DNA from: an uncultured SAR86 cluster bacterium
GTDB taxonomy: Bacteria > Pseudomonadota > Gammaproteobacteria > Magnimaribacterales > TMED112
DNA: 47,992 nucleotides
Reading direction: 5' to 3'
Assembly: GCA_902619265.1 (NCBI GenBank)
Contig: CACNDL010000007.1
Span: forward strand, 1 to 47,992
The notes below the pieces were generated by a model. That model searched no databases. It was not told the DNA's origin and saw only the letters and a program-made list of their open reading frames with translations. Shown here piece by piece: positions 1 to 47,992 of this stretch. Position 1 is the stretch's first letter, and the number at the start of each line of letters is the position of its first letter. The translations under genes and the position numbers were made by a program.

Positions 1-2
1 CT

Positions 3-2789
3 TATAATGTCGGAGGATCCCTTGGCGTTCAAGGCCCATTTGCTCTTGATTCAGATCTAAACAGCGAAGACTATGAAAATGTAACAAATAACTTTACAAA
101 CAGAGCTCAATTCTTAGATACTGCTTCAACATTACTTGGTTGGGTTGGTGGTGAAGATGATGTTGACCTATATCAAGTGATAGCTGGTCCAGGCAGGATA
201 AATCTCGAACTCACAATGGTAAATCACGATGGTAATCCAGGAAACACCAATAATAACGTTGATTTAGATATGTTTGTGGTTGATGCCCAGGAAAATACAA
301 ACAATGTTGGAGGTACGTATGCAAAAGTTGAAACGGCCTATATACCAGCTGGTGAGGGAGATATTTATTACGTAATTATTGATCATTATCGTGTTGATAA
401 TTCTGTACCTTCGGCCTATGTACTTACCCAAACACCTACATTCGCCAGTACCTCTGAACAAAAAGACGCAGCAGCACGAGCAAATGCCGATTTTAATATT
501 GATGAAATACTAATAGCCAAAAAGCCTACCTTTAACCGAGCAAGTCTAAATGAAACAGAAAATGAACTCACACAAGATATGGGAAGTTCAGATGGTGGTC
601 TAGTCAATATGTCTTTATTTGAATTGGAACAAATTGCAGGACTTGGAGACGATCAAGACTATACATCTACCTTGAAAACCAATTTTCCAGAAGCCTATAA
701 GAAAGGTAGATACATGAAAGCTATATCTGTTCTAAGTAACAGATCACCAAACCTGTTTATAGAGCCAAGTTGGCAAAGATATATTCAAGTTGAATCCTTT
801 ACACCTGATCCAAGATATGACACTTACCAATGGTGGAATTTTGATGTTGTGAACATACCCGAAGCCCTAGATATATTGGGGCAAGAAGTTAAGCCAGTTA
901 ACGTTGCTGTACTTGATTCTGGTAGCCCATTTTCTATAGATCCAGCCTATGCTGGCTCTATATTTGATACTCAATGGGGCTGGGATATGGAAGATAATGA
1001 TCCTCTGGCAGATGATGAGGAATTTACAACTGGTTCGTTCAGTCATGGTACTCACGTTGGTAGTACCATTTCAATGTTAAACGATGGTATTGATGGTAAC
1101 GGTATGGCAGCAAGAGTAACACCTCTAAGAGTTTGTTATCAAAATGGTTGTGGACCAACATATGCTGCGTATTTATACCTCAATGGAGATGCTAATGACT
1201 CTGGTACAAATTTTGCGCAAAGAAGTAATGGTCAAAAATTGCATTCAATGAATATGAGTTATGGTGGAAGTGGTGGTAGTGCAACCTCTTCATCCTGCTT
1301 GAAGTTAGGAGAGCTAGCTGACAAAGGTGTATTAATAGCCTCATCCTCTGGAAATGGTGGTATTGGTTCAATTGGGTGGCCATCCGCTTGTCCAAAAGTC
1401 TATGCAGTTGGAGCTACTAATGGTACAGACAGAAGGTCAAGCTATTCATCAACGAATGAATATGTTGCTTTCTCTGCACCAGGTGGTGAGTATTCAGACT
1501 GGAACGCAGATGGAGTTGATGATCTTGTTTATGCATATGCATACGTAGATAGCTCTGTTCAGTCGAACAATAATGGAAACCCAATGATAGGAGCTCAAGG
1601 AACCTCTATGGCTTCACCTCACGGAGCTGGTTTTCTAGGATTAATCAAATACTATTACGAAGACATTGTTAAACCTTTCGAATCAAATGCTTCTCTTCCT
1701 ACATCTCTAACATACGTCGAAGTAGATAAAATGCTGGCAGCTAACCTTCTTACAAACGATGTGAATAAAGAAGCTAGACCGAATGATTCAGTTGCTCGTC
1801 CAGGTTGGGACGAACATTTGGGATATGGAATAATTGATTTACATAAAGCTATACAGGCAATTGATTCTTTCCAAGATGGATATTTTACAAGTTTTGATAG
1901 TTTGCCGTACTATGAAGGGCCTTCAGTTGTAACATTAAATTCGCAAGACTCTTATCAAGGCCAATTTACAATCACACCAAGCGGAGCAGCAGGAGAGGGA
2001 TTCAATGATGTTACATACACATACCAATCCGAGTTTATAGAAGTTGAAGCTAATGGTTTGAATTTCACAGTTAAAAAACAGAATGATTATGATTGGGCAG
2101 GTTGGGTCAATACAACAATACTATTTGATTTCCCATTAGTCGAAGGTGCAGATTTACCGTTCGATGGTTACGAACTACTTTCAGTAGGAATCAATGTAAT
2201 ATTCAATGTAATTGGGGAAGCTTATGATATTAACTTCCCAGCATTAAGAGCAAGGCTTCTTGATATAAACGGTGTCCCAGTTGCTGAAGTGACATCTGCC
2301 ATCATTGATGGCCAAGGAAATTTTGTTTTTACAAGCATCGATCCAGGGACATACAGAATGGTAATAGGTTCAGATATTAACGGAGATAACTCTTGGGGAG
2401 GTCCAGGTGAAATGTCAGGATCAAGCTCTAACTTTGAAATAACAGACTCAAACGTTTCAGATTTGTCAATTACTTTATCTCCAGAATTAGCTGGAGAAAT
2501 AAATAATGCACCTGTTATAACATCTTCTCCTTTCACAGATGCATATGTGAATCAACTATATTTTTATGGTGTTAGAGCCAATGATGAAGATGGGGACTCA
2601 CTAAGTTACTCTATTGAACTAGTTAATAGAGAAACTGGCACAACAGCAGACTTTTTATCTATTTCATCAAATGGAGCTGTTACAGGAACTCCAAGAGAAG
2701 ACGATGTTGGTGAGTATGATGCATCGATAATTGTTTCTGATGGCGTCGATGCTGCAATTCAAGAATTTATTCTTAGTGTGAATGAATAA
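3..2789 (+). CDS. Secreted subtilisin-like (S8) serine protease, 5' end outside window
   Basis: The frame is open from base 3, so the gene begins upstream and signal peptide and true start are not visible. The catalytic triad of family S8 is present: Asp in VAVLDSG (codon 915), His in SHGTHVG (codon 1044) and Ser in GTSMASPHGAG (codon 1605), with the oxyanion Asn in SSSGNGG between His and Ser. The part before the protease domain (about 120-450) resembles a pre-peptidase C-terminal (PPC-like) beta domain. The last ~90 residues, with NAPVITSSP, DEDGDSLSY and GAVTGTPREDDVGEY, look like a putative-Ig/cadherin-like (He_PIG) domain. Such proteins are normally exported and digest extracellular protein. 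A DUF3089 gene follows after 3 bases. The protease call is very safe; the accessory domain names are less sure. Confidence 0.93.
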   Translation, partial: YNVGGSLGVQGPFALDSDLNSEDYENVTNNFTNRAQFLDTASTLLGWVGGEDDVDLYQVIAGPGRINLELTMVNHDGNPGNTNNNVDLDMFVVDAQENTNNVGGTYAKVETAYIPAGEGDIYYVIIDHYRVDNSVPSAYVLTQTPTFASTSEQKDAAARANADFNIDEILIAKKPTFNRASLNETENELTQDMGSSDGGLVNMSLFELEQIAGLGDDQDYTSTLKTNFPEAYKKGRYMKAISVLSNRSPNLFIEPSWQRYIQVESFTPDPRYDTYQWWNFDVVNIPEALDILGQEVKPVNVAVLDSGSPFSIDPAYAGSIFDTQWGWDMEDNDPLADDEEFTTGSFSHGTHVGSTISMLNDGIDGNGMAARVTPLRVCYQNGCGPTYAAYLYLNGDANDSGTNFAQRSNGQKLHSMNMSYGGSGGSATSSSCLKLGELADKGVLIASSSGNGGIGSIGWPSACPKVYAVGATNGTDRRSSYSSTNEYVAFSAPGGEYSDWNADGVDDLVYAYAYVDSSVQSNNNGNPMIGAQGTSMASPHGAGFLGLIKYYYEDIVKPFESNASLPTSLTYVEVDKMLAANLLTNDVNKEARPNDSVARPGWDEHLGYGIIDLHKAIQAIDSFQDGYFTSFDSLPYYEGPSVVTLNSQDSYQGQFTITPSGAAGEGFNDVTYTYQSEFIEVEANGLNFTVKKQNDYDWAGWVNTTILFDFPLVEGADLPFDGYELLSVGINVIFNVIGEAYDINFPALRARLLDINGVPVAEVTSAIIDGQGNFVFTSIDPGTYRMVIGSDINGDNSWGGPGEMSGSSSNFEITDSNVSDLSITLSPELAGEINNAPVITSSPFTDAYVNQLYFYGVRANDEDGDSLSYSIELVNRETGTTADFLSISSNGAVTGTPREDDVGEYDASIIVSDGVDAAIQEFILSVNE

Positions 2790-2792
2790 AAC

Positions 2793-3896
2793 ATGGACAA
2801 AAACAGTCCGTCGTTAGATAAATTTTTCTCCTCCATAACACCAAAACAATCATTTAGTAGTTTAACTTCACCCAATGCACCTGATTATGCTAAGCAGGAA
2901 TCATGGGCAGCTTTTCCGGGGAAAAAATCTGTGGCTTTATTGGAACCAAAAATGGAAAGCCAAAATAAATTAAAAAAAATTGATTGTTTTTTTATTCATC
3001 CAACAGGTTTTTTTCTTAAAGAGTGGAATTTTGATATGAATCCAGATTCTGCAACATCTCAAAGAACAGACCTAATGCTCGCTACTCAAGCAACAGTTTT
3101 TAATAATGAGTGTAATATTTATGCACCAGAATACAGACAAGCAACTTTTGCTGCAATATCTCAGAATTTAGGCAGCAATAGTTCTCAAGCATTAGATCTA
3201 GCATATTTAGATGTTAAAGAAGCATTTAGATATTTCTTAGAAAATCATTCAGAAGATAAACCTTTTTTTCTTGCTTCACACAGTCAAGGCTCATTACATG
3301 CTCAAAGATTATTAACTGAAAAAGAATTTAAAGAAGTTTTTTCAAAGCAACTCATCACAGCATATTTAATTGGATATCCATTAGAGGATCAATATCTCAA
3401 AAATCTTGCAGCATCAGTTTGTACAAGATTCCTTGATGAGGGAATTATTATTCAATTCCAAACAGTCGGGGAAAATGTTATTAGGTCAAGATTAAAATTT
3501 TGGATGTTTGATGGAAAGAAGTACAGTCTTCAGAGAATAAATCAACTTGCCACAACAAATCCGATATCTTTCTCAAAATCTAAAGGATGGGTAAAGAATG
3601 AAATAAATTCTTTATTAATGCCAAAAATTTCAGGAATCTCACCTCTTTTTGATTATGGAGCAACAAATAAGAATAATAGCTATGTGAGAGAAATTAATTT
3701 TGCTGATGATCAAAACTTTTATGCAAGAATAGGAAAAACTGGTTTCCTTGAAACAAAAGGATCAACAATTGACAGAATTTTAAAGAACGATTTCCTGGGT
3801 GAAAAAGACTTACATATTTGGGATTATCAAATTTTTTGGAATCATCTCAGAAAGGATGTTGAAAAAAAAGCAAAGAAACTTAAAGAAAAAATTTGA
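2793..3896 (+). CDS. DUF3089-family alpha/beta hydrolase
   Basis: This 367-residue protein matches the DUF3089 type of alpha/beta hydrolase: IHPTG at 69-73, NIYAPEYRQ at 108-116, and a nucleophile elbow SHSQGS with Ser164. No signal peptide or membrane segment is seen, so it is probably cytoplasmic. The substrate is unknown; an ester is a reasonable guess from the fold. It starts at ATG three bases after the protease stop and its own stop overlaps the next gene by 4 bases, so it is probably co-transcribed with the protease and the transporter. Family membership is by motif recognition only. Confidence 0.8.
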   Translation: MDKNSPSLDKFFSSITPKQSFSSLTSPNAPDYAKQESWAAFPGKKSVALLEPKMESQNKLKKIDCFFIHPTGFFLKEWNFDMNPDSATSQRTDLMLATQATVFNNECNIYAPEYRQATFAAISQNLGSNSSQALDLAYLDVKEAFRYFLENHSEDKPFFLASHSQGSLHAQRLLTEKEFKEVFSKQLITAYLIGYPLEDQYLKNLAASVCTRFLDEGIIIQFQTVGENVIRSRLKFWMFDGKKYSLQRINQLATTNPISFSKSKGWVKNEINSLLMPKISGISPLFDYGATNKNNSYVREINFADDQNFYARIGKTGFLETKGSTIDRILKNDFLGEKDLHIWDYQIFWNHLRKDVEKKAKKLKEKI

Positions 3897-5275
3897 AGAT
3901 AAATAACATACAAAAATTTTCATTTGGATTAGGTGGTGGTGTCAATGCAATTAAAACTGATTTTTTTGTATGGTACCTTGGTGCTTACTATTTAACAGTA
4001 TTAGGTTTAAATCCTCTCTTAACAGGTTTTGCTCTGCTAACAGCTTTAGTTATAGATGCGATAAGTGACCCCTTAATAGGTACATTTTCAGACAGAATCA
4101 GATCTAAATTTGGAAGAAGACATCTATTGATGGCTTTTTCACTTTTCCCAATCTCACTAAGTTATTTAATGCTGTTTTTACCTGATCCAGATTGGGCAGA
4201 AAATCAAATATTTTTATTTATGTGGCTATTAATTTTCGCAGTTATTACCAGATTCTCAGTTACATTATTCGATATACCACATAGAGCTTTAGCAGCTGAA
4301 ATACCAGAATCATATGAAGATAAGGCAAGTGTTATGTCGCTTCGTGAGGGGTTTCAGTCACTTATTGCTCTATCACATTCATTTATTATTTTGCCATTTA
4401 TAAATCTTGATGGTAACGATCAGTGGTTTAATGTGGGCATAATCGGATCAATCATTATGTTTGTATTGGGGCTGATATCGATTATTGGAACAATGAGCTT
4501 AATACCCAATCTATATCAATGGCCTGAAACAAAAGAAAACAACAATCCTTTCAAAGAAATCCAAAAACAAATGAGTTTCGTTTACAGAAATAAAACTATA
4601 ATTTTATTTCTCTTAGGCTCTATAACAATTCAACTTGCATGGGGCTTAGCCAATAGTCTTACATTCTTAACTCAAACTCAATTCTGGGGTCTGACATCTC
4701 TTCAAATTCAGGAATTTATTAAGATTTATTTTCTATCCACAATTGTGAGCTGGTTTTTAGTTCCAAAATTAGTAAAAAAATTTGAAAAGAAGACAATCTT
4801 GTTATTTAGTCTCGTTGTAATAGGGGTTTTTCAAGCAACTCCGTTTATTTTATATAAAGTTGGAGCGGTACCGGAGATTGGCAGCAACTCACTAGTGTAC
4901 TTTCTTTCAATATTTATTTTTGTAACTGGCACATTCTCCATAATGAGTCTTATGACGAGGGAATCTATGGTTCCTGATATGATTGATCAGGTTCAGCAGG
5001 AATCAAACTTAAGACAAGATGGGGCAATAAGCTCTCTTACTTCTTTTTGCGCAAAGTGCATGACAGGATTAGGTCAATTTTTCTCAATGTTTGTTTTATG
5101 GTTAATCTCATTTCCGCAAGGATCTATTGAAGCTACATTTGAACAAAGAGAAATGCTAGCCTTATTTCAAGGCCCGTTGATAATGCTTTTATTTGTTATC
5201 CCGATAGTAATATTTTCAGGTTATAAAATTGATCGAAAAAAACATAAGGAAATACTTAAAAAAATTAAAACTTAA
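3893..5275 (+). CDS. MFS_2 / GPH-family sugar:cation symporter
   Basis: This 460-residue protein has about 12 hydrophobic segments and the signature of the glycoside-pentoside-hexuronide (GPH, MelB-like) family: in the N-terminal half IDAISDPLIGTFSDR followed by a basic FGRRH loop, and DIPHRALAAEIPESYEDKASV after TM4. Members import sugars or glycosides with Na+ or H+. The start is TTG at 3893, overlapping the TGA of the upstream gene; the next residues KINNIQKFSFGLG fit a normal GPH N-terminus. The position behind a protease and a hydrolase suggests a nutrient-uptake group. The substrate cannot be told from sequence. Confidence 0.88.
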   Translation: MKINNIQKFSFGLGGGVNAIKTDFFVWYLGAYYLTVLGLNPLLTGFALLTALVIDAISDPLIGTFSDRIRSKFGRRHLLMAFSLFPISLSYLMLFLPDPDWAENQIFLFMWLLIFAVITRFSVTLFDIPHRALAAEIPESYEDKASVMSLREGFQSLIALSHSFIILPFINLDGNDQWFNVGIIGSIIMFVLGLISIIGTMSLIPNLYQWPETKENNNPFKEIQKQMSFVYRNKTIILFLLGSITIQLAWGLANSLTFLTQTQFWGLTSLQIQEFIKIYFLSTIVSWFLVPKLVKKFEKKTILLFSLVVIGVFQATPFILYKVGAVPEIGSNSLVYFLSIFIFVTGTFSIMSLMTRESMVPDMIDQVQQESNLRQDGAISSLTSFCAKCMTGLGQFFSMFVLWLISFPQGSIEATFEQREMLALFQGPLIMLLFVIPIVIFSGYKIDRKKHKEILKKIKT

Positions 5276-5306
5276 AAGAAGAATCTTATTTTGAACTGAA
5301 AGAGTA

Positions 5307-5312
5307 TATAAT
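5307..5312 (+). promoter_or_regulatory. Candidate -10 box for the nitroreductase gene
   Basis: A perfect TATAAT lies 23 bases before the ATG at 5336, in the only gap (60 bases) between the transporter and the nitroreductase. No good -35 is found at 16-18 bases upstream; TTGAAC at 5291 is only 10 bases away. TAAAAT at 5321 is an alternative -10 that would put transcription start at or next to the ATG. No Shine-Dalgarno sequence precedes the start codon. Confidence 0.35.
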
Positions 5313-5335
5313 TTAATGTCTAAAATTAACGATCT

Positions 5336-6001
5336 ATGGAACTAAAAGACGCAATTGCCAAAAGATATTCTGTAAGAAGCTACCTTGATAAAAAGGTAGA
5401 TAAGGAATTAGTTAAAGAAATCCTTGAGGTATCAAAAAGAGCCCCGTCGGGTGTGAACTCACAGCCATGGAAGATATATGTTGTCATGGGTGATGCAAGA
5501 GATAAATTAGTAAATGAAGCTTGTGAAAAATTTGATAAGGGAGAATTAGAAAAAGAGGAATATCAAGTTTATCCAACTGAAAGACCTGATTGGTATAAGG
5601 CAAGACAAAGAGCAGCCGGATTTGCTTTATATGGAGCCGTTGGTATTGGAAGGGAAGATGCAGACAAAAGAATTACTCAAGCTCGAAAGAATTATGAGCT
5701 TTTTGGAGCTCCAGTTGGTATATTTGTGACCGTTCATAAATCTGTTGGTCCAAACGGTTGGGGGCACGTTGGTCATCTTATTCAAAATATATGTTTAGCT
5801 TCTGTAGATGCAGGGCTTGCAACATGTCTCCAAGAAGCTTGGGCAGGATTTCCAAATCTCGTGAAAGAGCATGTTGGTTATGGAGATGAAGAAATATTAT
5901 GGTGTGGCATTGCACTAGGGTATGAGGATTCAAATCATCCAGTAAATAGCTTCAGGACTGAAAGGGAAGAGTTTGAAAGCTACGCCAAAATCCTAGAATA
6001 A
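5336..6001 (+). CDS. Nitroreductase-family FMN oxidoreductase
   Basis: The 221-residue protein is a nitroreductase-family flavoenzyme. Early motifs are YSVRSY at 11-16 (FMN phosphate contact) and RAPSGVNSQPW at 35-45. Late motifs are LATCLQEAW and the glycine-rich IALGYED stretch near residue 205. Such enzymes bind FMN and reduce nitroaromatics, quinones or enones with NAD(P)H; the natural substrate here is unknown. Length is normal for the family. The stop TAA shares its last A with the ATG of the following hydrolase, so the two are co-translated. Confidence 0.88.
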   Translation: MELKDAIAKRYSVRSYLDKKVDKELVKEILEVSKRAPSGVNSQPWKIYVVMGDARDKLVNEACEKFDKGELEKEEYQVYPTERPDWYKARQRAAGFALYGAVGIGREDADKRITQARKNYELFGAPVGIFVTVHKSVGPNGWGHVGHLIQNICLASVDAGLATCLQEAWAGFPNLVKEHVGYGDEEILWCGIALGYEDSNHPVNSFRTEREEFESYAKILE

Positions 6002-6909
6002 TGAAAGAATTTTCTTATCCCAGCAAACACGGAAAGTTAAGAGGAGTGACCTGGGATAAAGTAAAAAATCCTATTGCGACTATTCAAATTTTTCATGGTC
6101 TGGTTGAGTATCATGCTCGCTATGAAGAAACAGCAAAATTTCTTAATAAACACGGATTCATAGTTTACTGTAACGACCATCTTGGGCATGGTCTCAATGT
6201 CACTCATGGTGATCCAAAGGGATTTTTCAAAGAGAAAAATGGATATGAAGCAGTGGTTGACCAGCTGGGTGAATTAAATTCAATCATTCGCAAAGAAAAT
6301 CCAACAATCAAGCACTTTGTCCTGAGTCACAGTTTGGGTACATGTTTTCTTTTGTCGTTATTAAAAAGAAATATCTTTTTTGATGGAGTTGTAATGAGTG
6401 CTGCGTTTAGCGTTAATGGATTTATGTTGTCTTTAAATAAACTAATGCTTTTACTAGAGTATGTAATTAAAGGAAAAATGGGTATAAGCGACGAAATGGA
6501 AAAGCTTACAACACAAAAACATAATTCATTTTTTGAACCAATCAGGACAACACATGATTATTTATCAAGTGATAAACAAAAAGTAGATGAATATGTTGCT
6601 GATGAGTTATGTGGATATCCTAATACAACACAATTGTGGCTTGATCTTGCAGATGGTTTTCATAATTTATGGAGCAAAAAGACTTTTGAGGAGTTCGATG
6701 AAAAAATCCCATTCCTTCATATAAGCGGAGACCAAGATAAGGTTAACAATGATGGTACACAAGCCGAAAACATTCATAACTTATTAATTGAATCAGGCCT
6801 AAAATCAGAATTAAAAATATTTAAAGGTATAAGGCATGAGCCATTTCAAGAAAAGAAAAGGCAGAAAGTTTTTGATACTGTTTTAGACTTTTATTTGTCC
6901 AATCTTTAA
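6001..6909 (+). CDS. Alpha/beta hydrolase, monoacylglycerol lipase/lysophospholipase-like
   Basis: This 302-residue protein belongs to the Hydrolase_4 (serine aminopeptidase S33/lysophospholipase) type: FHGLVEYHARYEETAKFL at 31-48, the NDHLGHGLN stretch around 58-66, the nucleophile elbow SHSLGT with Ser111, a probable acid in SGDQDK (Asp244 or Asp246) and His279 in RHEPF. The first position of the usual GxSxG elbow is Ser instead of Gly. No signal peptide. Its TAA interlocks with the TAA of the convergent bepA gene, the two sharing TTAA. The likely role is hydrolysis of acylglycerols or lysophospholipids, inferred from the family. Confidence 0.85.
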   Translation: MKEFSYPSKHGKLRGVTWDKVKNPIATIQIFHGLVEYHARYEETAKFLNKHGFIVYCNDHLGHGLNVTHGDPKGFFKEKNGYEAVVDQLGELNSIIRKENPTIKHFVLSHSLGTCFLLSLLKRNIFFDGVVMSAAFSVNGFMLSLNKLMLLLEYVIKGKMGISDEMEKLTTQKHNSFFEPIRTTHDYLSSDKQKVDEYVADELCGYPNTTQLWLDLADGFHNLWSKKTFEEFDEKIPFLHISGDQDKVNNDGTQAENIHNLLIESGLKSELKIFKGIRHEPFQEKKRQKVFDTVLDFYLSNL

Positions 6910-8324
6910 GATCTTCGTCTTACTGGTTGAACATAGGACTGCAGAATTAGAATCCTTTCAGTAATAATTTCTCTTATTTTAAAATTATTTCTGGCTATTC
7001 GTCTCGCTTCTTGCAGATCTCTCAAAGCCTCTTCATATCTCCCAGAGTAAAATAGAAATTCACTGTTAGTAAGATGATAACCCAACATATTATTGCTATT
7101 TTTTTGCACCTGACTTAGGTCTTTGAGTAAATTTATATCCACCGGCCTATAAAATTTAATATCTTCTAAAATTTGTTCAGCGGCTACATAGTCTTCCTCT
7201 AAAATATGTGCATTAGCTAAGTTATAGCTTAAAGGGTAGTTGCCGAGTGATACCGATAATAGTTTATTTGTGTAATCTTTACTTTTTCTTATATTGCCAG
7301 ACTCTGTATAAACTTCAGCAATACTTGTTTTTATAATTAAATTATCGGGATGCTTTGCTTCAAGACTTTTAAGTAATTCTATAGATCTCGTGAAGTTTAA
7401 TTTTTTCTTCTCAATGAGAGCCCTTAAGTAGATGTCTTCATCATTTTCACCTATCTCTTTTTCTATTGATCTTATGGAAAGGTTGTCTGTCATTAGAAAC
7501 TCAACTCTTTTTTTGATTAATTGAAAATTTAAACTATCGATTGTACCTGGACTTGGATATTCACGAGCTCTTTCTCTTGATTCTGTGATTCTTCTTGTGG
7601 TAATTGGGTGAGTGAGAAGAAACTCAGGAATATTATCACCAGATAATCTTCTAATTTCTTGCATGTTTTTAAACATTTCAGACATTTGAGTGGTGTCATA
7701 ACCAGATTTTTGTAGCGTTACATAGCCTTCACGATCTGCCTCTGTTTCATAAAGCCTCGAAAACCTAAGTTGTTGAGACACAAGTAATCCTTGGCCTCCA
7801 ATTATTGCAGCAGGACTATTTGTTGCCACGGCCACAACTATTGAGGCTAAAACAGTTGCTAAACTTTGGTTACTTCTGTCGCTGCCTTCTAGTATCTGTC
7901 TAGCAAAGTGTCTTTGACTTAAGTGCGCTAGTTCGTGGGCTATTACTGATGCAAATTGAGCTTCATTATCCGAATATTTAAATAGACCTGCATTCACACC
8001 TATTATGCCACCCGGAGCAGCAAAGGCATTCAAAGAATTATCTTCGATTATTAATAATTCAAATGCTTTTTTACTAACTTTGCTTTGCTCACCAATTTTA
8101 TAAATAAATAGTTCGGTCCATTCTTGAACAACGGGATCATAGAGAATTGCAGACTCTCTTTTTAGATCTCTTAAAAATTGTCTTCCTAAAGCTTCTTCTT
8201 CCGTCTGTGAAACAGCTCCACTTAATCTGTCACCTATTAATGGCAACTCAATGCTGCTCTCTTGTCCATGAGAGTACAAGCTAATGAGAACCAGCTGCAG
8301 TGTAAGGATAGTTTTTTTAATCAT
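6906..8324 (-). CDS. bepA: Periplasmic M48 metalloprotease/chaperone with TPR repeats, BepA-like
   Basis: BepA (YfgC) guards outer-membrane protein assembly at the BAM complex and degrades misfolded LptD or BamA. The 472-residue protein has a signal peptide (MIKKTILTLQLVLISLYS then GQE), the zinc motif HELAH at 130-134, the third ligand in ETEAD (Glu193), a conserved THPITTRR segment near residue 240, and a C-terminal half of TPR-like helices. Length is close to E. coli BepA (487). In E. coli bepA lies beside perM, as it does here, which supports the name. The start ATG has no Shine-Dalgarno sequence but a -10-like box 8 bases upstream. Confidence 0.93.
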   Translation of the reverse strand: MIKKTILTLQLVLISLYSHGQESSIELPLIGDRLSGAVSQTEEEALGRQFLRDLKRESAILYDPVVQEWTELFIYKIGEQSKVSKKAFELLIIEDNSLNAFAAPGGIIGVNAGLFKYSDNEAQFASVIAHELAHLSQRHFARQILEGSDRSNQSLATVLASIVVAVATNSPAAIIGGQGLLVSQQLRFSRLYETEADREGYVTLQKSGYDTTQMSEMFKNMQEIRRLSGDNIPEFLLTHPITTRRITESRERAREYPSPGTIDSLNFQLIKKRVEFLMTDNLSIRSIEKEIGENDEDIYLRALIEKKKLNFTRSIELLKSLEAKHPDNLIIKTSIAEVYTESGNIRKSKDYTNKLLSVSLGNYPLSYNLANAHILEEDYVAAEQILEDIKFYRPVDINLLKDLSQVQKNSNNMLGYHLTNSEFLFYSGRYEEALRDLQEARRIARNNFKIREIITERILILQSYVQPVRRRS

Positions 8325-8332
8325 AAGTTTTA

Positions 8333-8338
8333 ACTATA
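8333..8338 (-). promoter_or_regulatory. Candidate -10 box for bepA, possible leaderless start
   Basis: On the minus strand TATAGT is followed by 8 bases (TAAAACTT) and then the bepA ATG. With the usual 6-7 bases from -10 to +1 the mRNA would begin within two bases of the start codon. There is no purine-rich ribosome binding site. The -35 region at 17 bases (TTATAA) is weak. Confidence 0.45.
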
Positions 8339-8377
8339 ATTATTTGATAGGTATTTTATAAGAAGATTCAATAAAAA

Positions 8378-9400
8378 ATGAAATTAAATAATCTGTTAAA
8401 AAATCAACAATTCATGTTTATGGCCATGGTTTTACTGGGTGGTTTCTTTTCTTTATGGGTTGTTGGAGACCTATCTACCCCGATATTAACTAGTATTGTT
8501 TTGGCTCTATTGTTTAGGCCTATGCAAGTTTACTTCACAAAAATAGGAGTTCCTGAAAGATTAAGTGTTTTCATCACTTTTTTTACTGCTGTTTCACTAG
8601 CTACTTTATTTTTGCTTATTTTTATACCTTTATTTATTAATGAAGCAAATAGATATCTAAGTGAGCTACCAAGTTTGGCGGTGATTGCAGAACCAATAAC
8701 AGATTTACTTGGAGATATAAACGCCCCAAATGAGTCTATTGAAGGTGCACAAAGTTTTTTGAGTGAGATTACTGGCTTTGCGACTGATGCAGTATCATTT
8801 GGTATATCCCGTTTGCAAGATACTGCAAATCTATTTTTGAGCATAATTTTAGTACCCATTTTTTTATTTTTTTGGTTATGGGATACTGATACATTATCTT
8901 CCGGTTTCTCAAAACTAGTACCAAAGAAAAGAAAATTTTTAGTAAGAGTTTGGAACGAAACAAATACTAATTTCCAGAATTATTTCAAAGCTAAATTCAT
9001 TGAAGTATTCGTTGTTGCAGTAACAGGTAGTCTTATGTTCTGGGCATTAGGACTAAACAGTCCTGTTTTGCTGGGAGTATCCTTTGGTTTAAGCCAACTT
9101 ATACCTTTCTTTGGTCCTGTATTTATGACATTCCCAGTTCTTATAGTTAGTCTTGCTCAGTTTGGTCTGGATCCTTATGTAATTGTGATATTACTATTTT
9201 ATGCACTGTTACAAAATATTGATGGGAACATATTTCTGCCGTTCTTAATGTCAGGAGTCGTTAAGTTGCCAGCTGTAGTTGTTCTCTTATCTGTATTTCT
9301 ATTCGGAGCTATTTTTGGGATATGGGGTGTATTTTTTGCAGTACCTATTGCTAGCTTTATAAAATCACTTTTAGATAACTGGAAGTACGTTGATTCTTAA
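8378..9400 (+). CDS. perM: AI-2E family permease, PerM-like
   Basis: The 340-residue membrane protein has the AI-2E transporter (UPF0118/PerM, TC 2.A.86) plan: two N-terminal membrane helices (about 15-30 and 33-50), a third near 65-85, a soluble region about 90-140, then four or five C-terminal helices. Conserved pieces are LVPKKRK, the NFQNYFKAKFIEV stretch and GLSQLIPFFGPV. Function in the family varies (Na+/H+ exchange, signal export) and is not settled for PerM. It is divergent from bepA with 53 bases between starts and overlaps the convergent bcp by 4 bases. AGAAG at 8361 is a poor ribosome site. Confidence 0.85.
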   Translation: MKLNNLLKNQQFMFMAMVLLGGFFSLWVVGDLSTPILTSIVLALLFRPMQVYFTKIGVPERLSVFITFFTAVSLATLFLLIFIPLFINEANRYLSELPSLAVIAEPITDLLGDINAPNESIEGAQSFLSEITGFATDAVSFGISRLQDTANLFLSIILVPIFLFFWLWDTDTLSSGFSKLVPKKRKFLVRVWNETNTNFQNYFKAKFIEVFVVAVTGSLMFWALGLNSPVLLGVSFGLSQLIPFFGPVFMTFPVLIVSLAQFGLDPYVIVILLFYALLQNIDGNIFLPFLMSGVVKLPAVVVLLSVFLFGAIFGIWGVFFAVPIASFIKSLLDNWKYVDS

Positions 9401-9855
9401 AGTTCACAAATAAAGTTGTAAACTTCCTCTACGTGTCCCGGTACTTTTACGCCACGCCACTCTTTTATCAAGATGCCATCGGGATCAATAACAAAGGTAC
9501 TTCTTTCAATTCCCATATACTTTCTGCCATACATTGATTTTTCTTTCATAACACCATAGGCATTACACATAGTTTCATCAGGGTCAGATATCAATGGAAA
9601 ATTTAATGACTCTTTTTCGGTAAAGCTTTTATGAGACTTAATTGAATCTCTTGATATACCAATAATTTTGCAATTTTTATTTGCAAATTTTTTCTTATAA
9701 TCTCTAAAATCTTGGCTTTGTATGGTGCAGCCTGAAGTTTTATCCTTCGGATAGAAATAAAGAACTAAAAAACTACCTTTATAATCACTGAGACTAATTT
9801 GATTATTTTCATCGATCAGGCCTAAAAAATTTGGGGCTTTTGATTTATCATTCAT
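9397..9855 (-). CDS. bcp: Thiol peroxidase of the Bcp/PrxQ subfamily
   Basis: Bcp reduces hydrogen peroxide and organic hydroperoxides in the cytoplasm. The 152-residue protein shows YFYPKDKTSGCT with peroxidatic Cys43, Thr40 and Arg118 (ERSTFVIDPDG), as in the AhpC/TSA fold. E. coli-type PrxQ has a resolving Cys five residues after the peroxidatic one; here that position is Gln48 (CTIQSQ), so resolution must use another cysteine (Cys62, Cys97 or Cys150) or an external thiol. Length is usual (E. coli 156). It overlaps perM at the 3' end and diverges from dapA across only 24 bases. In E. coli bcp also lies near dapA, separated by gcvR, which is absent here. Confidence 0.95.
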   Translation of the reverse strand: MNDKSKAPNFLGLIDENNQISLSDYKGSFLVLYFYPKDKTSGCTIQSQDFRDYKKKFANKNCKIIGISRDSIKSHKSFTEKESLNFPLISDPDETMCNAYGVMKEKSMYGRKYMGIERSTFVIDPDGILIKEWRGVKVPGHVEEVYNFICEL

Positions 9856-9861
9856 GTTTAG

Positions 9862-9869
9862 ATTATAGG
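9862..9869. promoter_or_regulatory. Shared divergent -10 region between bcp and dapA
   Basis: The 24-base gap between bcp (ATG ending at 9855) and dapA (TTG at 9880) contains ATTATAGG. Read on the minus strand it gives a perfect TATAAT followed by exactly 6 bases (CTAAAC) and the bcp ATG, so the bcp mRNA could start on its own start codon. Read on the plus strand TATAGG at 9864 could serve dapA, with AGGA at 9867 as a ribosome site 9 bases before TTG. The -35 regions would lie inside the two coding sequences and are weak. Confidence 0.45.
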
Positions 9870-9879
9870 AAAAAAAAGA

Positions 9880-10740
9880 TTGAAAGGAAGTATTGTAGCG
9901 ATTGTAACGCCGATGTTAAAAAATGGCGATATTGATTTTGTAGCATTTGAAAAACTATTAGGTTTTCATTCTAATGCAGGCACTGATGGAATTGTTCTTG
10001 TAGGAACAACAGGAGAATCTGCAACATTAACTAAAGATGAAAGAGCAGAAATCTTCGCGTTTGCAAAATCCAATACAAACATTCCCTTAATGGCGGGCGT
10101 GGGGAGCTCATCGACAACTCATGCGATTGCGCTAGTTGAGTGTGCTTTAAAGAATGATATTAGAGAATGTCTGGCAGTAACGCCTTACTATAATAAGCCG
10201 TCTCAAATTGGATTAGAGCTTCATTACAAAGAACTTTCAAAAGTTGGTGCGAACATTACCTTGTATAACGTGCCAGGAAGGACAGGTGTTGATTTATTAC
10301 CTTCTACAATTGAAAAATTAATAGAGATTAAAACTATAACTGGCATTAAAGAAGCAGTTGACTCAAAAGAGAGATTTAGTGCGTTAAACAAGATAAAAGA
10401 TAAAAGAAGTGACTTTAAATTATATTCTGGTGATGATCCAAGTTTTGTTAAGTTTATGAAATTTAAAGGAGATGGTGTAATTTCAGTAGCAGCAAATATT
10501 ATGCCCAAAGAAATGAAAGATCTTTCAGACCTTTGCCTTGCAGGCAATTTTGTTGAGGCCGAGAAAGTAATTAAAAATTATCAGGAAATTTTTAAACTTT
10601 TATTTATTGAGGCTAGTCCAAGTCCATGTAAATACTTACTTGAAAAATTGTCTCTACTAGAGAATAATTTAAGATTACCATTACATCCGCTCTCCGTGGA
10701 ATACAGGGAAAAAATATATGAAGTATTCAAAAACATTTAG
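9880..10740 (+). CDS. dapA: 4-hydroxy-tetrahydrodipicolinate synthase
   Basis: DapA condenses pyruvate with aspartate semialdehyde, the first committed step of lysine and diaminopimelate synthesis. The 286-residue TIM barrel has GTTGESATL at 42-50, TPYYNKP at 101-107, Tyr129 in LYNVPGRT and the Schiff-base Lys157 in GIKEAV. The start is TTG: translation from it gives KGSIVAIVTPM, matching the usual GSIVAIVTPM beginning, and no other start codon fits. The bamC gene begins 23 bases before the dapA stop, as part of the conserved dapA-bamC-purC order. Confidence 0.97.
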   Translation: MKGSIVAIVTPMLKNGDIDFVAFEKLLGFHSNAGTDGIVLVGTTGESATLTKDERAEIFAFAKSNTNIPLMAGVGSSSTTHAIALVECALKNDIRECLAVTPYYNKPSQIGLELHYKELSKVGANITLYNVPGRTGVDLLPSTIEKLIEIKTITGIKEAVDSKERFSALNKIKDKRSDFKLYSGDDPSFVKFMKFKGDGVISVAANIMPKEMKDLSDLCLAGNFVEAEKVIKNYQEIFKLLFIEASPSPCKYLLEKLSLLENNLRLPLHPLSVEYREKIYEVFKNI

Positions 10741-11686
10741 CATAATTTTAATTTCTATATTTGTGCTTCAAAATTGCACAATACCTGAAAGCAGAAAACC
10801 ATACTGTCCAGAAAGCGGCTGTTTACTTGAAAAAAGAGAAAATCCAAACGAAAGATATGTGAATGAGGGTCAAAAGCTAGAGACTAATGGTGAATTTGAA
10901 TCTTTAGAAGTACTGGATGAGTTTCCATACCCACCTGAAACTCCTAGCTTTATAAAAGAAGGTGAAATGCCGAGGCCCAAAAAGATATTCTCTTCCACAG
11001 GATCTGAAAATGTTGAAGTGAGAAGATTAGGAGAAATCTACTGGATTTATGTTGAAGCTTTGCCCTCAAAATCCTGGCCTTTAATAAAAGATTTTTTTGC
11101 TGATGAAGAATATAACCTAGTTAATGATGACCCATCTCTTGGACAGATCACAGCTGAAAAAAACGAGAAACTATTCTTAACCCTTGAGCATGGTATCAAA
11201 AATAATAGCTCTGAAATCTATCTACTTAATGAGAGTAATACTAGCTTAGAACTTGCTTACTTTGAGGACTTGGCTTCTTACATATCTCTAAATTTGCCTG
11301 GCTACGAGGGAAATTCAATAGCTGCACAAGGCTTAAACCTAAATAAGAAAGCACGTATTGTGTATGTTAAAAAAGAAATTGGAATTGAATTTAGACTACC
11401 ATTTGATAGAACTTGGTCAGCACTTTCAAGAGCAGTTGATAAAGCAGATCTTAAGGTTGTTGATAGAAATAGGGAGCTGAAATACATACAAATCAAGCTT
11501 GAGGTAGAGGAAGAAGGTTTTTTTGCTAACTTATTTAACAGAGTTAACGATGATCAGGTTGAAGCAGACTATGAGCTAGTTTTCTCTGAATCAGAAGGCA
11601 ATACAATTTTAGAATTCAAAAAGTTATCCAACATCGAATTTTCCGTTGATGAGTTAGTTGACGTAATTAATGAGTCATTATCATGA
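10718..11686 (+). CDS. bamC: Outer membrane assembly lipoprotein BamC
   Basis: BamC (NlpB) is an accessory lipoprotein of the BAM complex that inserts beta-barrel proteins. Identification rests on the position between dapA and purC, a lipoprotein-type signal (MKYSKTFSIILISIFVLQNC, Cys20), and two helix-grip-like domains, with the segments EIYWIYVEALPSKSWPLIKDF near 110 and LPFDRTWSALSRAVDKADL near 230, as in BamC. Length 322 compares with 344 in E. coli. The residue before the lipid Cys is Asn, which is outside the normal lipobox choice of Gly, Ala or Ser. Overlaps of 23 bases with dapA and 4 with purC indicate one operon. Confidence 0.88.
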   Translation: MKYSKTFSIILISIFVLQNCTIPESRKPYCPESGCLLEKRENPNERYVNEGQKLETNGEFESLEVLDEFPYPPETPSFIKEGEMPRPKKIFSSTGSENVEVRRLGEIYWIYVEALPSKSWPLIKDFFADEEYNLVNDDPSLGQITAEKNEKLFLTLEHGIKNNSSEIYLLNESNTSLELAYFEDLASYISLNLPGYEGNSIAAQGLNLNKKARIVYVKKEIGIEFRLPFDRTWSALSRAVDKADLKVVDRNRELKYIQIKLEVEEEGFFANLFNRVNDDQVEADYELVFSESEGNTILEFKKLSNIEFSVDELVDVINESLS

Positions 11687-12396
11687 TTGAAAAAGGAAAT
11701 TTAATATCTGAAGGAAAAGCAAAATCTCTATATGAGACACAAAACCAGAATGAGCTTTTAATGGTTTATAGAGATGATACATCAGCGTTTGATGGAAAAA
11801 AGAAGGAAGCATTAAAAGGTAAAGGTGAGATTAATAACAAGTTTAATGCTCACATAATGCAGTACTTAGATAAAAATGGAATTCGTACTCATCACATAGA
11901 AAACGTTACTGATACTGAAAGTCTAGTCCACAGGCTCGATATGTTACCTGTAGAGTGTGTTGTGAGGAATATTGCTACTGGCTCCATATGTAGAAGGTTG
12001 GGAGTTGAGCAAGGCTTGAAGTTTGAAAATCCTCTTTTTGAATTTTTTCTTAAAGATGATGACCTAGGAGATCCTTTAATTAACGATAACCACATAATTG
12101 CCTTTAATTGGGGCACAGAAGAAGAAATAGCAATCATGAAGGAAAAAACTTTAATCATTAACAAACTTCTTTGCAAGATATTCTCAGATGTTGGGCTTAT
12201 TCTTGTGGATTATAAAGTTGAATTTGGAAGAAAAGACGGACAAATCATCCTCGGTGATGAGTTTACTCCTGATGGATGTAGAATCTGGGACAAAGAAACT
12301 GGCGAAAGCCTTGATAAAGACCGGTTTAGGAAAGATTTAGGTGATGTTGTTGAATCTTATCAAATAGTAGCTCATAAGCTTGGAATAAGTATTTAA
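11683..12396 (+). CDS. purC: Phosphoribosylaminoimidazole-succinocarboxamide synthase
   Basis: PurC (SAICAR synthetase) joins CAIR and aspartate using ATP in purine synthesis. The 237-residue protein has the same length as E. coli PurC and shows GKAKSLYE at 9-16, DDTSAFDGKKKE at 30-41, the ECVVRNIATGS stretch and the signature LVDYKVEFG, then DEFTPDGCRIWD. The ATG overlaps the bamC stop by 4 bases (ATGA). It ends an apparent dapA-bamC-purC operon; a 39-base gap with its own -10 box separates it from iscS. Confidence 0.98.
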   Translation: MIEKGNLISEGKAKSLYETQNQNELLMVYRDDTSAFDGKKKEALKGKGEINNKFNAHIMQYLDKNGIRTHHIENVTDTESLVHRLDMLPVECVVRNIATGSICRRLGVEQGLKFENPLFEFFLKDDDLGDPLINDNHIIAFNWGTEEEIAIMKEKTLIINKLLCKIFSDVGLILVDYKVEFGRKDGQIILGDEFTPDGCRIWDKETGESLDKDRFRKDLGDVVESYQIVAHKLGISI

Positions 12397-12423
12397 ATAT
12401 TAGTCTAAGACCCCACATAAAGT

Positions 12424-12429
12424 TATAAT
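12424..12429 (+). promoter_or_regulatory. Candidate -10 box for the isc operon, possible leaderless start
   Basis: A perfect TATAAT is followed by exactly 6 bases and then the iscS ATG at 12436. The expected +1 is therefore the A of the start codon. No Shine-Dalgarno sequence is present (AATTAAATCATG). The -35 position at 17 bases (TAGTCT) does not match TTGACA. A clear IscR type 1 site is not visible in the 39-base gap. Confidence 0.5.
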
Positions 12430-12435
12430 TAAATC

Positions 12436-13653
12436 ATGAACAGCAATCTAGTATATTTTGATTATGCGTCTACAACACCTGTAGATCCAAGAGTTGCAGA
12501 AAAAATGCACGAGTGCCTTCTATTGGACGGTAATTTCGGTAATCCTGCTTCAAGATCGCATGAATTTGGATGGAAAGCTGATGAAGCAGTCGAAAAGGCA
12601 AGGCTTCATGTAGCAAATCTTGTCAAAGCTGACTCACGCGAAATAGTTTGGACTTCTGGTGCAACTGAATCAGATAACTTGGCAATCAAGGGCGCAGCAA
12701 GATTTTACAAAGATAGAGGCAATCATATTATCACCTCAAAAATTGAACACAAAGCAGTATTAGATCCTTGTCGTCAACTTGAAAGAGAAGGATTTGAGAT
12801 CACTTACCTAGATCCAGATGAAAATGGGGTAATTTCTCTAGATAACATAAAGAAACATGTGAAAGACTCGACAATACTTTTATCAATTATGCACATCAAT
12901 AATGAATTAGGAGCTGTGAATAACATCGAAGAGATAGGTAAATTTACAAGAGAGAACAACATTATTTTTCATGTTGATGCAGCACAAAGTACCGGTAAGC
13001 TACCAATAGATTTATCAAAACTGGATGTTGACTTAATGTCATTTTCTGGCCACAAAACTTATGGTCCAAAAGGAATAGGAGCCCTGTATGTTAGAAGAAA
13101 ACCCAGAATTAGACTTGAGGCACTTATTCATGGTGGTGGACACGAAAGAGGTTTTAGATCTGGTACTTTACCGACTCATCAAATTGTTGGTATGGGTGAA
13201 GCATTCCGTATAGCAGCAGAAGAAATGGAAAAAGATAATAAGAAAATTGCAAAATTAGCTGATTTATTTTGGAAAGAAGTTTCTGATATAGAAGAAATTT
13301 ATCTCAATGGAAGTTTCAAAAATAAAATTCCTAATATTACAAACATCAGTTTTGCATACATTGAAGGTGAATCTTTGATCATGGCACTCAAAGATGTAGC
13401 TGTTTCATCCGGCTCTGCATGTACATCAGCAAGTCTAGAACCATCCTATGTTTTAAGAGCATTGGGTCGAGCTGATGAATTGGCACATAGTTCAATTAGG
13501 TTCTCATTTGGTAGATTTACGACTGAAAAAGAAGTTAAAATGGTCGCCGAGACAACTAAAAGAGTTGTTCATCAATTAAGAGAACTTTCTCCTCTTTGGG
13601 ACATGTACAAAGATGGTGTAGATCTTGAAAAAGTTGAATGGGTGACCCATTAA
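12436..13653 (+). CDS. iscS: Cysteine desulfurase IscS
   Basis: IscS removes sulfur from cysteine using PLP and passes it to IscU, and to tRNA-thiolation partners. The 405-residue protein (E. coli 404) shows the N-terminal [15 protein letters not shown], the PLP lysine in [12 protein letters not shown] and the catalytic Cys329 in [10 protein letters not shown]; it ends with [10 protein letters not shown], typical of the IscS type. It is first in an iscS-iscU-iscA-fdx-iscX order with iscU 6 bases downstream. The regulator gene iscR, usually directly upstream, is not here; purC takes its place. Confidence 0.98.
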
Positions 13654-13659
13654 TAGATT

Positions 13660-14055
13660 ATGTACTCAAGAAAGGTAATACAAAAGTTTGAAGAAACACT
13701 CAAAAATCCAAAGGCGCATAATGTTGGGCGTATGGATGTTAAAGCAAAAAATGTTGGAACAGGCATGGTTGGGGCACCAGCTTGTGGTGATGTAATGAGG
13801 CTTCAGATAGAAGTAAACGATAAAGATGTTATTACAGACTGCAAATTTAAAACATACGGTTGTGGGTCTGCAATTGCATCAAGCCAACAAATGATTGAAA
13901 TGCTCATCGGCAAAACATTAGAAGAAGCCAAGAACATAAAAGACAGAGAAATAGCAGAATTATTAGAACTACCATCTATCAAAATCCATTGCAGTGTTTT
14001 AGCTGAAGATAGTATTAAGAAAGCAATAGCGGATTATGAATCCAAGAAAGCATAA
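13660..14055 (+). CDS. iscU: Iron-sulfur cluster scaffold IscU
   Basis: IscU holds the nascent 2Fe-2S cluster. The 131-residue protein has the three ligand cysteines Cys42 (GAPACGD, with the exchange-promoting Asp44), Cys68 (TYGCGSA) and Cys111 (KIHCSVLAED). The HscA chaperone recognition motif, LPPVK in E. coli IscU, reads LPSIK here (residues 104-108, bases 13969-13983). A few extra residues lie near position 13-20 relative to E. coli. iscA begins 20 bases before the iscU stop. The motif change fits the local absence of hscBA. Confidence 0.98.
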   Translation: MYSRKVIQKFEETLKNPKAHNVGRMDVKAKNVGTGMVGAPACGDVMRLQIEVNDKDVITDCKFKTYGCGSAIASSQQMIEMLIGKTLEEAKNIKDREIAELLELPSIKIHCSVLAEDSIKKAIADYESKKA

Positions 14056-14431
14056 GCCTGAACCATTAAATTTTACTACAAAAGCATTAGCGCATTTTAA
14101 GCATATGGTTTCTATGCAAGGTAAAGAGAATAAAGTAAAACTTGGTGTTAAAAAAATGGGGTGTAATGGCTATTCATATTTTTTTGAATTTACAAGCAGA
14201 GCTAATAAATCTGACTACAAGATCACTATAGATGATTTGGAATTCTTCATTCCTTCTGATTCTCTAGAAATTATAAAGGGCAGCCAAGTCGATTATACAA
14301 TCGAGGGCCTCAATCAAGGTGTGAAATTTATTAACCCTAATGCTAGTGCTGTATGTGGCTGCGGAGAGAGCTTCACAGTCAAAGACGAAAAATTTAGTTC
14401 AGATATAAAAACTGCTCAAAAAAAAAATTAA
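14036..14431 (+). CDS. iscA: Iron-sulfur cluster carrier IscA (A-type)
   Basis: A-type carriers deliver Fe-S clusters to targets, mainly 4Fe-4S proteins. The ligand cysteines are in GVKKMGCNGY (first) and AVCGCGESF (last two), and the core LNFTTKALAHF... to CGCGESFTV matches the family. At 131 residues it is about 24 longer than E. coli IscA, with ~10 extra at the N-terminus and a ~15-residue tail ending in Gln-Lys-Lys-Asn. The tail is encoded by a run of ten A (14418-14427), and the -1 frame after it reads straight into the ferredoxin N-terminus, so frameshifting here deserves attention. The start overlaps iscU by 20 bases. Confidence 0.94.
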   Translation: MNPRKHKPEPLNFTTKALAHFKHMVSMQGKENKVKLGVKKMGCNGYSYFFEFTSRANKSDYKITIDDLEFFIPSDSLEIIKGSQVDYTIEGLNQGVKFINPNASAVCGCGESFTVKDEKFSSDIKTAQKKN

Positions 14432-14448
14432 AAATATTACCTCATGAG

Positions 14449-14757
14449 GTGATATGTCCTGAAGGTTTAACAATAGATCTGGAAGAAAACGAAACTATTT
14501 TAGATGCATGTCTAAGGAACGGAATAAATCTCGAACATGCGTGTGAAAAAGCTTGCGCCTGTACAACATGTCATGTAATTGTTAAGGAAGGTTTTGATAA
14601 TCTCGATTACGCTTCAGATCAAGAGGAAGACATGCTAGATAAAGCTTGGGGTTTAGAATCAAATTCCAGATTAAGCTGTCAGGTTTTTCCAGTAGATGAT
14701 ATCACTGTGATAGAGATACCAAAATATACTATTAACCAAGTTTCTGAGTTAACATAA
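14449..14757 (+). CDS. fdx: ISC-type 2Fe-2S ferredoxin, N-terminus lies upstream of the only start codon
   Basis: Fdx supplies electrons for cluster assembly on IscU. Counting from GTG at 14449, the cluster ligands are Cys32, Cys38, Cys41 (HACEKACACTTC) and Cys77 (LSCQ), as in E. coli Fdx. GTG is the only ATG, GTG or TTG in the open frame, but the codons before it (from about 14419) read KKKLKILPHE, which clearly matches E. coli KIVILPHQD. A GTG start would therefore drop the first beta strand. The frame is open back to 14398 and is -1 relative to iscA, joining it at an A10 run. Either slippage makes an IscA-Fdx fusion, a non-standard start is used, or the protein is truncated. iscX follows after one base. 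Confidence 0.9.
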   Translation: MICPEGLTIDLEENETILDACLRNGINLEHACEKACACTTCHVIVKEGFDNLDYASDQEEDMLDKAWGLESNSRLSCQVFPVDDITVIEIPKYTINQVSELT

Positions 14758-14758
14758 C

Positions 14759-14956
14759 ATGCTTAAGTGGGTAGATACTCTAGATATTGCGATTGAATTA
14801 TCTGAAAAACATCCGGATATTGATCCTCAATGGATAAATTTTGTAGATTTACGAAAATTAGTTGTAGAGCTCCAGGATTTTGATGATGTGCCAGATAAAG
14901 TAAATGAAAAAATTCTTGAGTCTATTCAACAAAACTGGATTAAGGAGATAGATTAA
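14759..14956 (+). CDS. iscX: ISC assembly factor IscX
   Basis: IscX (YfhJ) is a small acidic protein that binds IscS and iron and tunes cysteine desulfurase activity. The 65-residue product (E. coli 66) has [10 protein letters not shown] at the start, [13 protein letters not shown] in the middle and [17 protein letters not shown] at the end, the last matching the FDDDPQASNEKILEAI of E. coli closely. It lies between fdx and ndk with single-base gaps, so it is part of the operon. Confidence 0.96.
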
Positions 14957-14957
14957 G

Positions 14958-15374
14958 ATGGAAATGACATTATCAATTATTAAGCCAGATGCAGTGGCTA
15001 AAAACGTTATTGGTCAAATTGAACAAAGATTTGAAGATGCAGGATTAAAAATTGTAGCTTCAAAAATGCTGCATTTGAGCGTTGATAAAGCCCATGGGTT
15101 CTACGCTGAACATGAAGGCAAGCCTTTTTTTAATGCATTGATTGAATTTATGACATCAGGTCCAGTTGTGGTACAAGTGTTAGCCGGAGAAAATGCAATC
15201 ATGCTTAATAGAGAATTAATGGGCAGCACTAATCCAAAAGAAGCAGAAGCAGGCACCATTAGGGCAGATTTTGCTGAGTCTATTGATGCAAATGCAGTTC
15301 ATGGTTCTGATTCACCAGCAAGTGCGCAAAGAGAAATAGCATATTTCTTTGAAAGCACAGAGATTTTTGGATAA
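14958..15374 (+). CDS. ndk: Nucleoside diphosphate kinase
   Basis: Ndk balances nucleoside triphosphate pools by phosphate transfer through a histidine. The 138-residue protein begins [16 protein letters not shown] and has the active site NAVHGSDSP, with the phosphohistidine near residue 116. Length is a few residues below E. coli (143). In E. coli ndk lies downstream of the isc region and upstream of rlmN, pilF, rodZ and ispG; here ispG follows 5 bases later, so those genes are missing from this site. Confidence 0.98.
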
Positions 15375-15379
15375 AAAAA

Positions 15380-16477
15380 TTGGATATAAAGCCAGTTCAG
15401 AGAAAAATTACGAAAAAAATTTGGGTAGGTGATGTTCCAGTTGGTGGAGGTTCACCTATCTCTGTTCAATCAATGACAAATACAGAAACATTAGATGTTT
15501 CTGCAACTGTTAATCAAATAAACGAATTAGAAGAAGCAGGAGCAGATATTGTACGTGTATCTGTTCCAAGTATGGAGGCTGCAGAAGCATTTAAATGCAT
15601 CAAAGAACAATCAAATATCCCTTTGGTTTCAGATATACATTTCGATTACAAAATAGCACTTCAAGTTATTAAATATGGTGTTGACTGTGTCAGATTAAAT
15701 CCAGGAAATATTGGCAACGAAAAGAAAATTAAAGAAGTAATTGCAGCTGCTAGTGACCTTGATGTTCCAATAAGAATTGGTGTAAACGCAGGATCTTTAG
15801 AGAAAGATTTGCAAAAAAAATATGGAGAACCTAATGCAGATGCGCTCGTTGAGTCAGCTATGAGACATGTGAATATATTGCTGGATAATAATTATGACAA
15901 CTTTAAATTAAGCATTAAATCGTCAGATATTTTTATGGCTATTGAAAGTTATGAAAAGATTTCAGAATTAATTGAACAACCACTTCATTTGGGCATTACT
16001 GAATCAGGTTCTCTTAAAACTGGAACTGTAAAATCCTCCATTGGATTAGGTAGTTTATTGATGCAGGGAATTGGAGACACGATAAGAGTTTCTCTAGCAT
16101 CGGATCCAGTCGATGAAGTTAATGTGGCTTGGGAAATGTTAAAGTCCTTGAAAATTAGATCAAGGGGTGTAAAAATTGTCGCCTGCCCAAGCTGCTCAAG
16201 GCAGAATTTCCAAGTTATTAAAACTGTTAATAACCTAGAGAATAACCTTTCTCATTTGAAAGAGGAGGTTACTTTAGCGGTTATAGGCTGTTACGTTAAT
16301 GGGCCAGGTGAATCAAAGGTAGCTGATGTTGGTGTTACGGGAGCTTCACCCAAACATCTAATTTATTTAAATGGAAAGCCAGCTTATAAAGTTGAAACTA
16401 ATGAGCTTGAAAATGCTCTAATAAAAGAAGTAACGAAAATTGCAGAACAAAAAAGAAATACAATATTAAAACAATGA
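15380..16477 (+). CDS. ispG: 4-hydroxy-3-methylbut-2-en-1-yl diphosphate synthase
   Basis: IspG (GcpE) converts MEcPP to HMBPP, the penultimate MEP-pathway step, using a 4Fe-4S cluster. The 365-residue protein has the TIM-barrel start [15 protein letters not shown], the RLNPGNIG stretch, and cluster ligands in VACPSCSRQ and [10 protein letters not shown]. The start is TTG at 15380, giving DIKPVQRK; no ATG fits. It sits 5 bases behind ndk and its stop overlaps hisS by 4 bases. Its cluster is presumably built by the ISC genes just upstream. Confidence 0.97.
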
Positions 16478-17724
16478 AAGATTTAAAGACAATAAGAGGA
16501 ATGCCTGATCTCTACGATGAAGATGTAGAGAGAATTTCTATTGTCGAAAAAACTTGCTTTGAAACTTTTAAAAGTTTTAATTTTCAAGAATTCAGAACAC
16601 CAATAATTGAAAACAAGTCATTATTTCAAAGATCAGTTGGAGAAAGTTCAGATATCATCCAAAAAGAAGTATACGAATTTGAAGATAGAAATGGAGAGTT
16701 GTTATGTTTACGGCCTGAAGGAACTGCAGGACTTGTTAGAGCGTTGATCACGAACGGCTTAATGAATGATGAAATAAAAAAATACTTTTATTTAGGCCCG
16801 ATGTTTAGATATGAAAGGCCTCAAAAGGGAAGAAAAAGACAATTCTTTCAAGCAGGTGCAGAGCTCATAGGGGAAGAATCTACAAAAAGTGATGTAGAAA
16901 TTATTTTATTAGCAAAAACCATACTTGAAAAACTCGGAATTAAATACTCATTAGAAATTAATTATTTAGGAAAAGATGAATCTTTAAATTCATATAGGGC
17001 TTATTTAAGAAAGTATCTTCAAAATTTCAAAGAGGATTTAGAGGACAAGGTTTATTCGAGGTTACAAAGAAATCCAATTAGAGCAATTGATTCAAAAGAC
17101 AACAAAATTAATAAAATTTTTGAAAAAGCAAAAGATATATCAGCATTCCTTAACAATGATGAAAAAGAGTCATTCCTCAAAACTATTAATTCACTTAAAA
17201 AGTTAAATATTAAATTTGACGTTAATAAAAAACTAGTTAGAGGTCTAGATTACTATACAGGTACAGTTTTTGAATTCACTGTTGAAGGACTAGGTTCTCA
17301 AAACGCTGTTATTGGTGGTGGGAGATACGATAATCTCATTCAAGAATTGGGAGGTAGAGATTTGCCAGCTATAGGTTTTGCTCTTGGGATTGATAGATTA
17401 GCTGAAATAATAAAAATCAATAATAAAACAAAAGACCTTTTTATTGGCTGCATAAATGATGAGTCAATTAATTTTGCACAGTATATTGGAAATAAACTAC
17501 GTCAAAATGTTAATGGTATAGTTGTTGAAAATTACCTTGGAAACGCAAATGTTGCTAAACAACTAAAAAAAGCTAATTCTCAGAGCTTTAAATTTGTTAT
17601 GATAGTCGGCCAAGAGGAGCAAAAAACAAAGACATTTAAATTAAAGAATCTCACAGATAGTAGTGAAAAAACACTCAGTGAGGAAGAATTAGTGGAGTTT
17701 TTTAAATGGCAGATAGAATCTTAG
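16474..17724 (+). CDS. hisS: Histidyl-tRNA synthetase
   Basis: HisS charges tRNA-His. The 416-residue class II synthetase has motif 2 ([20 protein letters not shown], near 111-130), [12 protein letters not shown] near 78-89, the histidine-specific [15 protein letters not shown] and motif 3 GFALGIDR, followed by a short anticodon-binding domain. Length is close to E. coli (424). The start ATG overlaps the ispG stop and the gene overlaps the next by 19 bases, following the conserved ispG-hisS-yfgM-bamB-der order. Confidence 0.98.
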
Positions 17725-18299
17725 AATTTTTGAAGAATAAGTACTTTATTGGTGCTGTTGTTGCTGTTTTCTTGGGGTTTTTAATTAATTCAATTACAAG
17801 CTACACAAAAGAAAAAGCTAACGAAGAGGAATTCAAAAGATTTCAAGAAATAAATAACTCTCTTTCAAGTGAAAGTACAGTCAATGCAGAGGAACTTAAT
17901 TTTGAATTTGATTCATATGGATTTGAAATTATTGCTAAATCTGTTATGGCCAAAAAAGCACTTGATGAACAAAATTTTTCTGAAGCTAGTGAATTATTTG
18001 AAGATGTATTTATTAAGGTCAAAAATAGTTCTATTGCAACGGATACAAAGGAAATACTTCTTGAACAATACTACGAAAACTTGGTGAGACTTTCTATGGA
18101 ACTCGAAGATTTTGAGAAAGGAGATGGCCTAATTAAAGAAAACCAATTAGGCTCTGCAAGGTACCATGATGTCGCAGGAGATTTTTACAAACATTTTCAG
18201 GATAATGAAATGGCTAATTATCATTATGATTTGGCAATTTCCTTTGATATGGATGAGTCTCAAAAAAACTTAATTAAACTAAAAAAACCGTTGAAATAG
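17706..18299 (+). CDS. YfgM-like membrane-anchored TPR protein
   Basis: The 197-residue protein has one N-terminal membrane helix (about 12-31, KYFIGAVVAVFLGFLINSIT) followed by periplasmic TPR-like helices, including DEQNFSEASELFEDVF and a C-terminal FQDNEMANYHYDLAIS. This architecture, the length (E. coli YfgM 206) and the position between hisS and bamB identify it as the YfgM/DUF2133-type subunit, which in E. coli works with PpiD at the SecYEG translocon. Sequence similarity is modest, so the name rests mainly on synteny and topology. Confidence 0.85.
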   Translation: MADRILEFLKNKYFIGAVVAVFLGFLINSITSYTKEKANEEEFKRFQEINNSLSSESTVNAEELNFEFDSYGFEIIAKSVMAKKALDEQNFSEASELFEDVFIKVKNSSIATDTKEILLEQYYENLVRLSMELEDFEKGDGLIKENQLGSARYHDVAGDFYKHFQDNEMANYHYDLAISFDMDESQKNLIKLKKPLK

Positions 18300-18300
18300 G

Positions 18301-19479
18301 ATGAAAAATTTTTATGTATTAACAATTATTTTCTTGCTTTCTTCTTGTCAAACTTTAAGTTCAATTCAAGAAACTCTTGGTTTAGTCCAAGAAGATCCTA
18401 ATGCACCAGTAAAGCTTGATGAAAATTATGAAAGTTTTTTAGATGTTAATTGGAAAAAAAATGTTGATAAGCCTTTATTAAATTTAAATTTGTTCAATGA
18501 AAATATTGAATCTAATTTATTTTTTGACATTAATGCTGGAACTATTTATAACCTGAATGAAAAACAAATTGAATTAATTGATATCGAAACAGGACAATTA
18601 ACTGAAGTTTTTGATCTTGAAACCGACAGAATAATTTCAGGTGTTTCGGTTGGTTACAATTCTTTCTTATACGTTGATGCTGATGGTGTTGTATACGCAC
18701 ATGATTCTAATTCCGGTGATCTCAAGTGGACAAAAGAGCTTGAAGATGTAGTGCTCTCAAAAATTTTAATAACCTCAACACTCGTATTCCTGCAAACTTC
18801 TTCAGATGTTCTTTATGGTATGGACTTACAGACTGGGGAAACAAGATGGCAAAAGCAAGCCCAAGCTCCTCTTCTTTCAATAAGAGGCACCGCTTCGCCT
18901 ATAACTTATGAGGGTTTAATTTTCACGAGTTTTTCAAACGGAAGATTAGCAGCTATTCGAGCACTTGATGGTATCCAATTGTGGGAAAAGCCAATTTCAA
19001 GATTAAAAGGATCAACTGAATTAGAAAAATTGATGGATGGGGATTCAAATGCAATTGCTGTTAATGAAGATGTATTTGCATCAAATTATAATGGATCCTT
19101 AACAAGGTTTAATATAAGAAGTGGCGATAAAATATTCTCAGTTGACCATTCAACTTCTAAACCAATTATCTTTTACAAGGGGAGTATAGTTTCAATAAAT
19201 ACAGATGAAGAAATAGTCGGGTTTAATGCATCAAATGGTATAGAATCCTGGCGTAGTCAAAAATTTAAAAATAGGGGCCTTACAAATTTAATACTCAACG
19301 ATGACAAAATCTATTTTGGGGACTTCGAGGGCTACATACATCAGCTAGATGCAGAGACAGGCATGATTACTGGATTAACAAAGACCGATCTTAAATCGAT
19401 TTCTCAAATAGCTACTTTTTCAGATAAATTATTTGTTCAAGACGAAGACGGGTCAATCGCTGGATTCAGCTTAAAGTAA
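18301..19479 (+). CDS. bamB: Outer membrane assembly lipoprotein BamB
   Basis: BamB is the beta-propeller lipoprotein that binds BamA in the BAM complex. The 392-residue protein (E. coli 392) has a lipoprotein signal ending LLSSCQT with lipid Cys16, then eight-bladed propeller repeats of the PQQ type with blade motifs such as GDLKWTKEL, GETRWQKQA, GIQLWEKPI and GIESWRSQ. It starts one base after the yfgM-like stop and abuts der with no gap. It needs LspA (about 21 kb downstream) for signal removal. Confidence 0.95.
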   Translation: MKNFYVLTIIFLLSSCQTLSSIQETLGLVQEDPNAPVKLDENYESFLDVNWKKNVDKPLLNLNLFNENIESNLFFDINAGTIYNLNEKQIELIDIETGQLTEVFDLETDRIISGVSVGYNSFLYVDADGVVYAHDSNSGDLKWTKELEDVVLSKILITSTLVFLQTSSDVLYGMDLQTGETRWQKQAQAPLLSIRGTASPITYEGLIFTSFSNGRLAAIRALDGIQLWEKPISRLKGSTELEKLMDGDSNAIAVNEDVFASNYNGSLTRFNIRSGDKIFSVDHSTSKPIIFYKGSIVSINTDEEIVGFNASNGIESWRSQKFKNRGLTNLILNDDKIYFGDFEGYIHQLDAETGMITGLTKTDLKSISQIATFSDKLFVQDEDGSIAGFSLK

Positions 19480-20790
19480 ATGAGTACAACAGTCGCACTT
19501 GTCGGTAGAACAAATGTCGGCAAATCATCTTTATTTAACAAATTAGCTAAATCTAAATCAGCCCTTGTGTCTGAGCAAGAAGGCCTCACAAGAGATATAA
19601 AATCTACTTCTATACATCTAGGTGGAAAATCAATTAATTTAATAGATACCGGAGGATTCTTCACCTCTAAAGATGATGATTTTGAGGAAATGATTTTATC
19701 AAAAGCTTACGAAGCAATTGAATATGCTGAAGTTATTTTATTTGTCGTGGACAAAAAATTTGGTATCTCCCCTTTTGATAAAGAAATTGCTTCCCTTATC
19801 AGAAAAAGTAATAAAGAAGTAATAATGGTCATTAATAAGATTGACGTAAAAACTTCAGAGGGTACAGCAATATTTGAAGAATTAGGATTTAAAGAAAAAG
19901 TTGAAGTCAGTGCCGAACATAATCTAGGTATTGATCAATTGAAGACGTTATTGTTTTCTAAGGTTAAAGAAGAAGAAAATTTATTTGAAAACAATATTCC
20001 AAAAATTTGTATTTTGGGTAAACCAAATGTTGGTAAGTCTTCAACAATAAATTCAATTTCAAATGAAAAAAAAATGATTGTTTCGAACGTTCCTGGAACG
20101 ACCATTGACTCCATTGATTCAAAAATAACTTACAAAAATAAAGAATATATTTTCATAGATACAGCTGGGATTAGAAAAAAAAGTAAAACTACTTCAAAAG
20201 AAGAAAAATTCTCAGTAATCAAGTCACTTGAATCAAATAAAATTGCTGATTTATCAGTAATAATGTTAGATGCTTCGAATTTCTTGCTTGATCAGGATAG
20301 AAAGCTAATTGAGAAGGCAAAAGAGAATGGAAAAGCCATTATTATTGCCGTTAATAAGATGGATCTTTTGGATAAAACATCCTTAAATGAGATTGAAAAA
20401 AATTTAAGTAATGATTCAATGTTTAATGGCCTACCTGTGTGTTTTATCTCTGCTAAAGATAGGCACGGTATAAGACATCTTTTTGATAATATTTATAGAG
20501 TTTTGGAGAATGCTGATAAAAAAATATCAACAAATAAATTAAATAATATTTTAAGAAAAGCACTAGAAACTAAATCCATACCATTTAAGGGAAAGTTCAA
20601 ACCAAAAATAAGATTTGTACATCAAGGCGGCAAAAATCCACATATAGTAACGTTACATGGCAACTCACTTGAAAAGCTTGAAGGCAGCTATAAGAGATTT
20701 CTCAACAATTTTTACCAAAAGCAATTAGGCTTAATGGGTATAACTCTTAAACTTAAATTTATTACTTCCAAAAACCCCTACAAATCTTAA
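19480..20790 (+). CDS. der: Ribosome assembly GTPase Der (EngA)
   Basis: Der is a tandem-domain GTPase needed to mature the 50S subunit. Domain 1 has GRTNVGKSS (9-17), DTGG and NKID; domain 2 has GKPNVGKSS (about 180-188), DTAGIRKKSK and NKMD; a KH-like domain fills the last ~90 residues, with GKFKPKIRFVHQGGKNPH. At 436 residues it is shorter than E. coli Der (490), mainly because of a shorter linker and C-terminus. It ends the ispG-hisS-yfgM-bamB-der set. Confidence 0.98.
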   Translation: MSTTVALVGRTNVGKSSLFNKLAKSKSALVSEQEGLTRDIKSTSIHLGGKSINLIDTGGFFTSKDDDFEEMILSKAYEAIEYAEVILFVVDKKFGISPFDKEIASLIRKSNKEVIMVINKIDVKTSEGTAIFEELGFKEKVEVSAEHNLGIDQLKTLLFSKVKEEENLFENNIPKICILGKPNVGKSSTINSISNEKKMIVSNVPGTTIDSIDSKITYKNKEYIFIDTAGIRKKSKTTSKEEKFSVIKSLESNKIADLSVIMLDASNFLLDQDRKLIEKAKENGKAIIIAVNKMDLLDKTSLNEIEKNLSNDSMFNGLPVCFISAKDRHGIRHLFDNIYRVLENADKKISTNKLNNILRKALETKSIPFKGKFKPKIRFVHQGGKNPHIVTLHGNSLEKLEGSYKRFLNNFYQKQLGLMGITLKLKFITSKNPYKS

Positions 20791-20801
20791 TTTTATACGC
20801 T

Positions 20802-20826
20802 TTAATGCATTAAGATATTCTATAAT
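20802..20826 (+). promoter_or_regulatory. sdhC promoter region with perfect palindrome upstream of a TATAAT box
   Basis: The 46-base gap before sdhC contains TTAATGCATTAA (20802-20813), a perfect 12-base palindrome, then a perfect TATAAT (20821-20826) 10 bases before the sdhC ATG. The palindrome covers the place of the -35 hexamer, so it could be an operator for the sdh-suc operon. No Shine-Dalgarno sequence is present, and transcription would start about 3-4 bases before the ATG. Confidence 0.45.
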
Positions 20827-20836
20827 ACTGCTGAAA

Positions 20837-21211
20837 ATGACTAGGCGCCCAACTTTTATAAATCTTCTTTTAATAAAGTTGCCTATTACTGCTATTTCTT
20901 CAATAAGTCATAGGGTTACAGGAATAGTTAATTTTTTTATTGCCATACCAACTTTTATCCTTTTGTTTCTGACAGATTACTTGGTAGGTAATGATCTTAA
21001 TTGGAGTGCTGAAAAATTTAACTTTGAAGTTAAGTTACTTATTTCGGTTTCTATAATTTCTATCACATATCATATCTTCTCAGGTTTAAGACATCTTATT
21101 GCAGACTTCTCTAATTATGGACATGAGTTTTCTGAAGCTAAGTCTTCTGCGATGGTTGCGTTTGTTCTTACCTTGCTGGTTTCATTCTTTTTAATTTTGG
21201 AGGTTTGGTAA
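20837..21211 (+). CDS. sdhC: Succinate dehydrogenase cytochrome b556 subunit
   Basis: SdhC anchors complex II in the inner membrane and binds heme b and ubiquinone. The 124-residue protein has three membrane helices, the quinone-site motif SISHRVTG near residue 22-29 and the heme-ligand His in GLRHLIADF. It begins RRPTFINL, as usual for the family. First gene of a nine-gene sdhCDAB-sucAB-lpd-sucCD array; sdhD follows immediately. gltA, upstream of sdh in E. coli, is not present. Confidence 0.95.
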   Translation: MTRRPTFINLLLIKLPITAISSISHRVTGIVNFFIAIPTFILLFLTDYLVGNDLNWSAEKFNFEVKLLISVSIISITYHIFSGLRHLIADFSNYGHEFSEAKSSAMVAFVLTLLVSFFLILEVW

Positions 21212-21577
21212 ATGGGTACTATTCTTTGGTTAGTCCAACGTTTTAGCTCTCTCATAATTTTGAGTTATATACTCTTAATATTTATTAATTATTTTATAAA
21301 ACCGTACGATGTTGATGCACAAGTTTGGTTTTCAGACATAAATTCCATTCAGATGAAAATATTTACTAGTTTATTTTTAATAGTGATGGTTCTTCACGCA
21401 TTACAAGGTTTAAAAGCAGTTGAGGATGATTATTTTACAGAGAGAACTATTGGCATGTTTCTGCCTGGGACAAAACACCTTGCAAAGTTTTTAAGATACT
21501 CATACAGAGGTTTTATAGGATTAGTAATTATTGTGCTTAGTTACGTCACTGTTTTGAGTTATTTAATGGAAGTTTAA
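21212..21577 (+). CDS. sdhD: Succinate dehydrogenase membrane anchor subunit
   Basis: SdhD is the second membrane anchor of complex II. The 121-residue protein has three hydrophobic helices and the heme/quinone motif LHALQGLKAVEDDYF, in which His is the second heme ligand and the Asp-Tyr pair lies at the quinone site. The ATG follows the sdhC stop directly and has a strong ribosome site, GGAGG about 8 bases upstream, unlike sdhC. Confidence 0.92.
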   Translation: MGTILWLVQRFSSLIILSYILLIFINYFIKPYDVDAQVWFSDINSIQMKIFTSLFLIVMVLHALQGLKAVEDDYFTERTIGMFLPGTKHLAKFLRYSYRGFIGLVIIVLSYVTVLSYLMEV

Positions 21578-21616
21578 ATAGATGACGTTTATAATTACAT
21601 ATAAATAAAATTGATA

Positions 21617-23395
21617 ATGGAAATTGGTGGAATAACTGTATCGGAAAAAATCTTTGATGTTGCAATCATTGGTGGAGGAGGCTCTGGACTTAGAGCTTCT
21701 TTAGAGATATCAAAGTCAGGATTAGATGTTGCAGTCGTTTCAAAAGTATTTCCAACCAGATCCCATACTGTCGCGGCCCAGGGAGGCATAACATGTGCAA
21801 TAGCAAGTGCTGATCCTAATGACGATTGGAGATGGCATATGTTTGATACTGTTAAAGGTTCTGATTACATTGGCGATCAAAATGCAATTGAATATATGTG
21901 TTCCGAAGGTCCAGATGCAATTTTTGAATTAGAGCATATGGGATTACCATTTTCTCGTTTTGAAAATGGTCGAATATATCAAAGGCCGTTTGGAGGCCAA
22001 TCAAAAGAGTTTGGCGAAGGAGGTCAAGCAGCAAGAACATGTGCGGCTGCTGATAGAACCGGTCATGCTCTTTTGCATACTTTGTATCAAGCAAATCTTA
22101 AAGCAGGAACTAAATTTTTAAATGAGTGGTTCGCAATAGACCTTATTAAAAATGACGAAGGCGCAATAAGAGGCTTAAGTTGTTTCGATATGGAAACTGG
22201 CGAGGTCTCAATAATAAGATGTAACGCTGTTGTTCTTGCTACCGGTGGTGCTGGGCAAGTATATGAGCAAAATACAACTTCTTTAATTTGCACAGGCGAT
22301 GGTCTAGGTATGGTACTTAGGCAAGGTTACCCGCTTCAAGATATGGAAATGTGGCAATTTCATCCGACAGGTTTGTACGGAAACGGATCATTAATGACAG
22401 AGGGTTGTAGAGGCGAAGGTGGATATTTAATAAATTCCGAGGGCGAGAGATTTATGCCCAACTATGCACCAAAAGCAAAAGATTTGGCTTCCAGAGATGT
22501 TGTATCAAGGTGCATAGTTCAAGAAATTTTAGCTGGTAGAGGATGTGGAGAAAATAAAGATCATGTCTTATTAAAGATAGATCATTTGGGTGCAGACGCA
22601 ATTATGAAAAAACTCCCAGAAATAAGAGAGATATCTATGACTTTTGCAGATGTCGATCCAATTAAAGCACCTATACCTGTAGTCCCAACTTGTCACTATA
22701 TGATGGGAGGAATACCTACGAATGTACATGGCCAAGTAATTACAACAAAAAATGGAACTGATTCAGTGATAGACGGATTATATTCAATTGGTGAAGCAGC
22801 GAATGTGTCAGTACACGGAGCTAATAGGTTAGGTGGAAATTCTTTGTTAGATTTGGTTGTTTTTGGAAGGGCAGCAGGTCGACACATTAATCAAAATGCA
22901 AAAGAAGCAAGCTCATTAAATATTTCTAAATCAAATATTGAAGAATCATTAAATGTTTTCAACAAAATTCAAAATACAAAAAAAGGTGAAACCGTATTTA
23001 ATCTAAGATCAGAGATGCAAAATGTAATGCAAAATTACTTTGGTGTATATAGAAATGAAAAACTTATGAAAGAAGGAATTTCAAAACTTGAAGAAATTAC
23101 TAATAGAACCAAAAAAATTCACTTAATGGATAAATCAAATCAATTCAATTCTGAAAGAGTTGAAGTCCTAGAGTATTTAAATCTTCTAGATATTGCTAAT
23201 GCTACTGCATATTCTGCACTGGAAAGAAAAGAGAGCAGAGGAGCACATGCAAGAGAAGATTTCCCAGAAAGAGATGATCAAAACTGGCTGTGCCATTCAC
23301 TATTTTTCAAAGAAAAAAATGTTGTTTCAAAAAGAGAAGTAAATTTATCTCCAAAGACAATGGACGCATTTAAACCAAAGGCAAGGGTATATTAA
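21617..23395 (+). CDS. sdhA: Succinate dehydrogenase flavoprotein subunit
   Basis: SdhA oxidises succinate to fumarate on a covalent FAD. The 592-residue protein has the dinucleotide fold [15 protein letters not shown], the FAD-linking His in [10 protein letters not shown], the substrate motifs [17 protein letters not shown] and MWQFHPTGL, and the [13 protein letters not shown] stretch. ATG at 21617 is chosen over a TTG two codons upstream. The 39-base gap after sdhD holds a TATAAT at 21590 that could be an internal promoter. Its stop shares one base with the sdhB start. Confidence 0.98.
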
Positions 23396-24111
23396 TGTCA
23401 AATGAATTCTCATTAAGTCTTTATAGGTTCGATCCTGAAAAAGACGAGAGACCTTACATGTCTGACTACAAAATTTCATACCCTGAAACTGGAAACATGA
23501 TGGTAATCGATGCAATTAGACAAGCACAAGAAAAAGACTCAACAGTCACATTCAGAAGGTCTTGTGCCCAGGGTGTTTGTGGATCAGATGGTGTAAATAT
23601 GAATGGGCAAAATGGATTGGCATGCATTACTCCGGTAGCTGATGTTATATCAAGAGGAAAGCTGGAAGTCCGACCTCTTCCTGGCTTGCCTGTAATAAAA
23701 GACCTTATAGTTGATATGAAACCATTCTATGAGCAGTACGAAAAAATTAAACCATTCCTTGATAATGAAGATGAAGTAACTACAGGATATGAAAGACTAC
23801 AAAGCCCAGAGGATAGAGATAGATTAGATGGCCTTTATGAATGCGTTTTATGTGCATGCTGTTCAACAAGTTGTCCTTCATTTTGGTGGAATCCAGAAAA
23901 ATTTGTTGGTCCTGCAGCATTATTGCAAGCATATAGGTTTATTGCTGACACAAGAGATAAGCAGAAGAAAGCACGACTTAAAAAGCTTAATGATGCTTTC
24001 AGTGTTTACAGATGTCATGGGATAATGAATTGTACTTCAGTTTGTCCGAAAGGATTAAATCCTTCCAAGGCAATAAATGAAATTAAAAAGGAGTTAAGAA
24101 GAATAGGATAG
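23395..24111 (+). CDS. sdhB: Succinate dehydrogenase iron-sulfur subunit
   Basis: SdhB carries electrons from FAD to quinone through three Fe-S clusters. The 238-residue protein (same as E. coli) has the 2Fe-2S ligands Cys57, Cys62 and Cys77 with Asp65 as the E. coli-like fourth ligand (SCAQGVCGSDG), and the two CxxCxxC-type sets CVLCACCSTSCP and CHGIMNCTSVCPKG for the 4Fe-4S and 3Fe-4S clusters. It overlaps sucA by one base. Confidence 0.98.
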   Translation: MSNEFSLSLYRFDPEKDERPYMSDYKISYPETGNMMVIDAIRQAQEKDSTVTFRRSCAQGVCGSDGVNMNGQNGLACITPVADVISRGKLEVRPLPGLPVIKDLIVDMKPFYEQYEKIKPFLDNEDEVTTGYERLQSPEDRDRLDGLYECVLCACCSTSCPSFWWNPEKFVGPAALLQAYRFIADTRDKQKKARLKKLNDAFSVYRCHGIMNCTSVCPKGLNPSKAINEIKKELRRIG

Positions 24112-26897
24112 TGACAAAATCAATAGAGGAGAGGTTTGAAGAAAGTTTCAAGTATGGGGGAAATTCACAGTATCTTGACCATCTTTACGAACAATACATA
24201 CAAGATCCATCAAAAATTAAACCAGAGTGGAAAAAATATTTTGACTCTATTCAAAACGGTCACAACGACCAAAGCCACAAACTAATAATTGAGAAATTTA
24301 GAAATAAGAAGGTAACGATAAAAAAACCTTTACCTTCAACTGAAAGCTCAAGTTCCTCTGATGTTCAGAACTTAATTAATGCCTACAGAAGAAGAGGGCA
24401 CCAAGTTGCAAAAATTGATCCATTACATCTCAGAGAGGAAGTAGTAATCCCGGACCTAGAGCTTGAGTATCATGGCTTATCTTCAGCTGATCTTGAAAAA
24501 GAGTTTTCTATCTCAAACTTTCAAAATTCAAATAAGTTAAAACTTTCTGAAATTTTACAATCCGTTAAAGAAACTTATACATCAAGTATTGGTTATGAAT
24601 TTATGCATATTATGAATAGCAAAATTCGTACTTGGTTTTTGGAAAAGATTGAGGGTAAAAAAACACCATACAATTTCAATAGTGATGAAAAACAACATAT
24701 TTTAAAAAGATTAGTTGATTCAGAAGGGCTAGAAAAATTTTTAGCATCTAAATACCCAGGAGCAAAGAGATTTGGCCTTGAAGGAGGTGAATCTCTAGTA
24801 CCTCTTTTAGATACAATCATTGAAGATTTTGGATCAAAAGGCGCTAAAGAACTTGTATTGGGCATGTCACATAGAGGCAGACTTAATGTACTTATAAATG
24901 TAATGGGGAAAAAACCTAGTGAGCTTTTTACAGAATTTGCTGAAGATTTTGAAGATGACATTGAGCATACTGGTGATGTCAAATACCATTTGGGTTTTTC
25001 TTCAAATATATTAACAAGTGGTGGAGAGGTTCATCTTGCGCTAGGTTCAAATCCATCTCACCTTGAAATTGTAAATCCTGTAGTTTTAGGGTCTGTCAAA
25101 GCAAGACAAGACAGAAGACAAGACAAAGAGTATAAGAAGGTGATACCAATTCTGATGCATGGAGATGCTTCATTTTCTGCTCAAGGAATTGTAATGGAGA
25201 TTCTTCAACTATCTCAAACACGTGCATATGGTGTTGGAGGTACAGTTCATATCGTTGTAAATAACCAGATAGGTTTCACAACAAGTCTAAAGGAAGATGC
25301 AAGATCTACTGAATATTGCACAGATGTTGCAAAAATGATCGAGGCTCCAATAATTCATGTGAATGGGGATGATCCAGAAGCCTGTGTAATGGCAGCTAAA
25401 CTGGCAGTTGAATTTAGGGATGAGTTTAATAGAGATATAATTCTCGATTTTGTTTGCTACAGGCGAAGGGGACATAATGAAACCGATGAGCCATTTGCAA
25501 CTCAACCTTTAATGTATGGAGAAATTAAAGCAAAAAATACTGTTACAGAACTTTATTTCGATAAGTTAAGCTCCTCAGGACAAATTGACCAAGGTCAATA
25601 TGAAAAATTTAAAAAAGATTACAGAAGAAATATGGAGAAAGGAGAAATGGTCGCAGAATCAATGGCTACTGTACCTGATCATGAATTACATTTTGATTGG
25701 ACCCCATATTTAAATCCTGATTTGAGTAAAGCGTACCCTACAGCTGTTTCTAGAGATTTATTGAACGATGCTATGAAAGTTGGCTTAACGATAGAAAAAG
25801 GTATTGAGCTACAAAAACAAGTTAAAAAGCTTTACGAAGAAAGAGAGAAAATGCTTTTAGGTGAAATTCCAATAAATTGGGGATTCGCAGAAATGGCCGC
25901 TTACGCAACTTTATTAAATGAGGGTTTTCCTGTTCGAATGACAGGTCAAGATTCCAGAAGAGGTACTTTTTCCCACAGACATTTAGTCATTAAAGATCAG
26001 AAAACAGGTATAGGTTATGTTCCGCTCTCTAATTTAAACAAAGACAACAAGAAATTTGAGATTTACGATTCTCTTTTATCTGAGGAGGCTGTTCTAGGTT
26101 TTGAATATGGCTATGCATCTACATGGCCTGAAGGTCTTGTAATTTGGGAAGCTCAATTTGGAGATTTTGTTAATGTAGCACAGGTGGTAATAGATCAATT
26201 TATTGTGAGTGCTGAAACAAAGTGGAACAGACTTTCAGGTCTTACTATGTTCTTACCTCACGGGTATGAAGGCCAAGGACCTGAGCATAGTAGTTGCAGG
26301 CTAGAAAGATTTTTACAATTATGTGCATACGATAATATTCAAGTTTGTGTTCCTACGCTCCCATCACAAATCTTTCATTTATTGAGAAAACAGGCAATTA
26401 AACCTTTAAGAAAACCATTGATAGTTTTAACTCCAAAAAGCTTACTAAGAAACCCAATGGCAACTTCAAAATTAGAGGACCTTACAAAAGGAACTTTTAG
26501 AAACATCATAAGAGATGAAAGTAAAGGTTTAGCTAAGAGAGTAATTTTTTGTTCAGGAAAAATTTATTTTGACTTATTAGAAGAGCTAAAGAATAAGAAA
26601 ATCATGAATATTGAATTAGTGAGAATTGAGCAATTATACCCATTCCCTGAGAGTGAGCTAGTCAGTTATACAAAAGAAATTAAGTGCAAAGATTTTGTTT
26701 GGGTTCAAGAAGAACCAGAAAATATGGGAGCTTGGTTGATGATTAGACATAGATTAGAAAAAGTTCTTAATGAAACAAAAAAAGGATACAAATTGAATGT
26801 GGTTGCTAGGTTTCCTTCAGCTGCGCCAGCTGGTGGTTATCAAAAATATCACCAGATTCGACAAAAAGAGATAGTTACTAAGGCTTTAGAGTTATAA
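24111..26897 (+). CDS. sucA: 2-oxoglutarate dehydrogenase E1 component
   Basis: SucA decarboxylates 2-oxoglutarate with thiamine diphosphate and passes succinyl to SucB. The 928-residue protein (E. coli 933) begins with the typical segment [11 protein letters not shown], has [14 protein letters not shown] near 95, the HIMN segment, [16 protein letters not shown], the ThDP motif [11 protein letters not shown] and a transketolase-like C-terminal half ending [20 protein letters not shown]. The start is GTG at 24111, overlapping the sdhB TAG. No ribosome site is evident, suggesting coupled translation. Confidence 0.98.
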
Positions 26898-26907
26898 AAT
26901 AATCATC

Positions 26908-28197
26908 ATGGCTATCGACATAAAATCACCACAATTTCCTGAATCAATATTTGAAGGAACGCTTTCTAATTGGCTTAAAAAAGAAGGCCAAGAAATAAAG
27001 CAAGATGAGGTACTTGCCGAGATTGAAACCGATAAAGTAGTTATAGAAGTAACTGCACCTTCAGATGGTGTGATGGGAAAAGTTTTAGTTAAAGAAGGTG
27101 CAACAATCAAAAGTTCAGAAGTCATAGGCAGCTATAATGAAGGTGAGTTGAAAGCTGAATCAGACCATGGTGAGGTGGAAAGTAGTGTTGAAAAACATGA
27201 AGAGCCAGTAGAAAAAATTCAAACAGTTAAATCGGCAAAGAAAATACAAGAAGCACAAGAACAATCCGAAGTTTCTGAGACCACTGAAACAAAAGAGAAA
27301 AATATTGATGAGCTTGATATTAAAGGATTCAGAATGGGTCCAGCAGCAAAAAAATTACTTAAAGAAAAATCATTAACTACTGAAAATATTAAAACTTCGT
27401 CTAAAAAAGGAGTAGTGACCAAAAAAGATATTTTAGAAGCAGAAAAAACGCAAAAAGAAATCAAACCTTCACCAGTTTTAGAAAGTGCAAGGGAAATAGG
27501 GTCATCAGAAAGAGTACCTATGACAAGATTAAGATCCGTTGTGGCAAAAAGGTTATTGGAATCTCAAGCGCAGACAGCATCCCTTACAACATTTAATGAA
27601 GTAGATTTGCATGAAGTAAAAGTTTTAAGAGAAAAATATAAAGAAAGCTTTGAGGAGAAATTTGGAGTCAAATTAGGGTTTATGGGAATGTTCTTAAAAG
27701 CATCGAGCATAGCTCTTCAAGAAATGCCAATCGTAAATGCATCTATTGATGGGGATGACATTATTTATCACGGCTTTCAAGATATTGGTGTGGCAGTTTC
27801 AACTGAAAGAGGTCTTGTTGTTCCTGTTGTAAGAAATGTGCAGAATTTAACAATTGCTGAGATAGAGCTTGCCATTAGAGATCTATCTCTTAAAGCACGT
27901 GACGGCAAATTAGACATTGATGATATGACAGGTGGTACATTTACAGTTTCAAACGGAGGTGTTTTTGGATCTTTATTATCAACACCTATTTTAAACCCTC
28001 CTCAATCAGCCATTTTAGGAATGCACAAGATTCAAGAAAGACCAATGGCAATTAATGGTAACGTGGAAATAAGACCAATGATGTATCTTGCATTAACTTA
28101 CGACCATAGACTATTGGACGGAAAGGATGCTGTGTCATTTCTCGTAAAAATAAAAGAAATATTAGAATCACCTGAATCAATGATACTTGGAGTTTAA
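26908..28197 (+). CDS. sucB: 2-oxoglutarate dehydrogenase E2, dihydrolipoyl succinyltransferase
   Basis: SucB is the core of the 2-oxoglutarate dehydrogenase complex. In order, the 429-residue protein has one lipoyl domain with Lys43 in ETDKVVIEV, a charged Glu/Lys-rich linker (75-130), an E3-binding domain starting about 141 ([12 protein letters not shown]), a second linker, and the catalytic domain ending with [12 protein letters not shown] (His400 and Asp404). It is ten bases behind sucA and abuts lpd directly. Confidence 0.98.
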
Positions 28198-29616
28198 ATG
28201 GAATATGATGTCGTAGTAATTGGTGGCGGTCCGGGTGGCTACGTAGCCGCTATTAAAGCCTCACAGCTTGGTTTAAAGACTGCTTGTATAGAATTCGATA
28301 AAGATGCGTCTGGAAAAATTAAACTTGGTGGCACATGCTTAAATGTAGGTTGTATCCCTTCAAAATCTCTCTTAGATTCGTCATACAAATTTAAACAAAT
28401 AAGCGAAAGTTTTGATGATCATGGAATAAAAGTTACAAAACCTTCATATGATCTTTCTAAAATGATGCAAAGAAAAGATGATATTGTTCAAAAACTTACT
28501 GGTGGAGTGGGCCATTTATTTAAACACAATAAAGTTGAATCAATACATGGAAGAGGAAAACTAATATCAGCTAATGAAGTTGAAGTAATAAATCCCAAAG
28601 GAAAAAAACAAATAGTTAAAGGTAAAAATATTGTTTTGGCAGCAGGCTCAAGACCTATTAATATTCCTTCTGTTCCATGGAATGGATCAACGGTTGTAGG
28701 AAGTTCAGGTGCTCTTGAATTCAATAAGACACCTAAAAAACTTGCAATAATAGGAGCTGGTGTAATTGGTTTAGAGCTCGGAAGTGTTTGGTCAAGACTT
28801 GGGTCAGTCGTTGATATTTATGAAGCTGAAAAAACATTGCTACCTATGTTAGATGACGATGTATCTAGATTAATCGAAAGAGAATTTAGGAAGCAAAATC
28901 TTAATATTCATCTTGGTACTTTTGTAAAAGGTTCTAAGAAATCAAGAAAGGGAATCTCGTTAGAACTAGAACTTGAAGGTGAAACTAAAACAGCTCAATA
29001 CGACAAAGTAATAGTGGCGGTAGGAAGAAGACCATTCACTGAAAATCTACTTGGCAAAGAAGTACAAATATCGCTTGATGATAAAGGATTTGTCCCCGTA
29101 GATGAATACTGCCGAACTTCATTAGAAAATGTTTATGCAGTTGGAGATATTGTAAGAGGTCCAATGTTAGCTCATAAAGCGATGGAAGAGGGAGTGATGG
29201 TAGCTGAGAGAATTGCAGGAAAGAAAATGGAAGTTAACTATGATTTAGTGCCAAGTGTCATATATACACATCCTGAAATAGCTTGGGTCGGTAAAACAGA
29301 AAAAGAATTAAAGCAGAGTAATACTGATTATAAAAAAGGTAGTTTTCCATTTTCAGCAAGCGGCAGGGCACTTGCAGCTGGAGATGCTGTTGGTTTTGTA
29401 AAAATGCTTGCTGACAAAGAAACCGATGAAGTTTTAGGAGTGCAAATTTTTGGAAATTCTGCGTCGGAAATCTTGCAACAAGGTTTGATAGGCATGGAAT
29501 TTTCTGCAAGCTCTGAGGATTTTGGTTTGACAATGTTTAGTCATCCAACTGTTTCTGAAGCTCTTCATGAAGCCGCTTTAGCTGTAAATAAACAAGCTAT
29601 TCACATTGGTAATTAA
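28198..29616 (+). CDS. lpd: Dihydrolipoyl dehydrogenase (E3)
   Basis: Lpd reoxidises the lipoyl groups of 2-oxoacid dehydrogenases using FAD and NAD+. The 472-residue protein has the FAD fold VVVIGGGPGGYVAA, the redox disulfide Cys47/Cys52 in GGTCLNVGCIPSK, the NAD motif IIGAGVIGLELGSVW and the C-terminal His449/Glu454 pair (HPTVSEALHEA). It lies between sucB and sucC, whereas in E. coli lpd sits with aceEF. Here it appears dedicated to, or at least co-regulated with, 2-oxoglutarate dehydrogenase. Confidence 0.98.
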   Translation: MEYDVVVIGGGPGGYVAAIKASQLGLKTACIEFDKDASGKIKLGGTCLNVGCIPSKSLLDSSYKFKQISESFDDHGIKVTKPSYDLSKMMQRKDDIVQKLTGGVGHLFKHNKVESIHGRGKLISANEVEVINPKGKKQIVKGKNIVLAAGSRPINIPSVPWNGSTVVGSSGALEFNKTPKKLAIIGAGVIGLELGSVWSRLGSVVDIYEAEKTLLPMLDDDVSRLIEREFRKQNLNIHLGTFVKGSKKSRKGISLELELEGETKTAQYDKVIVAVGRRPFTENLLGKEVQISLDDKGFVPVDEYCRTSLENVYAVGDIVRGPMLAHKAMEEGVMVAERIAGKKMEVNYDLVPSVIYTHPEIAWVGKTEKELKQSNTDYKKGSFPFSASGRALAAGDAVGFVKMLADKETDEVLGVQIFGNSASEILQQGLIGMEFSASSEDFGLTMFSHPTVSEALHEAALAVNKQAIHIGN

Positions 29617-30779
29617 TGAACTTACACGAGTATCAGTCAAAAGAACTTTTTGAACTTTATAACTTGCCTGTTTCTAAAAGAGGTTTAATCACAAAATTGT
29701 CTGATATCGATGAAGCCATAGAAAAAATTGACTTTAGCAATGGATGTGTAGCAAAAGTTCAAGCACATACTGGTGGCAGAGGCAAAGTTGGCGGAGTACA
29801 GTTATGCAAGACTAAAGAAGAGATTGAAAAGTTTGTAAATAATTGGCTTGGAAAAAAAATTGTCACAAACCAGACAGATGATCAAGGACTGCCAGTAAAT
29901 ATTATTTCTATAGATGAATTAGCTTCAATTGAAGCAGAATTATATATGAGTTTAATAGTAGATAGGGCAGATAAGTGTGTATCTATGATTGTTTCGAGAG
30001 CAGGAGGTATGAATATTGAGGAAGTAGCGGAAACTAATCCTGAAAAAATACTAAAAGTTAAATTTCAAAATGGCCACAAAATTGATAAAGATCAGCTCCT
30101 AAAAGTTTGCAGCAAGCTAGAGTTTAATTCTGAACAATCAAAACAGTTTCATGAAATTGTAGAAGGATGCAAAAAGCTTTTTCTCGAAAAGGACCTGAGT
30201 TTACTTGAGATTAATCCTTTAGTGATTACTAGTGAGGGTGATTTGCACTGTTTGGATGCAAAAATTAATGTAGATGAAAATGCTCTTTATAGACAAGAAG
30301 ATATCCTATCAATGAGAGACTCATCTCAAGAAGATGAAAGAGAATACCAAGCAAAAAAACATGACCTTAGTTACGTATCTTTGGATGGCAATATTGGATG
30401 CATGGTAAATGGTGCAGGCTTAGCAATGGGTACTATGGATACAATTAAATTGTATAACGGAGAGCCAGCAAACTTTTTGGATGTCGGTGGTACAGCTACA
30501 AAAGAAAGAGTCGGTGAAGCACTTAAATTAATATTATCTGATCAGAATGTTAAAGGAATTCTAGTAAATATATTCGGTGGTATTGTTCGATGTGATCTAA
30601 TTGCTCAAGGCATTATTGGAGCAATCAATGAAATAGAAGTGAATGTGCCTATAGTAGTGCGACTTCAAGGGAATATGAGTAATGAGGGAAAAGAATTACT
30701 AAATAGTTCTGGACTTAATGTGATAGGTGAGGACTCTTTGATGGAAGCTTCTCAAAAAATTGTGGAGTTAGTTAAATGA
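29616..30779 (+). CDS. sucC: Succinyl-CoA synthetase beta subunit
   Basis: SucC forms the nucleotide-binding half of succinyl-CoA synthetase, which makes ATP or GTP from succinyl-CoA. The 387-residue protein (E. coli 388) begins [11 protein letters not shown], has the ATP-grasp part with [25 protein letters not shown], and the CoA-ligase part [16 protein letters not shown] and [10 protein letters not shown]. It overlaps lpd by one base and sucD by four. Confidence 0.98.
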
Positions 30780-31648
30780 GTGTGCTAATTGGCTCAAAAA
30801 CTAGTGCAATTTTTCAAGGTTTCACAGGCTCACAAGCAACAATGCATGCTGAGCAGTGTATCGCATATGGAACTAATATTGTCGGAGGTGTGACGCCTGG
30901 AAAAGGAGGCCAAGAACATTTAGACTTGCCTGTCTTTAACTCAGTAAAAGATGCAGTTTCAGAAACTAATGCAAATACTTCAGTAATATTTGTTCCAGCA
31001 AGATTTTCCAAAGCTGCAATAATCGAGGCAGCAGAAAATGGGATTGAATTAATCATTTGCATAACTGAGGGTGTACCTGTACTTGATATGGTTGATGTGA
31101 TAGATGTTTTAAATCACAATCCGCATGTTCGTCTAATTGGCCCAAACTGTCCAGGTGTTATAACTCCAGGTGAAGCAAAACTTGGAATAATGCCAGCATC
31201 TATTCATATGAAAGGATCAGTAGGGATTGTTTCTAGATCAGGAACTTTGACATATGAAGCAGTAAATCAAACAACCATTGCAGGCCTAGGTCAAAGTACT
31301 TGTATAGGTATTGGAGGCGACCCAATAAATGGGACATCTTTTATTGATTGCTTAAGAATGTTTGAAAATGATGATCAAACTAAATCTATTGTTATGGTGG
31401 GAGAAATTGGAGGTACAGCCGAAGAAGAAGCAGCTGAATTTATAAGACATAATGTTTCAAAACCTGTTGTTTCGTATATAGCAGGAGTTACTGCTCCAAA
31501 AGGAAAGAGAATGGGACATGCAGGAGCAATTATTTCTGGTGGTAAGGGCACAGCCCAAGACAAGTTTAAAGCTCTTGAAAGTGCTGGCGTATCTGTTGTT
31601 ACAGATTTGAATTTAATTGGTTCAAAATTGACTGAGCTTCTTAAGTAA
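30776..31648 (+). CDS. sucD: Succinyl-CoA synthetase alpha subunit
   Basis: SucD binds CoA and carries the phosphohistidine. The 290-residue protein (E. coli 289) has [13 protein letters not shown] near 16, [13 protein letters not shown], the [18 protein letters not shown] stretch and His248 in [16 protein letters not shown]. It ends the sdh-suc operon. Its last 27 bases overlap the 3' end of the convergent MATE gene, so no intrinsic terminator can lie between them. Confidence 0.98.
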
Positions 31649-32983
31649 CCCTTTTTTAAACTTAAGCCTACCTGTGTTTAGAATCGCACTCAGCGTTATC
31701 CCAATTATCATACCAACCCATATTCCCTCTGCCTCATTTGGTAAGCCTCCTATTTCGTTGAACGCCAGATAGACACCTATTGGCAAGGCAAAAAACCAAT
31801 ATGAAATAACTAGATTAACCATAGTTACAAAAGTATCTTTATGTCCTCGCAAAGATCCAATTGCAGAAAAACCGATTGCATCAGGTATTTGAAATATTGC
31901 TGCTAAAACCAAAAGACCAAGTGCCTTTATCACGACTGATTGATCATTTGTATAAAGCCCAATTAAAAGTTCACCCGCTAGAAATAACAAGCAAAAATTT
32001 AGAATGGCAATAAAGAAAGAGAGCCTTAAACTAAAATTGGAAGCATAATTTGCCTTTAAATAATTTTTTTCACCAATTAAATTTCCAACCCTTATTGCAG
32101 AAGCTAAACCAAGTGATAAAGGTAACATGAACAAAAGACCCACAATATTTATTGCAATAGTATGAGCAGCCAATGATGTTGAACCAAACATAGAAATTAT
32201 TAGAGCAGCTCCACTAAACATACTCAATTCTACAAATATGCCGAAACTTATTGGAGTTCCAATTCGTAATATTTCCAAAGAATTTTTTACGTTTGGCATT
32301 ATAAATTTTCCGTAAATATAAGATTCTTTGTAATTCCTTAAAAAGAGTGTTGCTAACCACAAAACTATAAGACCTATCCAGCTTACTAATGCTGTTGCGA
32401 TTCCACAACCAATACCACCTAGACCCATCGAAAATATGAAGAAATAATTCAGTGGTATATTTAAGATAAATCCTAGGCCACCAATTATGAATACGATTTT
32501 GGTCTGTGTTATTCCCTCACTATAATTCCTTAATGCCTGATAAAGGGCTATGGGTATCGCACCATAAGAAACCGCGGTTAAATAACCTAGACTAACCGAT
32601 CGAATATTTTCATCTGTACCTAAGGCATTAAGTATAAGATTTCCATTTGAAAGGAGTAGTGCAAATAAAATACCTAGAAATAATGCTACCCATAAAAACC
32701 TGCGGGTTTTAATCTTTATCTCTTCAAATTCCTTAGCTCCATAGTGCTGCGCAATTATAGGTCCAATTCCAAACATAACCCCAGCAGTTAAAAAATAAAG
32801 AGGATTGAAAATTGCTGCTCCTAAACCGACACCAGCTAGGTCATTTGCGGAAAAATAACCTGCCATGATGTAATCAGTAGTAGTCATGGCATACATAACA
32901 AGCTGACTACCTAAAATTGGCAAACCAAGTTTTTTAAAATGTTTTGCTTCCAGTGAGAAATTTACTAAATTAAACTTGATCAT
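31622..32983 (-). CDS. MATE family multidrug/Na+ efflux protein
   Basis: The 453-residue inner-membrane protein has about 12 helices in two MatE halves. The first half starts [25 protein letters not shown] and has [20 protein letters not shown]; the second has the mirrored [21 protein letters not shown]. Members export drugs or metabolites against Na+ or H+. It resembles the NorM type in length and start. ATG at 32983 is preceded by no ribosome site but by a TAGAAT box 10 bases upstream. Confidence 0.92.
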
Positions 32984-32993
32984 GCAGAGACTT

Positions 32994-32999
32994 ATTCTA
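32994..32999 (-). promoter_or_regulatory. Candidate -10 box for the MATE gene
   Basis: On the minus strand TAGAAT lies 10 bases before the ATG of the MATE gene, with no Shine-Dalgarno sequence between. Expected transcription start is 3-4 bases before the ATG. No convincing -35 hexamer is seen; the region overlaps the divergent acyltransferase promoter. Confidence 0.35.
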
Positions 33000-33002
33000 G
33001 CT

Positions 33003-33019
33003 TATAATTAGTAAAGGAG
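33003..33019 (+). promoter_or_regulatory. -10 box and Shine-Dalgarno sequence ahead of the acyltransferase frame
   Basis: A perfect TATAAT (33003-33008) is followed after 6 bases by AGGAG (33015-33019). The predicted mRNA would start with the ribosome site itself. AGGAG is 118 bases before the first ATG (33138) of the frame but only 7 before ATC at 33027, which supports translation beginning well upstream of that ATG. Confidence 0.45.
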
Positions 33020-33026
33020 CTTAATC

Positions 33027-33740
33027 ATCGACATAGAAAAAAGACCATTCTGGCTTAAACATTTATTTAATTCATTTAGTGCTTTTTACATACATCATTT
33101 CCTTAAGCCAAGATTTAAAGATTTTGGAAAAAATGTAATGATCCTTAATCCACAGCATTTGAAAATATTTGGAAATAATATCTCAATTGGTGATTATGCA
33201 ACTTTAATTACCGCTCCTGATAAAAGAATTGATTTATCAACTTGGGAAACAGATAAAATTAACGGAGAACTTCAACTAGGAAAATACATTTTAATATCAC
33301 CTGGAACAAGCATAAGAAGTGCACAAAAAATTGTAATTGGTGATTCAACAATGATTGCCTCTGATGTAACAATTACTGATTCTGACTGGCATGATATTTA
33401 CGATAGAACAGATTATGTAGCATCACCAAAAGAAGTAATAATCCAGGAAAATGTCTGGATTGGTGAAAAATCGTTAATCCTTAAAGGTTCAAAAATTGGT
33501 AAAAATTCTATTATTGGAGCTGGTTCAGTTGTTAGTGGCGAAGTCCCGGCTAATGTTATATTTGCTGGAAATCCTGCAAAGCAGATAAAAAAATTAGACG
33601 AAAAAAGCTTTAAGACAAGAGAATCACTTTTTTCAGAGTCATCAACTTATTTAGAAGACCTTTTAACGATCGAAAAGAAAACCTTGGAACATAATTCTCT
33701 CATAAACTGGTTAAAATCTTTAATTTGGCCAGGAAAATGA
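33027..33740 (+). CDS. Left-handed beta-helix (hexapeptide) acyltransferase, non-standard start likely
   Basis: The C-terminal ~200 residues are a hexapeptide-repeat acyltransferase of the WcaF/maltose acetyltransferase type, with DSDWHDIYDRTDYVASPKEV, then ENVWIGEKSLILKGSKIG, and IIGAGSVVSGEVPANVIFAGNPAK. It probably acetylates a sugar or lipid-linked glycan. The first ATG is at 33138, yet the same frame is open back to 33015 and the upstream codons read like real protein (FYIHHFLKPRFKDFGKNV). No ATG, GTG or TTG occurs there. AGGAG at 33015 points to ATC at 33024 or 33027; I use 33027. If only the ATG is used, the product is 200 residues. pdxB overlaps its stop. Confidence 0.82.
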   Translation: MDIEKRPFWLKHLFNSFSAFYIHHFLKPRFKDFGKNVMILNPQHLKIFGNNISIGDYATLITAPDKRIDLSTWETDKINGELQLGKYILISPGTSIRSAQKIVIGDSTMIASDVTITDSDWHDIYDRTDYVASPKEVIIQENVWIGEKSLILKGSKIGKNSIIGAGSVVSGEVPANVIFAGNPAKQIKKLDEKSFKTRESLFSESSTYLEDLLTIEKKTLEHNSLINWLKSLIWPGK

Positions 33741-34813
33741 AAATTTATATAGACGAAAAAATTCCACATTCAGAACACTTTTTTCATTCTTTTAATTTAG
33801 AAACAGAGAAGTTTTCAGATAGTTCTTTTGAAATAGAAAAACTAGATGAACCGTGTGTTGTTGTAGTTAGATCTACTTATAAAACTCATAAAAGAAATGT
33901 TCCTGAGTGTGTCAAATACCTTTGTTCTGTATCAACTGGTGAAGACCACATAGATAAGCAAAGTTTAGAAAGAAAAAATATTAAATATGGATTTTCAACA
34001 GGAGCAAATGCCATTGCTGTTCAAGAATACTTTTACTCCTGTTTATCAAAATTAATTCTTGAAAATAAATATGACCCAAGGAAGGATAAAATTTTAATTA
34101 TAGGTGCTGGCAACATTGGTGCAGGTATTAAAAATGTATTAGATCATTTCAACATTAAATCTGATACTTATGACCCATTTAAAAATGCTACTCTTGACAG
34201 TTTGAACAACCTATCAGCTTATAAAGTAATCACGTTGCATGTGCCGTACACAGAGACTGGAGATCATCCAACAAAAAATCTAGTTGATACTAGTTTCTTA
34301 TCAAAACTTTCTAAAGGCACAGTTATAATAAATACTTCCAGAGGAGGTGTAGTATCAGAAGAAGATTATTTACATTCAAAAGACCTTTTTTTGATTTCTG
34401 ACGTTTTCGAAGGTGAGCCAAATCTGTCCTCGAAATTTTGTGAGAAAAACTACTACTTCACGCCTCATATTGCTGGGCACTCTCAATTTTCACGATATGC
34501 AATGACTAGAATGGCATTTCACAATGTAGCAGATTACCTAAATATTGATGTCATAGAACCAGAGTCAATTCTTGTGAATAAAGAACAAAACCGGATTAAA
34601 GAAACAATTAATGATTTTAAAAATTTTCTCTTTCCAGTTTCATTAATTCTTAAAACGTATAATTTCACTAAAGATGTCTTTGAGCCAAGTTTATTTAAAA
34701 AAATAAGAGACAATTACAACGATAGATTAGGATTCTCTCAAGTAAACATAAAAGACTGCAACGATCCAAAAATAAAAAAAAGTCTTGAAATTCTTGGTTT
34801 TAAAGTAATCTAA
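33737..34813 (+). CDS. pdxB: 4-phosphoerythronate dehydrogenase
   Basis: PdxB oxidises 4-phosphoerythronate in the DXP-dependent vitamin B6 pathway. The 358-residue protein is a D-2-hydroxyacid dehydrogenase of the PdxB type: VVVRSTYKTHK near 45, STGEDHID, STGANAIAVQEY, the NAD fold ILIIGAGNIGAGI, NTSRGGVV and the catalytic His in TPHIAGHSQFS. A PdxB-like dimerisation tail follows. ATG at 33737 overlaps the preceding TGA and gives MKIYIDEKIPHSEHFF, the expected beginning; a TTG four codons upstream is less likely. Confidence 0.94.
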   Translation: MKIYIDEKIPHSEHFFHSFNLETEKFSDSSFEIEKLDEPCVVVVRSTYKTHKRNVPECVKYLCSVSTGEDHIDKQSLERKNIKYGFSTGANAIAVQEYFYSCLSKLILENKYDPRKDKILIIGAGNIGAGIKNVLDHFNIKSDTYDPFKNATLDSLNNLSAYKVITLHVPYTETGDHPTKNLVDTSFLSKLSKGTVIINTSRGGVVSEEDYLHSKDLFLISDVFEGEPNLSSKFCEKNYYFTPHIAGHSQFSRYAMTRMAFHNVADYLNIDVIEPESILVNKEQNRIKETINDFKNFLFPVSLILKTYNFTKDVFEPSLFKKIRDNYNDRLGFSQVNIKDCNDPKIKKSLEILGFKVI

Positions 34814-34819
34814 AGGTTG

Positions 34820-34825
34820 TACAAT
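34820..34825 (+). promoter_or_regulatory. Candidate -10 box for msrB, possible leaderless start
   Basis: TACAAT is followed by 7 bases (TTAAGAA) and the msrB ATG at 34833. This places the expected +1 on or next to the start codon. There is no ribosome site of the GGAG type and no good -35; the gap after pdxB is only 19 bases. Confidence 0.4.
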
Positions 34826-34832
34826 TTAAGAA

Positions 34833-35216
34833 ATGAAAAAAATAAATGATTCTCTAACAGAGGAAGAATTAATTGTTTTAAGAGACAAAGGCACAGAAAG
34901 AGCATTTTCCGGCAAATTTGATTCATTTTATGAAGATGGAACTTACAAATGCAAAAACTGTGGTCAAGAACTATTTAAATCTGAAACTAAATATAATGCT
35001 GGTTGCGGTTGGCCAAGCTTTTTTGAAGCTGTTAATGAGGATGCAATAATTTACCGAGATGATCATTCTATTTTTGGTCGTCCTAGAACTGAAATATTAT
35101 GTTCAAATTGTGAGGGTCATTTAGGTCATGTGTTTAATGATGGCCCGGTAGATAAAACTGGTTTGAGATATTGTGTTAATTCCATATCTTTAGACTTTGA
35201 TTCAGAGAAAAAGTAA
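34833..35216 (+). CDS. msrB: Peptide methionine-R-sulfoxide reductase
   Basis: MsrB repairs methionine R-sulfoxide in proteins. The 127-residue protein has two zinc CxxC pairs (Cys40/Cys43 and Cys90/Cys93), the substrate motif GCGWPSF at 57-63, the EGHLGHVFNDGP stretch and the catalytic Cys114 in RYCVNSISLDF. Length is normal (E. coli 137). It is cytoplasmic, with no signal peptide. murJ starts directly after its stop. Confidence 0.97.
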   Translation: MKKINDSLTEEELIVLRDKGTERAFSGKFDSFYEDGTYKCKNCGQELFKSETKYNAGCGWPSFFEAVNEDAIIYRDDHSIFGRPRTEILCSNCEGHLGHVFNDGPVDKTGLRYCVNSISLDFDSEKK

Positions 35217-36524
35217 TTGAATATCTCAAATTTTTGGAAGTCTTCTTTTGGATTTAGTTTTTTTACTCTAATTTCTAGAATTTTTGGGTATATAAGGGAT
35301 TTAGTATTTTCAGCTATCCTTGGTTCAAGCGTAATTCACGATATATTTGTTGTAATTTTTAAGATACCTAATGTTTTTAGAAGTTTCTTTGGTGAGGGGG
35401 CTTTATCTCAATCTTTAACACCTAGCATTATCGAGGCAAAAGAGAATTTAAATAATTTTCTGAATCAAATCTTTACGATGTTGTTTTTTGCTTTGTTAAG
35501 TTTTGTTGTTTTCGTACAGCTTTTTCCTAAATTATTTGTTTTAATTTTTGCTCCTGGATTTCAAGCAGATGGAAACAAATTTTTGGCTGCTACTGAATTT
35601 TTAACTTATGTTTTCCCTTATATATTGCTTATTTCTCTGGTGGCTTTTTTAGGAGCAGTACAAAATTCAAAGAAATCTTTTCAGGTAGTTGCAGCAACTC
35701 CAATACTGTTTAATTTAACCTTAATAGTTTTTGCGTCCTTTTCTGAAACTCTCTCTTTAAGTGTTATTGGAACAGCAATTATAGTTGCTGGGGTGATACA
35801 ACTAATATTAAATTTGTATTACACCAACAAACTAGGCTACTTTCCAACTTTTACAAAAAAATATGATACGAGAGTACTAAATTCATTTTTTTCTCGATTC
35901 TTTCCGGCAATACTTGCAGCTGGAGTTTACCAACTTAATGTTTTAGTAGACACAATTTTTGCATCATTTCTGATGTCAGGTAGTCCAACGTGGTTATATT
36001 TATCTGATAGGTTAATCCAGTTTCCTATGGGTTTATTTGGCGTTGCGATTGCTCTTGTAGCACTACCTGATCTGACAGAGCAATTATTAAATAAAAATAA
36101 AAAAGAGTTTAGAAAGGTATTGATCAAAGGTTTCTCATCGACGTTTTTGCTGGGACTAGCATCTGGTCTTTTTTATATTTTTCTTTCGACACAAATTATT
36201 CAATTATTATTTTTTAGAGGTGAATTTAATATGAATGATGTAGAGATGACTTCACTAAGTCTTGTTGCCTATGCTTATGCTTTACCTTTCTTATTAAGTT
36301 CAAAATTTTTCAATAGTGTTTTTTTTGCAGCGAATAAAACAAAATTTGTTCTATTTCTAGGTCTAGTCTCGCTAATACTTAATTTGGCACTAAATTATTT
36401 ATTTATTTTTGTTTATGATATGGGTCACGTAGGGCTAGCTTTGGCTACTACTTTTGCTGTTATATCAGTATGGACAATTGCAATAATTTATCTATTTAGT
36501 TTGAGAAAAAGTTTAACAACATGA
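35217..36524 (+). CDS. murJ: Lipid II flippase MurJ, shorter than usual
   Basis: MurJ (MviN) flips lipid II across the inner membrane for peptidoglycan synthesis. The protein begins with the typical FFTLISRIFGYIRDLVFSAILG and has FFGEGALSQSLTP, and about 12 hydrophobic helices. At 435 residues it is well below E. coli MurJ (511), and seems to lack the last two helices. The start is TTG at 35217, immediately after the msrB TAA (TAATTG). It precedes ribF with a 4-base overlap, the conserved murJ-ribF-ileS order. Confidence 0.93.
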   Translation: MNISNFWKSSFGFSFFTLISRIFGYIRDLVFSAILGSSVIHDIFVVIFKIPNVFRSFFGEGALSQSLTPSIIEAKENLNNFLNQIFTMLFFALLSFVVFVQLFPKLFVLIFAPGFQADGNKFLAATEFLTYVFPYILLISLVAFLGAVQNSKKSFQVVAATPILFNLTLIVFASFSETLSLSVIGTAIIVAGVIQLILNLYYTNKLGYFPTFTKKYDTRVLNSFFSRFFPAILAAGVYQLNVLVDTIFASFLMSGSPTWLYLSDRLIQFPMGLFGVAIALVALPDLTEQLLNKNKKEFRKVLIKGFSSTFLLGLASGLFYIFLSTQIIQLLFFRGEFNMNDVEMTSLSLVAYAYALPFLLSSKFFNSVFFAANKTKFVLFLGLVSLILNLALNYLFIFVYDMGHVGLALATTFAVISVWTIAIIYLFSLRKSLTT

Positions 36525-37405
36525 AAATTGGTTATGCCACGACAATAGGGAATTTTGATGGTTTGCACCTGGGCCATACAGCTTTAATTGAAAAAATTAA
36601 AACAAATGCAAAAAAAATGAATCTTAAAACGAAGGTAATTACATTTAACCCTTATCCATTTGAATTTTTTGAATTAAAGAAAAATAGGATTCTCTCAGAA
36701 GTTGATAAGAATTTAATATTGGCAAATTTTAAAATTGATGAGATCAATACTGTTGAATTTAATGATGATTTTAGAAGCACATCTGCAGAAGACTTCTTTT
36801 CTAAATATCTTCTTGAGGGAAATGTTAAATACTTGATTATCGGTAAAGATTTTAAATTTGGTAAAGAAAGGACAGGAGATTTGGAATTGCTAAAAAAGCT
36901 ATGTGCTAGAAATGGAATAACTATAGAAGTACTGGAAGATCTCAAAAGTGAAGACTTAAAAATTAGTAGTACATTGATAAGAGAATTATTGAAAAATGGT
37001 GAATTTCAAGAAGCTTCAAAACTGCTTGGCAGATCTTATCAAATAACAGGAAAAGTAATAAAGGGGAAGAGTTTGGGAAAAAGGATCTCATCTCCAACAG
37101 CAAACATAGATATTGGAAATAAAAAATTCTGTTTTACTGGTGTTTTTTTAGGTAAAACTCAAATAAATAAAATCGAATATTTTTGCATTATAAATTTTGG
37201 TCCAAAACCTACTTTTGATGATCATGAACAATCTTTAGAGGCTCATATCCTCGATTATGATGGAAATATTTATGATGAGGGATTAAGCATTGAATTTTTA
37301 TGTAAAATTAGAGATCAAATCAAATTTAAATCTATAGAAGAATTAAAGATTCAAATTAATGAAGATAAAATAACGGCTAAAGAGCTAAAAAAACTATATG
37401 AGTGA
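36521..37405 (+). CDS. ribF: Bifunctional riboflavin kinase / FAD synthetase
   Basis: RibF makes FMN and then FAD. The 294-residue protein has the nucleotidyltransferase half with TIGNFDGLHLGHTALIEKI at 8-26 and GKDFKFGKERTGDLELL, and the kinase half with GKSLGKRISSPTANI near 185 and a YDGNIYDE segment. Length is close to E. coli RibF (313). Its cofactors serve SdhA, Lpd and the nitroreductase in this window. It overlaps murJ by 4 and ileS by 8 bases. Confidence 0.97.
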   Translation: MKIGYATTIGNFDGLHLGHTALIEKIKTNAKKMNLKTKVITFNPYPFEFFELKKNRILSEVDKNLILANFKIDEINTVEFNDDFRSTSAEDFFSKYLLEGNVKYLIIGKDFKFGKERTGDLELLKKLCARNGITIEVLEDLKSEDLKISSTLIRELLKNGEFQEASKLLGRSYQITGKVIKGKSLGKRISSPTANIDIGNKKFCFTGVFLGKTQINKIEYFCIINFGPKPTFDDHEQSLEAHILDYDGNIYDEGLSIEFLCKIRDQIKFKSIEELKIQINEDKITAKELKKLYE

Positions 37406-40136
37406 AAAGAAAGACCAAAAATTAAATTTACCAAAAACTAGCATTCCTATGAAAGCAAGCCTTAACTTAAGGGAGCCTGAAATGTTGAGCGAATGGGACA
37501 AGAGAAATGTCTATAAAAAAATTAGAAAAAATAGGAAAGGAAAAGAAAAATTTATTCTTCACGATGGGCCACCATATGCAAATGGCAATATTCACCTTGG
37601 GCATGCTGTCAATAAAGTTCTTAAAGATATTGTAATCAGATCAAAAACATTAGAAGGATATGATGCTCCTTATATACCAGGTTGGGACTGTCATGGCTTA
37701 CCAATTGAACATCAGGTTGAGAAAAAACTTGGAAAAAAAAGAAGACAAATTGCTCAATCAGATTTTAGAGATCTTTGTAGAGACTATGCTCAGGAACAAA
37801 TAAATATTCAGAAAGACGACTTTATGAGACTAGGCGTTTTTGGCGATTGGGATAAAAGGTATGCTAGCCTCGACCAAAAATTTGAGGGAGATGCAATAAA
37901 TGGTTTTGCAAGAATATTTCACAATGGACATGTTGAAAAGGGCTTTAAACCTGTGCATTGGTGTCCTGAGTGTGGATCATCATTAGCAGAAGCAGAAGTT
38001 GAATATATGGATAAAAATTCTATTGCCATAGATGTTAAATTTGACTTTGATAATAGCAGTAAAGAAAAATTAATTAAGAAATTTAATTTAGATGAGAAAA
38101 AAACTCTTTCATTAATTATTTGGACTACAACACCATGGACCATACCAGGTAATCAGGCAGTATGTGCAAATCCTGAAATTGAATATCTAATTCTTGATTC
38201 TGGGAGTGAATACTCTGTAATAGCGTCTGAACTTGTGAAGAGCTGTCTTAATAGGTGGAGCGATAAAACATATGAACCCACAAATATTTCTTTTAAAGGT
38301 TCTGAGTTAGAAAATTTAAAAGTTCTACATCCACTCTATAAAAGAGAGACACCTTTATTATTTGGTGATCACGTAACTACAGAAACTGGTACAGGTTTTG
38401 TGCACACAGCACCTGCTCATGGTGTTGATGATTTTAATGTCTGTTCAAATGCAGAGATCGAAGTTATAAACCCAATAGCAACGAATAATTGCTATAAAGA
38501 AGATGTCGATTTTTTTTCAGGCGTACATGTTAGAAAAGTTGATCCACTCGTATTAGAGGAGTTACAAAAAAACAATGCATTAATATGCCAAGAAAATTAC
38601 CATCACAGCTATCCACATTGCTGGAGACATAAAACTCCTTTAATTTTCATGGCTACACCACAATGGTTTATTTCAATGACAAAATCTGGATTGCTAGACG
38701 GGGCAAATAGAGCAATACGAGATGTAGATTTTATACCTGATTGGGGCAAAGAGAGGATGGAAATTATGTTGAAAGATAGGCCTGATTGGTGTATTTCAAG
38801 ACAAAGAGATTGGGGTATACCAATACCTTTATTTTATGACAGTGAATCTGGAGAATTACATCCGAATCAAGATAAAATTTTTAATCAAGCATCTGAAGCT
38901 GTAAAAAATTCTGGAATTGATTCTTGGGCAAATATGGACTTAGGAGTTGAGGAAAAAAGCTTTGAGAAATCAAAAGATATCTTCGATGTCTGGTTCGACT
39001 CAGGCATAACACATTACTGTGTTATTGATGAACTTTTTGGCTCTAATACGCAATCTGATCTTTATCTAGAAGGAAGTGATCAACACAGAGGCTGGTTCCA
39101 ATCATCACTACTTACTTCAATTGCGATGAAAGGAATTGCTCCTTATAAGTCTGTTTTGACTCATGGTTTTGTTGTTGATGATGAAGGAAGAAAAATGTCA
39201 AAGTCGATTGGAAACATAGTTACCCCACAAGAAATTATAAAAGATTCAGGCGCAGATATACTTAGGTACTGGATTGCATCTACTGACTTCAGGGGAGAAA
39301 TGGCCTTCTCAAAAGATATTTTTAACAGAGCAATAGATGGATTTAGGCGTATTAGAAACACTATGCGTTTCATGGCTTCAAATCTTTATGACTTCGATCA
39401 AAAATTTGATACTGGTGACTTATTATTTATTGACAAAGTTGTTTTGCATAAAACAAATATTCTTCAGCAAGAAATTAGGGAAAACTATAATAATTATAAT
39501 TTTCACCAAGTTATTTCAAAAATTCTGAATTTCTGTGTAAATGATTTAGGTGGTATGTATTTAGATGTTATTAAAGATAGGCTATACACTATGAAGAGTG
39601 ACTCTATTGGAAGAAGATCAGCACAATATTGTGTAAATGAAATCTTAAATACTATTACAAAATTAATTTCACCAATTTTGCCGTTCACTGCATATGAATT
39701 TAATGAAAATTTACACCCAGGAAAAGGTGAAGAAATTTTTTGTGAGGAATTCCATGACTTGAAAACATTTGCCTCGAAAAGCGATGTAGATGCGTTTGAT
39801 GCATTGCTAGCGTTGAGAGGAAGGGTATACCAGGCAATTGAGGTTGAAAGACAGAATGGAAATATTAAAAATGCTTTAGATTGCGAACTGCAATTAACAT
39901 TAACTAAAACAAATTTTGATTACGCTCAAACTATGAGCTCAGAATTATTAAAATTTTTTATAAGTTCAGGTTGTGAAATCAAATGCGGAGAAAAAGAAAA
40001 AATTATTGTAAAAAAATCGAAGCATGAAAAATGTTCAAGGTGCTGGCATAGAGTTGAAGAGTTAGACTCTAAAAATGTTTGTGCCAGGTGTAACTCAAAT
40101 ATGACTGGAGATGGTGAAATCAGGGGTTTCTTTTAA
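37398..40136 (+). CDS. ileS: Isoleucyl-tRNA synthetase
   Basis: IleS charges tRNA-Ile and edits misactivated valine. The 912-residue class I enzyme has the HIGH-type motif YANGNIHLGHAVNK near 60, the CP1 editing domain with TTTPWTIPGNQAV, a KMSKSIGN motif near 598 and a C-terminal zinc domain with CSRCWHR and CARC. Zinc cysteines and length are of the bacterial type that is sensitive to mupirocin. It abuts lspA directly. Confidence 0.98.
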   Translation: MSEKKDQKLNLPKTSIPMKASLNLREPEMLSEWDKRNVYKKIRKNRKGKEKFILHDGPPYANGNIHLGHAVNKVLKDIVIRSKTLEGYDAPYIPGWDCHGLPIEHQVEKKLGKKRRQIAQSDFRDLCRDYAQEQINIQKDDFMRLGVFGDWDKRYASLDQKFEGDAINGFARIFHNGHVEKGFKPVHWCPECGSSLAEAEVEYMDKNSIAIDVKFDFDNSSKEKLIKKFNLDEKKTLSLIIWTTTPWTIPGNQAVCANPEIEYLILDSGSEYSVIASELVKSCLNRWSDKTYEPTNISFKGSELENLKVLHPLYKRETPLLFGDHVTTETGTGFVHTAPAHGVDDFNVCSNAEIEVINPIATNNCYKEDVDFFSGVHVRKVDPLVLEELQKNNALICQENYHHSYPHCWRHKTPLIFMATPQWFISMTKSGLLDGANRAIRDVDFIPDWGKERMEIMLKDRPDWCISRQRDWGIPIPLFYDSESGELHPNQDKIFNQASEAVKNSGIDSWANMDLGVEEKSFEKSKDIFDVWFDSGITHYCVIDELFGSNTQSDLYLEGSDQHRGWFQSSLLTSIAMKGIAPYKSVLTHGFVVDDEGRKMSKSIGNIVTPQEIIKDSGADILRYWIASTDFRGEMAFSKDIFNRAIDGFRRIRNTMRFMASNLYDFDQKFDTGDLLFIDKVVLHKTNILQQEIRENYNNYNFHQVISKILNFCVNDLGGMYLDVIKDRLYTMKSDSIGRRSAQYCVNEILNTITKLISPILPFTAYEFNENLHPGKGEEIFCEEFHDLKTFASKSDVDAFDALLALRGRVYQAIEVERQNGNIKNALDCELQLTLTKTNFDYAQTMSSELLKFFISSGCEIKCGEKEKIIVKKSKHEKCSRCWHRVEELDSKNVCARCNSNMTGDGEIRGFF

Positions 40137-40589
40137 TTGAAATTCTTTCTCTTATTTCTCACTTTCCTAGGCATTGATTTATCCCTAAAGTGGTACCTCA
40201 ATAATGCAAATATTGAGTCAATAACATTGATACCCTATTTTTTAGATTATTTCCTAACAAAAAATACTGGCATTGCTTTAAGTTTGTTTAGTTCTTCCGG
40301 AAATATAACTCAAATTGTGTTGCTGGTTTTTATTTTCTTAGCTCTTATATTCTTAACCTATACATTTTTAAAAACACGAGATCAAGTTCAAAAGGTAGGT
40401 CTGCTTTTAGTTTTATCAGGCGGCTTTGGTAATTTTATTGAAAGACTTCTTTACGGGGCTGTAACCGATTATTTGCATCTGAGAATAGGAACTACATCAT
40501 TATTTGTTTTTAATTTTGCTGACTTTTTAATTACATTGGGAGCTGTTTTGATAATATTTATTTGGATAAGGGAAGAAAAAAATGTCTAA
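40137..40589 (+). CDS. lspA: Prolipoprotein signal peptidase with Glu in place of a catalytic Asp
   Basis: LspA cleaves lipoprotein signal peptides in the inner membrane. The 150-residue protein has four membrane helices, FLTKNTGIALSLF at 39-51, GGFGNFIERLLYGAVTDYL at 95-113 and FNFADFLITLG at 125-135. The second catalytic aspartate is Asp129 (FNFAD). The first, in the normally invariant GNxxDR, is replaced by Glu102 (GNFIER, codon GAA at 40440). Position between ileS and ispH confirms identity. The start is TTG right after the ileS TAA. It may be active with altered geometry; BamB and BamC depend on such an enzyme. Confidence 0.94.
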   Translation: MKFFLLFLTFLGIDLSLKWYLNNANIESITLIPYFLDYFLTKNTGIALSLFSSSGNITQIVLLVFIFLALIFLTYTFLKTRDQVQKVGLLLVLSGGFGNFIERLLYGAVTDYLHLRIGTTSLFVFNFADFLITLGAVLIIFIWIREEKNV

Positions 40590-41520
40590 AGAAATAGTTT
40601 TAGCAAATCCTAGAGGATTTTGTGCTGGCGTAGATAGAGCGATTGATATCGTTGAAAAATCATTGAAAAAATTCGATCAGCCAGTTTTTGTAAGACATCA
40701 AGTTGTTCATAATAAAAAAGTTGTAGAAGATTTAGAAAAAAAAGGCGTCAAATTCGTTAAAGAAATAGAAGAAATTCCAGATGATGCTGTTGCAATTTTT
40801 AGCGCTCATGGGGTTAGCAAAGCAGTCGAGGATGAAGCTAGACAGAGAAAGTTTATGTATTTTGATGCTACTTGTCCTCTGGTTACTAAAGTGCATTTGG
40901 AAGTTCAAAGACATGCTAGAAAAGGCAGAGATATCGTACTAATTGGTCATAAAGGACATCCTGAAGTTATTGGCACTTTAGGAAGACATCCCGAAGATTC
41001 TGACACTAATATTTATTTAGTTGAAAACCACGATGATATCAATAAATTAGAAATAAATTCAGAAGAATTAGCGTATGTTACACAGACAACATTATCTGTT
41101 GACGACACTCAAGATCTTATAAGGGCACTTCAAGAAAAGTTTCCAACTATTATCGGACCAAGTGCAGATGATATTTGTTATGCAACACAAAATCGACAAG
41201 ATGCTGTAAAGCAACTATCACTTGAGTGTGAGATTGTCCTAGTCATAGGGTCAAAAACAAGCTCTAACTCAAATAGATTGAAAGAATTGGCTGAAAAATG
41301 CGGTACTAAATCTTTTTTGATTGATGGAAAATCAGACATCGATGTCGAATTAATAAGTAACGCTTCTTCAGTAGGCATAACTGCTGGAGCATCTGCGCCA
41401 GAAGAAATAGTTCAAGATGTTATTTCTTTTCTCTATCCGTTGGGCTATCAGTCAGTAAGAAACCTTTCTGAAAATAATGAGACTATGACTTTTAAGCTAC
41501 CAAAAGAGTTATTAGATTAA
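40582..41520 (+). CDS. ispH: 4-hydroxy-3-methylbut-2-enyl diphosphate reductase
   Basis: IspH (LytB) makes IPP and DMAPP from HMBPP, the last MEP-pathway step. The 312-residue protein has the cluster cysteines in PRGFCAGVDRA (Cys12), DATCPLVTKVH and DDICYATQNRQ, plus GHKGHPEVIGT. Length is close to E. coli (316). It overlaps lspA by 8 bases; fkpB, which lies between lspA and ispH in E. coli, is absent. It completes the pathway with ispG located 25 kb upstream. Confidence 0.98.
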   Translation: MSKEIVLANPRGFCAGVDRAIDIVEKSLKKFDQPVFVRHQVVHNKKVVEDLEKKGVKFVKEIEEIPDDAVAIFSAHGVSKAVEDEARQRKFMYFDATCPLVTKVHLEVQRHARKGRDIVLIGHKGHPEVIGTLGRHPEDSDTNIYLVENHDDINKLEINSEELAYVTQTTLSVDDTQDLIRALQEKFPTIIGPSADDICYATQNRQDAVKQLSLECEIVLVIGSKTSSNSNRLKELAEKCGTKSFLIDGKSDIDVELISNASSVGITAGASAPEEIVQDVISFLYPLGYQSVRNLSENNETMTFKLPKELLD

Positions 41521-41544
41521 TTCGTATTGTCTTTTCCAACAGTT

Positions 41545-41550
41545 TAAAAT
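41545..41550 (+). promoter_or_regulatory. Candidate -10 box for ampD, possible leaderless start
   Basis: TAAAAT is followed by exactly 6 bases (CAAATT) and the ampD ATG at 41557, with no ribosome site. Expected transcription start is the A of the ATG. -35 candidates (TTCGTA, 18 bases away) are weak. Confidence 0.4.
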
Positions 41551-41556
41551 CAAATT

Positions 41557-42081
41557 ATGAGCTTATCGATTAAAAATCACCTAATAGAGAGAGCAGATTA
41601 TTTTAAATCTCCAAATCAGTCAGATAGATCTGAAAATATAGACCTTATAGTGATTCATTGTATAAGTTTGCCAGAAGGTTCTTTTGATAATGACAACCCT
41701 AAGAAATTATTCTTAAACCAATTAGATTTAGATAAACATGACTCTTTTAAATCATTGAAGGGCTTAAAAGTTTCAGCTCATATACTTATAGAACGAAATG
41801 GGTCATTAATTCAATTTGTACCTTTTAATAAATGCGCATGGCATGCAGGCGAATCAAATTATGCTGGACGGGATAGTTGTAACGAATTCTCAATAGGTAT
41901 AGAACTTAAAGGCTCAATAAAGCAAGAATTTACAAGTAAGCAGTATTCAGTATTAAATGATTTGCTTTATACACTTAAAGAAGAGTATGGAGAAATGAAT
42001 ATTGTTGGACATAGCGAAATTGCACCAAATCGTAAAAATGACCCTGGGCCTTTTTTTAATTGGGACATGATCAATGTTTGA
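41557..42081 (+). CDS. ampD: N-acetyl-anhydromuramoyl-L-alanine amidase AmpD
   Basis: AmpD is the cytoplasmic zinc amidase that cuts the peptide from anhydro-muropeptides during cell-wall recycling. The 174-residue amidase_2 protein has the first zinc His in IDLIVIHCIS, the conserved SAHILIERNG and WHAGES segments, and the last ligands His and Asp in VGHSEIAPNRKNDPGP. No signal peptide, as expected for AmpD. It overlaps the ampG-like gene by 8 bases, which fits joint function: AmpG imports the substrate of AmpD. Confidence 0.95.
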   Translation: MSLSIKNHLIERADYFKSPNQSDRSENIDLIVIHCISLPEGSFDNDNPKKLFLNQLDLDKHDSFKSLKGLKVSAHILIERNGSLIQFVPFNKCAWHAGESNYAGRDSCNEFSIGIELKGSIKQEFTSKQYSVLNDLLYTLKEEYGEMNIVGHSEIAPNRKNDPGPFFNWDMINV

Positions 42082-43630
42082 GAAATTAAAAAATACACAA
42101 TTTAACTTTATCTTTTTGGGCATTTCTGCAGCTATGCCTAGTTTTGCTTTAGGCATACCTTTTGGTTTATGGCTTCTGTCTGCAGGTGTTACTAAACAAA
42201 CATTAGGATTGGTTACAGTTTCATCAATTATTGTTGCATTAAATTTTTTATGGTCGCCTTTTATAAACAGAATAAAGTTACCAGCTCTTTATAATTTTCT
42301 AGGCCTTAGAAGGTCATGGATACTTATTTCACAAATCTCATTAGGAGCTTTACTTCTACTCTTATCAATTCTTGATCCAAATCAAAATTTAACAACTGTA
42401 GTATTAGTAGCATGTCTGATTTATTTTTTCTCTTCCGTTCAAGATATTGCACTTGACGCATACAGAGTTGAATACGACCAATACTTTAAAGCTGAAAATC
42501 TAGCAACTATCTATCAAATTGGATATAAAATTGGTGCATTCCTGATAGGCGCGCAAGTATATGGAATAATCGGAGCGGAAAATTGGCAAGCAATTTACCT
42601 TTATCTTGGGTTGTTAATGTTCTTCCTTACTTTAATAACTTTGCTGAGCATGAGAGTAAAAGAAGCAAACCTTTCAGAATCCTCATTTAATCAATTTTTT
42701 TCAGCCTTCAAAAATCTCTTAAAAAAAGACAATGTAATAATCTTATTATTGCTCGTAGGAATTTATAAAATATCTGACATTGTCCTAGGCCCTATGGCAG
42801 CTGCATTATATACAGAAGTTGGTCTAAATAAAGCTGATTATCTGCAACAAAAAAGCTACTTTAACTTCTTAGCTACATTTGTAGGTTCTGGTTTGGCTTT
42901 GTGGACGATTAAGAAATTTAAAATTGAATTGACTATGTTTGTGGGAGCTCTTTTTGTGGTGAGCACAAATATGCTTTTTTCTTACTTATACCTATTTCCG
43001 AGCTATTTTAATTTCATAGGTATTAATTTTTTAGACACCATAGCTCAAGCATTTACAGCAGTATGTTTCATTACATACTTGGTAAGTCAAGTTGATAGAC
43101 GCTATACAGCAATTCAATATGCCTTTTTAGCTTCCTTAGTAATCATTCCCGGAACGTTGTTAAAGGGAACCTCAGGATTTCTAACAGATAGTCTTGGTTT
43201 CTATAATTTCTTTCTTTTAATGGGACTAATTGGGGCGCCTTCAATATGTTTATCATACCTTCTTATAAAAGAATTCAAATTCGATATGCAAAATAACCTA
43301 AGAATAGCGGGGATTGCCCTAATAATGATAATTTTCACATTTTCCTTATTTGATATTCCTCAATCAAATTTTGATGGATTGAGTGATAAATTCATGCATT
43401 TTTCTGCTTATTTATTATTATCTTTGCTGATATTTAGAGCTAGTTTAACTTTTACAAAAGCTTTACTCTTTATAGGGCTTATTTTATTAGGCGTGCTTAT
43501 TGAAGCATTGCAATACACTTCAGGTTTGAGGAATTTTGAGTATATGGATATAATAGCCAACTCCTTAGGTATTTTAGTAGGTTTTTTAATTCTCAGAATT
43601 AGAGAGAAAGCCTTGAAAATTATAGACTAA
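42074..43630 (+). CDS. ampG: AmpG-like muropeptide permease fused to a VanZ-like domain
   Basis: Residues 1 to ~400 are an MFS permease of the AmpG type (start FLGISAAMPSFALGIPFGLWL, then SSVQDIALDAYRVE at 120-133 and a KGTSGFLTDSLGFYNFF segment), importing anhydro-muropeptides. Residues ~408-510 add four hydrophobic helices with VanZ-like signatures: SDKFMHFSAYLLLSLL (437-452), GVLIEALQ (473-480) and DIIANSLGILVG (492-503). VanZ proteins are known from teicoplanin resistance. The fusion is in one uninterrupted frame. Linkage to ampD supports a recycling role; the purpose of the tail is unknown. Confidence 0.88.
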   Translation: MFEKLKNTQFNFIFLGISAAMPSFALGIPFGLWLLSAGVTKQTLGLVTVSSIIVALNFLWSPFINRIKLPALYNFLGLRRSWILISQISLGALLLLLSILDPNQNLTTVVLVACLIYFFSSVQDIALDAYRVEYDQYFKAENLATIYQIGYKIGAFLIGAQVYGIIGAENWQAIYLYLGLLMFFLTLITLLSMRVKEANLSESSFNQFFSAFKNLLKKDNVIILLLLVGIYKISDIVLGPMAAALYTEVGLNKADYLQQKSYFNFLATFVGSGLALWTIKKFKIELTMFVGALFVVSTNMLFSYLYLFPSYFNFIGINFLDTIAQAFTAVCFITYLVSQVDRRYTAIQYAFLASLVIIPGTLLKGTSGFLTDSLGFYNFFLLMGLIGAPSICLSYLLIKEFKFDMQNNLRIAGIALIMIIFTFSLFDIPQSNFDGLSDKFMHFSAYLLLSLLIFRASLTFTKALLFIGLILLGVLIEALQYTSGLRNFEYMDIIANSLGILVGFLILRIREKALKIID

Positions 43631-43640
43631 AGACCTAAAT
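43612..43640 (+). promoter_or_regulatory. Heat-shock (sigma-32-like) promoter for groES-groEL
   Basis: CTTGAAA at 43612-43618 is a perfect sigma-32 -35 element. After 14 bases comes ACCTAAAT (43633-43640), a partial match to the CCCCATNT -10 element. The -35 lies within the last codons of ampG. Transcription would start near 43647, giving a leader of about 22 bases that includes GGAGG at 43654. No CIRCE inverted repeat is seen. Confidence 0.5.
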
Positions 43641-43668
43641 AGATTTTGTTATTGGAGGATAACTTAAA

Positions 43669-45608
<1,940 letters not shown>

Positions 45609-45632
45609 TTACTAATAATTACACTAAAAAAT

Positions 45633-45659
45633 GGGAGCTATATGCTCCCTTTTTTTTTG
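45633..45659 (+). terminator. Rho-independent terminator after groEL
   Basis: GGGAGC (45633-45638), a 5-base loop TATAT and GCTCCC (45644-45649) form a 6-pair GC-rich stem, followed by a run of nine to ten T. This is the only convincing intrinsic terminator in the window. Confidence 0.93.
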
Positions 45660-45694
45660 TCTTACATTACAATAATAAAGAGAGGAGTTGCAAA

Positions 45695-46354
45695 ATGTTC
45701 GAATATTTATCTCAAATTGACAGGTTTTTACATGTATTGTTTGGTATTACATGGATTGGACTACTATATTATTTCAATTTTGTTGGCGCGGGCTATCTAA
45801 AGGAAGCGTCTCCCGAAGGAAAAAAAGATGTCTTATTAAAATTACAACCGAATGCTCTATGGTATTTTAGATGGGCAGCACTATTCACTTTTTTAACTGG
45901 CTTATATTTGCTTTGGTATCTTGATTATAAGAACAGTTATAGTATCGGTATTTCATTGGGGTCGCTAATGGCAACAATAATGTTTTTGAATGTTTGGTTA
46001 ATCATTTGGCCTAACCAAAAAAAAGTGATAGCTGGGACTGAGGATGCAGCAGAAGCAGGAGCTAAAGCAGCTTTGGCTTCAAGAACTAACACATTATTCT
46101 CATTTCCAATGCTCTATTTCATGATTTATTCTGCGCACATTAGTGATGGGAAGAACTATTTCTATGAAATACCAGGAGTTGCAGCTTCAGGTTGGAACAT
46201 GCCAGCCCTATATGTTGGAACTGCAATAATTTTAGCTATTGAAGCGAATGCGATTTTTGGCAAAATGAGAAAATTTATGGAATCTGTGAAAGCTGTTATA
46301 CATTCTGGTCTAATACTTACTGTATTATTTGCTTTGTTAGTTTATTACTATTGA
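45695..46354 (+). CDS. Membrane protein resembling the N-terminal domain of urate oxidase PuuD
   Basis: The 219-residue protein has about six or seven hydrophobic helices. Its start FLHVLFGITWIGLLYYFNF, the FRWAALFTFLTGLYLLW segment and NVWLIIWPNQKKVI resemble the urate-oxidase N-terminal (DUF989/PuuD) family. Histidines and tryptophans in the helices could bind heme. The cytochrome c domain found in full PuuD is absent, and no purine genes adjoin, so urate oxidation is doubtful. A good ribosome site (GAGGAG) precedes the ATG. Its end overlaps the convergent corB-like gene by 7 bases. Confidence 0.65.
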   Translation: MFEYLSQIDRFLHVLFGITWIGLLYYFNFVGAGYLKEASPEGKKDVLLKLQPNALWYFRWAALFTFLTGLYLLWYLDYKNSYSIGISLGSLMATIMFLNVWLIIWPNQKKVIAGTEDAAEAGAKAALASRTNTLFSFPMLYFMIYSAHISDGKNYFYEIPGVAASGWNMPALYVGTAIILAIEANAIFGKMRKFMESVKAVIHSGLILTVLFALLVYYY

Positions 46355-47571
46355 TCAGATATTTTTGAAACTTTTACTTGTTTAACTTTATTCGACTCAA
46401 TTTTATGCGTTTCAAGTTTGTAATCATCTAACTCAATACAGATATTATTTGTAGGTATTTGGTTTAAATGATCAATAATTAAACCGTTTAGAGTTTTTGC
46501 TCCTTCCTCGGGCAAATCCCATTCCATTTTCTTATTGAGCTCTCTAATTATTGTTGAACCATCAGCAATTATTGAATCTTCATCCACAATTTCATACTCA
46601 TCTTCTGGCTCTTCACTATTAAATTGTCCAACAATCTGCTCAATGAGATCTTCGAGGGTAATTAATCCAGTAACCTCTCCATATTCGTCTACAACTAAAG
46701 CAACTTCTGATCCATTTTTTTGAAAGTTTTTCAATTGTGCAAATAATTGTGTACTTTCAGGGACATAATAAGTCTCTATTAAAAAGTCTGTTAAATCATT
46801 TCTGAAGTTTTCAAGTTCTTCAATTTCTTTAGCATGAATAAAACCCAGAATTTCTGACTCATTTTCCTTATATACGGGATAAAATCTATTTCTTTCCTCA
46901 TTATTAAAATTATCTATATCATTCAAATCAAGTTTTTTAACTTGATCCATCGGAATTAAAATATCTTGAACAGAAAGCTCTTTAAGATCTAGCAAAGATT
47001 TCATAGCCTCCATCTCTTCTTTATCAACTTGTTCTGTATCTTTTTCTAAAACTGATTTTAGTTCTTGTCTATTGAGGCTTTGGGCAAAATAGTTTTCGCC
47101 ACCCTTTACACCAGTTATCCATGAACTAAAAAAGTTAAGAATTCTAGAAAGCCATCCAAAATAATTCGTTAAAAATTCTAGAATTATGCTTGCAGGGTAA
47201 GCAACAGCTTCTGGTTTCTTTGCCGCAAAGTTTTTTGGTGCTATTTCAGCAAAGATTATCACCAAAACAGTAAGAATTAGCGTACCTACCCAAACATACT
47301 CATCGCCAAATTCTTTAATAACAAAGTAAGTTAAAAGTGCTGATGCAGAAATATTTACTAAATTATTACCTATTAAGATTACACCTAACACCTCATTAAT
47401 TTTATTTCTTAATGAATTGACTCTTTTTGCAGATTTTTGGCCACTCTCAGCGGCGCTATCTAACTTTATTTGGTTGATGGCAGTAATAGAGGTTTCTGAC
47501 CCTGAGAAGAAAGCAGATATAAATATTAATACTATAAGAACTAAAATCAGTACTAAGCCAAAATTATCCAT
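46348..47571 (-). CDS. CNNM/CorB-type transporter protein (DUF21, CBS pair, CorC_HlyC)
   Basis: The 407-residue protein has a DUF21 membrane region (residues 1-~140, four helices, start FGLVLILVLIVLIFISAFFSGSETSITAI), a CBS pair (about 200-320, with ILIPMDQVKKLDL and VDEYGEVTGLITLEDLIEQIVG), and a CorC_HlyC domain at the end. Such proteins act in Mg2+/Co2+ efflux or homeostasis. In E. coli corB (yfjD) lies close to ffh-rpsP; here it is directly divergent from rpsP. An exact CorB assignment is not certain, hence no symbol. Confidence 0.88.
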   Translation of the reverse strand: MDNFGLVLILVLIVLIFISAFFSGSETSITAINQIKLDSAAESGQKSAKRVNSLRNKINEVLGVILIGNNLVNISASALLTYFVIKEFGDEYVWVGTLILTVLVIIFAEIAPKNFAAKKPEAVAYPASIILEFLTNYFGWLSRILNFFSSWITGVKGGENYFAQSLNRQELKSVLEKDTEQVDKEEMEAMKSLLDLKELSVQDILIPMDQVKKLDLNDIDNFNNEERNRFYPVYKENESEILGFIHAKEIEELENFRNDLTDFLIETYYVPESTQLFAQLKNFQKNGSEVALVVDEYGEVTGLITLEDLIEQIVGQFNSEEPEDEYEIVDEDSIIADGSTIIRELNKKMEWDLPEEGAKTLNGLIIDHLNQIPTNNICIELDDYKLETHKIESNKVKQVKVSKISDQ

Positions 47572-47671
47572 TCGTGTAATAAATAAAATTAATCAAAAAA
47601 ATAAGAAATAATTTGTGAATCTTCGCTAGAAAAGGTGTAAAATGCCATTTTCAAATATTATACAGCAAAAA
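47572..47671. promoter_or_regulatory. Divergent promoter region between corB-like gene and rpsP
   Basis: At 100 bases this is the longest gap in the window. For rpsP, TTGTGA (47613-47618) and TAAAAT (47638-47643) with a 19-base spacer form a possible promoter giving a leader of about 22 bases; TATTAT at 47656, 10 bases before the ATG, is an alternative. No Shine-Dalgarno sequence precedes rpsP. No stable hairpin or RNA gene is seen. Confidence 0.35.
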
Positions 47672-47992
47672 ATGGTAGTAATTAGACTTTCAAGAGCAGG
47701 GGCAAAAAAACGCCCTTTTTATCACATATGTATATCTGACAGAAGAAATAAAAGGGACGGCAAATTTATTGAAAGAATTGGATTCTATAATCCTATAGCT
47801 AAAGATACTGAAGAAAAAATTAGATTTGATCATGAAAGATATGACCATTGGCTATCTGTAGGTGCAAAACCTAGTGATACAGTTTTAATGCTTCTTAAAA
47901 GATCAAAAATGTCTGAAGAAGAAATCAATAAGATTGAGGAAAAGAAAGCTGCACAACAACAACGAAAGAAACAAGAAGCGATACTAAAGAAA
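47672..47992 (+). CDS. rpsP: 30S ribosomal protein S16, 3' end outside window
   Basis: S16 is needed for 30S assembly. The frame from ATG reads [18 protein letters not shown], then [13 protein letters not shown] and [17 protein letters not shown], the full S16 core. It is still open at the window end after 107 codons, while E. coli S16 has 82 residues, so this protein carries a Lys/Gln-rich C-terminal extension. rimM-trmD-rplS usually follow. Confidence 0.96.

Follow-up and report, generated by a model that had tools for sequence, protein, structure and literature searches.

An AmpG-type permease fused to a VanZ domain, and the pairing of ampG with vanZ across SAR86

AmpG is an MFS permease that takes anhydro-muropeptides from the periplasmic side of the membrane. 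Many AmpG proteins have 14 helices, E. coli and Pseudomonas AmpG among them with extra helices (PMC3022710, PMC6287161); the C-terminus of the 14-helix P. aeruginosa protein is cytoplasmic, as are both ends of E. coli AmpG (PMC3022710). VanZ proteins occur widely; some thirty years after the family was discovered in vancomycin-resistant enterococci, the reaction that they carry out is still obscure. They have been placed in the Lipocone superfamily, whose ancestral active site comprises a His in helix 2, a Glu in helix 3, and an Asp in helix 4, accompanied by a helix-4 glycine and by a polar position close to where helix 3 ends; they are predicted to act in the outer leaflet on the head groups of flipped lipid II (PMC12419801). 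VanZ modules joined to other domains have been described, including VanZ-RDD and VanZ-kinase fusions (PMC12419801). The gene described here is likewise a VanZ module with a second domain, which unlike those partners is a solute transporter with a known cargo.

The window (the whole stretch of DNA analyzed, 47,992 nucleotides from an uncultured SAR86 cluster bacterium) contains this gene at 42074-43630 on the plus strand, as one stop-free frame for 518 residues with about 16 membrane helices (12 MFS and 4 VanZ) (Table 1). A sequence-only reading had already described an uninterrupted frame for an AmpG-like permease with VanZ-type motifs in its tail and an overlapping ampD; the frame and the motifs are present, and ampD ends at 42081, an overlap of 8 bases. 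The same reading had the VanZ part begin at about residue 400; the VanZ tail is there, and its fold starts slightly later, at about residue 405 (43286). The fusion recurs in 18 genes from 17 genomes, down to 40% identity, and is therefore not an assembly or sequencing error.

Table 1. Features of the fused gene and its neighborhood (positions of the window)
Feature	Position	Strand	Basis
ispH, upstream	40582..41520	+	Named from sequence; homologue at the corresponding position of f1 and f3 loci
ampD, cytoplasmic anhydro-muropeptide amidase	41557..42081	+	PRK11789 AmpD equivalog, 222 bits (cut-off 143)
ampG-vanZ fusion gene, 518 aa	42074..43630	+	Single open frame; fused in all 18 uncut family homologues
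AmpG-type MFS permease part, residues 1-398, 12 helices	42074..43267	+	TIGR00901, E 3e-78; PDB AmpG matches; QDxxxDA and SG motifs
Short cytoplasmic linker, residues 399-404	43268..43285	+	Gap between model helices 388-398 and 405-425
VanZ (Lipocone) domain, residues 405-513, four helices	43286..43612	+	PF04892, 32.2 bits (tail alone); model pLDDT 89
D438-K439-x-x-H442 motif, start of helix 2	43385..43399	+	D and H invariant in 46 sequences
E477-x-x-Q480 motif, end of helix 3	43502..43513	+	E invariant in 46 sequences
R486-x-F-E489-x-x-D492-x-x-A-N496-x-x-G499 motif, helix 3-4 loop and helix 4	43529..43570	+	R486, D492, and G499 invariant in 46 sequences
groES, downstream	43669..43956	+	Named from sequence and position
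groEL, downstream	43965..45608	+	Homologue at the corresponding position of almost every SAR86 locus

The best profile match across the whole MFS part is TIGR00901 (AmpG; residues 10-395, E 3e-78), at 263 bits against a curated NCBIfam cut-off of 350, which sister SAR86 genes at the same locus exceed. The whole-protein model (pLDDT 88, pTM 0.85) shows an MFS fold followed by four more helices; its first five PDB matches are the AmpG structures 8zgz, 9c3f, 9j9z, 8zke, and 8zbb, and the best PDB sequence matches are the same five. The QDxxxDA and SG motifs are common to the fused protein and E. coli AmpG. In its MFS fold (residues 1-398), its signature motifs, and its genomic partner ampD, the protein thus resembles described AmpG permeases (TIGR00901; E. 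coli 8zgz, 9c3f), from which it differs in the lower profile score and in the VanZ domain that replaces the usual AmpG tail. Profile, motifs, and model together indicate an AmpG-type muropeptide permease, predicted to transport GlcNAc-anhMurNAc-peptides. The AmpG part is more divergent throughout the fused family, with about 264-299 TIGR00901 bits compared to 350-450 in most sister-family genes.

The tail was searched with VanZ profiles and modeled separately, as the sequence-only reading had proposed, and the profile match, whose failure would have refuted that reading, bears out its VanZ assignment. Within the whole protein, PF04892 (VanZ) matches residues 435-509 with an E value of 9e-6 and 26.7 bits, below the gathering cut-off of 30.1; the tail alone scores 32.2 bits (E 2e-7), above that cut-off, and also passes NCBIfam vanZ_1 (23.7 bits; cut-off 20). 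All 31 separate SAR86 VanZ homologues match PF04892 at E values up to 0.01, and the fused tail aligns with their profile over 111 residues with 99% probability (E 4e-18). The model of the tail alone (pLDDT 89) consists of four confident helices (405-425, 435-456, 462-483, and 490-516); there is no solved VanZ structure with which to compare it to the Lipocone cone fold. A Foldseek search of the tail against the PDB gave a best E value of 1.4, and the corresponding sequence search gave only noise. VIA-align returned 9n9j_N (Z 9.3) and mixed helical bundles, which were set aside as below the level that is meaningful for helical bundles.

Six residues (D438, H442, E477, R486, D492, and G499) are invariant in an alignment of 46 fused and separate SAR86 sequences. 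Four of them, H442, E477, D492, and G499, fit the Lipocone pattern of H in helix 2, E in helix 3, and D and G in helix 4 (PMC12419801), suggesting that the predicted active site of the domain is intact. With the VanZ family (PF04892; VanZ-2 and VanZ-1 of the Lipocone classification, PMC12419801) the tail shares four helices, these active-site positions, K-x-x-H in helix 2, and E-x-x-Q in helix 3. Compared with the VanZ-2 marks (RKxxH in helix 2, DxxxD in helix 4), SAR86 VanZ has D, not R, before K-x-x-H and, in helix 4, DxxxN when fused and DxxxD or DxxxN when separate; the VanZ-1 marks (DxDDxxxN in helix 4, Asn in helix 2) are absent, helix 4 reading E-x-x-D-x-x-x-N and helix 2 DKxxH. SAR86 VanZ also differs from the family at large in its partner, a muropeptide importer with which it is either fused or coupled. 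Outside the conserved residues the tail changes fast, with 40-82% identity in relatives whose AmpG parts are 64-93% identical. The dN/dS ratio in pairs of relatives was 0.20-0.34 for the tail and 0.04-0.12 for the AmpG part (2-9 times higher in the tail); the tail is therefore under purifying selection, and it is constrained less than AmpG.

Since AmpG ends are cytoplasmic and the tail is modeled as four helices, the conserved VanZ residues would lie at periplasmic helix ends. When helices are placed in order from the AmpG C-terminus, all of the invariant residues except G499 are at helix ends predicted to be periplasmic. Loop charges summed over 15 proteins (positive/negative) were 6/29 for periplasmic loop 1, 30/2 for the cytoplasmic loop, and 48/8 for the C-terminus, in agreement with the positive-inside rule. 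Helix order and AmpG topology thus place the predicted VanZ active site on the periplasmic leaflet.

We surveyed ampG and vanZ in the SAR86 family of the window (f1) and in three sister families of the same order (f2, f3, and f4). All 18 uncut ampG genes of f1 (17 genomes; genes cut by a contig end were left out) are fused and encode 513-536 aa, and the nearest named records to the fusion, at 83-90% identity, are from SAR86 cluster and marine Gammaproteobacteria genomes. In f2, f3, and f4, ampG encodes about 420 aa and is followed directly by a separate vanZ (106-120 aa) on the same strand, the two genes overlapping by 1-23 bases or abutting. Across genomes with a listed AmpG, 128 of the 134 VanZ matches lie within 182 bases of AmpG on the same strand, six fused f1 genes included, and a SAR86-specific profile recovered five more ampG-adjacent vanZ genes missed by Pfam. 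Genomes with an adjacent vanZ hardly ever carry another. The survey thus answers the call in the sequence-only reading for a census of fusions and stand-alone vanZ genes next to ampG and ampD: the fusion is old and kept in f1, and vanZ is a regular partner of ampG/ampD throughout SAR86. The gene order ispH-ampD-ampG-vanZ-groES-groEL is identical in f1 and f3, which makes an origin of the fusion in place most likely. The idea that a relic start codon marks the joint was rejected, as relatives do not keep it.

At least eight SAR86 genomes (G036, G054, G105, and G117 in f2; G095, G098, G110, and G129 in f4) have ampG without vanZ at the same place. At these loci, ampG is followed by groES or, alternatively in f2, by a gene for an fxsA-like membrane protein (named by sequence) and then groES. 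VanZ is therefore accessory, and AmpG works, or at least persists, without it. In one genome (G043, one contig; L153, C1:394680-395795), ampG is shortened to 384 aa with no vanZ behind it, perhaps through decay of the pair, and in another (G142) vanZ adjoins a frame-shifted ampG. Weak VanZ hits in three genomes were dropped. One, an extra hit in a genome of the same genus (G010), adjoins or lies within a gene of the TMEM164-like acyltransferase family (TIGR02206); a second in that genus (G012) was discarded with it on similar length and score; and the third (G046) contains six stops, has no ampG fragment nearby, and is most likely spurious.

The wider sample comprised 143 genomes from the class (almost every one from a different family) and 160 from the phylum. 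AmpG and VanZ were linked in 0 of the 103 distinct genomes outside SAR86 that have both, the closest pair being 9.9 kb apart (G248; listed coordinates compared by eye). Together with the SAR86 lineages that have ampG without vanZ, this leaves the general role of VanZ in muropeptide handling that had been suggested from the fusion unsupported. Among the non-SAR86 VanZ genes fetched, the three most similar to the fused tail adjoin Glycos_transf_4 (L128), BacA/UppP (L133), and lolA (L132). The Glycos_transf_4 and BacA/UppP families act on undecaprenyl lipids. In the BacA/UppP case (L133:573-1770, a non-SAR86 gammaproteobacterium), the vanZ frame shares bases with the end of bacA/uppP and is thereby paired directly with an undecaprenyl diphosphate phosphatase.

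As our preferred but tentative reading, we propose that the fusion is a muropeptide importer carrying a membrane-embedded enzyme for lipid head groups. Working in the outer leaflet, VanZ would cleave or exchange the phosphate-linked head groups on undecaprenyl-linked units of the cell wall, a step that would free lipid carrier during wall turnover, and right there the attached AmpG would import soluble products of this turnover. The fusion would then fix at 1:1 a pairing that SAR86 elsewhere makes by overlapping genes. We infer the VanZ reaction from homology to TelC and PTDSS and from gene context, including the undecaprenyl-lipid enzymes beside two of the three tail-like VanZ genes in other Gammaproteobacteria. 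That VanZ acts on lipid-linked glycan, as had been suggested earlier, is plausible in view of the conserved fusion, the SAR86-wide pairing, and the intact predicted periplasmic active site. Against the head-group enzyme stand the presence in the conserved block of ispH and groESL, which have no known tie to recycling, the vanZ-less SAR86 genomes that keep ampG, and the missing linkage outside SAR86. A TelC-type reaction would also yield a disaccharide-peptide diphosphate, whereas the known import of AmpG is of the 1,6-anhydro form. A more specific scheme, in which VanZ would free or convert undecaprenyl-linked glycan of the outer leaflet, AmpG would import the sugar-peptide, and the carrier would be reused, amounts to a lipid-bound branch of peptidoglycan recycling and seems to us improbable.

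The strongest counter-argument to the head-group reading is conservation of the whole block with unrelated neighbors: ispH and groESL make synteny weak evidence for shared function, and there is a substantial minority chance that the fusion is a by-product of gene overlap. VanZ could have a lipid head-group job of its own, unrelated to the cargo of AmpG, and a small indel at the overlapping stop and start could have joined the frames harmlessly. We regard this as a real possibility, if a somewhat doubtful one. SAR86 genomes are streamlined and hardly change their gene order, and ispH, ampD, groES, and groEL are kept together without evident functional ties. Where ORFs overlap by 4-20 bases, a small indel can easily fuse them, and the joined ends of both proteins are cytoplasmic, so that fusion would do no harm. 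The persistence of ampG after vanZ loss, the unlinked genes of the 103 outside genomes, and the higher dN/dS of the tail point the same way. On the other side, three families preserve the overlap of ampG with vanZ, there is hardly ever a second vanZ elsewhere in the genome, and every uncut f1 gene retains the fusion.

It is unlikely that the VanZ helices are a non-catalytic partner that stabilizes, assembles, or regulates AmpG and whose catalysis no longer matters. The extra helices of E. coli and Pseudomonas AmpG (PMC3022710, PMC6287161), which may act in this way in 14-helix MFS transporters, and the divergent AmpG part of f1 are compatible with such a role, but the invariant residues are the polar ones of the active site, and sister genomes contain unfused AmpG of about 420 aa without VanZ. 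Defense against lipoglycopeptide-like antimicrobials is less probable still: enterococcal VanZ lowers teicoplanin binding in Gram-positive cells (PMC7146870), and 8 of the 46 sequences give weak vanZ-A profile matches, yet the enterococcal protein of the vanA cluster shares only the broad family with SAR86 vanZ, which lies in a conserved chromosomal housekeeping block, not an island, with no van genes beside it. SAR86 is moreover Gram-negative, with an outer membrane that excludes large drugs of the glycopeptide type. Finally, that the tail is simply helices 13-14 of an ordinary AmpG, which the 14 helices of many AmpG proteins (PMC6287161, PMC3022710) might suggest and which the sequence-only reading had named as one of two findings that would overturn it, is refuted: the last 99 residues of E. 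coli AmpG have no Pfam VanZ match, profile comparison of this E. coli tail with the SAR86 VanZ alignment gave a probability of 0.2% (E 0.37), the control E. coli genome has no VanZ match at all, and sister AmpG proteins stop at about 420 aa with VanZ in its own ORF.

Other recycling genes were also inspected. The imported disaccharide is normally split by NagZ. A GH3 gene of NagZ size (about 340 aa) was found in none of the sampled f1 genomes, nor in f2 or much of f4; the sole GH3 match of the f1 genome G000 (C2:19836-20789, L145) is a secreted-looking, BglX-like protein of 805 aa. The possibility that vanZ tracks NagZ loss was rejected, as vanZ is present in families with and without NagZ. 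Family f1 thus keeps AmpG, AmpD, AnmK, and an Mpl-like ligase without a NagZ-sized enzyme. Its Mpl-like ligase (L146:302-1588; G000 C1:57856-58524) aligns well with no more than the first half of the Mpl model and reaches 302 bits against a cut-off of 388.7, a value exceeded by sister-family Mpl proteins, which match over most of the model. The AnmK of the window's genome (L147:857-1822) has 322 aa compared to about 370, and its gene directly follows one for an M23 endopeptidase (ShyC/MepM-like), another case of a recycling enzyme paired with a wall hydrolase.

In the literature searched, no earlier report of an AmpG-VanZ link was found; the main text of the Lipocone study, whose supplement may still list an AmpG neighborhood, contains none of the words AmpG, MFS, muropeptide, and permease (PMC12419801). 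The parts are known, and the combination of AmpG with VanZ and the order-wide pairing in SAR86 appear to be new. Fusion to a transporter of known cargo and topology predicts the side of the membrane on which the VanZ active site lies, narrows the range of substrates, and makes the question of VanZ function testable with one protein. If the lipid-bound recycling branch were true, a VanZ protein would for the first time be placed in the context of a native substrate. The pairing in SAR86 ties the long-unexplained VanZ proteins to genes of cell-wall recycling, and it would add a possible lipid-carrier step to this recycling in bacteria that rank among the most abundant at the marine surface.
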